A DNA stretch of 64,000 nt, taken from positions 1 to 64,000 of the forward strand of contig JANBVO010000017.1 of the NCBI GenBank assembly GCA_030052745.1. Direction: 5' to 3'. A program made the position numbers and the translations under genes. Positions 1 through 64,000 of this stretch are shown piece by piece. Numbering within the stretch: position 1 is the stretch's first letter; the number at the start of each line of letters is the position of its first letter. The notes below the pieces were generated by a model that worked only from the letters and a program-made list of their open reading frames with translations, did no database searches and was not told the origin of the DNA. The stretch comes from Pleurostoma richardsiae. Lineage: Eukaryota; Ascomycota; Sordariomycetes; Calosphaeriales; Pleurostomataceae.

Positions 1-3000
1 ACCGCGGCCAGGAGCGCCTCGCGCTGTTTGGCCCCCGTAAGGAACAGCCGCCGGAAGTAGACGACCTGCATGTTGACTAGGGCGCGCAGCCGCTGGTGCC
101 ACGAGGTGGCGGTCTTGCCTACGCGGATAAGCGCCGCGATGAAGGCCTCGTCCTCGCCCTGCCGCAGCGGAATGTTGGGCAGGTGGCGGTACACGTGGTA
201 GGCCAGGCGCATGAGCTCCGGGTCCTCCTTGACGTCCATCATGTGCAGGAACTGGTCGATGAACGGTTCCGGGAAGAACTGAACGAGCTGCGTGCACTCT
301 TGCGAGCTGAGCATCTGGTCCAGCCACACCAGCACCGTCTTGGAACCATTGGTGTAGCTGCTAGGCGTCTGCTGCCCAGGGGTGCGCTCGTGCCGCCACT
401 TCTCGAGGCGGGAGAACACTTCTCTAATAGCCGCGGAGAAATCTTCAGGCGCCTGGTACGGCCTAAGTCCGATCGACGACTCTTTCTTGTTCTCCTCGAG
501 CAGCGCAGTGACGTTCGGGAACGACTCGTGGTATCTTGTCCGGAAGATGGCAGCAATGACTCTGCCTATCGCCTCTCGCACCGACTTGTAAGGGTGGTCG
601 ATATGCGCCAGGAAATCCTCCAAGATCGGCTTTTCATTGCGGTAGTGCCATCCAGCGTCGCTAATGAGGAACTCCAGAAGCTGTACCTTAGACGACTCCT
701 TGAATGCCGCATTCGAAGACATGTCGAGTCGGAAGGAGTTGAGGCTCTCGACGAGCTCATGGGACTTGCGGGGGTCTTTGGACCCGATTACGAGGTGCAG
801 ACACGTCATCCAGTACTGCAAGTTATCGGGGGTGAGATCGTCCGCCAGAATGCTAAGCATCATCGGCGCCGCGAACCCCCATGCCTGGTTGCGTAGCTCG
901 AGCGGCTCATCTGTGCCGCACAGCAGTAGAGCACCAAGGATCTCGGACGTCGCACGATGCTGATGCTTATCGCTTCCATCGCCGTAGATTTCCTTGATGA
1001 GCTCCTTGACCTCCTCAAACTTGACCGCAGTGACGCCGTATTGCATGAGGTTGAAAATGTGCATGAGCAGCATCACGTTCTGCATGCGGAACCGGTCGGC
1101 AGACGCATCTCGAGGCTCCTGCTTCATGTAATCGAAGCATCGAGATATCCATTCCTTTGTTAAGATGCTCCCAACTTGCTCTCGCACCCTCGTCTCCGTC
1201 TCGTCGTAGTCTGTGAAGGGCTTGGGGTTCGCACTGACAGCAATGAATTTCTTGCCCCAGACCAGCCAGCCGGGGTGGTCGCTATCTACGAAGTACTCCG
1301 CGCCTTCGTCATACTTCTCAAAAGAAGCCAAAAATTTGTTAGTCCACTCGAGATCGTCGGTCGGAACCTGGATATTGAGCTTATTGAAGTCTTTCTCCTG
1401 CTCGGTCAGGTACTTTCGGTAATCGTGATCATATACGGCGCGCATGCTGATGCTGTTGAAGATAGCCGTGAAGGCGGCCTGGTAGTTGGCTCGCAGGCCC
1501 GGGTGGGGATCATTCGTGCCATTGGCGACGAGGCTGATGAATTCCGGCGGAGCGAGCGTATCGAACCGTAGGCAGCAGTTAGTCGCAAACATAGCGCACC
1601 TAGAGGCAACCTTCCAGTGCGCAACCTTCGCCTTCTCTGTCAGCTCAAGACCCAGAGCTGCCTTCTTCTCTTCGACCTTCTCCCGTCGCTCCAGGATGAA
1701 GTCATGCCTGCTCCCAATGGCCCGGGAGCAGTTGTCGGTAGGCTTGATCAGGTCGACCGTCTTCTCGTCTACGATGATCATCCTCTCGAATGGTTTTCCA
1801 AACTCAATCATAGGATACAGAGCTGTAGACCCCAGCTGCTGAATGGAGGTTTTATCGACACTCGCTGTCTCGATGTACATACGCATCAGTTCTGGTGCGA
1901 ACCGCCAGTCCTTCATGATGGTCTTGAGGAGAGACGTGAAGAGCAATGTGTACATCGCTCCCTTGATCCGGTCATGATCATTAGCGTCAAGCGCCTTGCG
2001 CAATCTGCCAAGAATGACGGGAATGACGAGTGGCCGACTCCCAATCAGCACCTTTAAGGAAGAGTCCTGGGCGCCTTGTGCTACTCTTCGCACCTCCGCA
2101 TATGAGGACACGCATGACTCGGCCAGGTCGAGGAGGAGCTGCTTGTCCAGGTCGCTCTTTCGGCGATAAGACGCGTTGTATTTGACTCTCTGGAGCTGGT
2201 AGGCATCAGCCCGCTTGATGAGAAGCGGCCGAGGGTACACCTTGCGCAGGCCGCTGATCTTGAAAGGTGAGATATCCGCCTTGTACAGCCTGACGAGCCG
2301 CTCGAGCGGGTGCGCTGAGCGCTCAATACCCACGTCAGTAATCCAGGTCCTGTAGGTGGCGTAGAGGGCAGTGAAGCAGGTGACATCGTCCTCTTGATTC
2401 GTGTTGAGGAAGGCGTGCGTCTTCGAAAGGAGCCGGCCAACATCTTCCCGCAGCTCATGGATCCGCGCGTAGTTCGGGTCCTTTCTATCTAAGGGATACC
2501 CGGCTGGGTATCGATACTGCCTCTTCAACTCCTCATCGTCGGCAACCTCAGCAAGCGGGTCCTCGTCTTCTTCCATGACCGCGTCTTCCTCTACTTGGTC
2601 AATGTTGCCGTTACCGTTCGCATGGCCGTTTGCTTCCCCGGACGCCCGATTCGGATCGAACAGAGTGGAAACACCGGAAATGACCAACCGAAGCTGAGTC
2701 AAGTTCCGCGACACTTCATCACCCCACTCCTTGTTCTTGCCCTTTCGGCTCACGGGCGTCTCGTCGCTCATTAGCAGCTCGAGACGCTTGGCAGCGGTAC
2801 CAGCCTGTGATTCGAAGAGCTCGATGGCGAACTGTATCTCTTCGGGAGAGGGACGATGCCATCGGATAGTCAGATCCGTAGGCGCCGTAGTACGCCCCCA
2901 GTCATCGACGTCCAGTCCCCTCTTGACTACGTCTGGCTCATATAGAGCGTTATCAATAGGATACGTGTGCGTTAAGTTGAGGAGAAGATGGTGGATGTAG

Positions 3001-5469
3001 TTGGATATGTGGATGGTCGGCAGGCCCCGGCACTTCTCTTGCATGTACTGAGCAATGCCGAAGAGCTCGGACCGGTACTTAAGGACTTCGCTTCCGACAT
3101 GGACGACGCACATGCTGAGCAAGCTAACGTGCCAGACAAGAGCCCTGTCCCTGGGTAAGACGTCTGTTCCACTACTGCGATCTGACGCGGCGCCGTTGTA
3201 GTCGATTTCGTTGCGGATGTTGACAATGAGCATCGGGATAAACACTTTGAGGGTCTTCTCGGGGTTGACCTTGCACAGGGCGTTACAGATCCAGGCCATC
3301 GCGTCTCTAGCCTGATGTACAACATGTGTCGACACAAAAGCGGACAGCTTATCAAGAGTCATGTCGAAAAGCTCTGGCGACAAAGTGGCAAAGAGTGGTG
3401 TGAGTGCTGCTGGCAGGGTATTGATGACATTATCTTCAGGAGACCCTGTGCGGAGGTGGGACGAGTCTGGTAAGTTCTCCAGGAGCGTGAAGACTTTGCC
3501 GAGCAGAGCAAGGATGAATTCCCCGAACCCAGCTGTTGACGATCGCACGATATTCGCCTCGTCCTCGTCAGTCAGCTCCTCATCGTAGTTGATCTTGACG
3601 TCCTGCCCTTCAAGCTCCATGCGTTCCATTTGTCCCTGTACCCACTGTACCGCCAAGGTTGTGTCATGGACCTCGCCGTCTTCCCTGGTCAGAGGAACAA
3701 ATGGAATGCTATAGGCAACGCTCTGGATGAAGTTAAGCGTGTATTGCGTCTTTCCAAGGTCGTTGGCGTCGATACCAGGCAACGCCAATGCTAGCAGGGC
3801 CGTGATGTGGCACCTGAAACCCTTTTGTTTGGACATGATATTGGCGATCATCTGCAGCCCGCAAAGACTCGATGTCGTGCGGTGGACTTCTACAAGCCCT
3901 TGCAAGCTGGGGTAGAATCTCTGAAGCGCCCCAGGGAGCATGATGCTCGGCTCAAGGTAGGCCAAGCCCTGCAGAGTCGAATAGTAGTAGTTGACCACCT
4001 TGGAACTCTTGGCAAACAAGCCCATGAAGGTGACCTCCTTCAATGCTAGCACGAACCGCTTCTTCAATTCGTCGTTAATGCGGCGGTCCGCTGGAGTATC
4101 CAACTCCCCACTCTGTTCTCGGTTCCAGCGCGAAACAAAGATGTCGGTAAGGAAGAAGGTCAGCTGTGCTAAGAAGCTCGTCCATGACCCTTGGTTGGAT
4201 GGGTGGAAGAATGTGTCGATGGATTCTAGTAAACCCTCGAGATTCGACATGACAGAGCTCTCCTGGCCCAGACACTTAGGAGATAGGGAGTGGGCGATCC
4301 AACGGGCAATCATATACGGTACAGGATACTTCTTCTTATCCTTTTCCAGGAATATGCCGAGGCCGGAATTGCCGTCCAGCGAGGAGTAAGGAGACGTAGC
4401 CTGGCCCACCGGTATCTCGGTCAAGCGTAGAATGGCCGTGAAAACGAGGTCTGATTGCTCCTTGGTCAATATGCCGTGCTCACCAAAAGGCACATGCTGA
4501 CACTGGAGATAATCCCTAGCCATCCTCGAGAAGATGTCTATAAAAACAACGTCAAAGGACTTGGATCTCGTCATAAGCGACCACAGGTGGAAAAAGGTCG
4601 GCACAAAGTCCGAAGGCTGGGACTGTGGCTCTGTGGGAGGAGCAGCACTGGTGGGAACCAGGACGTTGATGGCACCAACCACCACATAGGCATTTGTCAT
4701 GTCTGACGTGCTAAAGTAGGGGAGTATCTCCTCGAGCATCTCTCGCCTGTCTTTGGGGTCGAAATAGGACTGCGCATGCAAGCATAGCTTAAAGAGGTGC
4801 TTATTAGACCTTCTCCGGTTTGTCTGATGCGAGGCGGTCTCGGAGGGGAATACGAAGCCCTTGAGCTCCTTCCATAGCGGTCTCCAGTCGAGGATCAAGT
4901 CCTCGCCGGGCTTCAGGTAGTGTTTCTTCCTGTAAGAGGAGCAATTAGCCAATATGCATGCATTAGTAAGATTAAGAGAGTAGTACGAACCTTGTCAAAG
5001 TGATAACCATCTTGGTAAAGCGGTCCCCCGTATTGCTGTCCAGCCCCGGTGCCAACGCAAGATGGTAGTAGAGCGTAGCCAGCTTAGCACGCAGCTCACG
5101 GGTCATCTCAAACTTCAGGTTCAGCCATCCCTGCAGCTCGCGCGTCCAGTGCAGCGCTCCTGGCGAGAAGTCTTCGGCCTTGACGGCAATATAGAGGTTC
5201 TTGAGGATGCCGGCGAGGGCGGCATCACGCTGATCCTCCTCTTCGACTTCGAAGGGCAGCTGATTAAAGTAGCTGAATGTTCGCGGCCGGTAACGCTTCT
5301 TGTCGTCCTCGTCGGGCCCGGTGGGGAAGACGGGCAGACCGGGAGAGGTGGCTCGGGAGATCGTCTCGACGGAGGAGAGGTTGTTGGCGAGGAACTGTGC
5401 AGCGTGAGAGACCGCGGCGGCGGGCACGCCGACCGAAGGCTGGGAGTGCGGCTCGGAAATCTCGTCCAT
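1..5469 (-). CDS. BLM10: Proteasome activator BLM10/PA200, 3' end cut by the window edge
   Basis: This is the fungal homologue of Blm10/PA200, a very large HEAT-repeat protein that caps the 20S proteasome in nucleus and cytosol and opens its gate without ATP. Exon 1 is 4991-5469 and exon 2 runs from 4929 to base 1. The 61-bp intron (4930-4990) has a GTTCGT donor and TTACAG acceptor and joins ...TLTR to KKHYLKPGEDL. About 1,802 residues are visible, and roughly 180 C-terminal residues should lie outside the window. Family hallmarks include the N-terminal RPRTFSYFNQLPFEVE and LHWTRELQGWLNLKFEMT stretches and a long helical body with an acidic insert near the middle. The ATG at 5469 (MDEISEPH) is chosen because the slightly longer frame opens with GTG at 5475. 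The recognition rests on remembered family similarity and is strong for this length. Confidence 0.88.
4930..4990 (-). other. Intron of the BLM10 gene
   Basis: The 61-bp intron has donor AG|GTTCGT and acceptor CTCTTACAG. A TACTAA-like branch sequence lies inside it. Removing it restores a continuous frame across a segment conserved in the family. Confidence 0.85.
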
Positions 5470-7550
5470 TTTCACCTTCTCGCCTCAACAACAGCGCCGT
5501 CAGCGGCTAGCAGGCGTCGCACGACAACAATGAGGACACCAGCCGATCGGAGCGAGGAGAGTATATCTGCCGACCCGCGGTCGCACGAGACGGCCGCAGC
5601 TATTCCGAACGGGAGAGGATCGGCAACAAAGGACAGAGTTTGAAGCGTTGGGGGGCGGAGGAGAGCAGCTGGGCTCTATGATATACAGGTCGTTCTTAAC
5701 AGGGAGTTCGCTCGTGGTGATGGCGGAGAGCTCTCTGATGACATTTCGTCCCCAAGCGGAGACAGGAAGGCCTTGTAACGAGGTCTCGTGGCCGAGCTCA
5801 GCCTGCGTATCCAGACAGCTGGACTAAGCTCCGAAGCTTGTCACACGTTGCAAAGCGGGCTCTCGCGTCGGCGCGTCCGGATTTGGAATCGTCAATTGGA
5901 GGTTCGCAATGGCCGGAGGGGATTCGCGCTCGGTGAATGGGGCGATCGGCCGGTAAGCTGCACCGGAGTGGCGCGAGCTCTCAATGAAGACGGGAGTGTC
6001 GAGGCTTAGGCTCTGCGATGCTCTATTCAGTGCAATCTATGCTGTCGAGTCAAATAAACTTTTCAAAATGAGGTCGCATCGACCGAAGCTGTAGCGGGCC
6101 TGGGTGTCAGTCAAAGCTGAGGTATGTCTGGATACCGTGGTGTCTGTTCTGTCCCGCCTGATGTTGTTGCAGCCTCGCTCGCGGACATAACAAGACGCAG
6201 CGCCATCAGGCTGGAGGGAGGCTCGAGGTCGATAAGAGACTTACCGGGCACTGATACAGGTGATCTGCTCGATAAGGCATAAAAGTACGCTGCACTTTTG
6301 TATGCACTTTGCTGCGTCTCTGGAAGGTGGTTCGTTGGATGCGCCGCGCGGGACGGAGATGAAGCTGCACGAGCTGCACGCACGCTTACTTCATCGATCC
6401 ACCGGCAGCAGCGCCAACGCCTGCGTGGCCAGTGCGTTGCCTGCCGTAGGCGACAAAAGCAGTACGCAGCGTTTCCTGTTATCACACTATCAAGCTCACT
6501 GCTCTGATACCGCTAATTCCGTTAGAATGCTAAGCCCACACCGCCAGCCGTGTCCTTCTGTCGTTGGGTGGCCTGCAGCGCTGGCGCAGCTTGCCGGTTC
6601 CGCGAACCTCTCGGAAAGCAGCCGCGAACGCTGGCCTTGGTTATTATTGTTCAAGGGTCGTCCCGCTGGCTCTGGTGTCGGCAGGTCTTGAAGGTATGAT
6701 AGAATCAGTGCAGCGAATCAACCGTTGATATCTCTCTCAATTGTTGAGAGACACAGACTCTGCAAGTTGCAAGTAGAAATGATTGATGGATGACTCGGTG
6801 ACGAAGTCGATTCGAGAAACTGAGGCTACCCCAAATAGAATACTCCGTACACGACTGTGTCTCGCATTTATATCCGTCTCTCGCCCTCAGAAAGAGAATT
6901 CGCCAGCACAACAGTGATCCATACGCATACAACTCCTGGCCCGAAACGGGTTCCGGCGAGAGAGGCAGCCATCGACTGACGTGCTGCTGCCACTCTTCGC
7001 TCATGGTCATGCGTCAAGGGCAGCAGGCGATGCGGCGTCGCCACTATTACCACCCATGTACAGGCAGGCGGCCACGCAGGTACGCAAGCACACCGCACGT
7101 CCCAGGGCGCCATTGAGCCGCCTCCGCGCACTCCGCTCGCCTCGGGACAACTGCCTCAGCCTCCGTCATTCTCCAGTCGGGCAAACTCAATTCACATTGT
7201 CCGGACTCGGTACTTCGTACTTACACGATTCTTTCCACAGTGACTAAGCTTCAAAGCTGGCTCGTATTCGACAGCTCACCACCAGCCACACACGATCGAC
7301 TCCTGCTTACAACATCACAGCCACGCCTGTGCTCCGTAGACGCTCGTTTTTGCCTTTCACATTGCTGATATCCTTCTATTGTCTCCGTCCTGCCTATCAA
7401 AGAAATGCTCCAAAAGAGCGACATTCGAGACATTGACCAGCAAGTCTCCTCACAGAGGTAACAAAGGAAAATGCACCCAAGCTCGCGCACAACACAACAC
7501 CGTCAACACCTCCCGAAGTTCCCATCCTGAGATGATCTCAATCCCCGCCC
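5470..7550. other. Intergenic region between two minus-strand genes
   Basis: This stretch holds the promoter and 5' leader of BLM10 at its left end and the 3' flank of the 7551-8527 gene at its right end. Several frames stay open for 70-140 codons (for example 6111-6485 minus and 6260-6691 plus), but they overlap each other. They show no domain and no splice-supported continuation. I see no RNA gene or repeat here. Confidence 0.6.
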
Positions 7551-8527
7551 CTACTCCACTTTCTGAGCCGCGTCGAGAGCCATAGACAGCAGCTTCCACG
7601 CCCCGGCGCCCAGGAACTCGACAGTGTCGCCCACGAAGTGGCGCATGACGATCCGCCAGCTCGCCGGCTCCTCGGCCACGAGCCTCGCGGGCGCCAGGCA
7701 CGAGCTGACGGCGACGGTGGCCGCCGCGGCCAGCAGGAGGCCGCGGCGCCGGGACGGCTTGGAGGCCTTCGAGGCGCGGCCAGCAGCCTTGCCCGGCTTG
7801 GTCCGCGCGGGCTTGGACACGCGGAACTGGCGCCGTGAGAGCGCCCTGTCGAAGTCTCGGCGGCTGATCTCGACGCAGTCCTTGGTGCGATCGCGGTTGA
7901 TTCGGCGTCCGGCGTTTTCTGTAGAGCGGCGCGATGCCACCAGCTGCCGAGCGAGCGCTCTCATGGCTGCTTCACTCATCAGAGGAGAATCCGGGCTGGT
8001 GGCTGTAGGGCTCGAATGAATGACTAGGCGCTCAGCAGGTTGGATACGTCCCCAGAGGCACGCTGCAGGCGCAGGATTTGGGCTAGTGACTGGGGAGCTC
8101 GTCGAGGAATCAGAAGAGCGCGACGGCGTTTCCGGGACTGGAGCTGCCTCAATGATGGTCGAGGAGCCTGGAGAGTTTGTCTCAGGCTGAGCGAGACTAT
8201 CTGCTTGCCGTGAGAGTTGCGCTTCGCCGAAACGGATCGGAGCGCTTTCGTCCCACGTATGATCCATCCTGGTCGGCACCCGAAGTGTCCCCTTGAGCCA
8301 CCTGCTTTTCTTCAAGTCACACTCGTTTGTCGAATAGCTGGGGCTTTGGCTTTGACGTACGGCACTTGAATCGTCCTCCTGGCAGTGCCTCGACGTCTGC
8401 GGTGTCTTCGAAGACTTGATGAATCAACGCTCCCTGTTCTACTTGTCAACAAGGCCTTGGGTTCCAGATTTATAGAAAACCCACCCTTCGATGGACTCGC
8501 TAGGCAACGCAAGCTCGTGGCAGACAT
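7551..8527 (-). CDS. Hypothetical single-pass membrane protein (305 aa)
   Basis: I do not recognise this protein. Two exons are needed, 8361-8527 and 7551-8301. The intron at 8302-8360 (59 bp) begins GTACGT and ends AAAGCAG, and phases agree (P56 spans the junction). The downstream frame alone would start with TTG at 8315, so the real start is the ATG at 8527. The N-terminal half is basic and serine-rich, followed by a proline/serine region. A basic block (about 191-242) rich in Lys and Arg precedes one hydrophobic segment at about 243-260 (GLLLAAAATVAVSSCLAP). A short C-terminal tail follows. The lysine-rich flank suggests a cytosolic N-terminus (inference). Localisation and role are unknown. 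Confidence 0.6.
8302..8360 (-). other. Intron of the 7551-8527 gene
   Basis: This 59-bp intron has a consensus GTACGT donor and GCAG acceptor and joins two open frames that otherwise overlap by four bases. Donor phase (two bases) and acceptor phase (one base) match. Confidence 0.7.
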
Positions 8528-9958
8528 TGTTTCGTAGTCCCATTTGCCATGTTCAGTGAAACTCAGCTATGACCCCATGCACTGTTAACCCTCTTCAGTA
8601 GCTTTGTTGGCTTCTTTGAGGAGACCCCCTGTGCTTTCGATTTGACAGAGGGCTGAGACACGCGTTTAAAGAAGTCGCGGCCAGCGTGCTCTCAGCTTGT
8701 CGGAGTATGAACCCACTTCTCGGCCGAGTCTTTGTCTGACCAGCCTCGGACAGTGGCCCAGTCTTCTAATACGAAGTGTATTGTTCTCCTTCCAAGGTAT
8801 TGAAACTTCGTCCCAGTGCCACGGTGCCCGCAGCGGTCAATGCTTTGCGCCTTGGCTTGATATTCCTCGTTGTTCATGCAGTGCGGGACCGGCGTCCGAT
8901 GATTGCTAGTCGAAAGCAGCGAGGTGCGTGCCCTAGATCACAGAAATCAAGTCAGTAAATGGTGTCTCGAGCAGCAGCGAGCTTCTGGGGTTTGAAGGCT
9001 ATTTAGTGTGTGACTGCGTACGAGTTCACTATCTCCTCTCGTGTTTGTCGGGAAAGTTTCTGCTGAGCTCGAGTATCAGCTCAATGAGAAGCTGTTGACA
9101 CGATAGCTCGAGTTTCATATACCGATGACGTCGCATGTGTCTGAAAGATTCGAGATCTAATTGTGTACTCGACGAAATATGCACGCCGGAGCTGGACCCT
9201 GGAGGGAGACGGCGCCACATTACTGTCAGACAGAGATGAGCAAGGAATCCAAAGATCCCACCAAAGTCCAAGAAGTGCCGAGATAGTTAAGGGTAGGCGC
9301 TCTTTTATACCTCCTACCATAGCCAGGTCCGTCCCAACCCTCACATCGACGCCCAGTAGAAAGCAAAATCAGCACTTCGAGGAAATACGTACCATAAACG
9401 CCATCGCAATTCCTGCGTGGCTTCTATCCTCTAGCATCCCATCACCGTCCGTCGATCTCCCGCTGTAAACGAACTTTTGGCAGGGCTTACTGGATAGAAG
9501 CGTCTCGCGACATGATCACCAAAGGAGCATCAAAAGGCACATCTCTCTGAGTTTGGCAGCAGCGAAAGTATCTGGGAAAATCTGTGTTCATTGATCTAGA
9601 AAACTTATAACGGTCTGTGCCGTGAAGGTCCTCAAATAAATGCTCATCTAGTGAGCGGACTCTAGAAGTCTCATCTATGCTTCGTTCATACTGTCCTGAC
9701 TGAGCCTCATGAGCGTCATCAGTATCATCCTCATCCCGTCGTAGCGAATCGTTATGCCCTTTGGGCCACAAACAAATCATCCCTTTTGGCCTCATTCGAT
9801 ACCGGTTGCCGTTCTGACAACTCGAAGAGGGAGATACCCTAAAACCCGACCGTCATTTCGAACCAAGCAAAGCCTTCGATCAGACACCGTCTTGCTTCCG
9901 CAGTTCTCTCCGTGGTATCACAGCCACGGCAACATATCTCATTTCCGTCGTTAATCAA
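8528..9958. other. Intergenic region with a weak candidate gene on the minus strand
   Basis: No confident gene was found. On the minus strand, 9487-9795 is open from a true ATG (MRPKGMICLWPKGHND) for 102 codons with an acidic, charged composition. Its end overlaps a GTAAGC donor-like site. Further along, 9029-9271 is open and begins with a hydrophobic stretch (FGGIFGFLAHLCLTVMW), and a GTACGT donor-like site lies near 9391. These could be exons of one small membrane protein, but I could not find acceptors that join them convincingly. Confidence 0.35.
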
Positions 9959-12666
9959 TCAAGCCTTCTCCATCTCGACGATCATCTCGATCTCCTCGTA
10001 TTTCTCGCGGACCTGGGGGTCCTGGCTCTGGCGCAGCTCGTTGAACTTGTTCTCGAGGTAGGTCGCGGAACGCATGCACTGGGAATCCTGCCACGACAGA
10101 CGGTGAGTCAAACGTTCCTTAAAGGGGGAAATAAACAGAACAGGGCACTTACTCTAGCCATGAGCTCGAAGTCGAGCTGGTACTTGACAAGGTTCTGCTG
10201 GAAGATCACCTCCTCATCGGCGGTCCAGACCATGAGGCTGTCATCGAAGGACAGCACGTCATCCAACTGATCGTCCACGGGGCCATCGTAGGTAGTGATG
10301 TTTGCATCATTGGTCTGCGGGTAGGAGATCGCGACGGCAGAATCCTGAACGAGCAGTGCCGGGTTGATGATCTCCTGGTTGCAGTTGAACATTCCGAAGT
10401 TGTTCATATTGTCGGCAGTCATGGCGGGATCCAAGATTTGAGAAAGGTTGGCATCGTCGACATTCGCAGTGCCATTGGCGAAGGCACCGTCATTCTGGTG
10501 AGGAAAGGCGGAGAATTCGCCCGCGAAGTTGAATTCATAGCTGTCAAGGGTCGAGGAATATGACTCAGCACCGTTGTCGAAGCCGGTGAAGTCATCGCCC
10601 AAGCCTCCCATCAGGGTCTCTCCGTTGACAGGCACGTGGTTGGCAAGAATTGCACTGATCAGGGTATCTGCGTTGTAAGAAGTTCCAGTAGTAGCATCTC
10701 CGCGAGCACTGGCGGTGGTCGAAGTGACTGCGTTAGCAGTTGCATCATTTCCTCCAGTAGATGTCGCTCCGGCAGTCGAGACGTTGTTGGTGGCAGACTG
10801 GTTGACGAAGAAATTCTCGTCGAAATCTTCGCCAACACAACCTGCCATAGCAGAGAGTGCAGATGAGGGAACTCCATTCGCCTAGAATGGGTCGCTGTGG
10901 CCTCCATCCGTCAAAACGCCAGTGAGAGACGCGCCGTCCGTAATGTTACGGGACATGTCGTTCATCGTAGTGTGCGTCATCCCATTCATCGTGCTAGGCA
11001 GCATGCCGTTCATTGCCACCAGAGAGTTGTTGTTCATGATAGCAGGAGCCATGCCATTACTCGTAGTGAGAGGCATGTTGTTTATGACCGTCTGAGAGGT
11101 GTTGTTCCCGATAGTGGGAGCCGTGCCGTTGGCTGCGGTGGGAGCCATTCCATTCGTCGTGGTAGGAGGCTTGCCGTTCATAGCCGCCGGCGAGGTGTTG
11201 TTCATGATAGTGGGAGCCATGCCGTTGTTCGTGGTGGGGGCCAAGTTGTTCATAGCGGTGGGAGGCATGCCGCTCATCATGACTAGAGGCGAGCTGTCCA
11301 TAGTCGTGGGAGAGCTGTCATTCGCAGTGCTTTGAGGGCTATTGTCCAGAGTGGAGAGAGCGTCGCTAATTAGCGAGCCGAGAGAAGTGTCGCTCATGCC
11401 GGTAGCAGAGGTATCATTCATAGTCGTGGGAGTGGCAATGCTCATGGCGGCCGAAGCACCAGTGCTGATCTCGGACGTGGCCATGACAGGAGAATCGTCA
11501 AGAGTCAAAGGGTGAGCAGCGCTGGCCCCCTGCTTCTTCAAGGCTGCCTTCGAAGGCTTGCGAGCCGTCTGCTGCTTCTTGGCGGGTCTACCATCGCTTC
11601 CAAGGGCCGCCGCGTTCATGCGCTTGCCATTGCCATTCTTCCTGGTGATCTGGACCGTCTTGGAGATCGGCAGAGAAGGAGCGGGAAAGACCGAAGTTGA
11701 ATGAGTCTCGGGAGTTTGAGGAGCGGTGGGTTGCGGCTGCGGCTTCTTGACAGGAGATCCGCGGCGGGGCGGGACATTGTTAGGCGTAACCGGGGCATCC
11801 TGCTGAACCAACTCATCGGTGCAGAATTGCATGAACGGTTCCATCTGGTCATCAGCGAGCTGCTGGAGCATCTTCTGTCCAGTGGTTGTGGCGCTGGCAC
11901 CCGCAGGCTTGCGCGCCTGGATGCGAGGCGGCGAGAGAATTGTCTCATGGTCGCTGACATTCAGAGTAGTATTCTTGGTGACACGCGCTGGTTGCTTCTG
12001 AGCAGTCGACGTGATGATAGGGGTGGAAGACTTGCGAGGGCCCACGGACGTGGCCTTCCGAGGACTGCTTGACACGGACTGAGGCGGAGACTTGAGCATG
12101 GCAATCTGACGATCGATATCCTGGGCAGTCATGTCGCCCTGCGAAACTCTGGTAGGACCGTTGGTGGGTACAACAGGAGAGACTTTAGCCTTGCCGATGC
12201 CCCTCTGGCCCTTAGCTGGAGCCTTGCTGGTTTTGCCGACGCTGAACTCGGTAGGGGACTTGCTGGCTGTGGCTGGGGTGTTGTCGATCTCGCTAGAGGA
12301 GCTGCTCACAGCAGTTAGGCCCTTGGTTGAGGTTTTGGACCCTTTTCCCACAATTCTCGGTATGTAGGAAGCAGTGTCGGACAAGGCAGCCACGTCGATG
12401 GCGGAAACGCCGCTGTTCAATTTATTCATGAGATTGCTGATGCGGACATCATGAGCATCGTTGATCGCGGCGCTGAAGGTGCAGACCGGGTTAGTGCAGC
12501 GGAACTGAGAGTCGCTAGAGCCGAAGAAGGCGACGTTCAGGGGGCGAGTCTCGCGGATGAGGACGAAGCAGACGCCCTCCGTAGAGCGGCGGTGGCACTC
12601 ATAGGTATCGGCGAGGCTGGTGGGCCAGTTGCAGCCCGGGCACTTCATATCAACCTCGATACACAT
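9959..12666 (-). CDS. Hypothetical protein with C-terminal octapeptide repeat (844 aa in the spliced model)
   Basis: I do not recognise this family. The N-terminus (MCIEVDMKCPGCN) carries a CxxC and further cysteines and histidine in the first 75 residues, perhaps a metal-binding module (inference). A long Ser/Thr/Pro-rich region with basic patches follows, then about 13-16 octapeptide repeats, then an acidic Asn/Asp-rich segment. A charged helical end closes the protein (ends VEMEKA). Exon 3 (9959-10087) is joined by a solid GTAAGT..GGCAG intron (10088-10152). The frame from 12666 stops at 10882, and only 33 bases separate that stop from the next ATG at 10848. I therefore propose an intron at 10842-10949 (GTAACA donor, ATGGCAG acceptor, matching phase). 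That junction is the weak point, and the alternative is two proteins. Confidence 0.55.
10088..10152 (-). other. Intron near the 3' end of the 9959-12666 gene
   Basis: This 65-bp intron has a perfect GTAAGT donor and a GGCAG acceptor in phase 0. It joins ...ELMAR to DSQCMRSATYLENK. Confidence 0.8.
10957..11268 (-). repeat. 24-bp coding repeat: 13 octapeptide units
   Basis: Thirteen consecutive units of eight residues fit the pattern x-x-P-T-x-x-N-(N/G/D); examples are MPPTAMNN, LAPTTNNG, MAPTIMNN and TAPTIGNN. Two to three more diverged units (SSPTTMDS, SPLVMMSG) extend it to about 11316. The DNA has drifted between units but the period is constant at 24 bases. Confidence 0.85.
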
Positions 12667-14406
12667 CTTGGCTGTGATGGTAATGCGAACTGCTGGGAGC
12701 TTGGTCTTTGAGGTATGGGCTTGGGTTTTCCGGGGGCTTGAGATATTGGAGAGAGCGCGGAAGAAGAGGTTGAAGAATTGAAGTTTGTGGTGGCAGTGTG
12801 GGAGAGAATTCAGAGGTGGGTGGAAGTAAGGATGGACGTTAGAGTTTAGGCAGGCAGAAAAGGTTGGTCTTCAAAGGAATTTAGTATTTTCTGAATTTGA
12901 GGAAGTGTGTGGTGGGAGAGGCTGGGGCGCGACGAGACTCGAAGGGAGAGAGGGCTTTTTTTCCGAGGGGGAGGGTGAGGTGAGGGCGAGGTGAGGGCGA
13001 GGTGAGTTCGTCGAGGCATGATGTCCTCAGCTTGCGGTTCAGCTTTCTATCCCAATTTTGACCTTCCCACAATCTTTTTCCTTATTCATCTAAAGTGGCA
13101 TGCCAGTTTTGGACTTTCGTCTCGAGTTGTCTCGCGTCCTCTAGGATTTATGGGATGATATATCTGTTGGATTGATGCCCCAAGAGTTTCTCAACGGTTG
13201 TGCCAGCATATCTGTTGCATGAAACCGACTGTAACCGCCAGCTAGCCCACCTCCTTCGATAAAACACACCTCAATATTTTTATTAGGCAGAGAGGATGCT
13301 CTTATGCCTGCCAACACCAAAATTGACGGGTTCTTCCCCCCAGGGATGGGTGCCTTGCGGTTCGTCTTTTCGAGGGAACTCCTGTGAAACCCGACGAGAT
13401 TTAGTTAACAAATGCCAAACCCCGAAATCTGCAAGCAACCATGTTGGGCCGCATAGATCCATACGTCTTCAGTGTGATAGAATGCTAGACATATATGTGG
13501 TATTCTTCTCTTCAGTCATGTCTACAGCACGTCAAAAACTTGACATGCGGTCGAGGAGGGGCCAAATACGGAATATATAGTCCTACTTTCGGCCTACAGA
13601 CGTGTAAGACATCGATATATCCTATCTGGGTTTTACAATTCTGGGAGGGTAGAAGTTACCGTTCGAGGTCTTCCTATATGATACACCCGATACTCGAGAT
13701 ATCGTCTAGTAACTCAGACACAGCGTCCGGCGCTGACATAGTTGTCCTTCTGGCGGCCCAACAATAAGGCGTCTCGTGTATGTTGATACTCCCACATGAA
13801 TATCAAACTTACATCCTATTCTGCCAATGGTAGGAGGTCGACGGCTCCATCACTGATTGACTGGTATAAAGCAGCGAAGTGATCGAGCCTTTGAAGGCTC
13901 TTGATGACATGCGCCGCCCACAGTACCCACGCAATACCGTGAGGAGGTGAACGCACAGCTTGGACCCCGCGGTGGCGGCTGCGCGTTCGCGTCGATTTAG
14001 ACCTCGACCAGAGCCGTGACTGGGCGGACAAGCCTTGAGCAGCGCTGCCTAACTCAACTTTGGCCGAGAGGCAGGCGAATCACAAAGCAGGGTTTGACCG
14101 CCTGCATATATCACACTCGACGGAACTCAACTCATTCACCCACAGCCTGACTTTTCCACTTCTTCGTTCCCCCGGAGACACTCGATACCCTCCCTCGATC
14201 TTTCTCTATCACATCTCACCCTCAGCAGTGCGCATGAGGTGCTCGCCATATACGCGCCGAGCCGACACCATCAAGTCCGCTCTCACGAACATACCTAGGC
14301 ACTCATACACGCATCCTCTCACATCCAACTCTTCTCGCTGCTGACTGATCCACCAAACCACCGCGACGATACACTCTACATAAGACATATTCACATTACC
14401 ACCACC
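12667..14406. other. Divergent intergenic region
   Basis: This region separates a minus-strand gene from a plus-strand gene and should hold both promoters and leaders. A short G-rich direct repeat of GGTGAGGGCGA-type units sits at about 12973-13006. The stretch before 14407 is pyrimidine-rich, as is common in leaders of highly expressed fungal genes. I see no coding exon or RNA gene. Confidence 0.55.
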
Positions 14407-15120
14407 ATGAGCTCCGAGCCTCCGCCCGAGTCCTGGCGCACCAACCGCCGCCGCCGTCACCGCCGCCGCTCTGCCAGCGACCCGACCCCGGCGCGCACCC
14501 CCTTCACCCAGGAGCTCGCCCCCTCCAGCAGCCGGCTCCTCGCCCTCCCCGCGGAGCTCCGCCAGGGCATCATCTCGCACCTCCTCCCCCGCCGCAGCGT
14601 CGTGGCCCCGCGCGCCCGGCCCGCCCACCTGCGCACCCTCTCCCTCGTCTGCCGGCTGCTCCGCGCCGACGCCGAGCTGGTCTTCTTCTCCGCCAACGCC
14701 GTGCGCGTCCCCGGCCCGCCCTACCACGTGCTGCTCGACCGCGCCGCCACCCGGCCCGGCGGCTGGCTCGCCGACCCCTCGCGCCACCTGCGCCGCCTCG
14801 TCGCCGGGGCCCTGCCGCGCCACCTGCACGACGCCGTGCGCAACGTCCTCTTCCAGCCCGAGGCCTTCAACGGCTGGACGGACCGCCGCTGGGCCGCCTT
14901 CGTGCGGGACGGGAGCGCCATGTCCCAGGAGGAGGTCCCAGAGCTGCCGAACCTGTGCACGCTGGCGCTCGAGAGCATGTTCCTCACCAAGCTGGAGCGC
15001 GAGTGGGTGGATGTCCTGGAGGCGATGCGCGCCGTGTCAGGCTGGCGCGTCAACTGGTGGCCGGCGGTGTTGGAGGATGCTGAGCCGGGATTAGGATCCG
15101 GGTCCGAGAAGGGAGAGTAG
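14407..15120 (+). CDS. F-box-like protein (237 aa)
   Basis: A single uninterrupted frame starts at an ATG in good context (CACCATGA). After an arginine-rich N-terminus (about 12-22), residues 45-60 read LALPAELRQGIISHLLP, the start of a fungal F-box-like motif. A second helix (LRTLSLVCRLLRADAELVFF, about 77-97) resembles the rest of the motif. The remainder has no recognisable domain. Such proteins may act as SCF ubiquitin-ligase adaptors through Skp1, but no substrate-binding repeats are visible, so function is inference. Base composition is very GC-rich at third positions, which supports coding. Confidence 0.7.
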   Translation: MSSEPPPESWRTNRRRRHRRRSASDPTPARTPFTQELAPSSSRLLALPAELRQGIISHLLPRRSVVAPRARPAHLRTLSLVCRLLRADAELVFFSANAVRVPGPPYHVLLDRAATRPGGWLADPSRHLRRLVAGALPRHLHDAVRNVLFQPEAFNGWTDRRWAAFVRDGSAMSQEEVPELPNLCTLALESMFLTKLEREWVDVLEAMRAVSGWRVNWWPAVLEDAEPGLGSGSEKGE

Positions 15121-15918
15121 GAGCTAATTCCTAAGGTACCATCGTCGTTGAGTGAAGGGGAGAAAGCGGGCGTAGAGGCGATGAACTGATCAATGGGGGC
15201 TCGTGGCGGGGCTTTCGAATAGGCTACAAGAGAGCTGGTGTGCATCGCCTTGTTACAGCCCGTCGATGCAGAGGGATATGCCTGCATGCGACTTGCCTTC
15301 TTGTATTATATACTGGAGAATATTGGGTGGTGCCGAAAGGGAGAGCACGCACCTTTCTTGAATAGTGAGCAGCAGGACCCGGGGAGTCACGAGATACACG
15401 AGCCACATACGAATGGGAAGACCTCGATGAATCTGACGTTCTTGCCTCTTTCATTTGGTCATTAGCCATAAGATGAGCTACCTGAAACAGCTGTAATGCA
15501 TATGGACGGCCCATATCGTAGTGCTGTGTTGCCTTGCCACTGTGAATGATGATGATGCATTTCCCTTTGAATCCCCGTTCCGATCCGTATCGCACGAACC
15601 CAATAGAAAGACAGGTGAAGACCAAGTGGCATATGCACGAGTTCCATCTTCGCCGACGCCGCCGACTCATGATGAGAGAGCCTGGTAGATAAGATGGAAA
15701 AGAGCAGGAACATGAAGCGCGGGAAAAGGCAACCGGTTGACAACAATACAAGCATGCTAGAGATGCCTCGGGGTAATCCGACAGTATTAACACTAAACTC
15801 CATCATCAAGGCCTTAAAACGACTCGCATCCCTCCACCAGTCATTACGAATGTCTCATATGCCGTGCCGTCATCTCTGAAATCCCTTCGGTCCTGCCTGC
15901 TGAGGCGGAGCCGGTGCT
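15121..15918. other. Convergent intergenic region
   Basis: Two genes end towards each other across this 0.8-kb stretch, so it should hold both 3' untranslated regions. Overlapping short open frames are present, with no protein-like features and no splice support. Confidence 0.55.
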
Positions 15919-18900
15919 TCAAATCTCCTCCTCGATTAGGCGCTGGACTTCGGGCGCGTTAAGCAAGATGCGTTTGCCAAGCTCCTCGGGGGGCTTGCCG
16001 TCCCGAACGGCACCGAAGTCGAGGATCTGTTATGAGATAGTCAGTTAAACGGTTCAGTGGCGAAGGGTGCGATAGGGGGAAAGGCCGAAAGAAGAGCTCA
16101 CCTCGACGTAAGTGAGATTGTCCCTCTGCACGGCGGCCACACAGCGGCGCTCATCAAACTTCACTTGCCAGACACCGCCCAGGTCGGTCAGGAGGTCTTG
16201 GATGCAGTCTCCCGTCTGGATATCCCACATCTTGACCGTCTTCTCGCTTCCAGATATGACCTTCCTGCCATCATGTTGGAAGCAGGTAATTGCGCCGGTG
16301 TGTGCCATCAGCGTGCTCTTGCATTTGCCCGTCTCTGGATCCCAGATACGCAGAGTGCTATCGGCGGCAGCGGACACAAGACGCTCGTCGCGAAGGTCCA
16401 GCAGACCGACGAGCAGCGAATGGCCTTCCAGGGTATGTAGGCAGGCGCCGGTGTCCAGATCCCAGATCTTGACGAGCGAGTCCATCGAGCCGGATATACA
16501 GCGATTGCGTTTGTGGTCTAAAACGACGCTGTACACCTTCTGGCTGTGGCCGTGAAGAACATGCAAGGCTTCCCCGGTGCTGATGCGCCATACGCGGACA
16601 GTGCTGTCGTAACTTCCCGACACCAGAGTATCTCCATGGGCAGAAATGGCTCGGACGGAGTGTGTGTGGCCGGACAAGATCCGGATGAAGTAAGGGCACT
16701 CCGCGTCGTTGGCGGGAGGGCCAGTCTGGATATACCGGCGAGATCCCGCCTCTGGAAGTCTCCACACGCGCAGCTGGCTGTCTCGGGAGCCGGTGATGAT
16801 GAGCGGCTTAGGCGGCATCATGACGGCTTTCCCGTCCTGAACTTTCCCAGTGTCTGTCGGCATGAGGATTTGGAGGCAGCGGACCGTAGACGTGTGTCCG
16901 TAGAACACCTGGGTGCACAGACCCTTCTCGATGTCCCAGACCCGCACCGAACGGTCAGTGCTGCCAGATACGAGTGTGTTGCCCTCATATTGCAACGCCC
17001 ACACCCCTCCCTCGTGGCCTTCGAGCTTCTTCCTGAGCTTTCCAGTCTTGGTGTCATAAACATGAATCAGTGTGTCATCGCTCCCCGTGATGATCTTGTC
17101 CTCATCAAATTGCAGGCAAGTGATGACATGACGAGGGTGGGCAGCGAATGCGACGTGACCTGGCTTGACCTTGCCGCTGGTCCAGCTCTGACGGATCATG
17201 TAATGCCGACGGTAGAGTGACTTGAATAGATGAAGCTTGCGCAGGCTCGGCAGACCAATTTGGGGATCCGGGACGGCAACGGCAGCCGCACTAGCGGCAG
17301 ATATAGGACCCTCAGACTTGTGCAGCTTGCCGTCGTAGTTGAGTTTCTCTTCCTTGACGGATTCATGTGTACTGGCTCTCCGCTTTGCCCGCTCGGCGCT
17401 GGTGAACGAGTTCAGGCCGCGCTTTCTCTTCGAGCTCCGAAGCTTCGGCAACGGCTCCGGCTTAGACGTTGATCGGATCAGCTCGGTCTCAGTCGAGGTG
17501 AGGCGATTTTGTAGGCTCAAGTCCAACTCGCATCCCTCAGGACCAACAGGATCTTGCCAGCCCCATCCCTGTGCAATTGCTTTATCAAGCTCACCGGGAG
17601 CAATCTGGAAGCCATCACGGTCGAGCAGCTCCTTCCAACCAGTCTCATTGCTGTCGATGATGTTTCGCCAGTGCTTGGATACCTGAGCTGCTCGGCAGAG
17701 ATCACGATGGTCGAGGTAGGATAGAACATGGAGGCTGAGCTCGATCGGGAGCTGCTTGAGAAAGTCGCACTTCAGAGCCGGATTGACGACGTCGGCAACC
17801 ATGTGTAGAGTCTTTCGGGGACAGCGCCGCAAGAACTGGTACATCATGAAGGTCTTCATCTCGTTCGGCATGGCATCGAAGGTCTCTAACATCGACCGAG
17901 TGTCCAAGATGCTCGAAGTCTGGTCATCCTCTTCTTGATCGAGGCGAGAGGGTGTGCCATCAACCATGACCAAAGCCGAGGACTCCAGATCGTCGGTTGA
18001 CTGGCTTTCCTCTAGCCATTTTCTCCGGCTGGCCCGCCCGGAGCGTCGCGTAAAGTTGGGCTCTTCATCGTCTTCAGCGGGATCTTCCTGTGCCTCTGCG
18101 GTATGGAGTTGAGCCGCAGCGAGAGTCGGGGACAGCCTTGGGCTAGGTAAGCTTGCGTCCTGCGCAGCCACAGTATTGATGGTCGGACGTGTAGGATGGA
18201 ACGCTCGGGCAGCGTTCTGGAGAGGATCGTCATGGTCGGCGAAAGGCTCTACGTCCGCATCGGTTATCGGAGGCGTGGCCACATTGCTACTGAAGATGGT
18301 CTGAGAATCGCTTGCGACAGGGCTGGCTGCTTCATAGAGCGAGGTTGCCTGGCTTGTCACGGATCCTGTCAGATCAACCGGTCGGTCGAGATGAAGCGAT
18401 CTCAGTCTCTGTGGCCGCTCAGTGTTCCCAGTTGCAACTTCTGTGGTGTCTGGGGTCGCCAGGTAGGTGTTTGACGCTTGTCTGCTAGCTTTGTCTGTAT
18501 CCTTTCGGCCGCCCTGAGAAACGGCGCGGCGAAGCCTGTCGGAGACGGCGTGTGGCAAGGTTGGGTATGATCGAGCCGATTTCTTGGACTTGTTTCCAGC
18601 AGCAGTGACGGTCGGCGACGAGACTCTTGTGGATCGTTGCGACCGTCGGTTCTGGACCTCGGCTAAGGGTCCAGAGCTCTTAGAAAGGGAATCTGCTACA
18701 GGGCTGCCCAGCTCTGCCACAGGACTGCCCAGGCCTGATTCGGTCTTAGTTATTGCTCCGTACTCAAATTCAACGGATTTCTCTCGCGTGTCCTGAAGGT
18801 GTGTTAGAAAGAAGAAGAAAAAAGACTCCGAGGAGGTAATGTGAATCAAGCTCACCTTGATCAAGGCGTGGTCATCGTCGACCGACCACTCTGCGCCGTA

Positions 18901-19206
18901 CTCTCCCAGGTCTACGGTGAATTTGGCAAACTCGGGCGGTGTGGGTCTCGAGGCTAAGGGATACTCTTTGGTATCCAAAGAGTGCAGAGGACGAGGCTCT
19001 CTGACAAACAGAGGTGGATATGATCTCTTGGTTGTGGTAGTAGTCGTGATGGTCTTTGTTTCGACGCACTCGGCGACCTCGAACTGCAGTCGGGCGTTAC
19101 GTCTGGTGAGGCTGTTTTCGGGTTCATCCCAGCTGACCGACACTCTCTGGCTCGATCGAGGACGTCGAACCTCCATGGTCTTCTGGACCGACGGAGGTGA
19201 GCTCAT
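15919..19206 (-). CDS. cdc4: Cdc4-type F-box/WD40 ubiquitin-ligase substrate receptor (1,049 aa)
   Basis: This is the substrate-recognition subunit of an SCF ubiquitin ligase; Cdc4/FBXW7 proteins bind phosphorylated cell-cycle regulators in the nucleus. Exons are 18856-19206, 16102-18792 and 15919-16026. The N-terminal region is long and disordered. A dimerisation-like helix (MKTFMMYQFLRRCPRKTLHM, about 428-447) precedes an F-box at about 463-500 (LPIELSLHVLSYLDHRDLCRAA). A basic linker with nuclear-signal-like KRKR follows, then WD40 blades with clear signatures such as IITGSDDTLIHVYD and LVSGSYDSTVRVWR. I count seven clear blades and a probable eighth, the number expected for Cdc4. The last exon (ILDFGAVRDGKPPEEL) completes the final blade. 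A Met30/sconB-type receptor is the main alternative, but the long N-terminus and the blade count favour Cdc4. Confidence 0.85.
16027..16101 (-). other. Last intron of the cdc4-like gene
   Basis: This 75-bp intron has donor GAG|GTGAGC and acceptor TAACAG in phase 0. Without it the frame would run into an unrelated 16-codon tail instead of the conserved ILDFG ending. Confidence 0.85.
18793..18855 (-). other. In-frame 63-bp intron of the cdc4-like gene
   Basis: It begins GTGAGC and ends CTTCAG, with a pyrimidine tract before a CTAAC branch-like site. It is a multiple of three with no stop codon, so retention would add 21 residues (a hydrophobic stretch with five phenylalanines) without breaking the protein. 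Confidence 0.75.
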
Positions 19207-22200
19207 GATGAGGAATCAAGCACCGCCGAAGTGCTTCTTCGCGGGATCGGTTGGACGCGGCCGAGTTCGATCGAGTTTTGGATGGGGGAGGTGGAACGTA
19301 GGATGAGGGGAAGGAAGGCTCGAGTCAAGAGCCGAAATGGTGCCAAAATCTCGGACGAGCCTCAAGTCGGGGTAGAAAAACAACGGTTGCTTCGGCGGTG
19401 TCTTCGAAAAAAGAAGGAACCGGCCGGCCTGGTGGCAGAGGTAAAATGTGAATGCAGGTCGCCTTCGATCCGGCCAGGTAGACAGACACGCGTGCCAGGC
19501 ACGATTTACCCCAGGGATGGGGGCCGGTTGACCACGCGTGGAGCGACAAGGGTCCTCGACCAAAGGTACTCGAACAAATCAGACACCGACAGGCATGGTG
19601 TCACACTCGGGAAGGGAACAAATGCTTTTTGAGGAGATCGAGCGCCTGGGAGAAATGGTGGCTCTCGAGTGTTCGAGAGATTAGTGAGACTGGGAAATGG
19701 AGGAGGCGGGCGTTGGTCAACAACGCGGCGGCGGCGTAGTCCACGCACAGACGGCGGGCCGGGGAATGTCCGACGGGACAGCAAGAAAGCAAAGTCGGGG
19801 ATCAAAGATGCAACATTGACGATAGAAGTACACAGTAGGACAGAGGTGTGTGTTCTGGAGGAGCGATATGTGCGGTGGTGTTGTGTTCTTTCTGTCCCCT
19901 TTTTGCTGATGTGACGAGGAGAGAGGGACGCTGTCCTGCCGCGGAAGACATCACACTCCCGCTCTCTTCTCAGGTCAGGCGAATGCACGGAGGCTCGCTT
20001 CAAAGAGGGAGGCGCCACTTTTTTTTCGTCCTCACCTCGGGGATCGGAGGTCAAGCCACACACAACTATTTTTCGCTTCCCGCCGAACCAAGTACCGGCC
20101 CCCCACTTTTGCGGTTAGGAGATACATCCCCGGATTTCACACCGCCGCCCCGCCGACTCACGTGTTGTGGCTGGCCCCGCGTACCTGATTAAATCACCAC
20201 GCTCCCCAAGTTCTCTTCTGCTACGGCAATATGGGACAGAGCACTCCGTGGCGTTTCTGAACAACCCCAAATTGTTCTGTTCCTAGATATGGAAGCTATC
20301 ATGAATGCCCTTGGGCAGCCTGCACAAGTTTCGTCTCTTCTCGCGTGGGGCTTCTTCCGTGGTTGAGTCCCCATCCAACCCGGCTCCGAGAATGGAACGG
20401 TGCAACGGGCGATTGCACCGCCACATCTCGATTTTCCCCTTCTCCCCCTCCCTTTTTACCCCTCGCCGCCTGGCGCGGGCCGGAGGCCCCGAAGCAGTCT
20501 AGCCCCGAGAAAAGGTGTTTTCACTCGCAGCTTTTACGCGCCGAGGGGCCAATTCTGGCGGCCTGCATGCACCATCACCCTGGTTCGTGCCCCTTGCTCT
20601 CCCCATTGCCGATGAATCGGCTGCTCTAACGCCCGAGACGCTGTCAGCGAGGCGCGAGTCAGAATGGATGGACAAAGCATTCCACGGAACGCCCGGTCGG
20701 GGCGGGGAAGACGCACAAAAGAGAAAAAGAAGAAAAGACTGACAGAAAGAAAGATGGGAAGGAAAGCACGAGGGAGGGGAGAAGAAAGAAAAGCTGTCTG
20801 GCCTACAAGTGGGCTGGACGTCGAGAGGTGCAGACTACATTCCTCTCCTCCTTTGTCCGGACGAGAGATCGGCGTTCGGAGACGTCGGCTCCTTCTCTTG
20901 CACATTGACTTCGATGGTCGATGGTTTCCTGACAAATAGAATCATGATCCAAGCCGCCCATTTGGCTCCTCGTCTCACACGTGCGCTTCCGCAGGCGACC
21001 GTCAGCCGCTCCGGCGGCGATGTCTTTCAGCCGCCTTGCTGACACCTGCCGCAACTGATCGACAATCCCGAGCGTCGTGCTCTGTCTCTGTGCTCATGCC
21101 GTCCAGGCAAAACATCCGCATGGAGGTAAGCTCATCCGTTGGTTCTGTCACCTGTCACCAGCGAGCTGGGTAAGACCAGGGCGAGACACTTAACACTGCG
21201 GTCCATACGGCTGAGTTGGCCAGCAGCGAATGGCATGGCCTATCTTGTGGCTTCTGCCGTGCCAGCTGCCGGCCTCGACATGGCCGCGATACCCGGGACA
21301 CGTACCCGCCCGGGTCCGGACCGTCGTCCAGCCTCCCTTAAGAACATGGCCGTCAGCCTCACATTCCAGAGGCTGAGGGGATGAGACAAATAGCTCGTGC
21401 TCCATTCCAGTAATGTGACGGCTTCCCCTCATACTAGTACTATTTTGTGTGATAGAAGAGCATGACGCAAACCCGATAGGCGTATATTCTCGTGTATCAT
21501 GAAGCCGACAGACTGAGTCTATATCCCTCCCGCTGTATTCCCCCAGCAGGGAGTCTCTCGTTGCCGTCTTGTATCAGTCACGATTGTGGTAAGAGTTGTT
21601 CCTCCTTCTCCCATGCTTAAGGAGCTCAGCCGATGAAGTCTGCGGCCTCGAAGACACGACGCAGGATAGCAGGTCTCATCGTGGAGTGTTGTCACGTCTT
21701 GTCTCATGGCTTGTCGATGAGCTGCGACTGCAGATGAGACGTCCGCACGTGTCTACCATGCTGTTGTGCCGCAGCTGAACGCGGATGGCATGCCTGGATC
21801 TACATGTTGTCTTGAGTGGATGCTAGAGTTGGCGGAAAAGAAGAGAAGACATTCGAGGAAGGCATCTTTTCGGATTTGAGGAATCTCAAGTGCGGAATAG
21901 ACGCTTCTCTAGAGGAGCCCGAGAGTCATCTCTTGAGTCTTTTGTACAAGAACAATCGCATTCAGACACAGAAGTAGCAAGATGCCGTCTACTCAACCAG
22001 AACAGCATACATACCTGTTTGCAGGAATCTGGAAGTGCTGCAGAATGTGATACGGCAACGGCAGGGCAAGGCTATAAATAAAGGAGGGGCCCGGTCAGGG
22101 CGGCTGAGGACCCGCCAGCCAATCGGAGGACAGAATCGGCCGGCGTAGCACCAATATGACCGAATTACATCAAATCTTGAAATTTGTCCGCCTGACCTCG

Positions 22201-22391
22201 CGGCTGATCCGTCACCACCAAGGGCTTCTGTCATCAGCCAGCGTTTCTGTCTGCGGCTCAGGATGCGCGTGCGCCTCTGACCGAGTCACTCCTTATGTCG
22301 CCATCCAGATAGTTCCCTCAAAGGGACAGTTCCAACCTCCAGTTTCCGTCTCCATCCCGCCTCCCAGGCTGTATGTGCAATAGCGGAAGCA
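19207..22391. other. Long divergent intergenic region
   Basis: This 3.2-kb stretch lies between the start codons of the cdc4-like and the Ego1-like genes. It probably holds long leaders and two promoters. A purine-rich tract is visible at about 20715-20800. Many open frames of 60-190 codons overlap on both strands, typical of GC-rich noncoding DNA. I found no domain or joinable exons. Confidence 0.5.
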
Positions 22392-23054
22392 ATGGGCATC
22401 TGCGCATCCTGCCTCGGCGACCGGCGGCGGGATGTTGTCGACGAGGTACGAACCATGGTTTCCGCATCACTACTGGCTACACTAGGTGCAGATTACTGAC
22501 GCATGCTGCCTGTGTTGGTTTCTAGGATGACGAATCACGACTCCTCTTCGACGATCCGAACAGCATGCATTACGGGAGCTTCGAGCAGCAGCAGATGAAC
22601 GGGCAGGACGACTTGCAAGAAACACAGCGTGAGATTGAGGCTCTGCAGAGGGTGGTGGCTCGCACATCCGAGTACGACATCCCGTCCCCCCACTCGACCG
22701 ATCGGTCGGGTGCACCTTATCCAAGATGTGTGAGGCTGACAAGCGTGTGCGCTCCGGTACAGCAACATGGTGGACATATTCGACATTGCGCCACAGGAGA
22801 GCAGCGGCACCCCGCGAAATGCACCCGCACCATTCGTCTTTCCCGGCCAGGAGGCGCGGCTCCTCAAGTACCAGCACTTGCTGTCGAAGCTTGACTCCTC
22901 CGAGGACGACCCGACTACGGCGGGTGCGCGAGTTGATTGGTTTCCGCCCGAAGATGACCACATAGAGATGCAGCGGAGTATCCCCCCGGTCAAGGAGGAG
23001 GCCGTCGAGCCCCTTGTGGGGAACTTTGCAGATGCGGCGGCTGCGATGGCATGA
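22392..23054 (+). CDS. Ego1/Meh1-like (LAMTOR1-like) lysosomal TORC1 anchor (163 aa)
   Basis: Three exons (22392-22445, 22526-22671, 22763-23054) give a 163-residue protein beginning MGICASCLGDRRRD. Gly2 fits N-myristoylation, and Cys4 and Cys7 fit palmitoylation. This pattern anchors Ego1/LAMTOR1 proteins to the vacuole membrane, where the EGO/Ragulator complex recruits Rag GTPases and activates TORC1. DESRLLFDDP and the helix ending QRVVARTS|DNMVDIFDI match the family's conserved core as I remember it, with the second splice exactly inside that core. Introns are 80 and 91 bp with GTACGA donors. No single long frame covers the gene, so it is easily missed. Confidence 0.8.
22446..22525 (+). 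other. Intron 1 of the Ego1-like gene
   Basis: This 80-bp intron has a GTACGA donor and TTTCTAG acceptor in phase 0, joining ...DVVDE to DDESRLL. Confidence 0.8.
22672..22762 (+). other. Intron 2 of the Ego1-like gene
   Basis: This 91-bp intron has a GTACGA donor and GTACAG acceptor. Phase 2 rebuilds an Asp codon in ARTSDNMVDIF. Confidence 0.8.
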
Positions 23055-24973
23055 TGCACGAGAGCGTGTGATATAACCCTGGTGCCGGGGCACAGCATTT
23101 GGCTCCACGGAGCCATTCCCCTTCAACGCTACGGTTGACTTCATTTTTCCTATTTTCTGTCCGGTGGGCGGTGAGACTCGGACCTGGCAGGATGTGACTA
23201 CGTTTCTGTGTGCGATACCCACGGGAGACCAAGCGCAGCCGGCTCCCCTGTTCCACTTTTTTTCTTTTCCGTGGCCCCATGGCTCGATATCAGGGAAGCA
23301 AGGGGGCATTTTGACGTCCGTGATGAAGGGCGCACTGTATTGTCATTACACTTCGAAACGAATCTAGAGTCTCCTTTTCCTGTTGCTTCCACCATGCTAT
23401 CCCTCGACAGCGCTTGTCTAGCCCTCTTTCCCCACCAATCACGCCGCACCGTTCCCCAGCGTCCCCCTAAGCAGCTCCTCGACGAGAGCCCTGCCCATTT
23501 AGCAGCAGACACGTGCCACACCGTTCGTTCATGTTGCTTCTGGGTGGGGACTAGTATGAAATGTCGCAGTTCTAGCTTGGCCTTCCTGCTGCTTCTGCGT
23601 CAGACTTTTAGCCTAGTCGTCTCCGGCTTCGGTGGGATCCGCCGCCCTGGAGGGGGTCAGGGAAGGGCATGGAGGCTCAATAACGACGACAGCCCCGGGT
23701 AAGGTTTCGAGGGCTGATCGAGGCTAATGCGGGAGTCTGTGCGCCATATCCGCTTGGAACAGAGCAATGGAGGGGTGCTAACAGGGAGCAGGAACTTACA
23801 AGGGCACGCCACAAGAGAAGAGGGGGACGGGAAGAGCGGACGGGGGGGGGCGCTTGGATGGAGAATGGGAAGGGCCGCAGCTAAGACGGCCGCGTCCACT
23901 ACACCCACCGGTCTCTTCCTTGTTTCCAGAACAGCCTAGCCGCCCTTGACTGCAGGATCGCTCGCCTGCTGGCTTACGGAGCCCAGTGGACCCCGAGGAC
24001 CAGCTCCCTCGGGTGTATGGACGGGTATGTAGCCCAGGGCCTTCTCGGCTCCTCCTGCTGTCTGCTGAATTATTCTCCCTCTCAGGTTCCAGGGTCTTTT
24101 TCGTCATTCTATTCTACGGTCTTCGTCATGTCGGCTCTTCTCCACCCCACGTTCACCCCTCGCGACCTGTCGAGAGCCTACCGTCTGGGGCCTTCCTGCA
24201 GACTCGCCTTCCCATCTATCCCGACCCGTCGTACTACTGGAACCCCCTCATCTGTGCTGTCTCCCATTCGTCCATCGAGCCGTCTTGCTGCTCTGGCGTA
24301 CATATGGCTACATGAGCGTTGCCAGATAAGCAGTCTGCCTCCTGTAGGCGAGTTCGCCTTGATGCGCTTCGCCGTTGGGGGGAAGGCCGTTCGATCGTAC
24401 TGGGCCGTCTCTCGCTTGGCTCGGCTTCTTCTCCGCAGTTTTCCTTCCTTTTCCATCTGACTCTACTCCATTTTCTACTGCCGATCTTGGAACTTGAAGC
24501 GACTGCAGACGGGAGAGAAGCAGACTGAAGAATATTGTAGAAAGGAGGCCATTTTCCTATGAGCCTTGGTGTCGTATGGAAGACACTTGGCAAGCTACAC
24601 GGCCCGTCAACATTATGGAGATCGAGACGTCATCAAGAATGCCCTGCTCGCCAGGTTGCCAACTCTTCCCGAGCTTACAGATCCCGCCCCGGCTCTACTA
24701 GCGACTACTAAGGAGAGAAAAAGTTATGTTCGCCGAATGGCCGCACACTGGAGAATCCCGAAGATACAGAGAGAGAACGCACGATCCTTTCCTTTCCCTT
24801 TTCTTTCCCGTCGGTACCGCCACCCCAGAGGAGGGTGATCCGGTATTCGCGCTCTTTGCTGCAGGTCATGTTAGCCTACCCCTGAACCGCCCGTGCCGGC
24901 TGTCGCACTTGATTACCTACCTGCTCTTGCGCGCGCTTCATCCCCTCCTTTTTGGTACTGTTGTCCCCTCGGC
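23055..24973. other. Convergent intergenic region
   Basis: This is 1.9 kb between two 3' ends. Open frames on both strands overlap and change frame constantly. None has a plausible domain or splice-supported continuation. Confidence 0.5.
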
Positions 24974-25306
24974 TCAAGCTATAGTCATCATCCTTTCGTT
25001 GTGATCGCCCACGATCCTGTGGATGGCCCTGACCAGATCATTCATGTCTTCCTCCGTCTTCTCGATAGTCGCTTTCCTGTTGCCCTCCTGCCTCCAGCGC
25101 TCGATGTCCATGCTCATCTTTTGCCAGCGGCGCTCCTTCTTCTCTCGCTGCTCGCAGAGCTTGCAGATGCCGGCCTCGAAGTACGTCTCATAGACGAGCT
25201 TGAGGCCGCACGTCTCGCCGGTCCTGTACTCCTTGGTGCACTGCTGGCGGAAGTTTCCCCACTTCCAGTAGCCACACTGCCAGCGAGTCTGGTCGAAGTA
25301 GCACAT
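24974..25306 (-). CDS. Small conserved fungal protein of unknown function (110 aa)
   Basis: One uninterrupted frame starts from a true ATG. It opens MCYFDQTRWQCGYWKWGNF and is rich in Cys, Trp and Tyr, with cysteines at about 2, 11, 23, 33, 48 and 51. A strongly charged helix follows (about 52-90, EQREKKERRWQKMSMD), likely a coiled coil. I recall similar short proteins in other sordariomycetes, which supports it being real, but no function is known to me. The cysteines could bind zinc (inference). It has no signal peptide. Confidence 0.7.
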   Translation of the reverse strand: MCYFDQTRWQCGYWKWGNFRQQCTKEYRTGETCGLKLVYETYFEAGICKLCEQREKKERRWQKMSMDIERWRQEGNRKATIEKTEEDMNDLVRAIHRIVGDHNERMMTIA

Positions 25307-25749
25307 GTTTGGTGGGTTTGGTCGACAAGGGGTCCGGGGCCTGGGACGTCTGTACGGGCCATTGGCAGTCAGCTTTCAGGCCGAAACGGGGCTGCAGGGC
25401 TTTGTCGGGTCTTCACAGGATCTGAACTCCCACAACCTCGGAGGCGAACTCACCAAGTAAACGCAAGGTCTGTGCTTTTCTTTTTCTTGGACTCTGCCGC
25501 TGCTCGTAACTCAATGCCCGTCTGTCTGTTCAAGCTGATGAAGTCGTGCAGTGGGTCTCCCTTAGAGCTTCCAAATATCCTCGTTCCGATCTGCCTGCTG
25601 AAAGAGTATAGACCAGGAGACAGACTGGCTTCCATCGTGGAGAAGAACCGAAGATACTTATATTCGTCCTAGTCGACCCTCTTGGAAGGTGGACCGGCCG
25701 CCACTTTGACAACGCACACGCGGCTTAATCTGAGGCTTGCTTTAGAGAA

Positions 25750-25765
25750 GGGGGGGGGGGGGGGG
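25750..25765. repeat. Poly-G run of 16
   Basis: Sixteen consecutive G residues lie about 0.45 kb upstream of the start of the 24974-25306 gene. Such a run may form a G-quadruplex, or its length may be a sequencing artefact. Confidence 0.9.
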
Positions 25766-28700
25766 TCAACAACATGCAGCATATGCAACCTGCATCATCG
25801 ACAACATCTTCCCCTCCGAGCACCACCTCATCTCAAAGAGGCGCGAGCAGCGTCTATTCTTCCTTGTGAGGTCCTCGGCGCCACCCTGGCTGGCCGTTGG
25901 GCCTGCCGACGCGCATGAAAATTTGCCCATCACTCGCTTCCCGCCTAGCAAACCCCGGGTGCTCGACGGCCCTCTGCTGGAGCCACGTCGATGACGGCTC
26001 AAATTACGACCGGCTCGAATGTCCCCCCACCACGCCATGTATTCCTCACCCGGCTTTGCATACACAGTGTCGGCTGGCAGGGGCATCCACCGTTGGCATA
26101 ATATCAAGATGGACAGCAAAGCTGGTCGGCCACCCCTGCCGCTATTGGTCCGGCCGCATACCGTGGCAGAAAGTCTCTTTTTTCCCTCATCCACACCCCC
26201 CTTTCTCCATGCATACGACCTGGGTCCCGTTTTCGGTCATGTTATCGAGCCTTGCCCCATAGGACCTACCGTCCCCGGCCCGCAAGATCGCCCACCCGGC
26301 CCTAATCAAGTGGCCCGAGGGAGATCTCTTTCCTTGCCGCACCCCCCCTACCCAGTGAGGACCCGCGGCCGTCGAGGTCTCCACGCGGGTTCGTCCCACA
26401 TGGCGCAAGGTATTAGAGCTAGTTTAGGCTCGGGCCCCTCCTATTTCAGGGTCAGACTCTGTAGCCGCTTCATGTCTACGGCAAGGGTTCCTGCAGAAGG
26501 GTCGAGAGGCTACAGTTCCAGGGATGGTTCAGTCCTGCCGAAGTCCTGCTAACAACCTCTCTATCATAGTACCTGCAGTGCCCGTCGGGGGAAAGAGTAC
26601 CTCTTCAGCCTTCTCCATGCTCGTATTATGCCGATACCTACTTCTTGATCTTTCACTACGTCTACCAGCTGCTGTCCCTGTCTCAACTGGGAAATCTATA
26701 GCAAGGATGGGACGGGAACGACGAGCTAACACCGCACCGAGTGATGACGGTGCTTTTGCCACTTTCCCAGGTCGCTATGATTGGGCTACTGTGCCTGCCG
26801 GCGGTTTATCCCTCGAGTCTGATATGTCCAGCCTCCGCAGGCCGTGCCACTTGGACGCGGCCGTGGGATAATGGTTGCCACGAAGGACAGCACATCGTGC
26901 AGGGAGCAGGAGTCACAACACACGACGCTGAAGCAGTGGTTCCCACCCCCTTTTCCTCGGTCCATCTGAGGTCCTGTTGGCGGAACAGCAAACTCCGTCC
27001 CCTCGCGGAAGCACACCCGGACTCAATGGCAAGACGGCAAGGTGCCATGGCGTGCATTAGGCTACCTGGGAGGCGTCCTCTCCTGTCGTGGCTGTTAGGT
27101 CAACTCCAGTCATCGCGTCCCTGACCGGTTTGACAACTAGCCTGCTGCCGGTCCAGTGCGGTACCTTCCACACCAGCGAGACCAAGGGCAGAATCGGGTT
27201 GGCTCATGATGGTGGGAACACCCCAGCGACGCATGTATAACACCTCATGTGGTTTGAGGGTCTTAGCCGGAAGGGGGAAGAGGCTCGGGGCGCACTGCCT
27301 CGCCGGCATCTCGGCTATGATGCGGGAAGAAGGCAAGAGAGCCACCGAAAATCACCACGATGGGTGGGTGGTTGGGAAACTCAGGGAGGGTCGACGTGGC
27401 GAGAGTTGAGTTGTCCAGCGCCTCTTTGCTCTCAAGGCCCACACATCATGCATCGGCCTCCTGGTCCAAGGCAGGAGTTTTCCCTGAGGCCCAGGTGTGT
27501 TCCGCCTCCTCCCTTCCTTACGTTCGTCTATTATAAGCTCAGCAATTGGGAAGCATTTTGAACGCCGTACCGCGGCGGGAGGCGAGTCGAGGTGCATATC
27601 TACTTCCAGCCATAGATAAGAGACCAATCGTCTGTCTATCAAACTTTAGCCTAGCAAATATACCGGTCGTTGGCTCTGCTTTCCGGATGTATTGTCCGCT
27701 CTTCACCACAGCAATGTTCCGTTAGGGAGAGATGCAGCCTCGAATCCGCCTTGTTAGGGTCATCCTGGGCCCTGGACAACGCCGCATACGTCTTCCTAGC
27801 CTCAATTGCGGTTAGACTGGCTCACCGGGTGAAGAAACTACAGGAAGGCGTGGGCCCGGTTCTTGGCCGTACTATGTGCGTGATGCAGTGGAGACAGCAT
27901 CAGACCCGCCAGCCGCCATGTCCGATCTCGAGGGCTACTGTGGGATACAGGGGACAACAACGGGACGCAAGGGGAGGGCAGTGAAGACTGACGGATCAGT
28001 GATCAAGTGCCAAGCGACCTACGATGAGGCCCGGATCGGACTCCACCAGCAGGGGAGAGACAGGAAAAGAAGCCCCCTTACTCACTCCATGCGTCGGGGA
28101 CTAGTTGAGAGACCAGCCACCCCTATTTCTTCAAGCCAGATAGCCTAAGGCAGACGACATCCCGCATGGACCGAGGATGGAGGATGCCGGGCAAGGGGGA
28201 AGGATCCCTGGTCTTCGGCTCGCCTTCTTTTTGCGGGAGACGAGAGCTGCTCTCCAGTCCTCCGTCTCGACGCCGGCAGCCCTGATATTGACCGACCAAG
28301 CGCGCGGTCCACGACGGGGAGGTGGACCAACAACCGGAAGTTCGGGGTTACGTGGATGAGTTGTCCTTCTCCTTCTGGAAGATGCTGCATGGCTGACAGA
28401 CGCCTCTGCCCGAGTCTTTTCTCGTCACAGACGCGAACTAGGCCCGCCAGCGAGCGAAGGGGCAGCGGATGGACCCGTGGGGCACATTCCCGAATATGGT
28501 GTGCGTGGTGGACCATGTCTATCTACAGCTTCGCTGGGGAATGCGCCGCCAGTCAAGCGGGGAGGAATCAGGCAGCAAAAACAAAAAGACGGCCAGGCCT
28601 GCTGATCGCGCGATCTACAAATATCGCGGCAGGGGGGCAATAATGAAAGATACAATGCTCCTTTGTTTGCGCCTGTTCTGGCGGGCTCGGGGGCGTCTCG

Positions 28701-30007
28701 GTGTCAACAAGGCCATTGACGGAGGCCAAGCGTTGTTGTGGTGTCTCTCTGTCCACTTGAGCGCTTTGCTGGTTTCGGCGGAATATGCAAAGATTGCCAT
28801 GGGTTCTTCCGGTCTCGCCACCACGCTGGCCGCGGCCAGATTCGAGGCCAGATATCTCGACCCAATCCACCCTTTTCCCTTGTCTCCGTCGGGTACTGAC
28901 CTTGGACTAAGGTAAACACCCCCCTGGACAAAACGGGCCGTGCCGTTTGATTCTCTGTAAATCCATGTTTTCCAACTCTCATTTGCCATTCTTACTGTTA
29001 CCTCGCTCGCCGGTGATGCATTTAAAAATCTGGGGGAGGTTCCATGATAGTCTCTAGAGGTGTCCCGGCAATCGCCCTCACCTGAAATACATAAGAGTTT
29101 CTGTCCAATCAAATAATTCAGATCTATTGGATAGAATCCGCAAGAGGTTATCCGGGTCTCTGGGCCACTTGCGAATCGCATGCAGTTCGTAATATTGCAG
29201 AACCCCCTTTGAGTGGACAATGCCCTCTTCAATCCAATACGGTATTCGATAACCAAACCCCGCGTCCCCCCGAAAACAGGACAGTAAACCCCAAAATCCA
29301 GCGGCCCTCAAAACCGTATCTCGTCTTGTACTGCTCCATTTCTACCACCTGCAGCCGTGCCTGAGCCAACAAAGTGCTACTCGGCACGAAGCGACGGTAC
29401 ACCACTACCCAGGGCCGGATCCAGCGCTGCCTCCGGGTCTGGGATCAGGGGTTGAGCGACCCGCCTAAGGCATGTGGCATGCAAGTAGCTGGTACATACA
29501 TACACATGCCCACATACATATATCGAGATAGGGTAGGCAAGGTATATATGACGGAGCGCGAAAAGCACGTAATGGGGACCGGGGGGGTGTTTGCAACCCT
29601 CTTTCGGGAAAGCGGGCACTACGGGTCGACGTGTTTTGAGTACAGCCGCATAGAGGGCAACTGTGACAAGTCATTGGTTGGGCAGGAATTGGGGGCGAAC
29701 GAGCGGAGGTGTTTGGCCGCTTTCCGCGACCACTCCTTGCTGGTCCCCAACCACCCGCAAAACACACGACAACCTTCTGATTATCGAGGTCGATGTTAAG
29801 ATATCTGAGGTTTAGTTGGACTTCTTCAGCAGTTGTGCTGACTTTGTGGACGTCCAGTCAGGTTGCGGATGCCTTGCGGGGAGGACGGGGAAATGTTGCG
29901 TATTACGGGGTACACTGAGTCAATCAGTATTTCCACGGAGTAGACCAAGGTAAGAACCTATGTACCTGGTGCAAAGTGTGCCTGCAAACTAACAGGATAT
30001 TTCATTA

Positions 30008-30304
30008 CTAGAAATGAGGAATCAAGTCCAGGAAAAGTCTCCCCCTTTGCAGTTTGGGATTTACCATGTATGCGTTGTCATCGATCCCTTGCATAGCAAT
30101 GATCGCACACGGTAGCCCAACAATGCGGCGTCCGAGAGCCGCATCCTCCGAGTAGGCACATGCTTCGTCGGGGAGAACGGAGTCGAAGACGACCATGAAA
30201 CCGGTGAGCTCTAACGGCCACTCCTTTTCCACGGCGCAGACCGGGCGGTGTTGAATGAAGTGGCTAACCAACACTGGAGTCATAGCTCTGCAAATAACAT
30301 CCAT
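30008..30304 (-). CDS. Doubtful small ORF (98 aa)
   Basis: The frame opens with a true ATG and gives a protein-like composition with no low complexity (for example WPLELTGFMVVFDSVLPDE). A GTAAAT donor-like site near its 3' end and a TTTGCAG acceptor-like site upstream hint that it could be an exon of a larger gene. I recognise no family. It may be chance. Confidence 0.2.
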   Translation of the reverse strand: MDVICRAMTPVLVSHFIQHRPVCAVEKEWPLELTGFMVVFDSVLPDEACAYSEDAALGRRIVGLPCAIIAMQGIDDNAYMVNPKLQRGRLFLDLIPHF

Positions 30305-32924
30305 GGAGTTGCCCTTGCCGTGGCCAGCAGAGTCGAGTCTGCAAAGATGTCATCGATATCACAGCACATAACCTTGTGTTACTTTGCCATGACATGGCTT
30401 TTGGGTTTTTCTTGCAGCCTGGTCTGGTCCTGCCAAGGTATCCCTGGTTCTGGGTTTCTGACTCTAGCCTCAAATAGGCAATGTATGTAAGGTGATAAGC
30501 AGTTGACGGCCCGTTAGAGAGGCCACCCCTTTTAACACGTCACGACCGTGAGGTACCTCAATTCCCACATCTCCCCTCGGCAGTGTCGCCTGGAAACGAA
30601 GCATGGATGACCCGATTGCGGATAGGCTCCGGTCAGGCCGGAATCTGGCGTGTGCGGCTGCAACACTCTCACCTGGACGTCGCCGGCGTCTCGTGGCTGA
30701 TCGTTGGGCAGGAATTGGCCGATTGACAGGAATTGAGAAGTGACCGAGGAGCCAGCCGGGGAGATGCGCCCAGGCCTGGAGCTCGAGCCGTGACATGTCA
30801 CACACACGCAGTGACACGCACACGACAGCGAAGGGCACTACTGTGGTGACAAGATGCGTCCCGCGAGGCGTCCCTTGGTTGCCCAACCTGAGGCCGATAT
30901 GGGAAGCACAAGAATGCGCTGCTTTTGGAGGCGACGAGTCGTCGACCCTTGCACTTGCAGCTCGTGCAATGGACACCATCTTCGTCTGCCACCTTGCAAC
31001 ACACCTTGACGACGCCTCTCCCCCTGGGAGCAGGCACTAAGACTGCTAAGGTCTGATGAGGCTCTCCACTCCTCACCACCGTGGCTTGGTTATGTGGAAC
31101 TCTTGCGATCATTATGTACTAGGTTTCTTTTCCTTTCCCTGCTATCTTGGCTCAGTCCTTGCAGCCTAGAAGCCGTGGCATCGGCCGTCCAGTCACATAC
31201 CGTGATGGATCTTACAGCTCAGGTGAACGCGCGAATGACTTCATCTATTTGTAGGTGTCGGGGACTCGGTATCAAATAGCCATGTGCTATTGATACTCGA
31301 ACCCAGTGGCAGTTTGGTAACCGATAATCTTCACAGGCATACCTAGTATAGGTACGGAGTAGTGTTTGGAAGAAGACGACTTAGATGCACCCCCAGCTCC
31401 TCTTAAGTGCACTCCCGTTTCTGTTGCGCTACCCCGCAGTAACTGGAGGTACTTCCCTCGCCTGTTCTACAAGTATCTGACGAGTGAACAGACCACGCGT
31501 CGCAGCGCCCTCTCCTGCTCATAATGGGCTATAAGAGACATTCTATACATTAGCTGATGATGCGTTGTTCACCCGAATGCGTGATGTTTGATTTCAGAAC
31601 ACCTTACAGAGTGCTTGCAGTCACTAGAAGCATGTAGGCATGCTGCACATGGGTGATCATGGAAGGTAAGGGAGGTACCTTGTGCGGCAGCCCGTACCAT
31701 GTACACCTTTATTTAGGTACAAGCCAGTGGGGCCGCCGGTGCCAAGTGGAGCCGGGTGGCAGGGTGGGTGCCAGCCGTTTGCAGGTGGGCAGGCAGGTGG
31801 GTTGGTCCCCTGGCCGGCCAGATACACGAGATCCCGTCATCCATCCCTGTCCCCTGCCCTGCCTGTGTGACGCAGCCGGCCGGGTCGTAACACCACCACC
31901 CCCCTCCCACAGCCCACATCACTGCGCCGGCCTCAACGCGACTGTGTCAACACACTCGACCGGCCTCACCACCACGCATCCCTAGCTAAACACCGACAGA
32001 CTACAGCTCCTATCTGCCCGCCTGTCTGCCTCGCCTTCTTCGCTACCTAATCTGCCGAGCGAGACTCCACCTTCGCTTCTTGCCAGCGACAATCAATTAG
32101 CGATATTGCTGTATTGCTGTATCTCAAGCATCCTGGACTGATCCGGCTATCGCCCTATTACACATCCTGTCCTACCGTCCGAGGCGCCTGCGCCCAGTCG
32201 TATTCGCTGTCAGGGCTATCAGAAGCTTACCCGACGCAAGCCCGTTGTCTCGAGCTTGCGTACCTAGAGAGGAGCCATAGGACACGGTCAGTCTCGGAGC
32301 AGTGACCCCGAACGCCAATGGCTTGCCGCGGCTCTGAGAGACAATGCGACTGACCGAGATAGGAAGACTGTATCCTGGCTCCATTGAGCATCAAGCTTGC
32401 CGCCCCTTGACGCCATCTCTCGCCTCTTCCTGCTGTCTGGCCTCGCGGCCACCGGCCCGGCCTGACCTTGTCCCGCTAGCTTTCGGCTTCGACGAGGGGG
32501 GGTCGCCTAGCTGTTGACGCCGAGTCGGGATTTGGCGCTCCTCGCTCCTCGCTCCTCGCTGTCCTACTGCGGCCACCGCGGAAGGGGATCTTCTTCCTCC
32601 TCCTCTACCGCGCCATCCGCCTTCTTACGGTTCCCGCGGCCTCCTACCGCTACCTTTTGCCGACTGAGTCGCCAGGAGAGTCACACGAGAGGAGGTCCCC
32701 GCAGCCTCGTTGCTCGCTATCCAGCGCCTCCGCGTCCCCTACCCCCTCCTCTGGTCATCCCACGCACCCGCAGCTGCGTGGTGGTCAGATCTGCAGGCAA
32801 AGCACAGTGCAAGCGAAGGCACGTCCAGCCAGGTCCGCAGGGAGCTTGCCCCTCTCTACTCTCGCGCCCTCTCCTGCGCTGCCAAGTCATCAAGCCCAGA
32901 GAGACGATCCTGGCACTCGCCGAA

Positions 32925-34178
32925 ATGGATCTATCGTCATTGCCGCCCTCTCCTTCGTCACGGTCGCCTTCGGCGTGGGGACTTGGTCCCGATGAGGATA
33001 CCTCGTCACTCCAACTCATCGATCAGACTAGCCACCTCACACTATCAGCCCCGGGAATCGCTCCAGAGTCCCCACACCAGACATCCCCTTCCCCTGTACT
33101 GCTCTGTTCGGTTCCTAGCCCGCATTCCTTGCCTCATGGGCAGCAAGAGGCGACTGACCCACTGTCGGAAGGAGGAACTGCTTCTGGTGCCCAACCTTCC
33201 TCGCAGATGGAGAACCCGGTAATATCTACGGCTGTAAGGGGTAAAGATGCGGAATGTGACCATGACAGCAGCATCGTACTAGCCTCTAATCCTACCCCCG
33301 GGGAGTTGGTGGGTTCTCTTGGATTGCACAAGCAGCCCATACTCCGCAGGACCGAGCCGGGATGGCTCCTTGTGTGCGAGGCAGAGGACCATGCCCATGT
33401 GTCGCTGTCCGACCTCCCAACCGAGGTGCTGCTCCAGATCCTCGGTTTCCTTGATGTGAGCGATTTGCTCGCAATGTCTAGGGTAGGTGTCTGTCTCCTA
33501 CTCCCCCGTCCCTGGCATTTCGGCTTCTCTGATCTTTCCTTCTCCCGCAATTCTTCAGTCAGCTATCTAGGATCGTGGAACACTCTCCTTACTGTCTATT
33601 TCTACAGCTGTTCACCGTTCCCCCGTCAACAATAGATGTTTTATACAGCTGACATGACGATGGTACAGACATCGCACCAGTTCCGCTCTCTCTGCCTCGC
33701 TCCTATTGTCCACACCCTGCGCCTCCGCCGTGCGCGCTCGGTCCTCCCTCCCCTCCTGTACTCTCCTTCTCGGCCCTCCCTCGCCGACCTCATCCGCCGC
33801 TCTATCTTCCTGACCCACACGACCGTCGTCTCCCGCAAGCTGGGCCGCTCGCTCGTCGCCATCCGCCTTTCCCGCCGCCTGGCCGTGCGGCCCTCGCCCG
33901 AGGCCCTCGTCCAGCGCTGCGTCCTGCCTCCGGAGTGCGTCCCGGGCCGCGAAGGCCCCGGGAGGGTCGCACCCGCGCTGGTGGCAAAAAAGCGGGCCGT
34001 GGAGAGGGAGAGGGTCAAGGACGGGCTGAGGAGGTGGGTCGGCTCGGTGTGGGAGCGGAGGGTCAGGGAGAGGGCGGAGGGCGTGAGGAGGTGGGAGGAG
34101 AGGTGCGGTATCGGTCGGGTGTGGCGGCTGAGGAGGTTCTGGGAGCGGGTCGGGAGGGGAGAGATCCAGGGGAGTTAA
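32925..34178 (+). CDS. F-box protein with RPEL-like motifs (355 aa)
   Basis: Exons are 32925-33482 and 33669-34178. The first half is a disordered Ser/Pro-rich region. An F-box core spans the splice: LSDLPTEVLLQILGFLDVSD (about 161-180) runs into LLAMSR|TSHQFRSLCL. Beyond it are two RPEL-like motifs, RPSLADLIRRSIFL (about 221-234) and LSRRLAVRPSPEALVQRCVL (about 253-272). RPEL motifs bind monomeric actin in MRTF and Phactr proteins. The C-terminus is very basic. The start is the first ATG after an upstream region that stays open without ATG. The 186-bp intron (GTAGGT..GTACAG, phase 0) is long for this genome. The SCF role is inferred from the F-box. Confidence 0.75.
33483..33668 (+). other. 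Intron of the F-box/RPEL gene
   Basis: This 186-bp intron has donor AGG|GTAGGT and acceptor GGTACAG. Nearer acceptors (TCTACAG at 33601-33607 and one in between) lead to stop codons, so the far one is preferred. Confidence 0.65.
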
Positions 34179-34609
34179 GCACGATGCTATGATGCATCAG
34201 CCGCCTATGCCATCCCCGCAGGCGAGGAATCTACAGGCTGCAATCGGTAAGACATGGATTCCTTTGGGCAGGCGTTTATTTCTGGTGTCTACTTGGGGCT
34301 GTACGTCAAGGCATGGAAACTCTTGCGAAGCGTGCATGTATGGCCTAGGAACTGGCTTCCAGAGACACTTCTGTCTCCTCCTTGTTTATAGCGGTAACAT
34401 CGCACCTCAGCGGCTCTGCATCGTCTACATGGCATGCTTGTACACTATTATACACGTTCGATCTGTCCCAGACCGCACGATGGGTGAAATAGAAGCCGAG
34501 CAAGCCCAACTCCGAGGCTCGCTATCCGGCTTTTTTTATGTGTCGGCCCGCTCGCCTGCCCCAATGCCCCCGAACGCCGTTGTGGAAATGCCAAGGGTCC
34601 TATCACTTG
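34179..34609. other. Convergent 3' intergenic region
   Basis: This 431-bp stretch separates two converging genes and presumably holds both 3' untranslated regions. I see nothing else in it. Confidence 0.6.
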
Positions 34610-35875
34610 CTACCCGCGGAACCGGAACTCGACCCAGTCGTCCGCTTCTTCCTCGTCATCCTCGTCGTCATCCTCCTCGCCGGCCACGCCGAGGTTCTCC
34701 TTCCCGTCTGCGGCAGCCTTGGCCGCCTCCCCGCCCGTCACGGGCGGCGGCACCGCAGCAGTGCCAGCCGCAACAACGCCGCTCTCTGCCGGCGCCACGG
34801 CAGCGATGGTGGTTGAGCCGCTCCTTGCACGAAGCGCCTCCCGCTTTTCCTTGAGCCGGCGCACGCGCGCCTCCAGCTCCTCCATCTCCTCGAACTCGGC
34901 CTGCAGCGCCAGCGTCGCCTCCTCGCGCTCGTCCTCGATCTGCACGTCCGCCACCGCCCGTCGCCGCCTCTGTTGCTCCTCCTCCTCCGCGGCCCGGGCC
35001 GCCGCCTCCTCCGCGGACACCGGCGCCGCGGATATCACCGCGTCCTCCGGCAGGGTGGCCGCGATACCGGCGGCAGTGGGCGCGGGCGCGGCGTTCACCA
35101 CCTCTGCCTCGAAGGCCGCCCAGTCGGGGTCGTCGGCCGTGAAGCCGGCTGTCGCCGGGGCTTCCCCGGGAGCGGGAACTGCCGTTTTAGGCGCTGTTGC
35201 TGCTGTCGCTGGCGTTGCCGGCGTCCCACCCGCGCTGCCGTTGGCAGAAGACTCCTGCGGTATGAGCGGCGACCGCCCTATGGGCGCCGTCTTGGGCGTC
35301 GAGGACGCGGAGGTGCCGCTGTGCTGGGCGCTCGGCGTGGCGGGCCGCGAGGGGATCTGGATCTCGACGCCGTGGGCCGGGGTCCCGGAGATGCGGCGAG
35401 CCAACGTCGGGGGCGTCGTCTTACGGTCCTCCGCGGTGTCTCTCCTCGCCGTCGATGCTGCCGCTGCTCCGTCCGCCGGTGATCCGACGTCCTGCCTGCT
35501 TCGTTTCGTGCGTACTGCGCTCTCTTCGTCCTCTGTTCTGCGGTGGTGATGGTGGTCGTCATCATCGTCGTCCATTGACTCGTCCTCGTCATCATCGTAT
35601 TTTCGTTTGCCGAGGGCCTGGGCGAGCAAAGCCTCGTCGCTGGGCGTGGCGGTCGATACGCTTCGGGGCTTCGGGGCGTGGTGCTGCTGCTGCCTCTGCT
35701 GTAGCCGCTGTCGGTGCCCGGCGCTGCGGACGTGGCTATCCCAGAGCGAGTCGGCTTTGATGGGCTCGTGGCAGAGCGTGCAGAGGAGCTTGCCGCCGTC
35801 GGAGTATGCAGCGTAGGTGTGCTCTACCCGCCGGGCGGCGCGCTGCTGGCGGAGGAGGGAGCGGACGTCGGCCAT
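34610..35875 (-). CDS. ZNF830/CCDC16-like zinc finger protein (421 aa)
   Basis: A single exon starts with the ATG at 35875. The N-terminus MADVRSLLRQQRAARR leads into a C2H2 finger of the U1/matrin spacing: C32, C35, H48 and H54 in LCTLCHEPIKADSLWDSHVRSAGH. This type binds RNA and is common in splicing factors. A His/Asp-rich stretch and a long Ala/Pro/Thr-rich region follow. A charged coiled coil at about 305-350 (EEEEQQRRRRAVADVQIED...) precedes an acidic tail ending DDWVEFRFRG. The order finger, linker, coiled coil, acidic end matches the ZNF830 family, which is linked to the spliceosome and genome stability. The specific role here is inference. Confidence 0.8.
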   Translation of the reverse strand: MADVRSLLRQQRAARRVEHTYAAYSDGGKLLCTLCHEPIKADSLWDSHVRSAGHRQRLQQRQQQHHAPKPRSVSTATPSDEALLAQALGKRKYDDDEDESMDDDDDDHHHHRRTEDEESAVRTKRSRQDVGSPADGAAAASTARRDTAEDRKTTPPTLARRISGTPAHGVEIQIPSRPATPSAQHSGTSASSTPKTAPIGRSPLIPQESSANGSAGGTPATPATAATAPKTAVPAPGEAPATAGFTADDPDWAAFEAEVVNAAPAPTAAGIAATLPEDAVISAAPVSAEEAAARAAEEEEQQRRRRAVADVQIEDEREEATLALQAEFEEMEELEARVRRLKEKREALRARSGSTTIAAVAPAESGVVAAGTAAVPPPVTGGEAAKAAADGKENLGVAGEEDDDEDDEEEADDWVEFRFRG

Positions 35876-36410
35876 GGTGGGGTTATGATGAAAGCCGTGA
35901 TGGTGGGCTGTTCGGGGTGTGAGGATTGGAAGGCTTTATATTGGCGGCCTTGGGAGGATTTGACGGCACGAAGTCCTGGGCGCTGTTGGACGCGGGCCTG
36001 GCCTCAATGGCTTGGAATGGGCGCGATGTCTATTGGCATGTCTGGATCGTCGCTGATTGTTTGGGATGAGGTGCTGGTCGCCGTGGTGAAGGTTTTTGAA
36101 GCCACAGCTGGTTAAAACAACGCCACGTTTCTGGGGTGAGCTTGCACAGCTTCAGCCACACAGCAGCCCACACTTCTGACGGCGCCGTCGCGACTCGCTG
36201 CCGATTCATCGCTCACACAAAGAAACAAGTCAACGCCGGGAGGTCGAAAGCCGCGAACCTCCTACAGAAGCGCTCACACTAAGAAGCCAACCCCATGGCA
36301 AGGCCGAGGCCGTAGTCTCCCCGTCTGCGACTCCGTGCAGCTCAATTTACCCTGCGACCTCGCCAAAACTCAACCCCGCAGCCCTGAGAGCGGCCCTTGA
36401 AGGAGCAGCA
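35876..36410. promoter_or_regulatory. Bidirectional promoter region between the ZNF830-like and Med7 genes
   Basis: Start codons of two divergent genes lie 535 bp apart, so both promoters must share this interval. I see no convincing TATA box. The assignment rests on geometry only. Confidence 0.5.
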
Positions 36411-37282
36411 ATGGCCGACCAGCAACCGACTCAGAGCTCACTGGCCTCGACATTCCCCGACCCGCCGCCGTTTTGGCAGGACTTCACACCAGAGAAGATC
36501 TCGCGGATCGAAGAGCTGCGAAAGGCGGCAGGCGCGGGGGTGGACGCTGGAGCTACGGTCGCAAGAATACCTGACGTGCCCGGGGACCTGGTAAACCTAC
36601 AGCCCCCGGCTGAGCCTCAGGACGGCAGGTGGAGGTGCTTTGGTGATCTCTACACTGTGAGCCTCCCGTCTCGTCTCGCTTATCCCACCGCCGTAAATCG
36701 GTGGCACATATCACCACAACGGTTGCTAATCCAATCGCCCTCCAGCTCAAGGACGAGCTCCCTAGCCTAGAGGAACAGGGCATAGAGCGCCTCATCCCCG
36801 GCGGGCCGGAGCACGAGCAGCAGGCGCAGCCATCCTCCGTCACGGACGGCCCACACACAGACCGCGCCCTCGTGCTCAAGCGGCTGGCCAAGTCGCTGCT
36901 GCTCAACTTCCTCGAGCTCACGGGCGTGCTGGGCGCCAACCCGGGCCAGGCCGAGGAGAAGATTGGCGACATCCGCACCATCCTCATCAACGTGCACCAT
37001 GCGCTCAACGAGTACCGCCCGCACCAGGCGCGCCAGAGCCTGATCGACCTGATGCAGGGCCAGCTCGACCGCACCCGCGCCGAGACTGCCGCCGTGCGCG
37101 CCGCCACGGACAAGGCGCGCAGCGTGCTGGAGGGCCTGGGCAGCATCGACGTGCCCGCGGGCGGGGTGCCTCCCGCGGCGGCGGCGATGGCGGCGGGAGG
37201 GCTGGCGGGGAAGGAGCTGGAGGAGGCGGCGCTGCGGGCTGAGCGTGAGAAGTGGGCTGCCATCGATGCTGAGTTCGCCTAG
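36411..37282 (+). CDS. med7: Mediator of RNA polymerase II transcription subunit 7 (260 aa)
   Basis: Med7 is a middle-module subunit of Mediator, where it pairs with Med21 and Med31 and links activators to RNA polymerase II in the nucleus. Exons are 36411-36656 and 36746-37282, joined in phase 0 by an 89-bp GTGAGC..CTCCAG intron. The family core is clear: FPDPPPFWQDFTPEKISRIEEL at about 14-35, the LQPPAEPQDGRWRCFGDLYT motif before the splice, and LPSLEEQGIERL just after it. The second half is helical, with a heptad-like region around RSLIDLMQGQLDRTRAETAA. The protein ends WAAIDAEFA. Length is usual for the family in fungi. Confidence 0.9.
36657..36745 (+). other. Intron of the med7 gene
   Basis: This 89-bp intron has donor ACT|GTGAGC and acceptor CCTCCAG in phase 0. 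It separates two halves of a conserved motif. Confidence 0.88.
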
Positions 37283-38622
37283 TTGATGCGTGGGCATTAC
37301 ATTGCCGAGGAGTGTGGAACTGGGCTGCTGGCCGCCGAACGAGCTCATGCCGCTGATTACTGAGTGTCTCGCGTCAGTGCAAGGGACGAACTAGGATATC
37401 GTGTCTATCCACCGGATCAGGACCCGGAGGGTCCCTTGAACATGATGTTCACAGCACCTCAGATCGCGGGGAGGCAGTGCATCTAACGACGAAGTCTACA
37501 CGTCCGTTAGAGGCGGAATTCCGAGACTAGAAGTCCCGCCGAGCTCGCCGGGCAATCCTGGGAATAGATTCTGTCGAAGGAAGCTCATGAGAACATCGCC
37601 GGCCTCAAGTCACTACCTAAGTTATTGACAACGGGAGCTGGCCACCAAGAGCACTGGCCGAATGCTGCCGGCTATATATGAAGGCTGAGGTTCGCCTACG
37701 GTTTGCAGGTCATCACATGGATGGCAATCATGGAATGACGAAATGATAGTGGACGGCGCATCGCCGCTGCTGTGCGCCTCATGCTGAGCGCCTGGGTCTG
37801 GAAAAGCAGAAGTCAAGACGGTAGGAGTAGATACCAGTCGAGAAGTTAGAATGAAAATGGAAAAAGAATAAAGAAGAAAGTTTTAGCAAACACGGTCTGG
37901 GTTCGAACAGTGAACCAAGGCGAGTAGACGGGAGGCCAAAAAGAGAAGCTCGCCGGCTGGCCGGTCGAGCTCGTCTTCACTTCATCAGGCCCGGCCCTGG
38001 GATCTCAGCGTCCCAGGCTACTGCGCCCCCTTGCCCTTTCGAACTTTTGCGGGTATTGTTTTGCGGCTTGATTCCCTTCTCCCCAGCATGCGTCATGAGG
38101 GCGAGTGCGAAGGGGTGCCGTGTCTGAGGATCATAGGATGAAAGCTGTTTTCGAAGGAAGAGGATGTTGTTAAGCCGTTAGGCCACCGCGCTCCCCAGCT
38201 ACCTCACCGCTGTTGGGGAAATGACCTCTTCATTGGGTCAATAGGGTGCAGTCGAGGTCGGACGGTTGGCGCGTGTGTCGCGCGCGCGGTGACGACGAAC
38301 AGCTATGGGCTGCATGACTGCACGGCTGCACGGCTGCCAGCATGACCAAAGGAGAAAGAGGCAAACTATCGAATAGGACTGTATTGGCGAGTTCATCAAA
38401 TCATCTTCCACTGGTACGCTATCCAACTCCGTGTACGCACCGCCCATCGCACTTGACTTCGGCGGCAGCCAAGTCGCCGTGCATCATAGGAGAGCCTCAT
38501 TCAGAGAAACCGAATTTCAGACATAGATAACACATGCTCCCTTTCTCGTTCCATCGAAATCAAGAGACATCCCCGTCATCCCCTCCCGCTCCACTGCTGT
38601 ACCTACTCCGTCCATATATCAA
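37283..38622. other. Convergent intergenic region
   Basis: No protein gene is visible. On the minus strand a tRNA A-box-like sequence (at about 38175-38186) and a B-box-like GGGTTCGAAC-type sequence (37899-37908) lie some 290 bases apart. That spacing does not fit a tRNA, and I found no fold for another known RNA. Confidence 0.5.
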
Positions 38623-38799
38623 TCATAGAATGGTGCACGGGATCGGGATGCAGCAGCACTCGTAGCCGTCGCACTCAAGGCACTTGGTCTTGCCGCCGGT
38701 CGCCTCGGCCGGCTTGAGGATGCTCTCCACCGTCGAGACCGCGGCGCTGCCCGGGCCGTTGCGGTTGACGAGGGACGAGTGGGAGGAGGAGCACGCCAT
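38623..38799 (-). CDS. Small cysteine-rich protein with CaaX-like C-terminus (58 aa)
   Basis: A 58-codon frame starts with the ATG at 38799 (MACSSSHSSLVNRNGPGS). It has no signal peptide. The last 19 residues carry six cysteines: KCLECDGYECCCIPIPCTIL. The final four residues, CTIL, fit a CaaX prenylation box, with Leu favouring geranylgeranylation. The CCC just upstream could be palmitoylated, so a doubly lipidated membrane peptide is plausible (inference). Alternatively CxxC plus the other cysteines could bind metal. GC-rich third positions support coding. The length exceeds that of fungal a-type pheromone precursors, which I considered. It may have an unseen upstream exon. Confidence 0.6.
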   Translation of the reverse strand: MACSSSHSSLVNRNGPGSAAVSTVESILKPAEATGGKTKCLECDGYECCCIPIPCTIL

Positions 38800-39814
38800 A
38801 TCGCCGGTTCTTTTCTCTTTTCTGAGTCGTCCGGACGGATCTGTATATCCCCGTTACAAGCTGGGGCCCGATGATGTCAGCGGCGCTATAGTCGAAACGG
38901 GAGTCTGGGGTAACTATTAGATTCCCAGGGGGGGAAAAGCTGTAGAGAGTTCCCTCGTCATACCTGCGGAATATTGTTCTGGTAGTGGGAGTTGACAGAT
39001 AGAAGGCTAAGCTTTTCTGAAACGAAAGTGAGATGTGTCGGGGAAGAGAACGGGTTGGATTCTGTACAGAGGGCGTTAATGAAGAACAATAAATAGGGCG
39101 ACGGAGTCCTAATCCTTGCCTTGGTCCTGCATGAGATCCGGTATTCGTCATTAGTGGAGCTGCCGCCCCGGCTTGTGGTCCTCGTGGCCGGAAGCAAAGC
39201 CGGGCCTTCGGGACTCGCAATTGCACTCCTTCAAGATCACAATTTGATGCAGGACTTGATATAATATCGAGTGAATCTCCGTAGTTTCTCAAGGAATCAT
39301 CAGTAATTGGTCTGTCGCCGTTCAGAGCACAAAATGGTCTAGAACAGCTAGCTAGCTAGGCGTACCTAACTATGTTCCATACCCATACCATCCTTGCGAT
39401 ACAAGTTCCAGTCAGGCCCCAAAAAGCCGGCATGAGAGGTTGTTGTAGCCTCTAGCCGCGTCAGAGCCCATCCAGGTATCGCCAATCTTCCAAGGATGAT
39501 CATCATCCAGCTCCTTCCTCTACAGAGGAGACAGTGACCACCCTTCCGCACCAAATCCTTCCTGGTATCATGGCGGCATAGCCACAACAAAAGCAAACAG
39601 CAAAGCAAACAATACAGACCAAGGCCATCCAGTCAATATCTACTCGTCATCATGCTGTGCTCAGTGCAACAAAGCACAAGTCATCAGAAGCAAAGTTACC
39701 ACACGACGCTCTGTCGCATAGAGCCCAACACGGCATGTCCGCCGCCAAGATGGAGCTGTCCGGGAGGTGGAAGCAGCTCACTCAGAGTTGGAGAGGACAA
39801 GGACAATCGTCCGT
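38800..39814. other. Intergenic region between two minus-strand genes
   Basis: This holds the promoter and leader of the small cysteine-rich gene and the 3' flank of the dynamin-like gene. A long minus-strand frame (38675-39292) runs through it, but it overlaps the 58-residue gene in another frame and has no recognisable features. Confidence 0.55.
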
Positions 39815-42800
39815 CTAAGCACTACCGTCGAGCGTGTCGCCGATGTCGCTGTCCTCGTCTCCCTCGGCCATCGGGGTGTCGCTCTGCTCGTCCGCCGCCA
39901 TCACCGTCTCCTGCAGGTTGCGGATCTCCTCGATGGCGCGCTCAAACTTCTGGAGGTCGTTCTTGAGCTGGATGCGCTTGTCCGACGTCGCCTTCTCCTC
40001 CTCCATCAGGCGCTCGAAGATCGTAGGGTCTGCGTGTCACGAAGGCGGAGTCAGCAACTCTACGTCGATGGATGTAGTGCGGAGAAGAGGGAAAAGGAGG
40101 ACGAGTTAGCCACCAACTTACCACTATTGTTGATTAGGCCGAGCCGTTCATCGAGGTAGAAGTCGACAGACTGGACAATGTCGGGGAACAGCCCCGAGCT
40201 GACATGCATCGCGATACAGTCAATAAAGCGCATAGCTGCAGTCAGGAAGTATCCCCTAGCGTGCGAAGCCACGTCGATCTCCTCTTTATAAGGGTCGTCA
40301 CCCAGCTTGGCATCCTCCTCCAGATGCTTCTTGCGCTCCTTGTTCTGCGCCTCGACTGTCATCTTACCCCAGTCGGGCACGGTCTCGCGGGTCGTGTCAT
40401 TAATGTGCGCCTTCCACCGGAAGAAGTGGCGGCTCCTCTTGAGGATCTGCAGCTCGGTGTCGTAGTGGCGCTTGAAGGTCTCGTAGTCCGTGGTGTAGAT
40501 CTTCTCGCTCTCGAGACGGTACACGAGCATCATACGGTCGAGGACAACGTCGCGGTGGCTGTGCACAAACTCCTTAATGAACCGCTTGCACTCCTTGAAG
40601 ACCAGGCGCTTCTTCAGGTTCGAGAAGGCGTTGTCGAGGGCCCGGTCGAGCTCCCGCTGTAGGAGGCTGGTGATCTCCTGGAGGAAGGACTTTATCGGCT
40701 CGTTCCACAGGCGGATACCATCCATACTGAGGGATTCATAGACCTCGTATGGGATCTCGCCAGGCTTTCCCGGATCGCGGGCGGAGTCGAGCTTCTGCCG
40801 GATCATGGCGAGAGTCTTGCTGCTACTCTGTCGAACGTTCCGAGTCCTTGGCGTCTGAGGGGTGACGGGGGGAGGTGGCATGGTGAAGCTCCGGCCCTGG
40901 TCTTCCAGCTTCACACCGTTCGCGCCACGTCGCCGCTGGGTGACCGGAGTCTGCGATTCAAAGCTCTCGTCGAAGGTCTGGCGGCGCTTCGCCGACAAGC
41001 TAGGGGAGCTGGTCATGGTCACGACCGACTCCGCATCGGTCAGGTCGATGGCGGCCGAAGCGTCCGGACGGTCCATCTTAAATCCATCAGGCATGACGAC
41101 AAACTTCGGCTTTAAATCAAGGACATCCTTCTTGAAGCGGTCCGAACATGGACGCCAGACATTGATAAAAGGTTTGCCCGTGATCCGAGCCTTCACAGCC
41201 GCAGCGAACTCCATAAGACTCCTGCGGACTTCTAACTCGGGATTCTGGGGGCGCTCTGGGAGGCGGCTGAGGTGGTCCTTGATGTTGTTCAGCTTCGAGT
41301 TGAGCTTCTGCTGGACCTCGGGAAGGCTATAGTTACCGTTAGCACGGGTCTACATGACATATCGTCTGAAAGCGCAGAGCTCACCTCTTAGAGAACTCGT
41401 GGCCCAACTTCTGAGACAAGAATCTCACCAAGCAATCGACTCCACATCTGTCATCAAAGGCCTCAAATTCGAGCGGCCAGACGCTACCCTGGAGCTGGCG
41501 ATTGAAAAAGGCCTCCTCGGCGGCATGTTGCTTGCTAAGGGCCTGCTGGGGTGTACGAGACGTTATGTAGTACCCGAGCCCCACCATGTGCTGAGTGCCC
41601 TCGAGCATGGCCAGCCACTGCGAGTGACCAGCGCGGGGCAGCAGATCTGCTTTGGTCATGACCCCAATCGTCCGGTCTTGAGCACGTAGCTGACGGATGA
41701 TGGTGAAGGCGGATGATGTCTCGGGGTCCACGTTCATCGGGACTGCCCAGAGGATCATGGCCTTGCTGTGAGAGATGTACTCCCGGGTCAGATTCTCGAC
41801 GACCTTGACGAGATATTGGTCTCGCTCATGTCTAGCATTACGGAAGACGCCGGGAAGATCGTAGAAGCTAAGGTCAGGCAGACCACGGCCCTTGATCTCG
41901 AGCGACACGGTGTTGGGGCTGAACTTGGCCTCAGTAGCTCTCTCCGCTGCAGATAGGCGCTCTTCCTCTAGGGCCGGATCAAGCTCGTCTGGATTTCTCT
42001 CACTGCGGCCCAGGGGAATGAACTGCTCATGAGGATGGTTATGATTCAGGATGGCGACTTGCGCCCATCGCACAATGTTCTCGATCGAATCAATGCCCCT
42101 GTCTTCATCTTCATTCCGGTAGGAAATGGTCTTGAACTCCTTGATCTCCCTGGGCTGCTTGACCCAAGGTGGAAACGGATTATCCTCTGTGACATCGGCC
42201 TCGGTGATGGGTTCGTTGCCTGATGCCGCAAAGGCATAGTCCTGTTGCAGAGAAATGCGGCACGACTCTTGGTCGCTGGAAGAAAGTCGGATATGGATGG
42301 GGCATCGAGTGCAGACACCGTCGCTCCGAGGCAAATTCAGGTGAGCAATAGCCGACATCAAACTAGATTTTCCAGATGACTGATCGCCGACTAGCACGAG
42401 CTCGGGGAGGTTCGTGATGTGCTGAATTCCAAGGGCATGTAGTCTGCCCAGAGTGTTGTTGAAGGACTTGAGATGACGTCCAATATCTTTAAGAATCCGG
42501 GAAATATCGTCCTGTCCGCCAGGGTTCATAGGCACAGGCTCATCTTCTTCGGGCGGTGGCTTGATCCTCGTGCGAACCTCCATAAGGATTACACCTTCAT
42601 CATCGTCTTGCGCATCAGAGGAGGCAGCATTCTGATGCTGCAGCATGTGAGAGTCCACAGTCGCTGGTTCTCGTGTTAGGACCGTTACAGAGATCAGCTT
42701 GGGTCAGACTTACGAGCACCGGAGCGGCGACCGCGATTCGTCGACGCCGTTTCCACATCACTCGACGTGTAGTCAGTTAGTCGCTGGCGTCTTGGTGTCG

Positions 42801-42891
42801 TCGGCACCGGGCGTGGCACGCTGGCAGACACCGAGGAGAGAGGAGGCGACTGTCTCCGACCTGCCTCGGATTTGATTTTACCGCGACCCAT
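39815..42891 (-). CDS. Dynamin-like large GTPase, Mx-like fungal type (958 aa)
   Basis: Four exons (42714-42891, 41385-42663, 40122-41326, 39815-40029) give a 958-residue GTPase. The dynamin G domain has all signature motifs: P-loop GDQSSGKSS at about 152-160, switch I Thr at about 179 (CTRCP), DLPG at about 328-331 and TKAD at about 396-399. The basic N-terminus is short. The middle and effector-like C-terminal region is helical, interrupted by a disordered Ser/Pro insert (about 560-640), and ends in a coiled coil and an acidic tail. No PH domain or membrane-spanning segment is seen, so it resembles Mx-type and other fungal dynamin-like proteins rather than Vps1 or Dnm1. Membrane remodelling is the family role; its target membrane is unknown. 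Confidence 0.82.
40030..40121 (-). other. Intron 3 of the dynamin-like gene
   Basis: This 92-bp intron has a GTAAGT donor and CACGCAG acceptor. Phase 1 joins ...GLINNS to DPTIFERL. Confidence 0.8.
41327..41384 (-). other. Intron 2 of the dynamin-like gene
   Basis: This 58-bp intron has a GTGAGC donor, a GCTAACG branch site and an ACTATAG acceptor. Phase 2 joins ...HEFSK to SLPEVQQKL. Confidence 0.85.
42664..42713 (-). other. Intron 1 of the dynamin-like gene
   Basis: This 50-bp intron has a perfect GTAAGT donor, a CCTAACAC branch site and an ACCAG acceptor, in phase 1. Confidence 0.82.
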
Positions 42892-44261
42892 GATGCGTTT
42901 GTAGCAGTATTTGTACTGCAGCTGTGGCGTGTAGAAGGGGATGGCGGAGGAGAGCGGGCTTTATACTAGCAAGGACCGTTTTCCGAGAAGGTAAAACAGC
43001 AAGGCAGCAGTGATAGGGTCGCGTCAATAACCTCGGGGAAGTTATTGAAGAAGCGGCCTGTTGACTTGCCTCAACCGCTGCGCCCCATGCGAAGCGATAG
43101 GGATGTTGTTGCAGGCAGGATGAGAGGGAAGGACGAGGAAGAGAAGGTGAGAGAGACGGAAGTTGAGACGGGCGAGGGGAGGACAGAGAGAGAAGAGGGA
43201 GAAGGTGAGGTGAGATGAGCCCGAGGTGGGAAGTCCTTGATATGGAATTGGTGCGAAGCGGCACCTCAAGCAAGACCTCTCGGTGAACTCAGTCTGAGGT
43301 TGGCAATTGTTAGGCTGCGAGGTGAAGTTACACGCCTTCCTTACCAAAACTAATCAGGCAGAGGAGGGAGCGAGGTGCAGGAGAGCTGCAACACTTTGGC
43401 GCTCGAGGGGGCTGGGAAAAGGTGGGGAGCAGCTTCAGGGGGTGCCTGGCTCTCGAGGTTGCACGCAGATTCACGGCCACACAGCCAAATTTGTACGGCG
43501 GACCGTGAACGCCTGTGAATCCTCGGAGACTTCGGCGCCTGGGCGCCAAAAGCAATGGCAACAAGGTCGAAATGCTTGCAGCGCAGTAAGAGATACCATG
43601 AGAGAACCTGTGCTCACTTGACGCCTGAATCGAACTTGAACCGACTGACACCTGAGGCCGAGGCCGAGACCTACTATTATTGCTGAGATATTCTTCGCCT
43701 TGCATTGTTGGCTATTGCGACGAGCGCTGCGGGAATGCTGGACTTCGCTTGGAGCCCAGAGCTGATCCCTACTGCCGCCGGGAGTGCCAATTGCATAGCA
43801 CAGGGTAGTTATGGAGTCAATTTGTCGACGGTGAGTGTCGTGATAATAGACCTCAGCGTGGGCCAAGAGGCAAGCAACGTACAGAGAGTATGGAGTCTGA
43901 AGTACTCCTGTAGGTACTCCATCGGATACCGGCGCCTTTTAATCCGATTTTAACTCTAAGCCGACCCGCCTCGACCCCTTGCATACGAGAGGTACGTACC
44001 TCTCTGCCCTCAGTCTGCTGTCCCTTTTGCTACCTTTCCTAGTGCGAGGGTACTCCGTAGAGTGACTAGCAGGTGAAAGTCCGGGGTCCTTTCTCCAAAA
44101 ATAATAGTCGCCCAATCGCCAGGACGACAACCACCACGCTCTTTAGGGTCGCAGTCCAAACCCACGCTCCTTTCACCTTTCACCGACAGAGACATCCTCC
44201 TCGTACACGCACCCTCTCCGCAGAGAACCCGACCAATCGCACCCGATTCAAGCCCGCAATC
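42892..44261. other. Divergent intergenic region with a polypurine tract
   Basis: This 1.37 kb separates two divergent start codons. From about 43110 to 43215 the plus strand is nearly all purine, so the minus strand, which is the leader side of the dynamin-like gene, is pyrimidine-rich. No exon is visible. Confidence 0.6.
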
Positions 44262-45832
44262 ATGTCTCTCCAGATCCCTCACAGGGAGAAGCAGGCCAAC
44301 GGCGCCTCTCATGGCGCCACGAAGGCCGTCATTCTGGTGGGCGCATCCGTGTCCCCTGACGTCGTTCTCCGCCAAGCCAGGCGTGAGGACACGCTTCACG
44401 TCCATGCCCAAGCTGACAATATCTTCACAGGTCGGAGGTCCCTCTCGAGGAACTCGGTTCCGCCCTCTCTCCCTCGATGTTCCCAAGGTTCGTCTGCCCC
44501 ATCTGCCATGAATTCTATCTCGAGTGCAAAAGACACTTGTTGACACGCTGTTGTCTCGTCTGGACAGCCCCTCTTCCCAGTCGCAGGCCACCCCATCATC
44601 TGGCACTGCCTGACTGCCATTGAGAAAGTGCCCTCGATCCACGAGGTCTGCATGATCGGCTACTACGACGAGTCTGTCTTCCGCGACTTCATCCGCGACG
44701 CTGCCGCCCACTTCCCCCACCTGTCCATCAAATACCTGCGCGAGTACGAGGCTCTGGGCACCGCCGGCGGTCTGTACCACTTCCGCGATGCCATCCTCAA
44801 GGGCCGCCCCGAGCGTATCTTCGTCCTCAACTCCGACGTTTGCTGCTCTTTCCCCCTCAACGAGATGCTCAAGCTCTCCACCGAGAAGGACGCTGAGGCT
44901 GTTATCCTCGGCACCCGCGTTAGCAACGAAGCTGCCACCAACTTTGGTTGCATCGTCAGCGATAGCCACACTCGCCGCGTGCTGCACTACGTCGAGAAGC
45001 CTGAGGGCCACATTAGCAACCTGATCAACTGCGGTGTCTACCTGTTCAGCACCGAGGCAATCTTCCCCTCCATCCGCACCGCCATCAAGCGCCGCACCGA
45101 TCGCCCTGCCCGCCTCGTCAGCTACCCCAGCTCTGACAACCTCGAGAACTCCTTCATCCTGGACCACGATGACGACGACGACGAGAGCAAGAACCAGATC
45201 ATCCGCCTTGAGCAGGACATCCTCAGCGACATGGCCGACAACAAGCAGTTCTTCGTCTACGAGACCAAGGACTTCTGGCGCCAGATCAAGACCGCCGGCT
45301 CTGCTGTCCCGGCCAATGCCCTTTACCTCCAGAAAGCATGGCAGAACGGATCCAAGGAGCTGGCGGCCCCCTCGGCTAACATCATCCCTCCTGTCTTCAT
45401 CCATCCCACTGCTCACGTCGACCCGACCGCCAAGCTTGGCCCCAACGTATCCATTGGCGAGAATGTCACTATCGGTCCCGGCGCTCGCATCAAGGAGTCT
45501 ATCGTCCTCGAGGACTCCGAGATCAAGCATGACGCCTGCGTGCTGTACTCGATCATTGGCTGGAACAGCCGCGTGGGTGCGTGGGCCCGCGTCGAGGGCA
45601 CGCCTACCCCGGTCACGAGCCACACCACTAGCATCGTCAAGAATGGCGTCAAGGTTCAGGCTATCACTATTCTTGGCAAGGAGTGCGGCGTCGGAGATGA
45701 GGTGCGGGTGCAGAACTGCGTCTGCTTGCCGTACAAGGAGCTGAGACGGGTAAGATACATGAATATCCGCCCAGTCTAGATATACTTATGCTGACTGTTT
45801 CCCAGGATGTTGCCAACGAGGTTATTATGTGA
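44262..45832 (+). CDS. GDP-mannose pyrophosphorylase alpha-type (GMPPA-like) protein (446 aa)
   Basis: Four exons (44262-44336, 44431-44487, 44568-45749, 45806-45832) give a nucleotidyltransferase fold followed by a left-handed beta-helix. The signature loop across the first two splices reads [31 protein letters not shown]. Two extra residues in the glycine loop mark it as GMPPA-type rather than the catalytic GMPPB/Mpg1 enzyme. In animals GMPPA is an allosteric sensor that binds GDP-mannose and restrains GMPPB, and a similar role here is inference. Other hallmarks are YEALGTAGGLYHFRDAI, FVLNSDVCCSFP, YVEKPEGHISNLINCGVYLF and hexapeptide repeats at about 330-440 (IHPTAHVDPTAKLGPNVSIG). The tiny last exon adds DVANEVIM, as in the family. 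Confidence 0.88.
44337..44430 (+). other. Intron 1 of the GMPPA-like gene
   Basis: This 94-bp intron has a GTGGGC donor and CTTCACAG acceptor in phase 0. Splicing rebuilds the glycine-rich [10 protein letters not shown] loop. Confidence 0.82.
44488..44567 (+). other. Intron 2 of the GMPPA-like gene
   Basis: This 80-bp intron has a GTTCGT donor and GGACAG acceptor. It joins LDVPK to PLFPVAG. Confidence 0.85.
45750..45805 (+). other. Intron 3 of the GMPPA-like gene
   Basis: This 56-bp intron has a GTAAGA donor, a GCTGAC branch and a TTTCCCAG acceptor. The exon after it encodes only eight residues and the stop. Confidence 0.85.
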
Positions 45833-47187
45833 GAAGTTGACCGGCATGGTAAAAGGACACGCATGCCCAACTCATCCTGCTTCTTTCTGCGCGTAATAAG
45901 AGCAATCTGGCATCAGGAATGGAAAATATCGAGGGCTTTTCTCCTCATAGATAGGCAAAAACGAGTGATATCCCAAGCAATGTTGAGCAGTGCCAGAACA
46001 GACGTGCCTCTTGTTAGTTAAGCTGAATACCCTCTCCATTGTCCAAACTTGCAAGTACCCTCGGTTACAGATGAATATAGCGTATGGAGGAGTGAAATAT
46101 TTGCTCCGACCAAGAAGCTGCTTACGGTGCCCGCGCAAGACAGCCTTGCGTGACTCTAGTATAGAGTGAGGCACCAGTGAAGAACGCCCTTTCAGTAACG
46201 ACACTTTATCGTCATGTCCAGAGAGTCCGTGTATACATACAATTTCGGTAGCATACATATAGGGGCACACCACCTTGTTTACAAGGTCAAGCTGGGGGCT
46301 ATAAGACAGTTCGTCCTACCTTACCGGCGAGGCTGTGAAGTTTCGGTGTCCCTGTGAAATGGGTTTCTTTCGTGCTACACAGAGAGGGCTTCCGGTATCG
46401 AATCTGATAGGACGCCCGATATGCAGCCTTGAACCGCTTTTAGCTATCCGCTCTTCATACACACCGGCCCGACTACGAGTCGTGAGATAGACAGCTTGAC
46501 TTACCAGCCATATGGCCACATCAGGCGGTTTACTGTTTGGTCAAAAGCGACCTCCCTTTTCTCGTGAGAGGCTGCTCTCTCACGACTGAGGATAGACTGG
46601 CGGGACAGTCGAAGATCGCCGAACACGGCGGCGAGACTGAGGATATCGAGGCAGTGGACTTCTCATCCCGCCGCGAATCACCGAGATATCTGCTCGTTCG
46701 AGTAGGAAGGCGTAGAAGGTCCGAGGATTCAATCCCACCCGGCTTTTTACGCGCAGCCTCGAGACAGAAAGGTAGATCAACAAGAAACGCAACGCGTAGA
46801 TCCGCGAAGCCAAGCGAACCCAGCCTCAACAACCAGCTCCAACGCGAACTATAACCCAGCTTCATCTAGCCTTCCTGGAAATCATATTTCATCTGGAGCT
46901 AGGACACGATAAAGTCAATTACAGAGTTCAACGGAAGAAAAGAAGTCGACACTGCACGAGGACAGTACGTTCAGCACATCATCGCACAGTCAAGCTCCTC
47001 CGTAGGCCGTTGATCTGTCGAAGGCCTCGAGACTCAGTCTCACGATCTTGGGAAAGCGCAACATCTTTTCTCTCCGTCTTCACTCACTTCACTTCTCTCC
47101 GAGTCCGTATTTCGCACTGCGCATCGTCAAATTTCCTGTACGAGGTTGTTATGATCCCCACGTTCGTCGAAAAAGCAACGAGGCAAC
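45833..47187. other. Intergenic region between two plus-strand genes
   Basis: This holds the 3' flank of the GMPPA-like gene and the promoter of the gene at 47188. A T-arm-like sequence followed by TTTTT occurs near 46725-46747 but has no matching acceptor stem. I see no gene. Confidence 0.5.
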
Positions 47188-48792
47188 ATGGCAGAGATGG
47201 AAGAGGAGAATTCTGAGGCGGCGCCTCCCGAGTCTGTCCACGACCAAACGAATTCTGACATTCCGTTCGATGGCGATGATACCCTGGATACACTGTTTCA
47301 GGATACCGTCATGGTTGAGAGTTCCACTGAGACCGACAGTACCCTCATCACGATCCCAAGCTCGCAACACCCCATCGACCATGACAGCCCAGCCGCTATC
47401 AACGCTCAGATCATCCTCAAGCTGCTCCACGTTGAGAACTGGATCACCATCATGGGATACTCCGACAGCGTGGCCTACATCCTCAGACAGACGAGCCGCT
47501 TCTTCCTCGGCCTGCGCCCTCACCAGGACCTCCGCCGCAACGCCTGGGACCCGACGCGACCCATCCGTATAGCTCTCTCGCCCTTCCCCCTCACCTGCCC
47601 CATCGAGATCGCCGCCATGCTGCCCGGCCTGGAGGGACAGGCTTTCTGCGCGCCGTGCCTGGCTGTCCGCCGGTCTGAGGAGTACGACAACCGCAGGGAC
47701 GCGCTGTCGGAGATGCTGGACTGCACCGGCTGCAGGAAGAAGCACCCGGCGATCCTGTTCTCGGAGCCGCAGCGGCGCAAAGCCAAGAGACGATGCATCG
47801 GCTGGGAGGGACATGTCTCGCTCTGCGAGCACGTCAAGGTCAAGTGGCAGGACGTCATCCAGATGAACCAGCAGCAGCAGCCCATGTGGAAGATCTGCGA
47901 CCACGAATCGCACCGTGAAACCACCGCATCCACATCGACCGAAGAAGGCGAGAGAGAGAGCACAGCAGCAGACTCCTTCACTCCTCACTCCCCGCCCGCG
48001 GTCGCCATCATACCCCTGCCCCCCTACGTCGGCCCCCGGGTGTACGGCGTCATCCCGCCCACGACGTCCGTCCGCCTCATATGGGGCGTCGCCGCCTTCG
48101 ACCTCCCGGCCAACGAGGTCATCACCGCCGCCGCCCTGCAGGCCAAGCTCGCCGCGCTCGCCCCGCGCGCCACCGTCTCGCCGTGCCCGCACCTCTCCCT
48201 CGCCGACGGCAGCCTCCTGCGCCCCTTCGACCCCATCTACTGCAGCTGCCTGGGCGCCAACCTGCCCCTCTGGCACCGCACCGCCAGCTGCCACCGCGGC
48301 CGCGCCGACCCGCGCGAGTGCTGCCTGTGCCGCAGCCTCAACGCGAACGCCTACCGCGGCGGCGACGCCGTCGTCGAGGGGTTCCTGCCGCTGGGCGCCG
48401 GCGGCGCGCAGCTGTCGCGGCACGCGGCGTCGTGCACGGACTGCCTCGCGCACTACCGCTGGAAGAGGGAGGGGCCGGCAGGCGGCACGGTGGCGCTGCA
48501 CTTCGAGCAGGAGGTCCACCTGCGGATGCTGGGCCCCACGGAGGAGTCCTGGCTGCAGGCCCTGGACCCGGCGTCGTACGGCCGGGGCGCGGACCCCGCG
48601 GGGGAGAACATGTTCTGGTGCGGCGGGGAGATGTGCGCGACGGGATACCGCGGCAGAGCGTGGCGCCGACTGGTCAGCCAGATTACCGCGGGGAAGCAGC
48701 GGCCGAGATACGGCGCCAACAAGGAGGGCGAGGGTGAGAATCCTCGCAAGAAGGAAGGCGACGACTCGAACTCGGAGCCTAAGGATAGCTGA
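47188..48792 (+). CDS. Hypothetical cysteine-rich fungal protein (534 aa)
   Basis: One exon starts with the ATG at 47188 (MAEMEEENSEAAPPES). The N-terminal 75 residues are acidic and disordered. Then KLLHVENWITIMGYSDSVAYILRQTSRFFLGLR resembles the helical fungal modules found in F-box-like proteins. Two cysteine clusters follow, CAPCLAVRR...CTGCRKKHPAILFS (about 155-193) and CSCLGANLP...CHRGRADPRECCLC (about 352-382), with more cysteine and histidine beyond. These may bind zinc (inference). The C-terminus is charged. I recognise no named family. Third-position GC is very high in the second half, which is why long antisense frames appear opposite it. Confidence 0.7.
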   Translation: MAEMEEENSEAAPPESVHDQTNSDIPFDGDDTLDTLFQDTVMVESSTETDSTLITIPSSQHPIDHDSPAAINAQIILKLLHVENWITIMGYSDSVAYILRQTSRFFLGLRPHQDLRRNAWDPTRPIRIALSPFPLTCPIEIAAMLPGLEGQAFCAPCLAVRRSEEYDNRRDALSEMLDCTGCRKKHPAILFSEPQRRKAKRRCIGWEGHVSLCEHVKVKWQDVIQMNQQQQPMWKICDHESHRETTASTSTEEGERESTAADSFTPHSPPAVAIIPLPPYVGPRVYGVIPPTTSVRLIWGVAAFDLPANEVITAAALQAKLAALAPRATVSPCPHLSLADGSLLRPFDPIYCSCLGANLPLWHRTASCHRGRADPRECCLCRSLNANAYRGGDAVVEGFLPLGAGGAQLSRHAASCTDCLAHYRWKREGPAGGTVALHFEQEVHLRMLGPTEESWLQALDPASYGRGADPAGENMFWCGGEMCATGYRGRAWRRLVSQITAGKQRPRYGANKEGEGENPRKKEGDDSNSEPKDS

Positions 48793-49208
48793 GCGCTCAG
48801 GCGACGGCGAACAGGCTTGAAGGGGATGGGACTCGATGGACAAGGGCGTTATCTTTACTCGGTGTGTACCGTCCCGCATTGGAACGAAGGGAGTGGGGGC
48901 ATCCGTGATCTGGGAGACGATGATCCCGAACTTGGCAAGATGATTTCGATTTTGAGAGAAAGGGGAGGCATCCGAACACGCAGAACACGCGGCTGGGCCT
49001 CTGTATATATCTGTACCGAGTATAATATCGCACCATCCGAGATGGAGAAGGGAGACAACACTTGCTATGGCCGGAATCAACACAAACAACACGTATTATA
49101 TCCTCCATCCGTGATGCCTCATCATCCCGCTGTGACCCGTGAACGCCATCCCTCTATGCACCTGACCTGTGACCCGGAGAAAGCCAAACCCACCAGTGGC
49201 ACGCGGCT
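48793..49208. other. Convergent 3' intergenic region
   Basis: This 416-bp stretch between two converging genes presumably holds both 3' untranslated regions. No repeat or RNA gene is seen. Confidence 0.55.
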
Positions 49209-51227
49209 TTACACCATCACCGAAACAGCGACCTCCGAGCGCTCCTTGTCGTCCTTGTCCTTCTTCTTCTTAAACAGCTGCTTCAGCATGTTGCCTTTCT
49301 TCTCCTTCTCCCCCTCTTCAATGGCCTTCACCCCGATCCTCTCGCTCCTCTTCGACGACCTCTCGCTCCTCCTGCTGCTCCCGCCGCTCCTCTCGCTCCG
49401 CGCATCCCCAGCCTCATCCCCCTCTCGCCTCCCCCCGCCGGCAGCATTACTGCCGCCAAACGCCGCCTTGCTGCTCTTCCGCACCGGCACCTCCGGCTCG
49501 CCGTCGTCGTCGTCGTCGTAGTGCCTCCTGCTCCGGTGCAGGTGCCGCCGGTGCTCCGACTTGCTGCGGCTCGTCTTGGCCGTGCGCTGCGTGCGCCCGC
49601 TGCGCCGCGACGCCGCGTCCTCCATCACGGACCGCACCGCGTCCGGCGTGATCAGCTCCGCGGACACGGTGCTCTCGTTCTCGCCGAACGGCGGGATGCC
49701 CCGGCGCCACGTGTCGATCGCGCTGAGCTCCTCGTCCAGCACCAGCGCCTCGTCGAAGCCGCCCGCCCCGCCCGCTGGCCCGTGCCCCCGAGACGGGGCG
49801 TAGTCCAGCGCCGGGGCAGTCCCCGGGGTGGAAGGCGGAGCGCCCGGCAGCGGCTGGTGGACATGGTGATGGAGCTGCGGCTGCATCTCGAACGCCTGGG
49901 CCGCCGCCGCCTCCTTGGCCTCCGCGTCCTCCCTGGCCGCGGCCTTGGCCTCGCGGATCCGCTTGACGATCTTCCACCCGCCGAAGCACACCACCGTCAC
50001 CCCGACCGCGACGCCCACGCCCACCAGGAACTGCGGGCTCGCCAGCAGCGCGAACACGGCGGGCCACCCGCCCTTGACGACGGCCAGGAACCCGGGGCTC
50101 ATGCGCGCCAGCAGGGTGCTCAGCTCCGCGAGGGTGAGCGCCACGGCGGCGGCGGCCTCCGGGTCGGCCTGCAGGTGCGAGATGATGGCCGCCGCGCTAT
50201 GGTGCAGGCACTGCGCCTCGACGAGGAGGGCCTCGACGCGCGAGAGCAGGCCCCGCGCCTCGTTCTCCTTCGTCCCGTCGTCCGAGGCGGCCGGCCCGGA
50301 GGGGTCGAGGTCCACGCGCGAGGCGAGGTCCGGCGGCACGTTGCCGTACGCGAGGTGCGGGTCGATCTCCTTGCCGCGGACGCGCAGCGAGGGGTCCGAC
50401 CGCGGCCGGTGCACGGCCATGCTCTGCCGCGGGGTGGCGACGGGGGTGGTGGTGACGGTCTCGGAGGGGGCCGGGACGGGCGGCCGCCGCGTGGCCACGG
50501 TGCCGGCGGCGGGGGGATGGAGAGTGGGGCGCGAGAGGGTCATGTCGCGCGGCATGGTCTCGGCGTAGGGGGAGCGGTACGCCTGGGGCACGACGGACGG
50601 CGTGGTGGCGGAGACCTCGGACAGGGTGCGCAGATTCGACTCGGTCAGCGGTGGGCGGGAGGGCCGGGAGGAGTGGTGCCTGCTGTGCGAGCGCTCGGAG
50701 CGGTGGGAGCTCCGGCGGGAGGAGGCGTAGGAGCGGGCATCGTCGACGGAGCGCCGGCGGCCGGCGTCGTCTTCTATGTAGCGGTGATGATGATGGGCAG
50801 GGTGGTACGGCAACTCACGCTGCCCGGCGTAGTGGTCGCCGTGGCCGTCATCATAGTACTCGTCGTCGTCGTACTCTTCGTAGCGCGGGCCGACGTCGAA
50901 GGTCTGCGCCCGCCGGAACACCCCGGGTCTGGGCGCTGAACCGTAGCGTTCGGCCTTGAGAGCGGCTTTCTTCTCCTGGTAGGAGGCCTTGGCTCCCTTG
51001 AAGATGTTCACGAGGTGTTTTCCCTGCGTGTTCGGGTCAGTGTCAATCTCCGCCGGTATTGCTTACTGCTGGTTGTGGTGCGGGCGTCGGGCAGGAAGAG
51101 AAGGCTGGCAGCGGTGAGGAAAAGACGGGCAATGCGCCGTCGGTCGTTGAGAGAGTCAGAGAGGACTTACGGTGCTGATGATCTTGCCGGAGTTGTTGAT
51201 GATGGTAACGGTCTCTGTCAGCTGCAT
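49209..51227 (-). CDS. Hypothetical Arg/Ser-rich protein with one membrane segment (623 aa)
   Basis: Exon 1 (51171-51227) encodes MQLTETVTIINNSGKIIST, and exon 2 (49209-51023) continues GKHLVNIFKGAKASYQEKKAALK. The exon-2 frame alone would have to start at GTG, so the two-exon model is preferred, and I recall this N-terminus as conserved in related fungi. The next 250 residues are disordered, with a His/Tyr/Asp-rich patch and RS-type clusters. A helix-rich region (about 275-345) leads to a hydrophobic segment at about 351-372 (FLVGVGVAVGVTVVCFGGWKIV), followed by basic residues and an Ala/Glu helix. The tail is Ser/Arg- then Lys-rich. The 147-bp intron starts GTAAGT and ends ACGCAG. Function is unknown. 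Confidence 0.72.
51024..51170 (-). other. Intron of the 49209-51227 gene
   Basis: This 147-bp intron is in phase 0, with a perfect GTAAGT donor and an ACACGCAG acceptor. Confidence 0.8.
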
Positions 51228-52879
51228 CTTGGCCCGAATTTGCCCTGTTGCAGAGGAGAAATATCGTCTTCAGACCGAGCAAAGATGCTGGCTAGGATAT
51301 ATGGATTCTATCGAGGTGGGGTGTTTTAAACGCCGCTCCTCTCACCGCAAGACACGCAACTCTCAACCTCAGTAGCAGCGATTTCTGGTCATAAGACGAG
51401 GGTGCGAGCAAACGACAGCGTCCACATTGCTGATATGAGGCGAGGATAGTTGATATCTCTCGGACTCGTCGAGCCACAGAGACTGGAAGGTCGAGACAGT
51501 CAGTCAGTCAGTCAGTCGACGGGGTGGAGGGGATAAAGGACGAGCTATAGCTTCTGCTCTTTATGTGGGATGTTTCAAGCCAGCCGCCAGCAATGCCAGG
51601 CCAGGGCTTCCGGCGTTGATTGGCCCGCGGATCTCGACTGCTCGGGTGCCGTTGCAGCTAAACTGCTAAAGGTGAAGGAGGCCCTCCATTCCCGCTGCCC
51701 AGCCATCCATCACGGCTTACAGGGGCCAAGGGGAAGATAAAGGAGGGAACCCGCGGCCAGGTGTGCGCAGATGGAGCCACTATTCCCACGGGAAAAGCAC
51801 CGCAGTGGAGCGACGCCCTCACCGCATCAAGTTACCCGATGCCTGTCTGTTCAGGCCAGTCTCAGTCTCAGTCTCAGCATTCGCTTCGAGCCGCTCCACC
51901 AGCAAAAGGGGTCTCTCTATTCTCCATCGACACACGTGAACACCCGCCATTGAAAGAAAGATGAGGCAAAAGCGCTGCTGCCAAGTGGTAGCTGTATCCG
52001 CCATCCACACAGTAGCGGGGCAGCCTTGACCAGCCCTGGGCAGCCAGTCAACCCACGGAGCCCGATTGCTGCAGCTTCTATTCGCTGTCGCCGTTCATGG
52101 ATCGGGCAGAACGGCAGGCGAAACCAGGGCCAGGCACGTCGTTCGGTCGGGTTCATCACTGGATTGGCGAGGACTTTGTCCACGATAGCAGTGGCGATCC
52201 ACTGGAGACGCCTTCGGGTCATCACGCTGGAGCAGAAACGGGGGGGGGGCTCTAATCCATCGAGATCAGAGACTGGATCGTCTGGTCTTTTGACCTGGGG
52301 AGAAGTCGCTCCAGTCGGGTTCATCCAATCCCACCTACCATGAGTTCGTTCGTCAGCGCAGCCTCTTCATCTCGCCATCAATGGTATGGACGACGGCCAG
52401 CACAGCCTCAAGGGGCTTGCGCGTCACGAGCAGAGAGCATGAATCCATGGCAGCAGTCGTTGCTTCCCTCGTAAATCTCTCGGTGCGAACTATTCTATAG
52501 TCGGGATTGTCTGGGTATAATGCTCGATTCGCTCAATTCGCTTTCGTGGTATATCTAATCATGCTGCGCAAACGCTCTGACGCTGTCACTCGCTCCCCTC
52601 GCCCCTTGATGTCTAACCAGTATCCCAAGAGCATTCGGCGTGAGTCTTGGGCATATCCAACTTGCCAGTCATATCCAAATCAGAAATCGCCCCACGGACA
52701 TGACTGATAAAATACCTAGCCAGACTCCCCCAGGCGATGACGCTGTTATATACCTAACCTCTACAAGGACTTAACAGCCTCGTGTATGGTAACCTAATCC
52801 TTCCCGGGCCTGTTTGTCCCGTATCTCTCTATACCGTCCATTGATACCGTCTCATCCATCTATGTAGCCCGAAGAGTCC
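51228..52879. other. Intergenic region between two minus-strand genes
   Basis: This contains the promoter of the 49209-51227 gene and the 3' flank of the modin-like gene. Two simple repeats are present: a CAGT tetranucleotide tract at about 51497-51517 and a CAGTCT-type hexanucleotide tract at about 51857-51877. No gene is seen. Confidence 0.6.
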
Positions 52880-54996
52880 TCATGAGATGTACACCGGCAG
52901 CCTGCTGCCCAGCAGCTCGCTCTTGCTGATCTGCACGTCCTTCTTGTGGAAGTCGTGCAGCAGCAGCCAGCACAGCATGCGGAACACCAGCGTGCACCAG
53001 ATGTTGGTCGTCTTCTCGTCGTGCAGCCCCGTCTCCATCCGCCGCAGCCTCGCGTGCACCCCGGCAGGGTCGTCCGCCGCCGCCGGTTTCTGTATCTGCA
53101 CCAGGGGCGGGTGGTGGGGAGGCGTGGCCGCGAGGTTGTTGCTGCCGCTGTGAGGCGCCGCGCCGTTGTTGCTATTGGCGGCGTCGGCGTGCAGGTTGCC
53201 GCTGGAGCTGGCGTTGCTGACGTTGTGCGAGTGCTGCACGTAGAACGTAGACTTGCGCTTCTTGAGCACCTCGGCGCTGTTGCGCACCACGTGCGGCAGC
53301 ACCACCGCGAAGTAGATGTCCATGAACTTGGCCTGCTTCTCCTCCGGGCTCGCCGAGTCCAGGTCCTCGAACGTCGTCCGAGGCCGCTCTGTTCCCCCGT
53401 CGCCATCCTTGCTGCTGCCGCTGTCATCCGTGCCGCTGTTTGCATGCGGCTCCTCGAATGCATCCCGCTCATTGAGCAGCCGTAGCACCTCCTGTAGGTG
53501 CTCGCGCAGCACCAACACCACCAGCTCACGGTTGACCTTTGTTCGCAGGTAAGCGTCGCAGTTGTCGAGGGCCTCGTGCAGCGTGTCGAGCAGCGACAGC
53601 GGGAACTCGTGCTCTGATCCGCGGGCGCGGATCGCCTCGGCGACATTGCCGCCCCAGTTCTGCAGCAGGGAGGTGTGCCCGTTCTGGACCGTCACCAGGT
53701 CGTCATTCATCATGAACCGGTTGTACTCGAGCAGGAGCTTGCGTAACGAGAACGACTTCTTGTTCCACCCGTACTTGGTCGGGTTCGGTAGCATGCGATA
53801 GCACGAGCTAGGGATGTGAAGGGTCTGGGAGAGCATCCCGAGGATCTCGAAGGCGACTGATGAATGAAGCACTTGGTTAGGGCCTCTGTGATTGACCATA
53901 GGACAGCTGGCAGGGATCTGGCCTTTGACTTACTCGGGAAGATGTGACCCTGCTTCTTGCGGTCGTCACGGAAGTAGTTGGACGTGGTCGTGTTGCAAGA
54001 AAGCAGGGTAAGCGTCTCGGCGATCTCGTTGGAGCTGCCGAGCTGCAGAACTGACATGTCTTTCGGCTCCTCGTTCGGAAACTCGAGCCGGCGCTTGTCG
54101 GTGTTGTCGCGAAAGATGGTGGACACGAAGCCGAACGCGAACTCCTTCACCTCGTCCACGGGGATCACCCTGTTCTCCTCGAACTTGCTCTTGCCGTGTA
54201 TCTGGAAGGTGAACATAATGCCGAGATCGGCGACAGACTGCCCCGTAAGCGTGAAGCCGTTTCCCTCCGCGTGGTACTTATCCCGCGACCGGTCGAACTC
54301 CTTCCAGTGCAGCCCCAGCATGGCGGCTATCTCGATCATGTGGCACATGGCCGTCGTGGCGTACGGCTTCTTGACGTTGGAGGGCATTGTGTCCCAGCTC
54401 CTGAGCTTCGGCTGGAGCGCCGCCGCCAGGGTATGCATATCCCACGACGCCAGGGGTTTATGCGGGGGCTGGTGGTTGAACTCGCGCTGCTGCCAGTCGC
54501 GGCTGTCCTTCTCCATCGACTGCAGGGCAGACAGTAGCGTGACCCAGGTGGCCCTCTCGTTGTCCGCGGTGTGTATGCGATCCTCGGGACTGGCGTTGGC
54601 CTTCTGCTTCGCGTCCTCCCTCGGCAGCAGCGTCCTCGTCTCGACCAGGCTCTCCTCGGTGCCGTTGATGAAGAGGATGGACTTGCCGGCTATGGGCCCG
54701 CTCTTGTTGTTGGGAGGGCACACGAAGATGACGGGGGCCTCGAACTGGACCTCGAAGCGGAACTCGTCCCAGCGGAAGATGCGCCGCTTCGTCCTGTGCC
54801 ATTCGCCCATGACCTTCTCGCCGCAGTTGGAGTAGCCGGCCGCGGAGGCGTAGTACTGCTGGAGCACCTGCAAGATCGTCGCCATGAAGGCGATGACGGA
54901 GATGACCAGGGCCACGATGGCCACAACATTGCTGACCGTGTCGTTGCCATTGCCATTGTAGTTGCCCGAGCCGGAGCTCGTGCTGTTGTCCGCCAT
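52880..54996 (-). CDS. Modin-like fungal membrane protein (679 aa)
   Basis: Two exons (53934-54996 and 52880-53856) are joined by a 77-bp intron with a GTAAGT donor and CATCAG acceptor. Phase 1 gives HIFPIAFEILGML. The ATG at 54996 (MADNSTSSGS) is chosen because the longer frame has no ATG upstream. An Asn/Gly-rich N-terminus leads to one transmembrane helix at about 22-44 (VSNVVAIVALVISVIAFMATILQ). Then comes QQYYASAAGYSNCGEKVMGEW, the conserved start of proteins that I recall being annotated 'modin' in sordariomycetes. The large rest is a soluble region without named domains, with a disordered insert near 540-620. Biochemical function is unknown to me; the name is from memory and should be treated as tentative. 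Confidence 0.72.
53857..53933 (-). other. Intron of the modin-like gene
   Basis: This 77-bp intron has donor CCGA|GTAAGT and acceptor TTCATCAG in phase 1. Confidence 0.82.
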
Positions 54997-56906
54997 GACT
55001 GTTTGTAGGCAGGGCGTGGCGGACGCCCTATATGTCGCGTAGCTCGCAAGCGCCGGTGTTCGGGGGAGGTTCGAAGAGAGAGGGTCGGCGAGAACTGGAG
55101 ATGCTGACTGCACAATGGGGGGCCGTTCAAAGCATCTTAGCTATCGCCGTCCGCGGTTCGATGGCCCAGTGTCGAGTATGCCAGTATGCTGTGATGCAAG
55201 AGGAAAGCGAGGGCAACAGGCAGAAACTGCCAAAGAAAGAGGGAGAACAATGTCCGGGGGGCTCAGCGGCGACATTTGACATTTCCTGCCACCTGCAGCT
55301 GCAAGGCCTCGACCGATTGAGCCTTGAGCCCTGTTTGGGCGTGGCTTCGCGAGCCGCCAGATCCCTTGTGGTCGTAGCTCGGGCAGCTGAGCCCCGATTA
55401 TGTAATGAGAGACCGGGGGGAGGGCAAGGGCGGGACCGTTTCGGCGCGTGGGGCGGATCCCGCGGCCCTTTCCGACCCGAGCCGGCGTCGTCAAGCGCCG
55501 GCAGTGGGGCCACATCTCCTACCTAGCAGTCCTTAGACTCCTAGGTAGGTACCTTACCTTCGCCACTGCTGCTAGGAAGGGTATCAAAATACCTGAAGTA
55601 AGGTATCAGGGATGTCTACGGAGGACTCTACGAAAAAAGAAATGTCTCCCCAGTTTCGATTAATCCGGCAATATGCAGCGTGGGTTTGACTTGCAGGCCT
55701 ACTATGCTGTAGGGTCCCCTTCCCCTTGGGTACTTATTTAGAGGTCTTGCGATGTAGCTCCATCCGTACAGGAGGTCTTTTGGCTCAACCTCCCTGAGGA
55801 GATAGTGACAGTGACACGCCGACACCCAGCCCCAACCTCTTCCATAGAGTCTTCTTGCCATCCATTCACTGCTCCTAAATCTTGTTGAGCTTTCGATTCC
55901 GCGTGACGGCATAATTCAGTATTACCCAGAGGCCGCCCCAGAAGTCAATGTGACTGACTTTGCAGCTGTTAACAATTGACAGACAGAATAAGACATGGGA
56001 TATCGTCCCAGTGAACACGAAGAAATCTGACCACTAGCAGAGACAGATATGGGTTACCTGAGAGAACCAGACAACAGGAAGGGGGTCTCTTTATGCTGCC
56101 GACGTCTTCCCTAGATTATTTTCTATCCCGTGCCCTCCACTCCTTGAGGCACCGCCTATGATCTTCCACTGCATGGTATGCCCTTTTCCTTTGTTGCTGT
56201 GCTGTCCGCTTCAATATTCAGCACGGGTAGGCAGCCTTCACCAATCTCAAACGAATGTCATCTCGTCTATCAGCAAACTTCGGGGCGGCACCCTGCTCTA
56301 ACACATGCTTTCCGAGTCTCTAAATTCTTGATGGACGATCAATGGGCCAATTAGTCGGAAATTTGATAAACACTCCGGACCAACCTACGTTCAGTGCTGA
56401 CAACCGTGACCGATGCAAGATTAAGATGGCTACTGACCGTATCGTGTATTTGTCTTTCTAGGCGTTAGACGAACTTCTCAAAATGTACCTTCTCCGTAAT
56501 AATGAAAGGAAACTGATGAGAATATCTCGAGGCTTTTGTTCACTCAATGTCTGAATAGAGCCTGATTCAGATGCCGGAAGAACATCGGGCATTCGGAGTG
56601 GAGGAGGGATATCTGCATGATAATTCATGGAGACACCAAACCTGCTTAAGATGGAAGTTGAGTTGATGAAAAGGGAGTCTTTGTCCCTCTGTCTTTGTAA
56701 GGTGTGCGGAGGACCAACGTTTTGCGGCTTTATCCAGCCCCGAAACACCAACAGTCTTTTCCGTTCTCCTCATTTTTTCCATAACCCAGGGACCTTAACA
56801 TCTCCAACGTCAAATTGAAACACTGAAACAGCAAGATTAAAAAAGAAAAACACTTTTAGTAATGCGGCAGAATGCTCAGGCATCCCCTAATGATGACCGT
56901 GGTCTA
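54997..56906. other. Divergent intergenic region
   Basis: This 1.9-kb stretch lies between the modin-like and the PAQR start codons. It becomes AT-richer towards the PAQR side. No exon, repeat or RNA gene could be supported. Confidence 0.5.
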
Positions 56907-59472
56907 ATGACTTTGGCTGAGACATGTTAGTTGCGAGCATCATTTATGACCCGTTACCTGCACTGACGTTCAGGCCCAGTGCCATGGCAAAGGTTATAAT
57001 GGTTCAATATACTTAGTCTATCTGTATAACTCATCTATATCTAGGGATAATGAGTACATCCTGACTGGATACCGGTAAGTGAGCTCCTTTCGTCATTTGG
57101 TGGTGTATACTGTCTATTGCAATCTCGTGTTCGCCCCCCACTTTTTTTCATTCCCCCGCACACATCGAATCTCAAGATGACCAAATACACGATTTTATCT
57201 ATTCTAATATAGATATCTCGTCCAATTCTATGTTGTTCGGTTTCTTATTATATTTGATATGTAGGTCTAACTGTTACGTACTTATCTATATAAATAAAGT
57301 TATATTTTGATCTCTTTTCAGTAGTAAAACTGTTGTTATATAGGAAAAATTACTGTCTTCTTGACTGTCTTTCTAGCTATCTAGCTATCTCTCTAGTTGT
57401 CTCTCTGGCTATCCTTCTGGCTGTCCTTCTGACTGTGAGCCTGGCTGGCCATCTGGCCATCTCTCTGGCTGTCTTTCTGGCTGTTACCCTGGCTATTACC
57501 TTGGTTGTTACCTTGGCTATCTCTCTGACTGTTTTTTTGGCTATCCTTCTGGCCTTCCTTCTAGCTATCTCTCTGGCTGTCTCTCTGGCTATCTCTCTGG
57601 CTGTCTCTCTGGCTATCTCTCTGGCTGTCTCTCTGGCTGTCTCTCTGGCTATCTCTCTGGCTATCTCTCTAGCTGTCTCTCTGGCTGTCTTTCTGGCTGT
57701 CTTTCTGGCTATCTCTCTGGCCGTCTCTCTGGCTGGCCGTCTGGCCATTTCTCTGGCTGTAAGCCTGGTTATGAACCTAGCTAGCCGTCTAGCTATCTCC
57801 TTAGCTATTACCTTAGCTATTATCTTAGCTATTACCTTAGTTGTTTATTTCCTTAGCTATTTCCCTGGCTATTTCCCTAGCTATTTCCCTAGTTATTTCC
57901 CTAGTTATTTCCCTAGCTTCTTCCTTAGCTGTTTAGTTAGCTATTTAATTAACCTTTTAGTTAACCTTTAATTATCTCTCTAACTATCTTTCTAAATATC
58001 TTCCTAGTTATTTCTATCTCTCAAGCTATTTCCCTAGCTAGCTCTTTACTTGGCTCTTTAACTGTTTATCTGATAGCTAGGAAATAGACCAGGAAAACAA
58101 CTAGAAAACTAGTCAAAGAGCTAGCCAGAAAGACAGCCAGAAAGCCAGCTAGAGAGATATCCATAAAGATAATCAAGGTAATAACCAAAGGAATAACTAG
58201 ACAGCCAACTAGACGGATAACCAGACGGCTAGCCAGACAGCCAGAAAGACAGCCAGAGAGACGGCCAGAGAGATAGCCAGAAAGATAGCCAGAGAGACAG
58301 CCAGAAGGATAGCCAGAAGGACAGCCAGAGGGCCAGCTAAGAGGGATAGCGAACCAGAGAGTTAGCTAAGATAAATCAAGCAACTTAAACACTTATAAGA
58401 TATATTTTATATAGATAGATACCTAAGAACTATATCTATTTATCAAACGTAACCGCAAACCGAACAGAATTATATTAAGCAAGAAATATGCTTAAGAATA
58501 GATAAAATCGTGAATCTGGTCATGTCGCGATCTGACGTGTGTGGGGGAATGAAAAAAAGTGGGGGGCGAACACGAGATTGCAATAGACAGTAACAAACTG
58601 GGAGACGACACTGATCCTGGACGTACAGCCTCGCCTCGTATTCGTACCTGATCTCGGCCACAAGTATATTTCGCCTCCACAATGAAACCGGTATTCTCTT
58701 CACTCCCAACCCACCAGAGGCGATCTCAACTGACCCCGTGGCAGTCAATATCTGGTCGCACACGCTGGGCGCCCTGCTCTTCGCCGCCCTGTTCGTTAAG
58801 TTCCTCGTTCTGGCCAGTTTCCACGATGGTCGCCACTTTGCGGACGCCACCGCCGTTGGCGTTTATTTCGTTGGTGTTATCGTGTGCTTTGTCCTCTCCA
58901 CGACGTTTCACACCTTCTCGGACCACAGCCCACACATCCACAGGTTCGGCAACGAGCTGGACCATCTCGGCATCGTGCTCGTCATGTGGGGGACTGGGGT
59001 CTCTGGCGCGCATTTCGCCTTTTACTGCCACGCGGCTATCCGCAACACATACTTCATTCTGCTAACCGTCACTGCTATTGCCTGCGCCGTCTTCACGCTC
59101 AGGCCAAGGTTCCGACAGCCGTCATATCGGACCATGCGGTTCCTAATGTACTTCTTTCTGGGAGCAAGTCTCTTTACCCCTCTTGTCCACGGTGCATCTC
59201 AGGTCGGTTTGTTACAGCTAGACACGATGATGGGGCTGAAATCTTTCCTAGCGTTGGGTGTCATCAACTTTTCTGGTGCTGCCATCTATGCCCTGAGGAT
59301 CCCCGAGCGCTGGTGTCCAGGGAGGTTCGACCTCGCGGGACAGAGCCACAACTGGATGCACTTGTTGGTCCTCACCGGCGCGCTGGTCAGATTGGATGGC
59401 TTGATGGTCGTGTTGCGGCGGTGGCAGGAACATGGAGATATTGATGGTTACTGCACAGTCTTAGCTGCCTGA
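56907..59472 (+). CDS. PAQR (adiponectin receptor/haemolysin III) membrane protein with a foldback element in intron 3 (285 aa)
   Basis: The protein is a seven-helix PAQR receptor related to yeast Izh proteins, which affect zinc and lipid homeostasis. Exons are 56907-56925, 56974-56992, 57045-57074, 58629-58690 and 58745-59472. The spliced N-terminus reads ...CPVPWQRDNEYILTGYR, then LASYSYLISATSIFRLHNET and VNIWSHTLGAL, the classic family opening. Zinc-site residues are intact: S95 and H99 (LSTTFHTF), D116 (NELDHLGI), H245 and H249 (QSHNWMH). RIPERWCPGRFD is also typical. Exons 3-5 are firmly placed. The two 19-base exons before them are less certain, although PWQR joins perfectly onto DNEYI. 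Intron 3 is 1,554 bp because a foldback element lies in it. An N-terminal extension encoded further upstream is possible. Confidence 0.75.
56926..56973 (+). other. Proposed intron 1 of the PAQR gene
   Basis: This 48-bp intron has a GTTAGT donor, a CTGAC branch-like site close to the end and a TTCAG acceptor. It is supported only by reading-frame fit. Confidence 0.4.
56993..57044 (+). other. Intron 2 of the PAQR gene
   Basis: This 52-bp intron has a weak GTTATA donor, a TATAAC branch and an ATCTAG acceptor. It joins PWQ-R across the junction to DNEYILTGY. Confidence 0.6.
57110..57157 (+). repeat. Left terminal inverted repeat of the foldback element
   Basis: These 48 bases are identical to the reverse complement of 58543-58590. 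The first mismatch is at base 49 (G against A). Confidence 0.92.
57360..58020 (+). repeat. Minisatellite, left arm (12-bp unit CTGGCTRTCTCT)
   Basis: The core at about 57406-57756 repeats CTGGCTRTCTCT with A/G and C/T variation, so the frame encodes Ser-Leu-Ala-(Ile/Val) units over some 200 codons. Towards the centre the unit degrades to TTAGCTATTWCC-like copies. The open frame (57333-57971) is a by-product of the period of 12 and not a gene. Confidence 0.88.
58081..58370 (-). repeat. Minisatellite, right arm (mirror orientation)
   Basis: These are units of the form AGCCAGAGAGAYAGCC, the reverse complement of the left-arm repeat. The arm is shorter than the left, and its order from degenerate inner units to regular outer units mirrors the left arm. 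Confidence 0.85.
58543..58590 (-). repeat. Right terminal inverted repeat of the foldback element
   Basis: This is the exact 48-base reverse complement of 57110-57157 and is followed by the flanking TA. Confidence 0.92.
58691..58744 (+). other. Intron 4 of the PAQR gene
   Basis: This 54-bp intron has donor ACCG|GTATTC, a CAACTGAC branch and a GTGGCAG acceptor. Phase 1 rebuilds HNET-VNIWSH. Confidence 0.88.
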
Positions 59473-60180
59473 CCACGTCATATCTCGACCCTAGGCACAG
59501 ATTCATCACGGGGACAATATGACCGAGACGGACAGAGTATCTAAGCTTTGTCCTGAACAACCACATGACGACTACTTGCACGTGTGAAGTAAACCACGGC
59601 ATGATTCATGCTGAGACAACAAGCTCTCGACTTCGTCATAGACACATGGAAGCTATACGCACGGTATCTATAGGCTCGCTTGAACGGTCATGGTACTGGT
59701 GAGAGTTTCTTAAATTGGCTTATTGAGCTACTGCGAGGTTAAATACGTATCTGTAGCTTCGTATATCATATATAAAGCGCTCGTGATGAGTCCACTATCC
59801 CAAGAGCAGCACATGTCGGCAGCGACAATCGAGACGAAGAAGCGGAACGCACAGAGGGTGTGCTGGGGGGTAGGGGGGAGGGCGCGGGGAGGGGCGGTGT
59901 GGCTTGAAAAGACGACACATGTGAGGGCTTTGAGCCGCGCATAGTGATAGCTGTCGATAGCGCTTTGTACCTTGCAGCGCTAACACGTATAAAGTGACGT
60001 TGAAGGTGATGCTAAATGTCAAACTTTATTATGAGCATTGAATGTACTTCGTGTGATAGGTTGGGATACTTGGAAAATCAGGACCATGTGTGGCTCAAGT
60101 CGTATTGGCATAGTTTGCACTATCGGGCGTCCATACCACGAGATATTGGCAGCTTGATAATACATGCAATCCCTGATACA
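59473..60180. other. Convergent intergenic region
   Basis: This 0.7 kb between the 3' ends of the PAQR and SMP-30-like genes shows only short overlapping frames. Confidence 0.55.
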
Positions 60181-61110
60181 TCAGGGGCTAAGTTCAAATT
60201 CAAATATCTGCCCACTAGCACCAGTAGTCCTACTCCCCATCGTAGTCAGATACGCATGAATCCCGTCTCCCTTGAGCGTCACACTCGTCGGGCCGCCCGC
60301 CATGGTGGTGTCGTTCACCAAGACCGACACCATCTCTCCTGTCTCGAGGTCGACTTTCACGACCAAGCTCGGCTGCTGCGCCGCGTAGGCATAGGTGCCG
60401 TCCACGGCAAAGTCGTCGATGTCGTCGTCGAGGTAGTCCAACACCTCGACGGCGCCTGTCGCCGCGGAGCCGTCGTCGGCGATGGGCACGCGTGCGAAGG
60501 TCAGCTTCGCCACGTTGGTGAAATAGGCATATCCGCCGGTGATTTTGAGCCCGTCGACGCCGATGGGCACCGTCGCATTGGTGGGCGCCAGCATGGTGTC
60601 GTCCTCGACGGCCTTAGTGACGGTGCTGGTGTCGAGGTCGACTCGCCATAGACACCCGACGCGAGAGTCGGCGACAAGAAGGACGTGCGGGTTGGAGGGC
60701 AGCGAAGCCATGCCGTTTAGCATGACGGCATCTGGGAGCGTGATCGCCGTCTCAATTGTGGTGCCATTGGACGAGCTAAAGTCAACAGTGTAGATCGTCT
60801 CGTTGGTGTAGTTGTAGGTGCCACGGACGCCGCCGATGACGGCGAACTTGTCGTAATCGATGGCAGCCAAGCCAGTCAGGGCGGTTGTGCCGGCCATGGA
60901 TGTAACGACCTCGGCTTCGGGGCTGGCTGCGGAGGGATCAATCATGTACAGCTCGGGACCTGTCAATGTCGTGAAGAGAAGCTGGCCATTGGGACGGAGG
61001 ATGCTGTTCTCGATGTCGACATAAGTCGTGAAGTTCCAAATCTGCGTTGCCGATCCGGCCAGTGTGGAGCTGGCCAGGGAAACCAAGAGCAGTGCCACTT
61101 GCCAATGCAT
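60181..61110 (-). CDS. Secreted SMP-30/gluconolactonase-like beta-propeller protein (309 aa)
   Basis: One exon starts with the ATG at 61110, giving MHWQVALLLVSLASSTLAG, a clear signal peptide. A slightly longer frame opens with TTG and is rejected. The mature protein is Thr/Val/Asp-rich with repeated strand-turn patterns typical of a six-bladed propeller: ILRPNGQLLFTTLTGPELYMID, LTGLAAIDYDKFAVIGG, LLVADSRVGCLWRVDLD, VPIGVDGLKITGGYAYFTN. These match the fungal SMP-30/NHL-like secreted family. Several N-glycosylation sequons (NFT, NYT, NET, NGT) fit secretion. Substrate and activity are unknown; catalytic metal ligands cannot be assigned by eye. Confidence 0.78.
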   Translation of the reverse strand: MHWQVALLLVSLASSTLAGSATQIWNFTTYVDIENSILRPNGQLLFTTLTGPELYMIDPSAASPEAEVVTSMAGTTALTGLAAIDYDKFAVIGGVRGTYNYTNETIYTVDFSSSNGTTIETAITLPDAVMLNGMASLPSNPHVLLVADSRVGCLWRVDLDTSTVTKAVEDDTMLAPTNATVPIGVDGLKITGGYAYFTNVAKLTFARVPIADDGSAATGAVEVLDYLDDDIDDFAVDGTYAYAAQQPSLVVKVDLETGEMVSVLVNDTTMAGGPTSVTLKGDGIHAYLTTMGSRTTGASGQIFEFELSP

Positions 61111-62878
61111 GGTTTGATTCGTTCCCTGACGGGATCCCGTAAACAATCGTGAAAAAGACGGGGGCGTAACGAGGGAGAGCTAGCACAATTGCAGCTGGAG
61201 GAGTTGAGCGTAGCCCTATATACCGGGGGGGTGCTGCCGGCGGCGGGCGCATTGAATCGAAGCCCCGATATGGGGAAGCGCGGTGATCATTAGCCCTTTT
61301 CGACTATGTTCCTGGGCAAGCCGACGCGATGACACCCTAAACGCCTCCAGCAGGCGGGATGACGCGTAGCTCCGTAGACAGGGGAACCAAAACAGGGAGG
61401 TCGTTCCTTTATAGCGATGGGTCTCCGAGGTTGCATGATCCCTGCGGAGATGAGATATAAGTCGGGCCCCTTTACCGATCAAGGACGGATGTTTCGACCT
61501 CCGCTAGGACGAGGTCCGCAGGGAATAGAGCCAATCGGCGAGGTCATCTTCGGCTTGGCGACATGGAGATTCGCGAATAATAGATGCAAAGTTGAAAACT
61601 CGACGTAGACCTTATCAGAATGTACTCGTGTCCTTCGCGGGTAATTAGGTCCCACTGGCGATAGGAGCCATGGCTCATTATGGGATCAAAACTTGCGCTA
61701 CAAAATGGTAAATTGACATAGGGATAACCTCATCAAGACGATTAAAACCCGGTCCCCTATAGATGCTCTAAATGATCCCTTGAAACGGGCGTCTTTCAAG
61801 GCAATGCGGTGTTCTTCCACTGCCGGCCAAGATTCTGCGCTTTTGGCCAAAATTTATCTCATCCTCCCGTTGGTCATGACCGGGAGCCCGCGTTCAAACG
61901 AGTTTCTACGTCGTAGAGAATGTGGGAATTAGATATGTGTGTACATACCAAGATCAATCGAGGATAAGGCTCGCCTAGATGATGTGCTCATGGTTTGTTC
62001 CTTGCTCAAATGTTGCGAAGCATCCTCACTCGGACGTGCCACCGTACACCTCACCCAAAAGCAGATGTGCAAATGAGTGTCCAAGTCTTCTCCAACACCG
62101 CCCTATGCACCAAAACTGTCACGATATTCAAACAGTTTACAGCGGTCATGCCAGAAGTTGCGGCCCCTCCTGCTAATCACAAACCGATCCCTTGGGGCCG
62201 TCCGCTCCAACAGATCGTCGAAGTTCTGACCGCGAACGGTGAAGTGGCCTAACTTTCGGATTCTTGGAGTTGGTGTCTGTCCTATAACTTTCGAGTTGAC
62301 CTAACCTTAGAATCTTTGAAGTTAGGGATCATCCTAGAACACTAGGCAGACCTGAACTCACAGGGACATCGAGCTAATGCCTCTGCAGAGGCATCTCATT
62401 GTATCATATCGTCAGCTTACATTGTCCAGAACAATTGAAGGACCTGAGGTGATACGACGAATCGAATTCGAGTCTCGCGATTATTATCGACAATCCTCTT
62501 GCAAACTTCAGAGAATATTGTAGAGGTATACGAATAGTCTATGAACCTCATTAGACTCAACAAGATCTTCAAAGGGGGTGACAGATTCCACATGAACAAA
62601 CCGGGTTTGACTTTCATGTCAGGCAACTCGGAGCTCAAGCTTTGCTTCGCAGGTAGCCAAACCGCGGCTCCCTGCTGCCTTGGCTCGGAGAACAACTTGG
62701 TCCTTCAACGAATAGGTCCTTGATTATATATTCTCGTCCACAAGTCTCGTAAATTCCCTAGGGATTTGGATAAGCGAACAGTGCCGGCCGAAACTTGGCC
62801 GTGATCTATCTTCAGCGACCACAGTCCAGGGCAGAACTTTGACATTGGGCAGTCATTGTCCCATGCAACTACCACGAA
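61111..62878. other. Divergent intergenic region
   Basis: This is 1.8 kb of moderately AT-richer DNA between a minus-strand and a plus-strand gene. Small frames below 110 codons occur on both strands without features. Confidence 0.5.
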
Positions 62879-63715
62879 ATGGCTATCCTGGAGCAGAGCC
62901 ACAAGCTGTCCTTCCTCAGTCTGCCATGCGAGTTACGGGTCATGGTGTATCGTCAACTCCTTCAGACATCCGATGTCACAATATTCCCGATTGGCAACCG
63001 GCGCAAGATCGAACAGAATCCAGCCAAGCAGCGACGGGTCAGGCGTCGACATGGCCGTTCAGGCCGGTCTTCTAAACCTGTTTTTGAGCCACGGAAAGCG
63101 CGGGCTGTCTCACCTTTGCCTCCCGCCCTTCATGCCCTCTGGTTGGTTTGCAAAACAACGAGAAAGGAGGCCATAGATCTCTTTTTCCGAGACAGCTGCG
63201 TCTTCTGGGACGGCACACACCAGCAAGCTATTCTTGGCGATGATTCCTGGGATCCCTTCCGCACACTCGTCATTCCGCATCTGAGATCTCTGACCGTCAG
63301 TGTGGAACACTATCGACTTTTGTGGTCGGCTCAGAGCAACCTGCGGAAACTCCTGTTCTGCCTCTCTGACACCGATAAGCATATTATACCACAGCGACTC
63401 GAGGAGTTACGCATAGATACCCGGACCAGACTTTGGGGTTGGAGATCCTGCCAGACATCGCGCGCTCCGCTACCTCAGAGACTCCGCTCACCTCTGTTTC
63501 CTTCATTGAAGCGGCTTTCTCTCGATGTTATCATCCGCAACGCAGAGATCAATGACCATATTCCCTGGTTCCAGAGAATGAGCCAGGAGTTCTCTTGTCC
63601 GCTTAAAGTTACGGTCTGGGCATATACTACGCCTGGAAGGAGACAATGTCCAACTCGCACAAGAGATGTGCTCACCTCTGAAGTCATGGTGCTTAGTTAT
63701 CCTGGACCGGTCTAA
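62879..63715 (+). CDS. F-box domain protein of fungal type (278 aa)
   Basis: A single frame starts with the ATG at 62879. Residues 11-30 read LSFLSLPCELRVMVYRQLLQ, the common fungal F-box opening. A second part, ALHALWLVCKTTRKEAIDLFFRDSCVFW (about 84-111), follows a basic insert (RRVRRRHGRSGRSS). This split layout (LPxELR.. then ..LVCKxxRxEA..LFF) is widespread in Pezizomycotina proteins of unknown role. No leucine-rich or WD repeats are evident. Skp1 binding and ubiquitin-ligase function are inference. Confidence 0.7.
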   Translation: MAILEQSHKLSFLSLPCELRVMVYRQLLQTSDVTIFPIGNRRKIEQNPAKQRRVRRRHGRSGRSSKPVFEPRKARAVSPLPPALHALWLVCKTTRKEAIDLFFRDSCVFWDGTHQQAILGDDSWDPFRTLVIPHLRSLTVSVEHYRLLWSAQSNLRKLLFCLSDTDKHIIPQRLEELRIDTRTRLWGWRSCQTSRAPLPQRLRSPLFPSLKRLSLDVIIRNAEINDHIPWFQRMSQEFSCPLKVTVWAYTTPGRRQCPTRTRDVLTSEVMVLSYPGPV

Positions 63716-64000
63716 GTGGGGAATTTCTTCTCTGCGGTTCTCTTACACACTTTGAGTCAGTCTCTCTTGACTCCCAACAGAACGCCCGCCTCGCAGCCAG
63801 GTAACTCCCGATATAAGTCCTCCAAGGGTAGTGCCATGTCTCCGGCAGACTCATTGGTCGCCGCTCGCGCTTTGGACCGTGCAGTCATAGCATGTTGTCA
63901 CGTTTATGGGGTAATGGAAGGAACAAAAAGAGAGAAGAGTCCGATGGAAAACATTGAGATGGTACACAGTCGACGAAAGGAGGTAGTACAGAAGGCAGTA

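Follow-up and report, generated by a model that had tools for sequence, protein, structure and literature searches.

A foldback transposon of a Tc1/mariner-type family, probably inserted into a short intron of a PAQR receptor gene in Pleurostoma richardsiae

How does a gene whose introns 1, 2 and 4 measure 54, 52 and 54 nt come to hold a third intron of 1,554 nt, and how could its transcript still be spliced? The question is raised by the PAQR gene of Pleurostoma richardsiae (order Calosphaeriales), which lies in the window analysed here (the 64,000 nt at positions 1-64000 of the 711,114-bp contig C46, in a genome of 39.4 Mb and 136 contigs). The gene is laid out as follows:

56862..59472, + strand: PAQR (HlyIII, adiponectin-receptor-like) gene; spliced translation equal to protein P0001; HlyIII profile E=3e-51
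56862-56925, 56980-56992, 57045-57074, 58629-58690 and 58745-59472, + strand: PAQR exons, the last including the stop
57075..58628, + strand: PAQR intron 3, GTAAGT...TACAG, 1,554 nt

The joined exons give, letter for letter, P0001, a deposited P. richardsiae 'Adiponectin receptor protein 1' of 298 aa, which was also the best of 182 database relatives of the PAQR protein. The deposited gene model omits all 1,554 nt of intron 3, and it may be of purely computational origin. Intron 4 (58691-58744) sits within an otherwise single open frame. An alignment with human AdipoR1 spanned residues 21-278 and showed that the H, D and SHxxxH metal-site motifs are retained; I take these to be the zinc-site motifs. 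A preliminary description made from the sequence had given a 1,554-bp intron with a GTAAGT donor and a TACAG acceptor, and zinc-site residues that are kept downstream of it, and both held, with the donor at 57075, the acceptor ending at 58628 and the motifs present in the AdipoR1 alignment. Searching the genome with the HlyIII profile returned 5 matches at 3 places, the PAQR gene counted among them; the two other HlyIII genes had, by eye, no intron at the GYR position and were therefore of no help in dating intron 3. Rfam, searched for known structured RNA over 56800-59500, gave zero matches at gathering level.

Intron 3 contains an element of 1,481 nt at 57110-58590, with these parts:

57108..57109, no strand: left TA (target duplication); TA outside 46/46 pattern-matched family ends (see below)
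57110..57157, + strand: left 48-nt terminal inverted repeat, 48/48 complementary to the right end
57108..57294, + strand: left outer arm, 187 nt with the TA, 79% complementary to 58406-58592
57380-57760, + strand: left 12-bp-repeat array, consensus TCTGGCTGTCTC, 31.8 copies
57790-57946, + strand: left 12-bp-repeat array, consensus TAGCTATTTCCT, 12.8 copies
58123..58330, + strand: right 12-bp-repeat arrays (e.g. AGACAGCCAGAA), the reverse complement of the left unit type
58406..58592, - strand: right outer arm, 187 nt with the TA
58543..58590, - strand: right 48-nt terminal inverted repeat
58591..58592, no strand: right TA (target duplication)

The inverted ends match perfectly over exactly 48 nt, and the length, ends and flanking TAs of the element are those that the preliminary description had claimed. 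The outer arms show 40 mismatches over 187 nt, 24 of them transitions. Further inside, the left half carries the 12-bp unit CTGGCTGTCTCT and the right half units of the reverse-complement type, with arms that are imperfect and of unequal length; when the centre was set at 58050, 393 of 543 predicted pairs crossed it. The longest frame, of 225 aa, is the 12-bp repeat read through. It had zero Pfam matches at 0.1, and a coding role for it was rejected, since a stop-free 12-bp repeat yields such a frame by itself. With arms that make up most of its length, tandem repeats within these arms and no transposase of its own in the longest frame (the one that was scanned), the element has the foldback features tested and works like a foldback element. 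MITEs are short, a few hundred bases, and a strict MITE was rejected at 1,481 nt here and 1,546 and 1,150 nt in other copies. Among 33 left 12-mers counted, the commonest change (14/33) turned the G that follows T into A at position 7. RIP would give this change, but the CA/TG substrate indices of the foldback copies (0.99-1.22, see below) differ from the low values of three ~4-kb copies or parts, and RIP is a possible cause of the 12-mer variation.

Taking out the element and one TA, with 35 nt before and 38 nt after the element, left an empty intron that was recomputed as 71 nt with donor and acceptor intact, in agreement with the earlier claim. TAs occur in it at positions 2, 32, 34 and 67; those at 2 and 67 fall in the donor and acceptor, and the insertion was at the central TATA. 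The branch-point consensus is YNYTRAY, and the only match to it in 58591-58628 lies 3' of the element:

58609..58615, + strand: candidate branch-point motif CACTGAT, A at 58614, 14 nt before the final intron base

I consider it very probable that a non-autonomous foldback transposon, belonging to a Tc1/mariner-type (DD34E, TA-inserting) family, was inserted into a PAQR intron of formerly ~71 nt; the foldback insertion into a normal-size intron that had been proposed is supported by the TA flanks, the 71-nt remainder and the further family copies. The PAQR pre-mRNA carrying the element would still be spliced, as is predicted for intron 3, and the insertion would be tolerated because splicing removes the element. 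The identity of the ends over 48 nt fits a fairly young insertion, if the ends began identical, but as an age signal it is weak, since these 48 nt were delimited by the very absence of differences; the inner arms are 21% different.

Alternatively, an introner-like element could have created intron 3 as a whole. Introners are present in Pezizomycotina, and target duplications were found in 49 of 130 and inverted ends in 72 of 177 scorable introner families, with ascomycetes an outlier for DNA-transposon signatures (PMC9860276), and symmetrical introns with 45-55-nt inverted ends are described from Hypoxylaceae (PMC8469720). Here, however, donor, acceptor and candidate branch point are all external to the element, and the 71-nt remainder is near the size of the gene's other introns. 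The internally symmetrical (stw)introns of Hypoxylaceae resemble intron 3 in inverted-repeat length and in a predicted hairpin that brings the donor near the acceptor, but their inverted repeats form the very ends of the intron and, in the available text of that report, the intron itself proliferates without flanking duplications, whereas here a transposon lies within an existing intron (PMC8469720). Since the splice signals are outside the element, which supplies no splice sites, an introner was rejected as extremely improbable, and the insertion of a foldback transposon into a pre-existing intron was retained.

The preliminary description had also suggested looking in the genome for other copies of the ends flanked by TA, and such copies were found. 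A DNA search with the element gave at least 97 overlapping matches. An end pattern of 30 bases, run over the 39.4-Mb genome with up to 3 mismatches allowed, hit 46 places (44 with 0 mismatches and 2 with one) and the reversed pattern hit 0, so the matches are beyond chance. TA lay directly outside all 46 of these ends and on both sides of the PAQR copy, the target duplication of Tc1/mariner elements, which in fungi insert at TA. By their inner sequence, 21 ends were of the foldback type and 25 of a ~4-kb type (22 of the latter typed by script and 3 by eye, namely two that the script left unclassed and the 46th end).

Foldback copies with both ends matched were the PAQR copy on C46, one of 1,546 bp on C50 and one of 1,150 bp on C2, the last two sharing the 12-bp-repeat layout of the first; C70 and C71 hold parts of foldback copies. 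A diverged copy of ~1.0 kb on C76 (L014, C76:266800-269300), 60% identical to the PAQR copy, has a degenerate left end that was not pattern-matched and TC outside instead of TA, and is apparently an old insertion. As the PAQR copy is only 79% identical to the C50 copy and 76% to the C2 copy, with its own inner arms 21% different, the family is diverse. In six foldback copies or parts, the CA/TG substrate index was 0.99-1.22 (window background 1.22) and TA/AT was high (1.05-2.15 versus 0.64).

Of 45 tabulated family ends, 23 lie within 200 nt of a contig end, a circumstance that would fit an assembly artefact, in which a palindrome or a 12-bp array was misassembled into intron 3. This is very improbable for the PAQR copy, which is internal to a 711-kb contig, has TA at both ends and outer flanks that rejoin into a splice-competent intron, and has 221, 139, 112, 103 and 0 of its 1,461 21-mers in common with five other foldback copies. 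The transposon insertion was thus kept as the preferred reading. For 22 of the 23 ends the distance is 70-75 nt, which suggests that contigs were broken at this transposon repeat by short-read assembly, and the copy number of the family is therefore a lower bound. As an observation in its own right, 23 contig ends of the assembly fall at copies of this one transposon family (C3, C9, C11, C17, C33, C35, C43, C47, C57, C61, C67 and C72, and further C84, C86, C93, C95, C96, C109, C110, C112, C121, C122 and C130). In an outer-flank codon-score scan, which is crude in that introns and intergenic DNA are indistinguishable to it, 4 of the 45 ends (both ends on C13, C43:3627 and C50:271282) had a scored frame reaching to within 1 nt of the insertion.

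Six facing pairs of ends were 4,043-4,045 bp apart (two on C1 and one each on C13, C44, C50 and C67), and the copies at L009:2353-6395 (C1) and L010:1406-5450 (C67) aligned over their full length at 79%. Foldback and ~4-kb ends matched at 93-98% over the outer 49-57 nt, and the two groups have in common only about the outer 60 nt; 8 of the 1,461 21-mers of the PAQR copy are common to each of two ~4-kb copies. The DDE_3 profile (PF13358) had 16 genome matches, 8 of which fell, by position, inside ~4-kb family copies; the remaining matches belong to other loci. The copy on C45, cut by the contig start, has a 258-aa open frame that matched DDE_3 at E=4.8e-30 and shows the catalytic residues D...D-34-E when the frame is read by eye; HTH_33 scored under its cut-off in this frame. 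The foldback element hence shares its inverted ends with an element that bears a transposase domain. The single in-frame stop upstream of the 258-aa frame falls in a 63-nt GT...AG stretch, which looks like a small intron. Relatives of the C45 transposase, 120 listed of 1,068, were 167-375 aa long, and the rows naming an organism were all fungi.

TA insertion, and ends in common with DD34E relatives, are what the putative assignment of the foldback element to Tc1/mariner rests on. To judge from these shared ends, the ~4-kb relatives are the likely source of its transposase, an enzyme that would have acted in trans to place the foldback element at one of the TAs in the central TATA.

The CA/TG index of four ~4-kb copies or parts was 0.15, 0.30, 0.62 and, on C45, 1.06; three of the four look RIP-mutated, and the C45 copy has an open catalytic domain. 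The C67 copy (L010:1406-5450) has 22.6% GC and the index of 0.15, typical of heavy RIP, and the C45 part, at 54% GC, appears untouched by RIP. The C45 copy also has a 711-aa frame (L025, C45:1-6000, positions 1-2136, + strand), open at the contig start and on the opposite strand to the transposase. It had zero Pfam matches at E 1, and the 7,990 candidates scored, those with the most words in common, contained no relative at 0.001, which is weak evidence of absence; it is possibly a second gene of this Tc1/mariner-type element. Separately, the DDE_3 matches at L030 (C68), L031 (C65), L036 (C83), L037 (C1), L038 (C66) and L040 (C102) are at loci that did not align to the ~4-kb family DNA, and these would represent other Tc1/mariner-type families in the genome.

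Caenorhabditis Tc4 and Tc6 provide an animal case of the foldback form within the Tc1/mariner world, and their arms are not known to consist of short tandem repeats. Among fungi, the Tc1/mariner elements and MITEs of Sclerotinia sclerotiorum have inverted ends that are about as long (44-70 nt among the rows listed) and likewise combine a DDE transposase with end-preserving non-autonomous derivatives that are possibly moved in trans (PMC4188875). The Tc1/mariner elements there are 1.4-2.3 kb in the rows listed and have HTH_psq/HTH_Tnp_Tc5 transposases, compared with ~4 kb, DDE_3 and a second long frame in the presumed donor here; the MITEs there are 481-813 nt and, in the available text, show no sign of RIP, whereas 1.0-1.5-kb foldbacks with 12-bp-repeat arms are found here (PMC4188875). 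Long inverted arms, internal tandem repeats and variable structure, as seen here, are known from Drosophila Galileo of the P superfamily (PMC3573991) and from Tetris, for which Mutator has been suggested (PMC4079207). The repeat unit of Galileo and Tetris is about 210-220 bp in the parts of these reports available, in contrast to the 12-bp unit, TA duplication, DD34E relatives and fungal host of the present family. Tetris has its outer ends in common with DAIBAM, and a single autonomous element is believed to mobilise the two (PMC4079207).

The second half of the question concerns splicing. Intron 3, in its full 1,554 nt, was predicted to fold at -697 kcal/mol, with 48/48 end pairs formed at a mean probability of 0.999; folds with the element shuffled averaged -405 kcal/mol and reached -440 kcal/mol at the lowest. 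Yeast zipper-stem introns have published limits of 42-85 for the total linker, with >=10 from the 5' splice site and >=20 from the branch point, together with a stem of >=6 bp and a helix-confidence test of 70% (PMC12350175). In intron 3, linkers of 35 nt to the 5' splice site and 23 nt to the assumed branch point total 58 nt, and the published rule, as coded here, returned a zipper stem of 63 bp in the minimum-energy fold, so the geometry fits the stem and linker limits with the branch point assumed. The stem in Saccharomyces cerevisiae is backed by chemical probing in vivo, while that of intron 3 is predicted and its arms are the transposon's own (PMC12350175, as far as its available text goes). 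The arms would pair into a long hairpin that starts 35 nt past the 5' splice site and ends 23 nt before the branch point, and by way of this zipper stem the spliceosome would meet about the original spacing. That the element itself might aid the splicing of intron 3 by such arm pairing is a tentative proposal, which I put at somewhat below an even chance. The linker is the native spacing plus the duplicated TA, so any well-paired foldback at this place would fit; the zipper fit is a consequence of foldback architecture and needs no adaptation.

The same foldback insertion could also have a hairpin that is of no help, with the intron removed by ordinary donor and acceptor recognition, or spliced poorly to give a reduced-expression allele, and the chances that this is so are about equal to those that it is not. 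When the element was dinucleotide-shuffled 100 times, 8 shuffles formed a stem of >=6 bp within the zipper limits but none formed one of >=48 bp, as against the real 63 bp, and the real fold energy is lower than that of any shuffle. Measured from 5' splice site to branch point, the graph distance came to 6 both in the real and in the empty intron, and ten simple shuffles gave 6-37, one of them at 6. Between the 5' and 3' splice sites it was 10 in the real intron compared with 7-26 in the shuffles (3 of 10 at <=10), as the ends of folded RNA tend to lie close together anyway. The minimum-energy fold pairs the linkers too, up to an outermost backbone pair at 57078-58612. This is tighter than those limits permit and takes up some bases of the assumed branch-point motif, which speaks for a hairpin without benefit; the empty intron is predicted to form the same flanking pairs as the full one.

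Whichever way the hairpin acts, the foldback insertion joins three features that are usually apart, namely foldback arms made of short tandem repeats, a transposase source of the fungal Tc1/mariner type and an intron insertion that spares the splice signals. Among the literature matches listed (open-licence literature, by titles and abstract starts), no foldback in a fungal intron and none of this transposon family was found, nor any fungal Tc1/mariner foldback with this architecture or in an intron. It has been suggested that separate transposon lineages evolved the foldback form on their own, and most of the foldbacks known have been assigned to Mutator (PMC4079207); this makes a fungal Tc1/mariner-type foldback that shares its genome with its likely donor a useful example. 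The PAQR intron also makes it testable whether a transposon can conceal itself in a short intron by pairing with itself. A broader and rather unlikely version is that foldbacks are self-splinting passengers of introns, which, placed between donor and branch point, would make a ~70-nt fungal intron 20 times longer and yet leave splicing unblocked, and equally long unpaired inserts would be purged. If true and general, self-splinting foldbacks would be a route to long introns in compact-intron genomes. Profile matches in the genome to Piwi (3), Dicer_dimer (2) and DNA methylase (2, one barely above cut-off) indicate that RNAi and RIP machinery may be present, and the excised hairpin, if it forms as proposed, could provide a double-stranded RNA trigger, driven by the host, against other copies in the family.
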